DNA of 31,888 nucleotides from Saccoglossus kowalevskii (Eukaryota; Hemichordata; Enteropneusta; Harrimaniidae), in contig NW_003130854.1 in the NCBI RefSeq assembly GCF_000003605.2, positions 643,462-675,349 on the forward strand. The letters are read 5' to 3'. The translations under genes and the position numbers were made by a program. This document shows, one piece after another, positions 1 to 31,888 of this stretch. Each line of letters starts with the position of its first letter. Position 1 is the stretch's first letter. The notes beneath the pieces were generated by a model. That model ran no database searches and was not told the origin of the DNA. It saw nothing but the letters and a program-made list of their open reading frames with translations.

Positions 1-49
1 TGGATAACAAAGTATACAAGTACTGTCTACGATATACTGCAAAATGGAA

Positions 50-130
50 ATAACATACCTATTTAACCGTTGTTGATTTTTGTACAAAAATTCCAAGAAC
101 ACAAAACAAACAACTGACAATCGACAAAAC
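50..130. repeat. Direct repeat, left copy, flanking recombinase pseudogene
   Basis: This stretch, with the landmarks CCTATTTAACCG and CCAAGAACACAAAACAAAC, recurs in the same orientation at about 2262-2345 as CCTGTTTAACCG and CCAAGAACACAAAACAAACG. The second copy has roughly 20 bp more between the landmarks. The two copies bracket the tyrosine-recombinase remnant, so they may be the ends of that element or a local duplication. The alignment was made by eye and the outer limits are uncertain. Confidence 0.6.
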
Positions 131-590
131 AAAAACGCTACACAGTCATGTAGCCACACCAGTAAGAAAAAGATACTGTGGAACTCATTGCAAATGTAAA
201 TACAAAATAAAAATGTCAGTGAATACAATATTTATTAATATGCAGCCTCCATGGACAAGTTCACAACTTCTAATATTGCAAAACCGTTAGTTGTGAACTG
301 AACTGAACTTTAAATTTCATCAGGATTTCCACATGAAGTTACACAGACAGAAAAAAATGCAATATTAAGACAAGGAAAAATAATGCTTTTTTGTCAAGGC
401 TATATCATAATTTCTCATACTTTGGGGGTATTTTTGTGAGTATACATGTATGCATTAAAATTATCACAACTTAAAATGTAATCATAGTACAAATGTAGAG
501 TTAACAGAATTATCGAGTGATTTTGGATTTGTTGGAAAAGTAGCCAAAATGCTGTGACATGGTCTAATTGGTGGTGGGAATTGCCAAGCC
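131..590. other. AT-rich interval without recognised features
   Basis: No open frame, splice-bounded exon or repeat that I could recognise. The sequence is simple AT-rich DNA between the left direct repeat and the repeat fragment that starts near 590. Confidence 0.4.
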
Positions 591-594
591 AGTT

Positions 595-800
595 TATAAA
601 ACAAGCTGGTTGGCGATCCGCTCAGCTCAAAAACAAGCAACATCATGTTTTCGGCTGCATGTTTTCCTAGATTTAAGGCATCATTTACAGTTCATTCATA
701 GTTCAAAGTTGCGTTGGGATTACGTTGATACAGTGTAACAATGTTGGCGCCGGCGATCTCTAACCAGTGTGCAACGTAGCTAACAACAAAATATGTGCAC
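595..800 (-). repeat. Dispersed repeat fragment, copy 1 (inverted partner at 21.75-22.09 kb)
   Basis: Read on the minus strand, this segment matches the plus strand at about 21755-21885 and 22055-22090. Shared landmarks are a run encoding YQRNPNATLN and the string GCGGATCGCCAACCAG. Copy 2 carries roughly 160 extra bases between the two landmarks. The minus strand here also keeps two short open stretches: 864-1073, which starts MAHRNEPFMRAAMD, and 692-880, which ends at the shared YQRNPNATLN motif. I do not recognise this protein. The position just downstream of the recombinase remnant suggests the repeat travels with that element, but this is an inference. Confidence 0.65.
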
Positions 801-863
801 AGGGTCTGCAATGCCTCACGGCGGGGGTGGGGGCAACTGATGCGGAATATATTCAAAATATAT

Positions 864-1073
864 TCAAATACATTCTGCATCGTTCACGTTTGAAGTTCTG
901 TCAACTTCTAACCGCATTAGTTCAAACATAGTTTTTAAATTTACTTCAGACTGAGCCGCGCAGGCAAGCAGACCCAGTCGCCTTTCTCCAAATATCTCTG
1001 CATCCATTGCAGCTCGCATGAACGGTTCATTTCGGTGTGCCATGATGTATGATGTAAAGTTGAACAAGCTCAA
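864..1073 (-). CDS. Short unidentified open frame downstream of recombinase remnant
   Basis: A 69-codon minus-strand frame containing an inner methionine (MAHRNEPF) and a well-mixed composition rich in A, R, E and L, unlike the AT-rich noise nearby. It is followed, after a frame change near 870, by the 692-880 stretch that ends in the YQRNPNATLN motif shared with the inverted copy at 21.8 kb. I recognise no domain. It could be the end of a mobile-element gene or a chance frame in a GC-richer repeat; the match of the tail to a second copy favours the former. Confidence 0.3.
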   Translation of the reverse strand: MSLFNFTSYIMAHRNEPFMRAAMDAEIFGERRLGLLACAAQSEVNLKTMFELMRLEVDRTSNVNDAECI

Positions 1074-1191
1074 CGTTAAATTTACATATGAATAGCTGTG
1101 AATAAATTATCATCAGCAGAAATTACCGGCAGCGCGCACTGTGTCATTTTTGAAAACATGTGCTGTGAACTTATTATCGTTATCGAATTTT

Positions 1192-2002
1192 CTATTTTGT
1201 GTTTGCTATGCTGACATTAATTGATCCACTAAAGGTGCAGTTATGGAACAAAGCAGATGCTGCATGTGTACTTTGATTGTGGGTATTAAAAATAGAAGCA
1301 GTGCCAGATTCTGCGGGAGTTGGTCCAGACGCTACTATGCTGGTGTTTTCTTTGGTATAGATGACGTTGTCGGAAACGCCCGCTTCGATCTCTACGGTCA
1401 CTTCTCTATCAGAGGATTTGTTTTTATACCAAAAACTGGGAAACAGGATACAGGACATTTCTTGACTCTGTTTATTTTTGAGTTTGTTGGTGTAAGACCG
1501 AACACTAGCTTCGTTTTTATGTGCCGTGAAATACGTAATGTGTCTGGTTTCAACTCCTGCCGAATCTAACACAGTGCACGCAGTTGCCCTAACATAATGA
1601 TGTGTATGAATTGTCAACAAATTTGCTGCTATCGAAATCTCTTTCATCATAGATCCCAATTTATTTTCATGAATACCAGACTGTGTCAGTAGGTGTTACA
1701 TTTACACGGGTCCCCTGAAACAACCCATTTTGCAATTTGGACATATACATTTTGAAATGCTGCAACGGGACAATTTTCGCCGCCGGTAGCATACATTTTA
1801 TTTTAGCCTGTGTTTCGAAATCGTCAAGGTAAATTTCATTAAAATTGGCAAAGCGTTCCTTTCTTTCCGTCTGGACGAATTCTCCGGTTTCTGCAAGAAA
1901 ATCTTGCTCTGACAGCTCCCGAACATGATACTCGGCCATGTCTGTTGCAGACAACGAAAACATGTCGCAAAGAATAACATGCAAAAATTGTAGGTTGTAC
2001 AA
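1192..2002 (-). pseudogene. Crypton-like tyrosine recombinase, decayed
   Basis: The C-terminal half (1192-1659) carries the catalytic signature of tyrosine recombinases of the invertebrate Crypton/KIAA1958-like type. The box THHYVRAT supplies the H-x-x-R pair, and AHKNEASVRSY supplies the next histidine and the nucleophilic tyrosine nine residues later, the spacing seen in the superfamily. The preceding KLGSMMKEIS, readable from about 1674 in the same frame, also fits the family. The N-terminal half (1667-2002) includes ERKERFANFNEIYLDDFE, resembling the N-terminal DNA-binding region of these proteins. The two halves lie in different frames, and the central part holding the first catalytic arginine is missing, so the gene is broken. 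The function would have been DNA strand exchange during transposition. Alternatives such as DIRS-type recombinase are possible; the YR assignment itself is firm. Confidence 0.83.
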
Positions 2003-2261
2003 TTTTTTTATTTAACCACTGCCAAAAAAATATATATGTATAATATCTTCATGCTATCAATATTACCCCCAAAATTTTCCTAATATTTAAATGCCCTTCC
2101 CATTATTTGTTTACGCATTAAACTTGTATTCATATTCTGGGGCTTTATTTGGAACACCATAACTGTGCATTATGCTCTATTTAACCATGGCTTGCATAAA
2201 TTAAAACAGTCTACCAAACAATCACAATGATGCATTGATGGCAGTGATACACTCCTATAAT

Positions 2262-2345
2262 ATAATACCTGTTTAACCGACGTTATTTGTGTACACTAGT
2301 CATAGCGTACACAATTTCAAATCCAAGAACACAAAACAAACGACT
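2262..2345. repeat. Direct repeat, right copy
   Basis: Right partner of the repeat at 50-130, with the shared landmarks TTTAACCG and CCAAGAACACAAAACAAACG. Together the two copies enclose about 2.1 kb that includes the recombinase pseudogene. Confidence 0.6.
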
Positions 2346-2654
2346 GAAAACAAGTTACTGCGCATGCTTTGTCACCAAATACATCTTCTCTTTGTGATGT
2401 TCCTCCATCAAATTAAACAGCTTTTGGCTCCCATATTAGTCACTGCAGCTAGCACTTTGTCTTGTGTTGAAATTATGTCTAATTTAGATATTATGATTGT
2501 ATATACATTTGAAATTTTATTTAGTACTAAGGGTGTATGCTGGAGGACTATAAAAATCTTCAAAATGGCGACACGTTTTGCATTCCGTCTCTGTTTGTTG
2601 TTATTCTCTATTACTTCTCTATTCTCCATGTAATTTATTTTGAAATTTTACCAT

Positions 2655-2966
2655 TTATACTTTGCTTATTTCATTGAGACAATTATCACATGTTTTGTCA
2701 TCAGAAATGATATCATGCCATAACCTTTGTTGTCTGGAAAACGCTTTATATTTCTCTTCTTTTTCTGATCTCAATGACACAAGAAGTTTTTCTTTTGTCC
2801 AAATTTGATTTATTGGGATTTGAGGTAGTTGGTTGTGTCTAACAACTTCACTAACATTTGAAGCAGCTGGATAGCTAGTGGTGTTGCTGCATCAGATGAT
2901 AATATTGTTGGAGTCGGTATTGTTACTTCTTCCTTGGATGCAGCCAACACCTGATTCACAGTTCAT
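2655..2966 (-). pseudogene. Myb/SANT-like DNA-binding exon with one in-frame TGA
   Basis: On the minus strand a clean 3' splice site (TTTCAACAG) is followed directly by ATG at 2966. The frame runs 103 codons to a TAA at 2655-2657, with a single internal TGA at 2892-2894 (codon 25). Residues 54-103 read as a Myb/SANT-like (trihelix/MADF-type) domain: WTKEKLLVSLRSEKEE near residue 56, a spacer, then RLWHDI with the second conserved tryptophan at about residue 83, then CDNCLNEISKV. The frame stops where the third helix aromatic would be expected; adding one base would restore a Y-K-W reading, so a frameshift is likely. Such proteins bind DNA and are often derived from transposons. The three upstream cassettes at 3.2-4.3 kb could supply 5' leader exons to this acceptor. 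Confidence 0.6.
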
Positions 2967-3176
2967 CTGTTGAAATATAAAATAAAGTTAATCTTATTTT
3001 ATATATAAGCCATTAATATACATCAAATGCAAAAACTTTGATCTGTTTTAACTTAGGACAATGCAGTGAGTATGAAATGTAATTTTGTCACTAAACATGA
3101 TAATGCAGACATGAATACATCAATCTGTTGTTGTTATTTCAGACATTTTATATCTCACCTAATTATCTCTATAAGC

Positions 3177-3356
3177 TAAAGTGAAGGCAGAGTCTTACCT
3201 TTCTTTGATTGTACTTGGGTGAGAATATCCTCACGTCAGGTTGAGTATCTGAACAAACTAGTGAAGGCACGGTAGCTAAGGGTTGCGCTATTTCCCAGAT
3301 TCAGATCAGACGACCGAAGTTCCTGGATGTTGGAGAATGGGAACTTCGGTACCTGT
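3177..3356 (-). repeat. Triplicated cassette, copy A (lacks TATA segment)
   Basis: First of three direct copies; nearly identical to copy B from TAAAGTGAAGGCAGAG through GGTACCTGT. On the minus strand it ends in a strong 5' splice site, AAAG|GTAAGA, with the junction at 3199/3198. It holds an 11-bp hairpin (3314-3324 with 3339-3349). Unlike B and C it lacks the TATA-containing segment; instead, minus-strand sequence TACTTTTAACAG abuts the GTACCG that starts the conserved part, so copy A could act as an internal exon. There is no ATG in the would-be exon. Confidence 0.85.
3314..3349. other. Conserved stem-loop, copy A
   Basis: The arms CCGAAGTTCCT and GGGAACTTCGG enclose a 14-nt loop. The only change from copy B creates a T-G wobble if the plus strand is transcribed, but a C-A mismatch if the minus strand is. 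Confidence 0.75.
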
Positions 3357-3569
3357 TAAAAGTACGTAAAATCAATAAATAACATTAACAATGTTTTAAA
3401 AAATACTCCCTAAACAAAGTTCTCGCGCTAGAATGTGCGAAAAACGCAATTCGTCTATCGCATGACGATCGACTCTAACTCGCGACTATGAGACAACTTT
3501 CCACCAACCCTTTTTGTTTGAAGGGTTAAAAATCAAAAACACAGGCACGAAAGTTGCTCGCAGCGCCAG

Positions 3570-3796
3570 TAAAGTGAAGGCAGAGTCTTACCTTTCTTTG
3601 ATTGTACTTGGGTGAGAATATCCTCACGTCAGATTGAGTATCTGAACGAACTAGTGAAGGCACGGTAGCTAAGGCTTGCGCTATTTCCCAGATTCAGATC
3701 AGACGACCGAAGTTCCCGGATGTTGGAGAATGGGAACTTCGGTACCTGTCGGGATCTTTCGGCGATACGTCAATCACATCGGCCATTTATACTACA
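3570..3796 (-). promoter_or_regulatory. Triplicated cassette, copy B: putative promoter plus leader exon
   Basis: Read on the minus strand this copy has, in order: a TATA box (TATAAA, plus-strand 3786-3791), a CRE-like half site TGACGT, a perfect 11-bp stem-loop starting about 45 nt after the TATA box, about 120 nt of leader without any ATG, and a strong splice donor AAAG|GTAAGA (junction 3592/3591). That is the layout of a TATA promoter with a short non-coding first exon, and the next acceptor-ATG pair on this strand is at 2966. The TATA segment is identical in copy C over more than 30 bp. The promoter role is inferred from motif order and conservation. Confidence 0.5.
3707..3742. other. Perfect stem-loop, copy B
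   Basis: CCGAAGTTCCC pairs with GGGAACTTCGG, 11 of 11 bases, around a 14-nt loop. It could be an RNA hairpin in a 5' leader or a dyad binding site in DNA. Confidence 0.85.
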
Positions 3797-4048
3797 AAGC
3801 CAACAAATCTATCTGCTATCCATTTTTGATAAGACCACTGTATTGCCTTGGTGATTAATTTACAGTATTTTTCTAATACTCATTACACTTTATCCCGTGA
3901 GCAGTATTTTTGGACACCAGAGTTAGGCAATAAAAAATGTCACCCTGCTGTTCTTGTACTTTAATACATGACAAATGAAATGTCAGCCATTTTGAGTCAA
4001 ATTTCAAGGAGTGTGGCTACAATTTTCTTACTTTGATTCTTACAAAAA
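3797..4048. other. Spacer between cassette copies B and C
   Basis: AT-rich sequence with no recognised gene. It differs from the A-B spacer, which argues that the cassettes were copied as defined units or that the spacers diverged faster. Confidence 0.4.
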
Positions 4049-4273
4049 TAAAGTGAAGGCAGAGTCTTACCTTTGTTATAACTTCCTTTCGGTGAGTACG
4101 CACACATCAGGTGAATATCTAAAGCGATTCTAAGAGATGGTAGCCAAAGCATACACTAAGTTCTTTAGGTTCAGTTCAGACTACTGAAGTTCCCAGATGT
4201 TGGAAAGTGCGAACTTCGGTAACTGTCGGGAGCCTTCGTCGATACGTCAATCACATCGGCCATTTATACTACA
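4049..4273 (-). promoter_or_regulatory. Triplicated cassette, copy C: diverged putative promoter plus leader exon
   Basis: The oldest-looking copy. Its two ends are the best conserved: the donor side AAAG|GTAAGACTCTGCC (minus strand, junction 4071/4070) and the TATA side (TATAAA, plus-strand 4263-4268), where more than 30 bp match copy B exactly. The middle is diverged except for the stem-loop. Preferential conservation of the TATA segment and splice donor is what one expects if both were functional. The leader here does contain ATG triplets. Confidence 0.5.
4184..4219. other. Stem-loop, copy C
   Basis: CTGAAGTTCCC and GCGAACTTCGG form the same hairpin with one T-G wobble (in plus sense) and one C-C mismatch, although flanking sequence has diverged. 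Confidence 0.65.
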
Positions 4274-4607
4274 CAAATGTCCATTTCAGGATAACAACAG
4301 AAACCAAATACACAAATGTGAAGGGTGGCATTTAACAGGCACTAGAATATGTATTCACATTAGTATTGGAATGTACATGAAGTCAAAATGATACAACATT
4401 TTCTTTTCTTTTTAGGCAAAAATGTGCAATATTATAAATTTCACTCCCACTTTTTACTAATCATGTGTAGACCACTGAGCACCTGTATTGTAATATAATT
4501 TGCAAAACTGCTACATGCATTTCCATATGCATTATTTTCTACCCAAAAAATACAGTTAATGTGTTACCTAGAATGTATTTTTTATCATGGAATCAAATGG
4601 TACTTAC

Positions 4608-4679
4608 CAAGAGTTTCTGAAGTTAAGAGAAACAAGCTCTTTGTCAACATAAACAGTTTCTCTTTCTCCATACTCTACC
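4608..4679 (-). CDS. Candidate 72-nt internal exon, unidentified
   Basis: Minus strand: acceptor GCTTAAG, then 72 nt open in one phase with a mixed charged composition (EYGERETVYVDKELVSLNF), then a strong donor, G|GTAAGT, at 4608/4607. The phase is one nucleotide before the first full codon and two after the last, so the exon length is a multiple of three. No domain recognised. The acceptor lacks a strong pyrimidine tract. It may join the exons at 5170-5310 and 5455-5720 in a single minus-strand gene. Confidence 0.4.
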
Positions 4680-4699
4680 CTTAAGCAATACATGAAACA

Positions 4700-5165
4700 T
4701 TACAAGAAGAAAATAAGATTATTTGAAACAACAATACTCCTGTAGCACACTGCAAAAAGTTACTAACAGTACTACCACAAGGCATCACCTAATTATGAAT
4801 ATTGATAGAATTTTGCCAACGCCGTTGATTGTGTTATTTTCTAGATGTTTCCATAAACAAACTCATGAGTATAATCTGATTTTTAGCATTTTATTAAACA
4901 AATGACAGTTCTTCAACCTCCTATGGAGGATATTCAATAATTTTTAAAACTGATTTTTCTTTTGTCATTTGAAATTGCACATACGCATTGTTTTTGGACA
5001 GGGAAGGAGTCCATGATAGTGGGAGGGTTATGTTCCATATTTGGGTGCATTCACACACTTTCACTCACACATACAAGAATACAATTGTTGACATCAAATT
5101 TAATTATTATGATTTATTAATGGTTATTGCTCTATGGATATACTTTAATTTTCAAAACTGATTTT
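4700..5165. other. Interval without recognised gene
   Basis: AT-rich DNA; short plus-strand frames here have no domain or splice support. Contains repeats of the form ACTGATTTTTCTTxT near 4950 and 5160. Confidence 0.35.
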
Positions 5166-5169
5166 TCTT

Positions 5170-5310
5170 CTATAATTTCAGAAATATTTGTTTTTGTTTC
5201 CTGAAGCTCTGATGCAGGGTAAGAGTCTGTGTATACGTTGCCGGCAGGACAACCCCTTCTCCTTCACGGTGTACAGGTGGACCATGGAGGGTAGGTTGGT
5301 AGAGAATGAC
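5170..5310 (-). CDS. Candidate exon, proline-rich, unidentified
   Basis: Minus strand: acceptor TTGTGTTACAG, exon from 5310. The frame VILYQPTLHGPPVHREGEG continues in the same phase (0) as the frame that ends at the donor ATG|GTAATT at 5455, giving an intron of 144 nt. The segment is clearly more GC-rich than its surroundings. A frame change near 5215 would lead into SELQETKTNISEIIEEKS, so it may be decayed. Function unknown. Confidence 0.35.
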   Translation of the reverse strand, partial: VILYQPTLHGPPVHREGEGVVLPATYTQTLTLHQSFRKQKQIFLKL

Positions 5311-5454
5311 CTGTAACACAACTGAACATAACAATTTGTCAATGTATATATATTCATATGAATCACCTATGTTGACTTTCACTTCATCTTTTATCTTATC
5401 TCAATCACACTTGATCACATTTTATCATTGTTTAGGCAATTTAAATTTAATTAC

Positions 5455-5995
5455 CATGTTATGTACAATGCCAAGTGCTGTACTGAGTACCATTGGGACA
5501 TTGGCAAACCTGCCATCTGGCAAAGTTGCAGTTTTATCTTCTCTTCGATTATTAAATGTTGATACTTGGATGGTACAGTATCAATCCTTGGCACCCATGG
5601 CATCCTTATCCTTCTTGTTGCCATATTCTTAAACCACATCCAGCTGTAATGTATTTAGTGCCCTGACCAACTCCCGATGTCTCTTTTTTTTCTGCTCTAT
5701 TCTGTCTTTTTTTTTTTGCAGCTTCTACCTTTCATCTGTTTTTGGACTGCTTGTTCTCTTCTGGCTACATCAAAAAATGGAGGTGCTCTTGTTGAATTTT
5801 TAGGGCAGTTGGTCCATTTACAAAATTTGGATATTTTGATGTCTTTTTTCAATTTCTTTCGGGCTCCAGTAAGTGGATATGTAAAAATATTGGGGAGTGT
5901 TGATGCATGTGACTGCTGTGGTGGTGAGTGTCCTTGTGATGTTGATGGCTGTATGTGTGATGTTATGGTTGCGGTGGTGTTGATGGCTGTTCATG
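5455..5995 (-). pseudogene. Coding-like tail region downstream of the pogo transposase
   Basis: A minus-strand frame opens with a Q/S/T/P-rich part near 5980, passes IFTYPLTGARKKLKKDIK, a basic helical stretch (VARREQAVQKQMKGR, then a run of eleven A that shifts the frame by one, then EQKKKRHRELVRALNTLQ), and ends in TLPDGRFANVPMVLSTALG before a donor, ATG|GTAATT. It contains an in-frame TAA (5629-5631) and TGA (5581-5583). Basic, charged C-terminal tails of this kind are common in pogo-like transposases, so the first part is probably the transposase C-terminus. The second part is not recognised and may be an exon of another gene. Nearby GTGATGTTGATGGCTGT repeats (5935-6000) add low complexity. 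Confidence 0.45.
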
Positions 5996-5999
5996 CTGT

Positions 6000-7300
6000 T
6001 GTAAGTAACACTAAATTCTAAATGACGGACTTCCTGGCAAGTTGTAACCCTCTTCAATGCGCTTCCTATATTTTTCTTTTTTTGGTGTGGTAAAACTACT
6101 TTCAACCAATTCCTATAAGGAAAGGTCACTTGGCTGTGGTGTGTCAGTATGGTCTTCAGTGTTTTCTGCTGCGAATGTCACTGAAGGCTTAAGGAGCGTG
6201 TCGCTTATCTTCGATCTATCAATGGGATATATTCCTCTTTTCACGAAACCATCTGATATGTTTTTGGGGCTGGCGCTTTCATCCAAGCTTGTCGAATAAT
6301 ATTCTTCTTTTCCAGGGTTGGTTGTAATATATTCCTTTATACAGCATGCTCCCATGCCTTTTTCAATGGAGAAAATAAACACACATCAAGAGGTTGCAGA
6401 AAGTGAGAAGCATTTGGGAGCAGTCTAGTCTGTAAAGCAATATATTATGGTCTCAAGCTACTTTGAATGTCTCCATGTCAATGTGTGACTCGTGACCATC
6501 AAACAACAGAGCAACTGGTCTTGTGGGTGGCAAGATTGGAATCAAGTGGTTGGCAAACCAAGAATAGAATGCCTCAGAATCCATCCAACCGCTCTCTGTA
6601 AAATAGCAAATTGATCCTCTGTTGCACCTGCTATTGGGTTCCAGGACTTGGGGGGGGGGGGGGGCGTTTCATTGGGAAAGGGTAGTTCAGTGGGATTGAA
6701 CCACCAGCTGCATTCACTGTAGTAAGAGCAGTTATTTGGCCTTGGTTACTTGCCACAATCTGAGGAAAATTACTCTTTGCTGGCCCCAGTACCTTGCCAG
6801 TCTTCACTCAAAAAAGCGAAAAACCACTCATCACAGTTCCAAATACATGGCGGTTTATCCAACGAATCATGGTCAAATCACGGAACCAGGCATCTACTTG
6901 CTCCTTCGACACTTTCGCACGCTTCATGTCCAGTTTTCTGGTGTTGACCATCTTCACTTGAGGATTGCGCTTGATGAATTGCCGGTACCATTTGTTGCCG
7001 GGTAGATTTCGTGGGTCCTTCTTACTAGTGTCAAGACTCTTTCTAACTGTGTACAGTAGTTGTTCCTCTGTCACTCCAAAGCCTCTTTCTGCCATTCCAA
7101 TAATCCAGTCAGCAAGCTGACTCTCTTTTTCTGTAGTAAGAAAAGGGGGTGGTCCACCATGTTTGCCAAACTGTGTTCTTCCGGAAACACGGTCTCCAAG
7201 TATGGATCTCTTTATTTCCCATTTTGCTGCTGCCTTCCTGATCGACATCTTGTTTTTCGGTCACATCAATGAAGGCTTTCTCTAATGCAGTTCTAGACAT
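6000..7300 (-). pseudogene. pogo/Tigger-type transposase (Tc1/mariner superfamily), frameshifted
   Basis: From ATG near 7300 the frame begins MSRTALEKAF, then shifts into the helix-turn-helix region MSIRKAAAKWEIKRSIL (from 7248), followed by the CENP-B-type second HTH with RGFGVTEEQLL and NKWYRQFIKRNP. The DDE/DDD catalytic domain follows in several frames: IWNCDE (6827-6844, first aspartate), DGHESH (6483-6500, second) and LQPLDV (6380-6400, third). The C-terminal signatures GFVKRGIYPI and KYRKRIEEGY (6043-6072) are also present. A run of 15 G (6650-6664) interrupts the middle. All three catalytic aspartates are still readable, but at least four frame changes and stops make it a pseudogene. 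No terminal inverted repeats were identified. Confidence 0.9.
6650..6664 (+). repeat. Poly-G tract (15)
   Basis: A homopolymer of 15 G inside the pogo pseudogene; expansion or an assembly length error here would shift the reading frame. Similar tracts lie at 15820, 16191, 16668 (poly-C) and 31515. Confidence 0.95.
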
Positions 7301-7599
7301 TTTTGAATTACTCTAGAATAACAATAAAAGGTCAGATAATAGGAATTGTGTTAATTTAATATCTGCTCATAACCTTTTCGCTGGGTTTAGTATAAATTGA
7401 AGAAAATACACAGCAAAGTAAACAAAGAAAAAGGGAGAGTTACATCAGAACCAGAAACTAATCTTTTCATTAGCCTAAAGAATGACCCTTATTGTATAAT
7501 AATAGGGTTATCATAAAAATGGCACAACGTATTAGGAGTTAGTTGATACAATTGCTGTCCTGCTTTAATGAACATTTGGTATTCTTATGATAATATCAG

Positions 7600-8460
7600 A
7601 AAACAATTCTCACCTGGTAAAACACTTGAAAATACTGAAAACAATAAGAGCAGTTAATGAGCTTATGTAATTATAATCAGGTGGATGTGGGTTTTGTTAA
7701 AGGGGAACAGCTCAATCCCATAGATTGCACCAAAGGATCATGGGACACTATTGTTTAATGTTGTTTACAAAGTTTATCTATCTTTTGTTATCCATTGTAA
7801 TTTTGTTGTGAGATTAGGCTTAATTGGAAGTGCCCCTTTTAGACATCAATGGGATTTTTGAAAAGGTACAGGAGTTTTCATAGCAACAAATATTTAATAG
7901 TATTAGAAAAAGTGACAAAACTACTCACCTGATAAAAAAAACTTACTTGATAAAAAAAGATACTGAAAAACAATTAAAAGGTTAATTAGCCTATTTAGTT
8001 ACAACAAGATTTTGATTTGAATTTATAATACAAATGAACAAAAATTCTCACCTGAACAAAAAACTTGAAAATACTTTATGGGGAAAAAGCATGCCGAAAA
8101 ACAATAAGAAAAAAATTCTCACCTGAATAAAAAGGCTTTAGATAAAAAAAAATAGGTAATAAATTATGCTCAGACATCTACAGCAGTTTCTATAGCAACA
8201 AATAAAATTAGCAATAAATTATAATTCTGACAAACGGAAATTCTCACCTGAATAAAAAGATACAAAAAATCTGAAAAAAAAATAAAAAAATTAATATTAG
8301 CTAATGGGATTATAATAGGGGGGATGTTGGAAATTAAGTAATACATTTTGTGCTCAGACATCTACAGCAGTTTCCATAGCAACAAATAAAATGTTATATA
8401 TAATTAGCAAAAAATTTTAATTCTGATAAATACAAATTCTCACCTGAATAAAAGGCTTCA
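7600..8460 (-). repeat. Degenerate tandem array of AG|GTGAG splice-like motifs
   Basis: Six sites read on the minus strand as a pyrimidine-rich or AT-rich run, then CAG|GTGAG. The junctions are at 7613/7614, 7928/7929, 8051/8052, 8122/8123, 8247/8248 and 8443/8444; typical sequence is TTTTTATTCAG|GTGAGAATTT. Part of the array repeats more broadly: GCTCAGACATCTACAGCAG occurs at about 8167 and 8352 (185 bp apart), and TCATAGCAACAAAT-like strings occur at 7877, 8190 and 8377. The array is AT-rich and lies upstream (minus sense) of the pogo pseudogene. It may be a simple diverged satellite, or each unit may carry a 3'/5' splice pair. Confidence 0.7.
7700..7838. mobile_element. 139-bp MITE with TTA target duplication, PIF/Harbinger-type
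   Basis: The ends AAGGGGAACA and (reverse complement) AAGGGGCACT form short terminal inverted repeats, flanked by TTA at 7697-7699 and TTA at 7839-7841. A 3-bp TWA target site with G-rich ends is the pattern of PIF/Harbinger elements. No coding capacity. The TIR is short and imperfect, so the assignment is moderate. Confidence 0.5.
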
Positions 8461-8665
8461 AAATACTTTCAAAAAACTAGATGTTTGGATAATAATTTCT
8501 GAAAAACAAAATAATCAACATTTGTCAGTAAATTCTAGATACGGAATGATAAATGCTCATAAACTTCATGTCAGTATAGTAAAAGATGTACTTCCAAATG
8601 CACAGCTTAAAATGCTAAGAAAATTCATAGATAAAGAAAGGAATGAAACAAATAAAATGTTCTAA
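8407..8665 (+). CDS. Candidate exon, unidentified, ends in TAA
   Basis: A plus-strand frame opens after a TAG near 8404 and runs 86 codons without a stop to TAA at about 8663. The second half is convincingly protein-like: SRYGMINAHKLHVSIVKDVL then QLKMLRKFIDKERNETNK. The first half overlaps the last unit of the splice-motif array and is less convincing; the real exon may begin after CATTTGTCAG near 8527. No known domain recognised. It probably belongs with the next exon at 8704. Confidence 0.4.
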
Positions 8666-8703
8666 TACATACTAATGTAAATATTTTATAATTTATCTTC
8701 AGA

Positions 8704-8914
8704 TATTTATAAATTTTTAAAAAAAAATCCAGCATACGTTGGAAGATGTTTGCTATCAGCGATTGATTACCAGCAACATAAAGGTTGTGAATATCATAGA
8801 GCTGAAGATGAATATAGAACTACCTTTACACAGCCTGAATATTTATCTTTCTTTTACGTGACCCCTATATTAGGATACAGTACAAAGTTGGTTGCTGATT
8901 TCAATAACTGTTAG
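8704..8914 (+). CDS. Candidate terminal exon, unidentified
   Basis: A branch-point-like TACTAAT and the acceptor TTATCTTCAG precede a frame open for about 69 codons to TAG near 8912-8914. It reads (D)IYKFLKKNPAYVGRCLLSA, then CEYHRAEDEYRTTFTQPEY, then LGYSTKLVADFNNC. The acceptor fits a phase-1 intron. The composition is that of a real globular protein, with three cysteines and several aromatic residues. I recognise no family. No start codon lies in this piece, so it must be the last exon of something or a fragment. Confidence 0.45.
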
Positions 8915-8919
8915 GCATA

Positions 8920-9480
8920 TTTAGTCGTTAGTGTTTTATAAAATCCAAACACATTTTTGCTATCTGTGGTCTTACAAATGGGGGCAGTTTTGATGTGAGC
9001 AAATAAAAAAATACACAGCAACCCAGTCTTTGACTACATTCAAAACCTATACAAACACAAAAATATTCTTGGAATCCAATACCACAGATGCTGTATAGTA
9101 TCCTGAACAATTTACAATTAGCTATTTCCAGCCCAAGACAGAGGGAGTGTGATTTAAATATTAACAATTTTTCCCATCTAAGGAAAAAAGTTACAAGAAG
9201 TTTAGCCCTATTTTGTTATACTTGCTCGGGATGGGTATGGTTGTACCAGACTGGGGTCCATTCTTGAAATGAATACCAAACTAGTTGCAGACTCTTTGGA
9301 CATAAAGGCCCGCAGGTATTAGATAATTGCTGCTATCCTTCCCACCAGCATCATTTTTGTTTATATTGCAAGTTTATTGCCCTATTCATTTGAAGTGAAA
9401 ATAGACAGCATACTGTTGTAAATATATTATTTATTTGGAATGTGTTTTTGAATAATAAAACTAATTATACATTGACGTCA
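8920..9480. other. Interval without recognised gene
   Basis: AT-rich; the 79-codon minus-strand frame at 8928-9167 has no recognisable motif. Nothing else supported. Confidence 0.35.
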
Positions 9481-9487
9481 TAACAAT

Positions 9488-9756
9488 CTACTTGTACATG
9501 TATAATGATTGTGTAGATTTGGATGCTTGTCCCAAATTTTCTAAACAGCTCGGAATGACAACCCAATTGCCTTCACCAAGTTTGCCATGGTGCCACAAAA
9601 TAACATTTTTGTAACCCGCATGACGCCATTTTGTATTCAGTTCATCAATCTCATTCCTCTCTTCCGATACCATTGCATTGTAACAACATACATGGACTGC
9701 CTGTATCTCCTACCCAATGACAGCACTCCTTTGTCGGTACATAGAAATTCTGTTTC
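9488..9756 (-). pseudogene. P2X7-receptor-like C-terminal (ballast-type) domain exon, frameshifted
   Basis: Minus strand: the acceptor TTTTCAG is followed by GAAACAGAATTC. One frame reads ETEFYVPTKECCHW, recalling the Cys-rich start of the domain. A shift leads into AVHVCCYNAMVSEERNE and then the diagnostic part KWRHAGYKNVILWHHGKLG and VVIPSC. Vertebrate P2X7 and many invertebrate P2X7-like proteins share RH-x-AY-x(3)-W-x(2)-G followed by ILPSC in this position. After the PSC motif the match fades and a stop follows at 9488. In invertebrates this domain often occurs without the channel, in proteins of unknown function. No P2X channel exons are visible. The frame change suggests a pseudogene or an exon boundary I misplaced. 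Confidence 0.65.
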
Positions 9757-10419
9757 CTGAAAATAAAAAATTATAAGCACTTGCAATCTTCCTATATACA
9801 TTTTCATGCATTTGCATAACAGAAAAAACCATGACAAGAAATGACAATTTCTGAATGTATATTACCAGTGTCTGGTGTCAAATAACACAATTTTAATTTT
9901 GTCCATCCAAACAATGATTCCAAACAAGTTTGCCATACTCTGATGATTTTATTAGTTTATAATGTATAGAAAAATGAAAATCAATTTCAAAATTTATGAT
10001 GAACTGATGACACAAGTTAGTTGAAAAGCTGTGTGAACTGCAGCCAACTGTGGGGTTCCCTGTTGTAAATAGGTATTACATTGTTTTTTCAACAGTCTAT
10101 GATCAGTTCTATACATTTTCACTTTTGAAAAACAAAAAAAATAAATAAACATTGATTTGCAAACGACATATTTTATATTAGTAATTTATAATATTTTTTT
10201 TATATATCACGTAGACATTCAAGACCCTAAATGTACAATTCACTGGCCTTTGCACTGCAAACGCAATGATACTCTTTATCAACTGGAATGAAAACATCGT
10301 TACGTTGATCGCGAAGAGGGAAACCTTGTATTTACATTCCGACCTATTCAGGATTACAATCTGGTAAACTCTGATCAAAATCATTTTCCATGATAAATTA
10401 ATATATGAACACAAACAAA

Positions 10420-10656
10420 TCATGAAACTAGCCTGAGTTGGAGGCATTTTCGGCAGCTCGATCGATGATCGCCTTGTTTCGTCTCGTATAAGTCGGATCC
10501 AAAGATAATGCCAACAATTAAATCGTAGCAAATCCAAAACTGAATAATATAAGGATTACAATTTACAAAGCTACTAATATCACTGAAAAACCATGTGTTA
10601 TCAGCAGTAGTTGACATTTCATAACAACGCTCAACGCGACCGAGTCTGTCAGCCAT
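10420..10656 (-). CDS. Candidate first exon, unidentified
   Basis: A 78-codon minus-strand frame starts at ATG in the context CTCAATGG and reads MADRLGRVERCYEMSTTADN, then an aromatic stretch SSFVNCNPYIIQFWICYD. The upstream 130 bp (10660-10790) are richer in G, C and CpG than the surroundings, as promoters often are. No domain recognised. It might be the 5' exon of the P2X7-like gene at 9.5 kb, but that rests only on strand and proximity. Confidence 0.3.
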   Translation of the reverse strand: MADRLGRVERCYEMSTTADNTWFFSDISSFVNCNPYIIQFWICYDLIVGIIFGSDLYETKQGDHRSSCRKCLQLRLVS

Positions 10657-10799
10657 TGAGTTGTTATAATTGTGAACTCCCTAGGCTGATGGGAACTGAC
10701 TCTCATAACAAAGCACCTGAAGAACGCGGGTTGAATCGGAGAGGTGTCGGTTAGTTGAGTACCGCTGGTGATTCCACCGGTTACGGACTGTTTTTTTCG

Positions 10800-11780
10800 C
10801 TATCCGCGAATTTTCACAAGCCTAAATACCTCTCTATATAGTGAGTTCTAACAATATTACGAAGGCTGAATGCCACTTTAATTCACAACTCCATAGACTT
10901 AACTGGCTTAGCAATTTATTCCTATCACCAATTACAATAGTGTCACAGCAATTTGGCTCATTTTTACCAAATCCAGATCATTCTGGATAATTTTCCTCTT
11001 TTTGCATGTTGACTATGATTGTATTAGAAGTTTTGATAATTTTTTTTATGTGTATATATTTAGTACATACATGTACACTCACACAAATATCTTTCAAATA
11101 TTAAAAGAATGTACTACATAACTTGAACAGAAAAAAAGCATTATTTTCCTTTGCCATAATTATGCATTATATTGTTCACAAACTTCATGTAGAAATCTCA
11201 AAGTTTTCAACTGGCTGATTTTGCAATTTGTCAGCTGCAGGATGTAAGAAATATTGTATTCACTGACATTTATTTTGTATTTAAATTTCCATACATACCA
11301 TGGGAATCGTATATCTTTATCTTACTTGACTGTTGTGTAGTTTGTTCTTGTATTCTGAACTTTTGGAAGGTAAAGCCGATCTAGTTTTCATTCTAGAAGT
11401 AGGCATGACTGAACATTGTAAAACTAAGCTATTTATTTATTAGTCTAATGGGCAAGTGGCACAAGCATCAAATCCAAGATCGGAAGGTGTAATTGGCAAT
11501 TGTTGTATCAGGAGTAGACACCCTTTCCATGATGAAACTTTCTGCCATGAATATCTGTCAAGTCAATAAGAAATATTGTTGATATCACTATTGGTATACA
11601 TTTTATATTTATTTCTTTGCAATGCATATTCGTTTTGATTGCAGTCATTTAAGTATGCATGTCCAGTGTCAATTTCAACTGAGAGTGTAAAGTGGTTCTG
11701 GAATTGTTTTATTTTCACGGATAATTTTATAAGTGCATCGTAGAAGTATATAAATTCTATTGATTGTTAATTATTCTTCT
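10800..11780. other. Interval without recognised gene
   Basis: About 1 kb of AT-rich sequence between the candidate first exon and the Penelope-like remnant. No frames, repeats or structured elements that I can support. Confidence 0.35.
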
Positions 11781-11879
11781 ATCTACCGGATAAAAACAAT
11801 TTTTCTGTCTTGTTTGACGGAGAAAACAGAACGGAACAGAACTCCTCTGGCTCTCCCCTTTCCATCGTATGTACTAATA

Positions 11880-13574
11880 GTCCCCTTAAATTAGTGTCAG
11901 CCGGTAGTAGGCATTTGTGGAAACGTGTAAAATGTGAAAATGTTTGTACATTATATTTTTAATCCTGACATTTGAAGGATGCATTGCAAGTGTCAACATT
12001 AAATTAATTAATCTTCTTTGCAATGGGAAGCCGTAGAATCAATACAATCTGATCTGGACATTGACATAACCTTGGCCAATGTTTTCCCAGAGACATTATG
12101 AGGATAACCCAGTTTATTGAAGGAATCACATAAATTACTCGCCTGGTTACGGAAATCTGTATCATCGCTGCAAATACGACGTACACAGAGTAACTGTGAA
12201 TAAGTTATGGAGTCCTTCATTCTTGTAGGATGTGATGATTCATACTGTAAATAATAATGTGAATCAGTAGGTTTAGTGTAAATTGAAGTCGAAATCCGAT
12301 AATTATCAACCCTAGTAAAAAATATCGAGAAATGGTAGTGTTATCCTGAAAAGACGAAAAAATGAATTCCTCTTGATATGACATGAATAAACATGCATAG
12401 CTCGGACCAAAAAACTACCCACTGCAACACCTCGTTTTTGTATATAATGTTTACCATTAAAAGAAAAACAATTCCTGTTCAAAACTAATTCCGTTAGGCG
12501 CACCAACACAAACGTGGAAGGATCCTTAACTGCCCATTTATTTAGAAAATGTTGTATAGCCAGCAGTTCACCAGTTTGCGGGATAGATGTATGTAGTGAT
12601 TTTACAGCCATAGAAAAAAAAATCTGGGTTTACCTGGTGTGAAACGAAATAACTCTACTTAGCGCATCATTTGTATCCTGAACATATGTAGGCTGTGACA
12701 TAACAATTGGTCTCAACATTGAATCCAAATATCGAGCTATGTGCTAATTCGGACAATTACATTGGTTGAATTCTGTATCCATAACTGCCTCTCTTCCTCC
12801 GCCAGATTACTAAAATTAATAGTATGTACTAGTATTTCACGTCTACTCACACTAATATAATGATCCAGTGTATCATTACGACCAGGTGATGGTGTCCAAT
12901 ATAAAACACAGATGGTGGTGCTCCAAATAAACGAGTGTTGTGACTTTATTCATATCCTGGCTAGCTTCATCGCGATCGCGATCGCCGTCCTGCGCATGGA
13001 ATTCCTTTAGTCTCGTTCGGCGAAAAAAAAACTGTCAGCATCGCGTTTTACCTGCAATTCATTAACTTTGAATTTAACTGGAATGAAATTCAGTCCCCGA
13101 CTCAATACACTACGTTCGAATACACTAAGAGGAAGGTTCTCAGGGATAGTGACCACCCGGCGAACATTATCGCGTTCAGCAACAGGCAACCTATACTCGC
13201 CATTTTCTTCATACTTACCTGTACAAAGTCTGTTTAATTTCATTAATTTGCGTATCCGCAATGCATGGTATAGACGCTTATTCAAAGAGTGAACCGCTGT
13301 AAAAATTGCACTTATCTGGGTTGGTTGGCACAGGTTATATAGTGAATCTAATGACGCTGCTTATGGTGATAGAAGCTTACATCTAAACATTGTCCCGAAT
13401 GGTAGAATTCATAAGGCTACGCAAACATCTAATGAGGCGCTGATTACAATGTCGTAGAGAAGCGTCCGATACACTGCTACTTGCCGCTCTGAAGTTACCC
13501 AACAGGAATTTATTATTCCAAAGGCAAGCATTAATGAAATATATGTGGCTGCTACGTCTGGTCTTCTCTTGCAA
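11880..13574 (-). pseudogene. Penelope-like element reverse transcriptase, decayed
   Basis: The minus strand shows the ordered signatures of a Penelope-like (PLE) reverse transcriptase. An N-terminal part near 13383-13574 contains RRSSHIYFINACLWNNK. Then at 13007-13285 comes NLPLSVFERSVLSRGLNFIP. Near 12640-12740 is the block ARYLDSMLRPIV with PTYVQDTNDAL, which is highly characteristic of PLEs. At 12312-12611 are VKSLHTSIP and LNRNCFSFNGKHYIQKRG, at 12008-12220 SITYSQLLCVRRICSDD, and at about 11940-11980 HPSNVRIKNIMYKHF. Frame changes and stops occur between the blocks, and the catalytic YxDD region was not found in readable form. No GIY-YIG endonuclease domain was identified. The element would have moved by target-primed reverse transcription. 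Confidence 0.9.
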
Positions 13575-13757
13575 GGTTTTCTGTTTGAAAGTCAGTTGAT
13601 GTTTTTTTGTGTGACGAAATATTGTTTGACCTACTTGAAAAAAGTGTCTGCACTATGCTTAAAACTTAAATCTGGCTTTGTACATGTGTTAGAATTACAT
13701 TTTGAATTCTTAGGCTTGAATCTTATTTCATTTATATATTCTTATATTATTGCATTT

Positions 13758-15760
13758 TTAACATTGTTGACACGGTGATGTGATGTTAGCATGTCTTATA
13801 AACTTCACTGTAGATTCATCTTCAAGTGGTTTACCCAGCAGGTTCATTGAAAAAAGTTCCGAGCATATTAAAATCTGCATGAATGATTTTGTTATGGTAT
13901 CATCTTTTTGTGTTTTTTGGCTTATTCCTGCTCCTATATTTCTCACCGGCGAACAATTTTGCATTGATGATAATACAGTGTTTTGCCAGTAAGGTTTGAT
14001 TTTTTTTTTTCTTTTGCAAAAATTAAAGATGTACTCATCATATTGCACAACACCCTTTAAATTATCAAAGTGTCAATGTCATTACACATAATTAGAAGAT
14101 TATATTATACGAATACGAGATATAGTGACCACTACTGGCTGGAGGACCAGTTTGAGATAAGGTTGACCTTATTATGTAGCCATTTTACTGATAGGGTTTT
14201 CCATTAAAGGAGAAAGATAAATGTTGTCCTCCAGTTCAATTTTAATTTTGGTTTTAGGTAACCGTTTTATTCCAGTTGTGCCTGGTCAGTGATATGGCAA
14301 AAATATTGGATATAGATTTAATGAAAGCTTGTGTCGTGATTATTCGATTATTCATTTTTACATTGTAAACTCTCACATTCCTCTCTTACAAATAAACGAT
14401 GCATTTTATCTTGCAGTGTAAAACTATCTTGTTTTTGGATAGTTAGGAAGTTTAGTTGTATGTAACTTAATATTTCGTCTGTTCTTATTTTATGCCCTCG
14501 TGTTGCAAGTTCTTCCTTGTTTCCTTGTCATTTCCGTCTGTATGCCCCTATACTTGAGGAATTTATCAATAACAATAACATAAAATTTATGTGCATCACG
14601 TTGCTTCCTTAATTGTATTTTTCGCAATTTGACTGCTGGAAATATTGTATAGGCCATATCTGTTTTTCAGAGACATTTTTTATACAAGCTGTCTAATGAA
14701 AGTGGTTCATTTCGTGAAACGTTTATGAAATCCCTGAGTGTTGATCCACTCTTGGCCAAGCTCGTTGTTGAATCGATGTAAATACATTTCCCGAATGTGT
14801 ATCTGTTGATGCTGTATTTTTGTTTTTAATTTGTCTTATTTTTTGCGGAAACGCCTTTAATGACCATAATGGTGGGGTTGGCTTGATAGGAAAATGTTCT
14901 TCGCCTTTATTGATTTGTTTGCTATCCAATCCGATCTTTTATATCTCCTCCTACACCAGAAATAAATTTATCCAATCTGAGTGTTTTACTGCCAAGTTGA
15001 ATATTCTTTAAAATTCCAATTCTGCGTTCACTATGACGTATTGTCCTTGCATATCAATGATATTATATATAGTAGATAATTTTGTCTGTCTGAGATCTCC
15101 CAACAATATCCCAGACCAAAATGGTCATGTGACTAAGAATTTGCTAATTTAAGTGAATAATATGCATTTTTCTTATTCAATTCTGTATGTTGCTGATTTC
15201 CAGCTTCAATTTTTGCCCTCTTTTTGATCTCATTTAAATGTTGTAAGAAAATATTCCTTAATTCGTAGGGGTAAAACAGTTGTTGCCTCTTCTTTTGAAC
15301 GATTATATAACTGTTCAATGCAATATTTAATAGTATCCCCTTCCAAATTATCAATGTTCCTAACTTTTGACTCCGTGTTTGCATACTTGTTCTTATAATG
15401 GTGATTCGTGTTTACTGTGCAAAAACTATTTTATACAAAGTTTCATCAAGCTTATCTAGGTTTGGAGAGTTCAAAAGACGACTCGTGCAATACATAATAC
15501 TTAGATTTGCTGATTTTTCACTAGTGAATGTTTGGAGTGAACTGTTACCTTTTTTGCAAGTCGTCCCTTCTTGATTGACCATTCATTGACTATACGCCAG
15601 GCTCGTTGAAAAATAAACAAATATGTTTCCTGATTAAAAACTTCTAAAGTTGTTAGTTCATTTTGCCTGAAAAAAATCTGTAAACCATCTAAAATTTCCA
15701 TTTCTGTTATGTAGTGTTTGAATGGCTTTGTACCAGCTGCAATATTTTTTTTTTAAATTT
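13758..15760 (-). pseudogene. Decayed multi-block coding region, unidentified
   Basis: Several minus-strand blocks look protein-like but lie in different frames with stops between them. The block at 15501-15750 reads AAGTKPFKHYITEMEILDG and FQRAWRIVNEWSIKKGRL. Another at 15190-15480 includes NLDKLDETLYKIVF and NIDNLEGDTIKYCIEQLYN. One at 14500-14750 reads TIFPAVKLRKIQLRKQRDAH after an in-frame TGA. A 96-codon frame at 13758-14048 contains NIGAGISQKTQKDD. I recognise no family. The gene-like length with uniform decay suggests an old mobile-element or host pseudogene. The outer limits are approximate and the blocks may not all belong together. Confidence 0.4.
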
Positions 15761-15819
15761 ATTTCTTTATTCACCAAAATGGGTGAAGCTATATTCACCT
15801 GTCACTTTTTTTTTGAAGC

Positions 15820-15836
15820 GGGGGGGGGGGGGGGGG
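15820..15836 (+). repeat. Poly-G tract (17)
   Basis: Seventeen consecutive G, preceded by a T-rich run. It is followed by a short GC- and CpG-rich patch (about 15840-15960) that stands out from the AT-rich surroundings. Confidence 0.95.
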
Positions 15837-15969
15837 AGTCGTCAGCTGTGCATGCGGCATACGGCCATAGCGTGTCGTTGTTTACAAACAGGCGTCTACT
15901 CATGGGTCTTGGCGTTTTTAGCGTCGCTTGAGAATTATCGCGCGTGCGCAGGTGACATCTCTGCTTTAA

Positions 15970-16660
15970 AATGATATTTTATTGTAACCGTCACTGAACA
16001 TTGTTTTGATTGACAATAACCTCGTTTTTGGAAAAAAACAGCCTTTTGGATTTGGGGAATTTGTTACCCTATGGTAATCAGAAATTAGAACAGTATGGGT
16101 TTGACTGCAATACCTTGTTCAATTGTTGGAATGACTTCCATTCACCTTTTGGAAAAATTTGATGTATTCGAAGATGATTCTATGTATTTCGGGGGGGGGA
16201 TGAAAGAAGATGATGTTGGTATATCATTCTCTACAAATCCAGAAAGCATGTCAAAGCCAAAACATGTTTCATTGTATTAGGAAATACAAATTCTCCATTG
16301 ATTAATTTCATTTTCACTATCTCTAGATTTCGTGTAATACTTTACACTACTGTCATTTATTTCTGTACTTTCATTTTCATGGTCATCACTGATGTTACTT
16401 TCAATTTAATAATTTGTATTATTGTCATTGTTAATATTTATAACGTGACCAATCTTGCTTGAAACTTGTGTATCTATATTTATATTTGCCTTGCTATTAC
16501 ATAATTGAAACTGGTCAATATTTGGAAATAGTTAAATAAATAAATCCTTGGTTGACTCTATCGAGTTTATATTCTTTAAAATTTCTGGAAATAAACCCTA
16601 ATTTTAAGCCAATAGAAAAAAATTGGGCTTAATTTTCAGTTTTTACTTACAAAATGTGGC
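15970..16660. other. Interval without recognised gene
   Basis: AT-rich; contains a run of nine G at 16191-16199. Short frames on both strands have no domain support. Confidence 0.35.
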
Positions 16661-16667
16661 TATTTTG

Positions 16668-16679
16668 CCCCCCCCCCCC
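16668..16679 (+). repeat. Poly-C tract (12)
   Basis: Twelve consecutive C, the only long tract in this window with C on the plus strand. Confidence 0.95.
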
Positions 16680-17000
16680 TCACCCAAAAGAGCAGACAGG
16701 ACTATTTTGTAAATTTGTGATGAACAAAAAACCTGTGGCGAAAAGGTTGAGAAGCTGTTGGATATTTTGTTCGTTTGCTTGTCGTTTTCCTTTGTATGCC
16801 ATACAGCAGATTTTACTACTCTAGCAAAAAAAAATTGTGCGATATGTCCGGACACTCGGCATCTGAAGAAACCTGTAATCATATAGCTTCTGCTAATGAA
16901 TTGTAGTCATTAAATTGTTTCCTATTGTTTACAAAACGTGATTGTTTTGATTCAGGGGCGCTACGCAATAATCCCACATGAGTTTCAATTACTTGTTTAA

Positions 17001-17876
17001 CTGTTTTTGTATTTTGAATCATGAAAATGTTACAAAGAGCTGCACCTGGGTGGTTTCATTGCAGCCGAGTTATAGGATGTAACTGACCTCCCACAATAGC
17101 AGAATCTGTGTCTCTACAGAAGTCTGTGCCATCCTACATGCAGCAGCTTCTAGACAATGTAGAAGATGTTACAGGCCATCTTACTCAGTGGTAATCCATC
17201 ATGGTTTCACAGATGACCTGCACTTGAGGGGAATTGACTTGATATGCCTATAAATAATGCACTATGAGTGAGTGCCTCTTTCTTGCATCTTGAATTGAAT
17301 ACTTTTACATAACTTCCTAGGTAGTCAAGGCGGAGGAAAACACTTAATTCTGCTGTCTGTAGAAGTTAAAAACGTATTTTTGTTCAGTTATAGTTATCGT
17401 ATGAAACCTATATACCAGTTTTTGTTTTGTATATTTATTTGTGAAAATAAAAAAATACCATACCTTACTCATCGAGAACTTATCTTTACCGACTCTCAAC
17501 AGCTTGGAATAGTCTTTTCGGCTTCTGTCAAAGGGTACACCGATATTGTTGGTTCCATCACAAACAACTATTACATTCTTCAGCCATTCTCAGTAGCGAG
17601 TCACCATATAGCATGACTAATTGTTCAAAATATAAAAAAAAAATATTATTGTCATAATTTATGCAATATGATATATTCAAGTTTAATATTCCCATTACGA
17701 GTGATAGTTGCATCACAATGTTATGAGTGCACCAGTCAGAGAGTTGGATTTGAAATAAGAAAAAAAAAATCAAATGGTTATGTGTATGTTATAAACCATC
17801 ATGCCTGGTGCTACTGGTCTATACTTTTCATAATGAATCATTGCAATTTCATATATTTGACCATGATTGTGATAGG
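17001..17876 (+). repeat. Tandem segmental duplication, unit 1
   Basis: Unit of about 876 bp. Shared landmarks with unit 2 include ATGTTACAAAGAGCT, TTCATTGCAGC, GCAGCAGCTTCTAGACAA, CACAGATGACCTGCACTTGA, AAGTTAAAAACG, ACACCGATATTGTTGGTTC and GCATCACAATGTTA. No coding function recognised. The divergence is substantial, so the duplication is not recent. Confidence 0.85.
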
Positions 17877-19105
17877 CTGTTTTGGTATTTTAAATCAGGC
17901 AAATGTTACAAAGAGCTACACCTGGGTGGCTTCATTGCAGCTGAGTTAGAGGGTGCAACTGACCTTACACCACTCAGAGGAAGCCGAAAAGTATAGCAGA
18001 ATCTGTTAAAGACAGTGTCCCGACATATGTATGTCTTATCCTAAATGCAGCAGCTTCTAGACAACATAGAGGATGTTGCAGCGCATACTTACTCAGGTGT
18101 AATAAATCATGGCTCCACAGATGACCTGCACTTGATATGCCAATAAGATACACCGTGAGTGAGTGTCTTTTCTTTAAATCTTAAATTCTTTTACAGAACT
18201 TCCTCGGTAGTCAAGGTGGGAGACAATACTTACTACTGCTATCTGTATAAGTTAAAAACGCATTCCTGTTTATTTTTGATAATTTTGTTCGATAATCAAG
18301 GCGGGAACTGTACTTACTACTACTGCTATCTAAAAGTTAAAATGCCAATTTACATCTCACGGTATCCCAACAGAGTTTTCTTGAAGAAGCCCTATTTCTA
18401 GGGCGAAACGTTGGAATAAACATCACAGAACTGACCAGGTGTATTGTCGTGACAATCCTTGTGTTATTTGCATAAAAGTTAAAAACGTATTCTTGTTTAA
18501 TTACATTCTTTGTCATACATATTAAAAAAATGAAGTAGAAACATTCACAGTATGGAATTAAACATAATTAGACACACAAGTTTTATACATTTATTTGTGA
18601 AGATCAAAAAAAATGCATTCCCTTACTCACAAGCAACTTCTCTTTATCCACTTTCAACAGCTTAAAATGGCTCTCTGGCTTCTATCAAATGGAACACCGA
18701 TATTGTTGGTTCAGCACTATCTAAGCTGTTGAGATGGCATAGAAAACATCACTTCCTGGCTGATACCGTGATATTGACCACCAGGGGTGCAGTTCACTCC
18801 AAGTGTGATCCCACTTTTGGAAGGTAATGTGGCATCACCTTACACAGCCATTTCCAGTAGCGAGTTACCATAAAGCTGTTGACAACAATATTATTTTCAT
18901 AATTTATGCTATATGATAAATATTTTAATAGCCATTAGTCGCATCACAATGTTAAGAGTGCACCAATCAGACAGTGGGATTTGAAATCAGAAGAAAACAA
19001 TTCAAATAGTCATACCATATTTATATATACAGTAGTTCATATATATTATCAAGCCTGTGCTACTGGTCTGCACGTTTTTTAATGAGTTGTGGTGATTGCA
19101 ATAGC
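17877..19105 (+). repeat. Tandem segmental duplication, unit 2
   Basis: Second copy in the same orientation, about 1.23 kb. It is longer than unit 1 because of two insertions: roughly 18260-18480 (an inner repeat of the AAGTTAAAA segment plus a hammerhead-like fold) and roughly 18720-18835. The end, CTACTGGTCTGCA near 19060, corresponds to the end of unit 1 near 17811. Confidence 0.85.
18367..18414 (+). ncRNA. Degenerate hammerhead-ribozyme-like fold
   Basis: CCAAC (18367-18371) can pair with GTTGG (18410-18414) as stem III. Stem II is GCCC/GGGC (18389-18392 with 18401-18404), closing an 8-nt loop and followed by GAAA, as in the hammerhead core. The expected CUGAUGA core is present only as TTGAAGA, two changes off, and no clear GUC-type cleavage site follows stem III. 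Stem I is minimal. Hammerheads are known in Penelope-like elements and other repeats, so this is probably an inactive relic carried on an inserted repeat. Confidence 0.4.
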
Positions 19106-19665
19106 CACCTTGCATTGCGTGTTGTACAAATTTGCAGCAACACATAACTGACTTTTCTTTTCTCTTTCACTATTCTGACGTTTTCTTGACCGCATTTTGT
19201 ATATACCAGTCAGACATTGACAGTAAGAAAGTAAGGTCTTGTACATATTACATTGTTTGCGACAACATTTTAAATGAATTACTCTAACTCTGATAGATCT
19301 TTCTGGAATTACACAACTTGTCTTGAAACGATAGTTGAAACTTAACGTGATATGAAGAGTGTGCTTTCAGTTGTACTTACAAATCGCAAAAATCAACATC
19401 AGATGAAGTTGTGTTCACACATTGCATCCACCTTGAAGTATTAGTAATACAATTTATTTTTAAATAAAATATTCACTTAGCTGATAGTAAAGTTTTTTTT
19501 TATTCTTCTTAATAGGCTTGTACGCTGAGGTTATTTACTAGTAATTACTTGCTCATGCTCAACGAAAAATTGAAATATACTCTGAAATCCATGTTTGCTT
19601 TTGAAACCAGTGTAATTTCAGTTTCTTTTAAATCTATTTAGTTTTCTTCAAGGGGGAACTTCAAA
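19106..19665. other. Interval without recognised gene
   Basis: AT-rich sequence up to the assembly gap. Nothing recognised. Confidence 0.35.
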
Positions 19666-19985
19666 NNNNNNNNNNNNNNNNNNNNNNNNNNNNNNNNNNN
19701 NNNNNNNNNNNNNNNNNNNNNNNNNNNNNNNNNNNNNNNNNNNNNNNNNNNNNNNNNNNNNNNNNNNNNNNNNNNNNNNNNNNNNNNNNNNNNNNNNNNN
19801 NNNNNNNNNNNNNNNNNNNNNNNNNNNNNNNNNNNNNNNNNNNNNNNNNNNNNNNNNNNNNNNNNNNNNNNNNNNNNNNNNNNNNNNNNNNNNNNNNNNN
19901 NNNNNNNNNNNNNNNNNNNNNNNNNNNNNNNNNNNNNNNNNNNNNNNNNNNNNNNNNNNNNNNNNNNNNNNNNNNNNNNNNNNNN
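19666..19985. other. Assembly gap (N run, 320 bases)
   Basis: 320 consecutive undetermined bases. Any reading frame across it is meaningless, and repeats or genes may be hidden here. Confidence 1.
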
Positions 19986-20106
19986 ATCACCAGAAAACGC
20001 GGGATTTGTGCAGTTTTGAATAAAACCAAGTTAGCGATTATGAACAATGGTTATTAACGTAACACCTGATCCCCTCTAAAATTTTTGTTTCGCATTTTAA
20101 GGTAAG

Positions 20107-20140
20107 AAATCGACATTTGAAACCGACAGGGTGTCGATTT
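20107..20140. other. Small inverted repeat
   Basis: AAATCGACA (20107-20115) and TGTCGATTT (20132-20140) form a perfect 9-bp stem with a 16-nt loop. Function unknown. Confidence 0.6.
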
Positions 20141-20221
20141 ACTAGGTGCCGTGTTTCACAACTTGTTTATTTATATACGTATAGCAGATGATTTTTTTTG
20201 AAAATTAGTATTTATTGATTT

Positions 20222-20452
20222 TCAGCCCCCAAGTGACTGTGCTGCGAACACCAGAAAACGATCTTGATTCCGGGAAAGGACGCTGCAAGAAGGACTTTCT
20301 CTGTGAAATGTTGACCGAAGAGCACCGAGTTTAAGCTGCGAGAACTGCTTTGCAGAAAAGAACCCGCCATCTTGCTTTACTGCTACCGAGGGGACATCGC
20401 CGCGCAAACCAGGATCATTGTCTGCGTTGTTACTGAATTGTTCACGGCGCAT
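20222..20452 (-). CDS. Candidate short frame in a GC-richer island, unidentified
   Basis: A 76-codon minus-strand frame starting MRREQFSNNADNDPGLRGDV. Its base composition is clearly more GC- and CpG-rich than the flanks, and the residue mix is normal. It could be a first exon, a fragment of a mobile element, or a chance frame in a CpG-rich patch. No motif recognised. Confidence 0.25.
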   Translation of the reverse strand: MRREQFSNNADNDPGLRGDVPSVAVKQDGGFFSAKQFSQLKLGALRSTFHRESPSCSVLSRNQDRFLVFAAQSLGG

Positions 20453-20459
20453 CTTTGAA

Positions 20460-21640
20460 CCAGCTTTTAATCCAGCCTGTGCGGTCTTCTTTTAGTTATG
20501 AACTGGTCAGTTATTTAGTAGCCAACATTACATTGTATTTTGAAATACGAAACATTATATTGCTATTGACGAACATTTCCGTTGTTGTTGTTTTATTTGT
20601 GCTACTTCGTTGTTTTCGAATATATTATAGTGTATTTTAATTGCTGATTATTTTATCTTTATTTGACAAGTTAGTCGTCCCCAGGCGGTATAAATGCCTG
20701 TATGCTCCTCACAACGCCAAGTTAGCTAGCCCAAGATTCGAATACGATTTTTAGCTCCCGTGAACCGGAGCTTATGTGGTACTGGTGTCTGTGACTAAAA
20801 TTTGTTCCACTGATAACTCGAGATCTACAATTTCAATTCAAGCGAAATTTGGCACACAGCTAATATATGATGAGTAGATGTGCCCATTAGATTTTGGTGC
20901 AATGCCATGCATATTAATTAGCTTATTATTGCATTAATTAATTTATAACAAGTGGTCTTTGACTTGGGTGAGTAGCCTAATTTGCATATTGTGATACCAG
21001 TATTTTTGCGACAGAATACGTTAATATTTCATTGGAAGGTCTGAAAATGCGAGTTTTAGTACATAATGATTTAATATATCATGATGGATGTTATTTGATC
21101 AGATACAGCAACTAAAACATCAAATTTATGCGGTTTATCAGTATGGCGAGTACGCATGCACAGTTACAAGGGTACGTGACGCAGTCATTTTTTCAGTTTG
21201 AAGAAAAAACATTATTCCCATTGTCTTGTTCTCCGACGTTTTTAACGCAATCACACCTGTTATAATCGATATAGAAGTATTTCTACCATTACGAGAAGTA
21301 ATTCTTTCTGGTGAGTACGTTTATTGATTCTTTCTGGGTTTTTTTCACCTTTTTTAGCCATATTTTTTGTTCTCTGTTTTTCCAGACATGGGCAGCATCA
21401 TACACTGAGTTTGACCATGGTTTGACCGAGACTGACGGTATTTTACTCCCTTTTTATTTCCGTCACGTGGGGGTTCAATTCTACCGAATCGGACAGTTTA
21501 ACAATGTTATGAGCTGGTCGGCACATTTGTTATTCCTCTCTTCTGCACTTTTCTATTAAAATAGCCACTTATTTTTACCATTGCTATTTTCGTTAAAGCC
21601 AACATGGCGCTACTCCCGGTCCTACTAATTACTGCTCGGA
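20460..21640. other. Interval without recognised gene
   Basis: About 1.2 kb. Holds a small hairpin, AGCTCC/GGAGCT, near 20753-20772 and several CpG-rich patches, but no coding region that I can support. The 82-codon plus-strand frame at 21311-21559 is rich in F and S and has no motif. Confidence 0.35.
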
Positions 21641-21644
21641 ACAA

Positions 21645-21659
21645 ATGGGACTGCCCGGG
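21645..21659 (+). repeat. Inverted repeat ATGGGACTGCCCGGG, left arm
   Basis: A 15-bp string whose exact reverse complement lies at 23786-23800. The two arms bracket the TIR element at 22157-23769, but asymmetrically (about 500 bp on the left, 17 bp on the right). They may be the ends of an older element into which the TIR element inserted. Confidence 0.7.
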
Positions 21660-21754
21660 ACCGATTCAACTATTTAAGACAGGAATTTGACTGATTTTTG
21701 AATACTTCCCCGCTAAATGTATTACCTCCTACCAGTGCTCAAATGATCATGCTT

Positions 21755-22090
21755 TTTATTTTAGCCACGTTGCGCACTGACCGGTAATCTCGGGTGCCGA
21801 CATTGTTGCACTGTATCAACGTAATCCCAATGCAACTTTGAATGAACTGTAAATGCTGCGTTCAGTCTAGAAAATACTATCGCAAAACATGTGGAAATAA
21901 TACATTTAACAGCAGAATACGCCCTTGTAAAGTGAAGTGACTTCTAAAGACTGAATGTTTCTTGCAAACTTTGTATACGGGGCCAGTTTTAGTTATAAAC
22001 CGACGTTTAGCTTCATGTTTATGTCCTACCATATGACAACAGCCGAACAAATTATGGTTGTTTTTTGAGCGGATCGCCAACCAGACTACC
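21755..22090 (+). repeat. Dispersed repeat fragment, copy 2
   Basis: Plus-strand partner of the repeat at 595-800, sharing the YQRNPNATLN-encoding stretch near 21810-21850 and GCGGATCGCCAACCAG near 22069. About 160 bases between them are absent from copy 1. On the minus strand the extra part reads HKHEAKRRFITKTGPVYK, of unknown origin. Confidence 0.65.
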
Positions 22091-22156
22091 AGATTGTTTT
22101 TGTTAGCAAGGACCATGAATGTTACTATTTCAATATATCTTTAGAACAGTGTATAA

Positions 22157-23769
22157 AGGGAGAGTAGGAAATCAAACGGGCGGTTCACCGCGGTACACCG
22201 TGGAGAGCCGCAGACTGCTTATAATTAGGGGTCTCTACCGCGGTGGCCACCGGTACCGGTTGCAACCGCGGTCGTAGGACAGATGTGAAATACGTACTTA
22301 ACAGTTTCCTTTGTGATTCCATGAGTCTTTGTTTCAAATAGCTGTTTTTATATCGAGAAGATTACGAGCATCGCTGGCATGGAAATACTAAGCATATGGT
22401 AATACTATCGGCATGTATTTTATTAATATAAAAATCCATAAGTCCAATGCTGTATACGAATTGTTGTTGCGTGAAACAATGTTGTATTTTATGCATGTAT
22501 TATCACCCATTCCAAGAGTAAAAGTCGTAACTTTCGAAGGTACAAGTATTATGACTCGATTTTTTGAACAAATGTTAAGTATACACTATATCGTTTTGCG
22601 TCAAACTGGGTGGCCCGAATTTAAATGTCAGTGCGTGAACTCATTGAGGTCATTGCCCCCCACGTAATTCAAACACGTGGTTATTAGAGTTCAGTCGAAA
22701 TGTACGCGAATAATGCGATCGAAGTGCGCTGCGAGTTTATTTTAGAAAAAATTACCATTACGCGTGATATTGTATGGTTAATATTTCGTATAAAATAATT
22801 CGCCGATGAGTCACAGTTATTTAAATTATTTTCAAGTCGGTTAGTGTCCCAACAATAATAAAAATAACTTAGCAATGTATTGCATTTACTAAGTTGAAAT
22901 ATTTAGAGCCCGTGCAATACTGTAAACATATTTGCGTTATTAGAAAAGCAGCACACAAAGTAAACGGTGTTGAAATCTTCAAAGCCAATACAGAGTTGGA
23001 TACAAGTTGTGTTATTACAGTACCGCTGGATATGATAACAAATTTACGAGATCGAAGCGCGGACCAAGAAAGAAACGGGCTGTTAAGGTAACGCGCCAGT
23101 TCAGTGCGTGACTTGGGGGTCAAACTTCGGTCAACACACACTTGATGTCAGCATCGGCGCGTAGCAAGTTTCGCAACGTACTTGAAGTTCAATTGTGCCC
23201 CAAAATTATGTCGACGATCACTCAATTGTCGCAGCGCATGTTGTACCAAGTCCATGATACACCCCGTTTCAACTTCGGCTTGCTTTTCCTTCTTAGTGCA
23301 TGTTCTTGTTCACGTAAATGCGACCTCTCTCACCAATGTATTAAAACACTTTGAAGTTATACTTATGCGTGATTATATTTGGTCTACGCGAAACATTAAC
23401 CTTTCTAAACATTTTCTGAGACCATACATGATATATATTCACAAAATAATGCGATCATATTTTATATTATGTTGATCTCTACGTCTTTCTGGATCGTTTT
23501 GTGATTTTATTCCAAAGCTCAGGCAAATAAAATAATGTCAACTATTATAGACTAGTTTCCTAGCTTTTGGCTCAGCCAAATTAGTTTAATTTTTCATTAG
23601 AACTTTGTGACCTTTTTAATTTCCCAGTTCTTTGTGTTCATTAATGGTCTTGACAATAAGTGTGAATTGCTATGCATAAATTTGCATAAAATGTAGTCGA
23701 CCGGCGAGCACCCACCACCACCGCGGTAATGACCGCGGTGCACCGCCCGCTTGATTTCCTACTCTCCCT
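22157..23769. mobile_element. PIF/Harbinger-type TIR element, probably non-autonomous, 1613 bp
   Basis: The left end AGGGAGAGTAGGAAATCAA and the reverse complement of the right end match for about 40 bp with few changes. A TAA duplication flanks the element (22154-22156 and 23770-23772). Just inside the ends lie five copies of the palindrome ACCGCGGT (22187, 22237, 22265, 23720, 23732; start positions), the kind of subterminal motif a transposase could bind. A 3-bp TAA target and an A/G-rich terminus fit PIF/Harbinger. The interior has only short frames (for example 22894-23091 plus and 22869-23141 minus) without a recognisable transposase or Myb partner, so it is probably mobilised in trans. 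Confidence 0.82.
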
Positions 23770-23785
23770 TAAGTGAGTATTTTCG

Positions 23786-23800
23786 CCCGGGCAGTCCCAT
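23786..23800 (-). repeat. Inverted repeat ATGGGACTGCCCGGG, right arm
   Basis: Exact reverse complement of 21645-21659. Confidence 0.7.
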
Positions 23801-23804
23801 GCTG

Positions 23805-24600
23805 ACGTTGCGTAATTTTAACAATGTGACGAAATGTTGAACGGCTCTAATCGCAGATTCTTACTTGCTAATTTTCAGCTACGCAACTTTCTTCAAATAA
23901 AAAATTTTGGTCACTGTTTTTTCAACCGTCGAAATTATCGCAGTGACGCCATTTTTTTTCATTGTGTTTGATTTTGACGAACAGGATTTTATGCTCCATT
24001 TATTTCTGTTAGCAAACTTCATATTTACCCATTCTCTGCCCAGGTGGGCAGTTTAACGTTATTAAAAGTTGGTGGGCAAATTCTTTTTCGTTTCTTTGTT
24101 GTATTTTCCTTTTTTAAGTAGTACATTGTCACCAATGCTATTTTTTAAATTCAAGTTCAATTTCACTTTGTACGTCATATTCATCAATAGACAAAATCGA
24201 AGGTAGAGTCCTGTACAACTTTCTGCCAAGTCAGTACAATGTATGTCATTACCACACAGACAAGCCGATATAACATGGTATTACTTTTCAAGACAACAGT
24301 ATGCAATGCAATATCACTGGACATTACAAACAAGTGAATATCACACAATCATGTCAGTATACAATACGAAGAGCAGTCTTCCCAACAAAGTGGAAGTGAC
24401 ATTTATGGCATTCATAACTGTTCATTCATTATTTATGTAATGGTACACTACCAGTATTGTGCTTCCCAGTGTTCACCTGCATGATATTCGCTAATATCTC
24501 TTCTTTTCCCTTTCAGGTTTGCTGTGTACTGCGTGATTATATCAAAAAATAAATATATAAAGTAACATCAGAAACGCACCATATACCACACAAACATTAG
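23805..24600. other. Interval without recognised gene
   Basis: Contains a short palindrome, TGCCCAGGTGGGCA, near 24039 and a 65-codon plus-strand frame at 24243-24440 with no recognised motif. Nothing else supported. Confidence 0.35.
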
Positions 24601-24614
24601 CACATTAACATACT

Positions 24615-24740
24615 ATCTGAGAAATTATCTAAGAATCTGAGAATTATCTAAGATCTGCAACTGAGAATTATCTGTAAGATCTGTGATCTAGATTTACCTT
24701 AAAACTATCTAAGAATCTGTGGCCCAGACCCGTCTAAGAA
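24615..24740 (+). repeat. Degenerate short tandem repeat (CTGAGAATTATCTAAGA-like)
   Basis: Six or so imperfect units built from GAATTATCTAAGA and AAGATCTG words occur back to back. Unit length varies from about 17 to 25 bp. Confidence 0.75.
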
Positions 24741-24952
24741 TTATCAAAGAGTTGTGACAAAGAGTCATTGAGGTTGAATTTTTACAAAATCACTGAAATA
24801 AATAAATTCTGATTTATTTGGCACATATATATCCAAAATTCAAAGTAGTCAATTATCATCATTCATTATATGACATGAAAGTTAAGAGAAGCCGTAGAAA
24901 GTACAATGAAAAAAAATTATGCTTGATAAGCGACGGACAGTTGCAGGTTGTT

Positions 24953-25088
24953 CATACTTGATGTTTATTGTGCATGTACCTTGAACCCGTTTTTATCTTG
25001 CAAAGGCATTTTATTATGCTTATCAAGTATTTACTGTTGCCATGTTAGTTCTTGCACTTGATGTTTATTGTGCATGGTACCTTGGCAA
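24953..25088 (+). repeat. Two direct copies of a 27-bp motif 101 bp apart
   Basis: CTTGATGTTTATTGTGCATG followed by TACCTTG occurs near 24957 and near 25057, the second copy with one extra G. Both are preceded by GTTC and a short variable word, suggesting a roughly 100-bp tandem unit. Confidence 0.75.
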
Positions 25089-25099
25089 CTACCCCTTCA

Positions 25100-25830
25100 A
25101 AAAAGGAATGCCACTACAGCTGAATTTTTCATTTGTATTTTGAGATAGCGAGCAGGGATAATTTTTGTTCTATACACATTTCAGAGCTTTATCTCGGTAC
25201 CAAAATTGTGAAAAGTTTGTTTTTATTTTATTTGCACATTTCTACCTGATTTTCATAAATACTTTGGGACAAATTATCCAAATGGACAATTGTCAGTTTC
25301 AACCTGTAGTAGATAACTTCATCCTTCACACACAAGCATGATCACCAGATTGGTTTAAAATTTTCAGTTTATTGATAAATATGTAAACTACCAAAGTGAC
25401 TCTACTTTTATGTTATAATTACAACCTGTGCAAGAAACATTGAACACAACTGCAAGATTTATCATGTAAACTCTACATACCAAAAAAGTTTCACTCCATG
25501 TGAATGGATAAGTGTGGCCACTTTACATTTAGCATAAACAGAATAATAAAGAAGGTAGAACAATCCTCATCTGAACAATACTGGTGAAATCAATGCCACT
25601 GTACTTCTTTCACCAGGCTTTCAGAAACTAGTTTAAACTTGCTTTACTCACTAAATCCAAAGCAGTTTTTATTGTAAATGTAATAACTCCCTGCTTGCTA
25701 CCTTAAATCAAGTTACAAATCATTTTCAAACCTAAAGATATTTAAAATAAAGAAACCATGCAATCTACTTTCTCACGCAACTCTTGTTTTTCTAAATATC
25801 CAGAACTACTATGTCTTGTTAATAGCAGAC
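25100..25830. other. Interval without recognised gene
   Basis: AT-rich; no frames or repeats that I can support. Confidence 0.35.
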
Positions 25831-25834
25831 TTAC

Positions 25835-26002
25835 CTGGACAAAATCCAGGATAGCAGCTTGTAGTTTTACCTCTGTCCAGAGTCATTTCTCAGATGCCTG
25901 AACACATTTTCTTGACTTCGTCCAAAGATAGTGACCAGTTGTGCAGGTGCACTTCATTTTAGCTTTGTTTAATCTATCAAGTATGGCAGACTGCCAGCCA
26001 TT
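25835..26002 (-). CDS. Candidate 168-nt exon with one in-frame TGA, unidentified
   Basis: Minus strand: acceptor GAAATTTAG at 26004/26003, then exactly 56 codons in phase 0, then a strong donor CAG|GTAAGT at 25835/25834. The reading is NGWQSAILDRLNKAKMKCTC, then TGHYLWTKSRKCVQASEK, a TGA (25883-25885), and LWTEVKLQAAILDFVQ. The combination of good splice sites, a length divisible by three and a balanced composition argues for a real or formerly real exon; the TGA argues for decay. An alternative donor, GAG|GTAAAA, lies inside. No family recognised. Confidence 0.4.
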
Positions 26003-26007
26003 CTAAA

Positions 26008-26823
26008 TTTCAAAATGTAGACTTTTTATATGTCAATTTCTCAAAGATGTGACTAGTTTTATTGATACTGGCTGCAAAGATGGAATGACCACTCGTACAT
26101 GGGATGTAATTTTATTTCCCAATACAAGGAAATATAACCATCAAAATCTATTCTCTCCTATCCATTATTTCTCTATGATGACCAATTTTGTGTAGAACTA
26201 GGAACTGATTCAAATGAGTCATTTGAAAAAAAAAGTATAGCTCCCTCATATGTCATAGTTTCTCTGACATTTTGATCGACTTTATTGATATTTGGTAAAA
26301 GTATTATCGACCTACATGCAATTACATTCACTTATTATGCAAAGCCTATACCTTTACAATACCTTTACTTACTATGATCACACAGAAGCTATTTAGCTTA
26401 ACTTTGATTTATGAAAACGGGAGATTCGCACCGGAGCCCAAATCCGGCACATTCAGCAAAATGTCTCATACGATCACATCTTTAATGACGTTCTCTGTGG
26501 ATGTTTCTTATTGCTTTGAGGCAAAAAAGATAGCCGACTTAAATGATGCTTTTGGTGTCTGAAATATGTTGAAAGTACTGACACTCCAAGCATTTACATT
26601 CATACAGTTTGGATTGGCAAACAGCTGGTAAATAATGCTGCAGCCGATAAAAGTAAATTGTTTGATGGAATTTACCAATGTGAAGTTGACTATGCAAAAT
26701 ATGTTGTTTTTCCGATTTACAAATCTGTTAATTTTTCAAAAATGTCCCTTGAACATTTTCCAAAAGATATGCACTATTTAAATAACTGTTGGTTTGCCAT
26801 TTCAACATCTATAAACAATATCT
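26008..26823 (+). pseudogene. Decayed coding-like region, unidentified
   Basis: The plus strand can be read as a chain of open blocks joined by frame changes: RLFICQFLKDVTSFIDTGCK near 26020, DDQFCVELGTDSNESFEKKS near 26180 (with a TGA at about 26270), ENGRFAPEPKSGTFSKMSHT near 26410, and a last block near 26570-26823 with TPSIYIHTVWIGKQLVNN and LEHFPKDMHYLNNCWFA, ending in TAG. The last block, nearly 90 codons without a stop, is the best supported. No family recognised. AT-rich DNA can give such frames by chance. Confidence 0.3.
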
Positions 26824-26849
26824 AGAAAAGGTTGTAATTTATGATTATT

Positions 26850-28330
26850 GACTTCAGAAACATTTTATAAAAATCGTAGAATAATGTTTTTGTAAATAAT
26901 ATATTTGTGTGTTTATGACATACATGTACGTATTGTTAAAAGACAGGCATAAAAACAGTTTTATACTGGCAACAACACTATTACCATAAAATGGAATGGT
27001 CGTGGTGGACGTCAATATGACAAAACTCATCTGATGGGACACATGTTAGTCAGCTGGGAAAATCAACACTAGTTTTTATGATAAGTACATGTATACTGAA
27101 TTCAGCTCATTGATTATTGCGTATAAGTACTGACAGCGCTAAAGCAACGTGCAAAAGCCGTTGTTTGTGATGTAAGCGAATGAGAGTTTTAATATAAAAT
27201 GTCACGTTTTGTAAATTCAATAACATTTTGTGGATTTCATGTATAAAAAATTATATTTATCACAACAAACGTATTGTTTTTGATTCAAAATAATGTTTTT
27301 ATTTAATTACGAAATTACTTGGTGCGGTGATATTTCTAATATTGTGCACCAACTATCATCCGTCGAATCACAAATGTCAAAATGAAATGCAAGAGACGTG
27401 TTTGCTCTTCAGACTTCATTATTTGGAATGGCGAGTTTGTAATATTCGGGTCTATTTAAAAAAAAAAAAAAAAAAACGCGACCAGATATTTCATATTTTT
27501 CGGTCGGTTGCTGAGGGCAACAAAACAATTTGTTTTTGGCCATATGAGTTGTACAATCTTTACTCACTTTTCTGGAGTATTAAAATTTAGAGTTAGGTCA
27601 TAATCTTCACTTGTTTGTGTAGAATATAGAATATACATGCTTAGTTTCAAGAATTTTCCTAAATATTAAACACTGCTGAATTAACAAATTGTGCAGGCAT
27701 TTAGAAATACAAAGCTGTATGGATGTGTCAACATTAATTAACACATGTAATATTAACTTGCCAAGAATTTTATAATTTCTAAATTTTACAATTACTCTTG
27801 ACTTTCTGCCATTTGAAATAACAATTCAGTACATGCATTTCAACTTTACAACGCAAATCATCAACTGCAATCATTCATTAATGTTAGGGGATATAGTGTA
27901 CACACAACATCTTCTGTTGGTTTTGTGGAATATTCTTGCTGGTCCATGTCTGGCCACTGGTTTTCCTCTTGTTCTTCATGTATTTGACCACAACTTTATC
28001 ACAATCGATATTAATTACCTCAGCTAGGTAAATATGAACCAGCCTCTTTCATTTTGACTGCAGTTTGATGGCACCAAAATCACCAATTTTAGGTTTTCTG
28101 TAAGTTAACAAGGAAATACATATTTACAGTTTCTGTTACTCTACATATTATATCATCTCACCAAAAATTAGTCATAAATCATAAGTATTAAATGCAACAA
28201 ACGGTATTGGCTTTCATATCATTTTCTGTAGTAGTGGTTTTAGGTTGTTCTCCTGTGGTTACAGAATCACTGGCTGCATGGCAACTTCCACCATTGGCAT
28301 TGACGTCACATATTCTGTTTTGCTTTGCAT
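26850..28330. other. Interval without recognised gene
   Basis: About 1.5 kb of AT-rich sequence with a poly-A run near 27458-27475. No supported gene. Confidence 0.35.
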
Positions 28331-28339
28331 CACTTTCTG

Positions 28340-29100
28340 TCACCTGGTTAGATGTTTTTTTTTCCCTCCAACATAATCATGAAAAGGGCATTGGTGACCC
28401 CCAGCTTCTGGAGAGCATTGTTGACAAAAACATGACAGTTGTTTAGTCAAGACTAATCCATTTTTCCCTGTACTGCTTACAGCATGTAGTTTTCTGGTAC
28501 CAGGTAATGTTTGGTAAATTCTGTGGTCGTGTTCTCCGTAGATGTCTTCTTTACCTATGCAAAGAAAAGTTCTCTTAGAATTTTCATACAACTTCTGCCG
28601 CGAATTGTATAATGATTTGCCAACTTGTTCCAGCTCATATCTGTCATACACATACAAATCATGTGCATTTGTTACTTTGAATTGTTGTTTATTGATAGCT
28701 TTGGCAATGTTGCATTTTACAATTGCGCCCAGACCATCACATATTGATTTACCATGACTGGTCTCATAGAAATTACGTTGTATTTTCACTCCAAAAACCT
28801 TTTCTGAATAGGAGATATCTGAAAACGCTACGTTTTCTTCATATTGAGCTGTTGGCCCATCTGTGAATTCCTGTATCTCTGAATTGTACATTTGATGCTC
28901 GGAGACTTTCTATCACTTGTGACTTGAACGAATGAACAGCATGGGCATCATGTTTGAGGTCATCCGTAATGCATATGAATGAATGTTTCACAACAGTTGG
29001 TTTACCATTAATTTCCTCAACAGATGCAGTGAAAGTAGTGGATAGTGATAGGTCCTGATCCCAATATGCACTTTGAAGTTCATCTAGATAGTTAGAAACA
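28340..29100 (-). pseudogene. Invertebrate TDGP/SHGK-motif protein family (transposon-associated, function unknown), frameshifted
   Basis: The minus-strand acceptor AAATATTTCAG at 29102/29101 opens a frame with SNYLDELQSAYWDQDLSL and FICITDDLKHDAHAVHSF. A frame change near 28880 leads to IQEFTDGPTAQY, then FYETSHGKSICDGLGAIVK, GTRKLH and the Cys-rich SCFCQQCSPEAGGHQCPF. The order W-x-D-Q, SDDL-x-HD, (T/S)DG-x-x-x-QYK, F-x-x-x-SHGK-x-x-x-DG-x-G and a C-terminal PGTR matches a family of uncharacterised proteins, multicopy in many invertebrate genomes and likely transposon-derived. Spaced aspartates could form a DDE-type site, but this is inference. The frameshift makes it a pseudogene or a mis-assembled exon. 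Confidence 0.72.
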
Positions 29101-29668
29101 CTGAAATATTTTTGCCAAGACAGTAAAAACATGAACACTGCCATCATAAATAGAAAAACTTGCACTTGTAGATCATCAACTTGCTCACTACTTCTCCATT
29201 ATCAGCACCCTGATCATTATATATATTTCTAAAACCAAATTTATCATGCATTTGTATTTCCAAATTTGCACAAACAATATGACAAAAATAAAATTATTTA
29301 TCACTACGATGTAAGTGGAGTACGGTAAGGAAGTAGTGTTTTGGTTTCGTGGCGGTGTGTGGATCGTCATATTTCAAATTTGTTACACATACAACATGTC
29401 ACATAAAATTGTTTTGTGATTAGATCAATTTTGACCGTTTGGCAGCTATTTGAGACCCAAAACTGTGCAGATTTTGATTAAGAGGGACTATAAATTACAT
29501 GCATCTAATACAACATTCTTTTTACGTTGTTAAATTAATGTCAATGAAGTTGCAGTATTACTAGTATGTCGATTTTTTAGAATGTATGTATGTTAAAATA
29601 AATGTAAACTTTTCCTTACCATAGTATATTCACAGATGGGTGGCTTGTATAACACAGATCTTAAGAAC

Positions 29669-29873
29669 CTAGATAGCTATTACATATGCATGTTTAATTT
29701 TTTTATTGGTTTTCTGTTCCCATTTTGCGCATTGCAGCACATCATTTCGTCTCTGCTCCTCTTCAATTTTAGAATTTTTCAACTTTTCGACTGCTGCATT
29801 TACTGAGTCATTATAAATGCTGATTTCTTCCTGCAGCTGGTGTATTTCATCATATTGCTCTTCTGTACCAGAT
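29669..29873 (-). pseudogene. Coiled-coil exon of a Myb/SANT-like gene
   Basis: A strong minus-strand acceptor (TTAATTACTTTCAG) at 29874/29873 opens SGTEEQYDEIHQLQEEISIY, then VEKLKNSKIEEEQRRNDVL, ending in a basic tail. The (R)SGTEE start followed by an acidic coiled coil is the usual continuation of invertebrate Myb/SANT-like proteins, and the expected upstream Myb exon lies at 30056-30281. The predicted join needs a one-base phase correction. Confidence 0.6.
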
Positions 29874-30055
29874 CTGAAAGTAATTAATAATGGAAAGACT
29901 AAACAAAAACATGGAAAAACAAATCTTAAAGACAAATATATTAATGCTATAAAAACGTTTGAAAGCAGGTGTGATTTTCTTTGAAAAAAAATTGTCTTTC
30001 AGATGAATCATATACACAATGCCATATGGCTAAGCCCTTAAACTATTATACATAC

Positions 30056-30281
30056 TTTTTCAATGCTTTCCATCATCGGTCTTAAATTTGTCAATCAAAA
30101 GCGCACAGTGTTCATGCACAGCTCAAGCAGTTAACCAGGCTCCCAAGCATCTGAAAGAGCTCTTGTTATCCCCATCCATTCTGCAGAGGTCTCGGGCCTG
30201 TTCGCCACAACCTATTTCAGAAGGTCAATATCATGTGTTACTAACCATCTGAATAAGTGTTCCCTCATGGGAGTGGCCATT
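30056..30281 (-). pseudogene. Myb/SANT-like domain exon, with stops
   Basis: Minus strand: acceptor CATTGCAG at 30282, then ATG at 30280. The frame reads MATPMREHLFRWLVTHDIDL, a TAG, then VVANRPETSAEWMGITRAL with the central tryptophan. After stops the frame changes to AVHEHCALLIDKFKTDDGK, which is the third helix and linker of this domain type. A donor, GTATGT, follows at 30056/30055, leading to the coiled-coil exon. The family consists of DNA-binding proteins, frequently derived from transposons. Several stops and a frame change indicate a pseudogene. Confidence 0.65.
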
Positions 30282-30689
30282 CTGCAATGTATAATCAGAA
30301 TTTATTTAGTTTCATTTAAAGTTACTGGTTAGTACACGTCGCCTATTGAGAACGTGGTCATAAATGCCCGGCGTCGTCTGCTTTGTTTACATAACAACGA
30401 GCTGACAGTTGTGTACATTTTGAGTAGGTGCAAAAACAAGCTATGCATCCAATATTTCACCATAAATTGCTCTCAGTTGATCCATCCATATCGAAAAAAA
30501 AAAGCGGGTGACCCACCCCATCATTATATTTTAAAACGTGCTGCGCCCCGAAAAAACAAACAAACATTAACAGTTTTGGATCTGGCATGATTACAAAATG
30601 CATTGTATGTGCAGTAAAAATATCATGGTTTGCCATAATTTTTACTGTTTGCATTTAATAGGCCTTACCATATTTTGTAAGATAATCTA

Positions 30690-31285
30690 AAAAGAATGTT
30701 TCCATGTTCTTGCCCTTCTCCCAGACCTATTTATGTGATAAGTACTCCTATGACTCTCTTCATCATTTTTAGCTTCTGAATCATCACTATTGTTACTTTC
30801 ACTACTGCTGTCTCATTGGTTGCTTAAATCAGCCACTGAACCACTACTACTATCACTGTCACTCTCCTCGTACCTGCTTGCACGGTGCATAGCATGTCGC
30901 CACGTGTCTGCCTTACCTCCTGATCTACTGCCATCTTCAATATTTTCAGTCTCAGAATCTCATTGACAATAATGTCATCCTCTTCAGAGTCTGTCTCATT
31001 TATAGAGTAAAGTTCCTCACTTTCAGAAAAACTTCCAAGATGTTTACTTATTTGTTTATTCTTTCTGTCATTCTTTTCAGCTTTCCGTAGAACGTCACAT
31101 GTAATTGCCCACTGTTTATCTTTTTGTTTCACGCTTTGTCAATTTATTGTGATCCGAATACTTATTTAATTCAGAGATAGTCAGTGTTTTCAACCTTCCT
31201 TTCATGATTATATCTAACCAGTCATTGGATTTAAAATATTTTTCACATATTATAGACCAGGAATGCTTTTTAAAGCAGTCTGCTT
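30690..31285 (-). pseudogene. Acidic Ser/Asp/Glu-rich exon, unidentified
   Basis: The minus strand opens after TTTTCATAAGCAG near 31285 with CFKKHSWSIICEKYFKSND and LKTLTISELNKYSDHNKLTK. It shifts frame near 31135 into KQWAITCDVLRKAEKND and SFSESEELYSINETDSEEDD. A second shift gives DSETENIEDGSRSGGKADTW, then RYEESDSDSSSGSVADLSNQ, an in-frame TGA (30813-30815), DSSSESNNSDDSEAKNDEE and SGRRARTWKHSF. The strong S/D/E bias is not expected from random AT-rich sequence. It may be the N-terminal part of the TDGP/SHGK or Myb gene downstream on this strand, or a separate gene. No named domain recognised. Confidence 0.5.
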
Positions 31286-31514
31286 ATGAAAACAAAGGAA
31301 AATTTTGATTTTTGCTTGAATTTGTGTTGGATTTTGGTATTTTACAGAGCAAAATATGCATATTTAAAAGTTACAAAAATAAAAACTATTTATATTTTTC
31401 ACTTTTATTTTAATTTATATATTCGCATTTTTACAAATGTTAACCTTTTTGATGGCACTTTCGTCAAGACAGACCGTTCGGGGTGAAATGGCCTATGTCT
31501 CCTATCAAAATTGT

Positions 31515-31529
31515 GGGGGGGGGGGGGGG
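31515..31529 (+). repeat. Poly-G tract (15)
   Basis: Fifteen consecutive G directly 5' to the LINE fragment. Confidence 0.95.
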
Positions 31530-31534
31530 TCTTC

Positions 31535-31888
31535 TTTTTCTATGATGCTAGGGCAGCATATGAAATGAACATAAATATACCAATAAAGTGCATAAATAGT
31601 GTGTTGCAATGCTGGTCGAGGCGTAGTTTGACAATTATTGGTAGAACTCAGATTATTAAAACTTTTGTTATTCCAAAATTACTATTTATTTTCAACCATA
31701 TTACAATTCTACAATGGGATATTAAACTCATAAATACTAAAACATATACATTCATATGACAAGGACACGATAGAGTAGCACGTGAACACACTGATAGGAA
31801 GACATAGGCCAAGGAGGTTTGGGTATGATTGATATACATGCAATGCAAAAAGCCATTAATGTTGGGTGGGTAAAACGATACCTATCTC
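31535..31888 (+). pseudogene. LINE (non-LTR retrotransposon) ORF2 C-terminal fragment, runs off the right edge
   Basis: The plus strand reads INSVLQCWSRRSLTIIGRTQ directly followed by IIKTFVIPKLLFIF. This is the post-RT region of LINE polymerases (W-x-x-R-x-LTxxGR/K-x-x-IIKT). It continues with a stop in place of the usual FxW, then QGHDRVAREHTD. A frame change leads to GQGGLGMIDIHAMQKAINV and WVKRYLS, the GGLGM and WVKRYL motifs downstream of the RT in L1/Tx1- and CR1-type elements. The stop and frame change show it is dead. The upstream RT and endonuclease domains are absent; the sequence 5' of the poly-G tract does not continue the ORF. Confidence 0.87.

What the first reader, a model, noticed from the sequence alone, without database searches (positions are those of the whole stretch)
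3177..4273. Triplicated promoter plus leader-exon cassette with a conserved hairpin
Seen: three direct copies. Copies B and C each carry on the minus strand a TATAAA box, a hairpin about 45 nt later, and a consensus splice donor AAAG|GTAAGA. The segments best kept between old copy C and copy B are exactly the TATA side and the donor side. Copy B has no ATG between the putative start and the donor, and the next minus-strand acceptor is followed directly by an ATG (2966) of a Myb/SANT-like frame. Inference: tandem duplication of an alternative promoter/first exon. Copy A lost the promoter part and may serve as an internal exon.
Basis: partly seen in the sequence, partly recalled or inferred. Interest (0 to 1): 0.72.

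Follow-up and report, generated by a model that had tools for sequence, protein, structure and literature searches.

The report
Retrotransposon remnant and old solo LTR
The three repeated 'promoter cassettes' look like ends of a mobile genetic element (an LTR retrotransposon): two belong to one partly deleted insertion and the third is an older stray end, so this is ordinary genomic debris rather than a gene's triplicated promoter.

Summary
In detail: three direct copies (A 3177-3356, B 3570-3796, C 4049-4273) with TATA (B, C), hairpin and AAAG|GTAAGA on the minus strand. The interpretation mostly does not. The units are long terminal repeats (LTRs) of a Gypsy-order LTR retrotransposon, read on the minus strand. 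A and B are the two LTRs of ONE insertion: it is flanked by a 4-bp target-site duplication (AAGC, + strand), B is followed after 1 nt by a tRNA-Ser-type primer-binding site, and the 213 nt between A and B is the element's 5' leader. About 6 kb, with the polypurine tract and the first 47 nt of the 3' LTR, is deleted, which is why A 'lost the promoter'. C is an older solo LTR. The genome holds at least 23 places of the unit on 13 contigs, among them a ~6.7-kb LTR-bounded copy with Gypsy protein domains and solo LTRs with perfect 4-bp duplications. The supposed downstream Myb/SANT gene is not supported. Open: a splice donor in U5 is kept in 12 of 13 aligned copies, so these LTRs could act as portable promoter plus first exon; no RNA data were available.

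The parts
3177..3796 (-). One internally deleted LTR-retrotransposon insertion (B = 5' LTR, leader, A = truncated 3' LTR), 620 nt
   Evidence: AAGC on both sides; spacer matches the 5' leader of the ~6.7-kb copy on C3427. Weaker support: 33 CpG in 620 nt against CpG-poor neighbours, though 66 of 3033 windows of this size reach 33
3570..3796 (-). Copy B: complete 5' LTR, TGTAGT...ACTTTA
   Evidence: TGTAGT start and ACTTTA end in 9 of the 10 other near-full-length copies; the exception L005 has AGTAAT and ATTTTA
3785..3791 (-). TATA box of U3 (TATAAAT)
   Evidence: Identical in all 12 aligned rows that hold this part
3706..3743 (-). Hairpin in the presumed R/leader region (12-bp arms 3732-3743 and 3706-3717)
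   Evidence: 12 of 12 pairs in B; second arm largely or wholly deleted in L011 and L012, four pairs broken in L003, one or two in five further rows; no pair changed on both sides
3586..3595 (-). Splice-donor-like AAAG|GTAAGA in U5 (last exon base 3592)
   Evidence: Kept in 12 of 13 aligned LTR rows; L003 has GC
3555..3568 (-). Primer-binding site TGGCGCTGCGAGCA, 1 nt after the LTR end
   Evidence: Same letters after the LTR in L006, L007, L010; 13 of 14 nt complementary to human tRNA-Ser-UGA
3357..3569 (-). 5' internal leader of the element (the A-B 'spacer')
   Evidence: B plus leader match L025 at 87% over 444 columns, to 3367; after a short indel the remaining nucleotides continue to the junction (read)
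3355..3356 (-). Deletion junction (2-nt overlap AC); ~6 kb incl. polypurine tract and first 47 nt of the 3' LTR missing
   Evidence: Leader ...TTTTAAC and LTR ...CGACAGG meet here (read); size from the coordinates
3177..3356 (-). Copy A: 3' LTR lacking its first 47 nt
   Evidence: 97.8% to B over 180 nt
3173..3176 (.). Target-site duplication, left copy (AAGC)
   Evidence: 152 of 30602 random blocks of equal length in the window match 4/4
3797..3800 (.). Target-site duplication, right copy (AAGC)
4049..4273 (-). Copy C: older solo LTR, same ends and TATA
   Evidence: 78.9% to B; 84.3 and 84.7% to L011 and L012; no PBS or PPT beside it; flanking tetramers TTTG/TTTT, 3 of 4

Best explanation
The three units are LTRs of a Ty3/Gypsy-order LTR retrotransposon on the minus strand. 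A and B are the 3' and 5' LTRs of one insertion at a 4-bp target (AAGC on the + strand). Between them survives only the first ~213 nt of the internal region (primer-binding site and leader); a later deletion of about 6 kb removed the genes, the polypurine tract and the first 47 nt (U3 with TATA) of the 3' LTR. C is an older solo LTR of the same family that landed nearby. How it worked when intact: TATA in U3 drove transcription into R (with the hairpin), a tRNA-Ser primed reverse transcription at the site just past U5, and the element's integrase inserted the copy, making the 4-bp duplication. Shown here: LTR borders, duplications, primer site, purine tract in relatives, leader homology, protein domains in one relative, dispersal. 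Inferred: promoter activity, tRNA-Ser use, R/U5 limits, order of events.
For: 23 places of the unit on 13 contigs of the 572-Mb genome, 3 of them the window copies. Perfect 4-bp duplications at 5 of the 7 insertions with both outer ends known: window block GCTT (sense), L002 ATAT, L012 CATT, pair L006/L005 GTAT, pair L010/L008 CTAT; the other two, L003 and window C, match 3 of 4; chance about 0.5% per block, measured in this window. CTGGCGCTGCGAGCA directly after the LTR in window B, L006, L007, L010; purine-rich GACGGAGGAGAG (L008, L009), GACTGAGGAGAG (L011) or GACGGAGGAG (L005) directly before the LTR. The C3427 copy (LTRs 97.8% identical, ~6.7 kb) has, in sense order, HHH_3, zf-CCHC, aspartyl protease, RT_RNaseH, Integrase_H2C2: RNase H before integrase is the Gypsy order (recalled). 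The window leader aligns to that copy from the primer site to the junction. The human tRNA-Ser-UGA 3' end was seen in passages of PMC11096365 and PMC12217144.
Against: The window insertion has no polypurine tract and a truncated 3' LTR, so its LTR status rests on B, the duplication, and relatives. C and L003 have only 3-of-4 duplications. The LTR 3' end is TTTA rather than the usual CA (recalled). The tRNA-Ser genes of this genome could not be looked up (searches not answered), and one of 14 positions differs from human tRNA-Ser-UGA. No AATAAA, ATTAAA or AGTAAA in the LTRs. The RT palm domain was not matched in the 8 of 14 listed frames scanned. The CpG contrast is not unique in the window (66 of 3033 windows as rich).
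Confidence: 0.97

Rival explanations
1. Tandem duplication of an alternative promoter/first exon of a downstream minus-strand Myb/SANT-like gene.
For: TATA, leader and donor are in the right order, and an acceptor-like CAG precedes ATG 2966.
Against: The spacers are unrelated, whereas tandem duplication would be expected to repeat them; the unit is dispersed with insertion duplications; the ATG frame stops after 24 codons; no Pfam support for the frame.
Confidence: 0.02
2. A terminal-repeat retrotransposon in miniature (TRIM), i.e. a small non-autonomous family that moves as a ~620-bp unit.
For: Length under 1 kb, 227-nt LTR, primer site next to the LTR, 4-bp duplication; TRIMs with tandem and solo repeats are known in bivalves (PMC6934838, first of five parts and passages read).
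Against: No polypurine tract and a 3' LTR lacking U3, so the unit is unlikely to have inserted in this form; B plus leader are 87% identical to the corresponding part of a ~6.7-kb coding relative.
Confidence: 0.02
3. An LTR of this family co-opted as promoter and leader exon for a nearby transcript (compatible with the best explanation).
For: TATA kept in 12 of 12 rows and donor in 12 of 13; solo LTRs do this for ta-TRIM in Echinococcus (PMC4558846, passages).
Against: The same conservation is expected from selection on the element itself. Downstream on this strand the pieces scanned gave no Pfam match above cut-off; the nearest is a recombinase-like frame at 1192-1695 just below it, likely another mobile element. 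No RNA data.
Confidence: 0.06

Closest known systems
Ty3/Gypsy LTR retrotransposons (e.g. those surveyed in mollusc genomes, PMC6238403, seen in a search listing only)
   Same: LTRs, tRNA primer site, purine tract, short duplication, protease-RNase H-integrase order in a relative
   Different: The window copy has lost its genes; clade not determined; a helix-hairpin-helix frame lies in the gag position of one relative
biv-TRIM of bivalves (PMC6934838)
   Same: 202-218-bp terminal repeats there, 227 nt here; solo repeats and tandem arrangements
   Different: No canonical primer site could be identified in biv-TRIM; its purine tract is GGGGAGA and its interior 77-80 bp. Here the primer site is clear, the interior is 213 nt and a coding relative exists. 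Sequences not compared
Helenus/Ajax TRIMs (PMC10886601, passages)
   Same: Animal Helenus makes 4-bp duplications and bivalve Helenus uses tRNA-Ser among other primers
   Different: No tRNA or 5S match in this LTR by Rfam up to E 10, no tRNA by ARAGORN
ta-TRIM solo LTRs of Echinococcus (PMC4558846, passages)
   Same: Solo LTRs whose promoter could start transcripts spliced into neighbouring sequence
   Different: Expression shown there, not tested here; sequences not compared

Membership tests
LTR retrotransposon, Ty3/Gypsy order | Direct LTRs with fixed ends flanking an interior | tested here: met
   (relatives with two full LTRs; in the window the 3' LTR is truncated)
LTR retrotransposon, Ty3/Gypsy order | Short target-site duplication | tested here: met
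   5 of 7 insertions 4/4, 2 of 7 3/4
LTR retrotransposon, Ty3/Gypsy order | tRNA primer-binding site after the 5' LTR | tested here: met
   Window B, L006, L007, L010; 13 of 14 nt as in human tRNA-Ser-UGA; the genome's own tRNA not seen
LTR retrotransposon, Ty3/Gypsy order | Polypurine tract before the 3' LTR | tested here: met
   In relatives L005, L008, L009, L011; absent in the window copy, where this part is deleted
LTR retrotransposon, Ty3/Gypsy order | Protease, RT, RNase H, then integrase | tested here: inconclusive
   Protease, RNase H and integrase zinc domain in this order in L024, but the RT palm was not matched in the frames scanned
TRIM | Small unit complete with primer site, polypurine tract and two LTRs | tested here: not met
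   No polypurine tract, 3' LTR lacks 47 nt
Helenus | tRNA-like sequence in the LTR | tested here: not met
   Rfam E up to 10 on 3100-4350, ARAGORN; one loose box A/B pair on the minus strand of B, none in C, but 110 and 115 such pairs occur per strand of the window
Alternative promoter/first exon of a host gene | Capped 5' ends and splice junctions into a gene | not testable with these tools
   No RNA data

The most novel reading that the evidence does not exclude
This Gypsy family keeps a strong splice donor inside the U5 of its LTR (17-column block 99% identical on average among 12 rows, within the top 3 of 216 sliding blocks), upstream of the primer site, so each solo LTR is a ready-made mobile promoter plus first exon, and some copies, perhaps C or B here, start spliced host transcripts.
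Probability: 0.15. Interest if true: 0.35.

Novelty: new member of a known kind. Interest (0 to 1): 0.12.

Why it matters
It shows how an LTR, read without knowing it is one, looks exactly like a promoter with a leader exon, and how a single deleted insertion plus a solo LTR can mimic a triplicated cassette. If the U5 donor is used, the family would be a source of portable first exons, as reported for ta-TRIM (PMC4558846, passages).

Tried and rejected
Terminal-inverted-repeat (MITE) reading: the ends of B and C are no more similar as inverted repeats than shuffles (p 0.60-0.98).

Structured RNA gene: no Rfam match at gathering for the window; up to E 10 on 3100-4350 only SNORA38 at E 0.76 (18 bits, cut-off 60). 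The hairpin as a conserved RNA element: second arm lost in 2 and four pairs broken in 1 of 13 rows, one or two pairs broken in 5 more, no two-sided changes.

SINE or Helenus-type internal Pol III promoter: loose box A/B pairs are common in the window (110 and 115 per strand), so the one in B carries no weight.

Public collections: exact 22-mer of the donor end in viral contigs, 0 hits; relatives of the ORF 1192-1695 in viral contigs, 5 pattern hits, none confirmed; tRNA-Ser-end pattern in viral contigs, 0 hits.

Myb/SANT gene: no Pfam support in three pieces. Paper searches gave nothing used.

Not finished: own-genome searches for the A-B spacer, the tRNA-Ser end (57, 63, 65, 68, 71, 74) and window 2620-2966 (62, 66, 72) did not complete, so whether that last stretch is itself a repeat is unknown.

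Full report
Observation. The three direct copies are real: A 3177-3356, B 3570-3796, C 4049-4273, all in the same orientation. A/B are 97.8% identical over 180 nt, B/C 78.9% over 232 columns. The donor decamer occurs nowhere else in the window, while TATAAA is common (40 on the minus strand). The hairpin is clear in B but weak in C on the minus strand; C folds better on the + strand.

First hint against a promoter duplication. All three copies share exactly the same end (minus strand ...CACTTTA), B and C share exactly the same start (TGTAGTATAAA...), and the spacers between and around them are unrelated. Tandem duplication would be expected to repeat spacer too. The block A-spacer-B is CpG-rich in a CpG-poor neighbourhood, although 66 of 3033 windows of its size have as many CpG, so this is weak support. 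On the + strand the whole block is flanked by AAGC on both sides; 152 of 30602 random blocks of the same length in this window match 4/4. One base past the end of B begins TGGCGCTGCGAGCA, complementary at 13 of 14 positions to the 3' end of human tRNA-Ser-UGA including CCA (tRNA sequence seen in passages of PMC11096365, and PMC12217144). This is the layout of an LTR followed by a primer-binding site.

Test in the genome. The own-genome search was answered once: 23 places on 13 contigs (a lower bound), 3 of them the window copies. Of the other 20, ten are near full length (214-230 nt) and ten are partial (39-187 nt); the partial ones were used only in the border listing. Ends and flanks: L006, L007 and L010 are followed by the same primer site; L005, L008, L009 and L011 are preceded by a purine tract (GACGGAGGAGAG or variants); L002, L003 and L012 have neither and look like solo LTRs. 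Of 7 insertions whose two outer borders are known, 5 have a perfect 4-bp duplication (window block, L002, L012, L006/L005, L010/L008) and 2 match at 3 of 4 (L003 and window C). For L007, L009 and L011 one outer border is not known, so they were not counted. The L007 primer site runs on to TGGCGCTGCGAGCAGGGT, 17 of 18 nt as in human tRNA-Ser-UGA (comparing by eye).

What the element encodes. For the C3427 copy (LTRs 97.8% identical) 14 frames of at least 90 codons were listed in L024/L025; I scanned 8, all on the element's sense strand. Five match Pfam above cut-off: helix-hairpin-helix HHH_3 (27.1 bits against 27), zf-CCHC, aspartyl protease, RT_RNaseH, Integrase_H2C2; three match nothing, and no RT palm was matched. 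In sense order protease precedes RNase H, which precedes the integrase zinc domain, the order of Ty3/Gypsy (recalled). The frames are separate, so this copy is probably broken. The C2355 region has three LTRs (L010, L007, L008) with the CTAT duplication on the outer two, and a long run of N inside; its frames were not scanned.

What happened in the window. B and the following leader align to L025 at 87% over 444 columns, to window position 3367; beyond a short indel the leader continues as TTTTACGTACTTTT(T)AAC in both, and then the window jumps to position 48 of the LTR, the two sides sharing only AC (read). So the 213-nt spacer is the 5' leader, and a deletion of about 6 kb (by the coordinates of the C3427 copy) removed the genes, the polypurine tract and the first 47 nt of the 3' LTR. 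That explains without exaptation why copy A 'lost the promoter'. A/B differ at 4 of 180 sites, so the insertion is probably younger than C, which is 79% identical to B and 84.3 and 84.7% to L011 and L012.

The gene claim. ATG 2966 opens a 24-codon frame.

Conserved pieces. In the 12 rows that reach it TATAAAT is invariant; the donor is kept in 12 of 13 rows (L003 has GC); the 17-column donor block is 99% identical on average, within the top 3 of 216 sliding blocks. The rows are not independent: several come from one element. Selection on the element (U3 promoter, U5/integrase end) can explain the ends; whether the donor is spliced is unknown. The hairpin shows no two-sided changes, is largely or wholly lost in L011 and L012, and has broken pairs in six more rows.

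Verdict. An ordinary Gypsy-type LTR retrotransposon family: one internally deleted insertion and one solo LTR. It works like a promoter plus leader because LTRs do. It is not a TRIM by test (no polypurine tract, truncated 3' LTR), nor Helenus (no tRNA found in the LTR). Whether the family is already named in a repeat library could not be checked.

Noticed in passing
window 1192-1695 (-), with 1667-2011 (-): Tyrosine-recombinase-like ORF (Pfam Phage_integrase E 1.9e-5, 25 bits against a cut-off of 27.1); resembles Crypton-type recombinases (recalled).
   Followed up: partly
window 6808-7260 (-): Tc5-type transposase DNA-binding domain (E 4.2e-6), a pogo/Tigger-like fossil (name recalled).
   Followed up: no
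window 22156-22194 and 23732-23770: 39-nt inverted repeat, 95% complementary, 1.5 kb apart: possible ends of a DNA transposon.
   Followed up: no
window 663-791 and 21753-21874: About 130 nt repeated in inverted orientation 21 kb apart, 81-85%: dispersed repeat.
   Followed up: no
window 7585-8476: Repeated unit with TTCTCACCTG (minus strand CAGGTGAGA, a strong donor-like motif at 7614, 8052, 8123, 8248, 8444).
   Followed up: no
window 17001-19100: Divergent direct duplication with spacings of about 0.9-1.3 kb.
   Followed up: no
L025:1400-1825 (-): Helix-hairpin-helix motif (HHH_3, just above cut-off) in the gag position of the related element.
   Followed up: no
L026/L027 (C2355:28977-35871): Three-LTR arrangement of the same family, outer LTRs 99.6% identical with CTAT on both sides, long N run inside.
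   Followed up: partly
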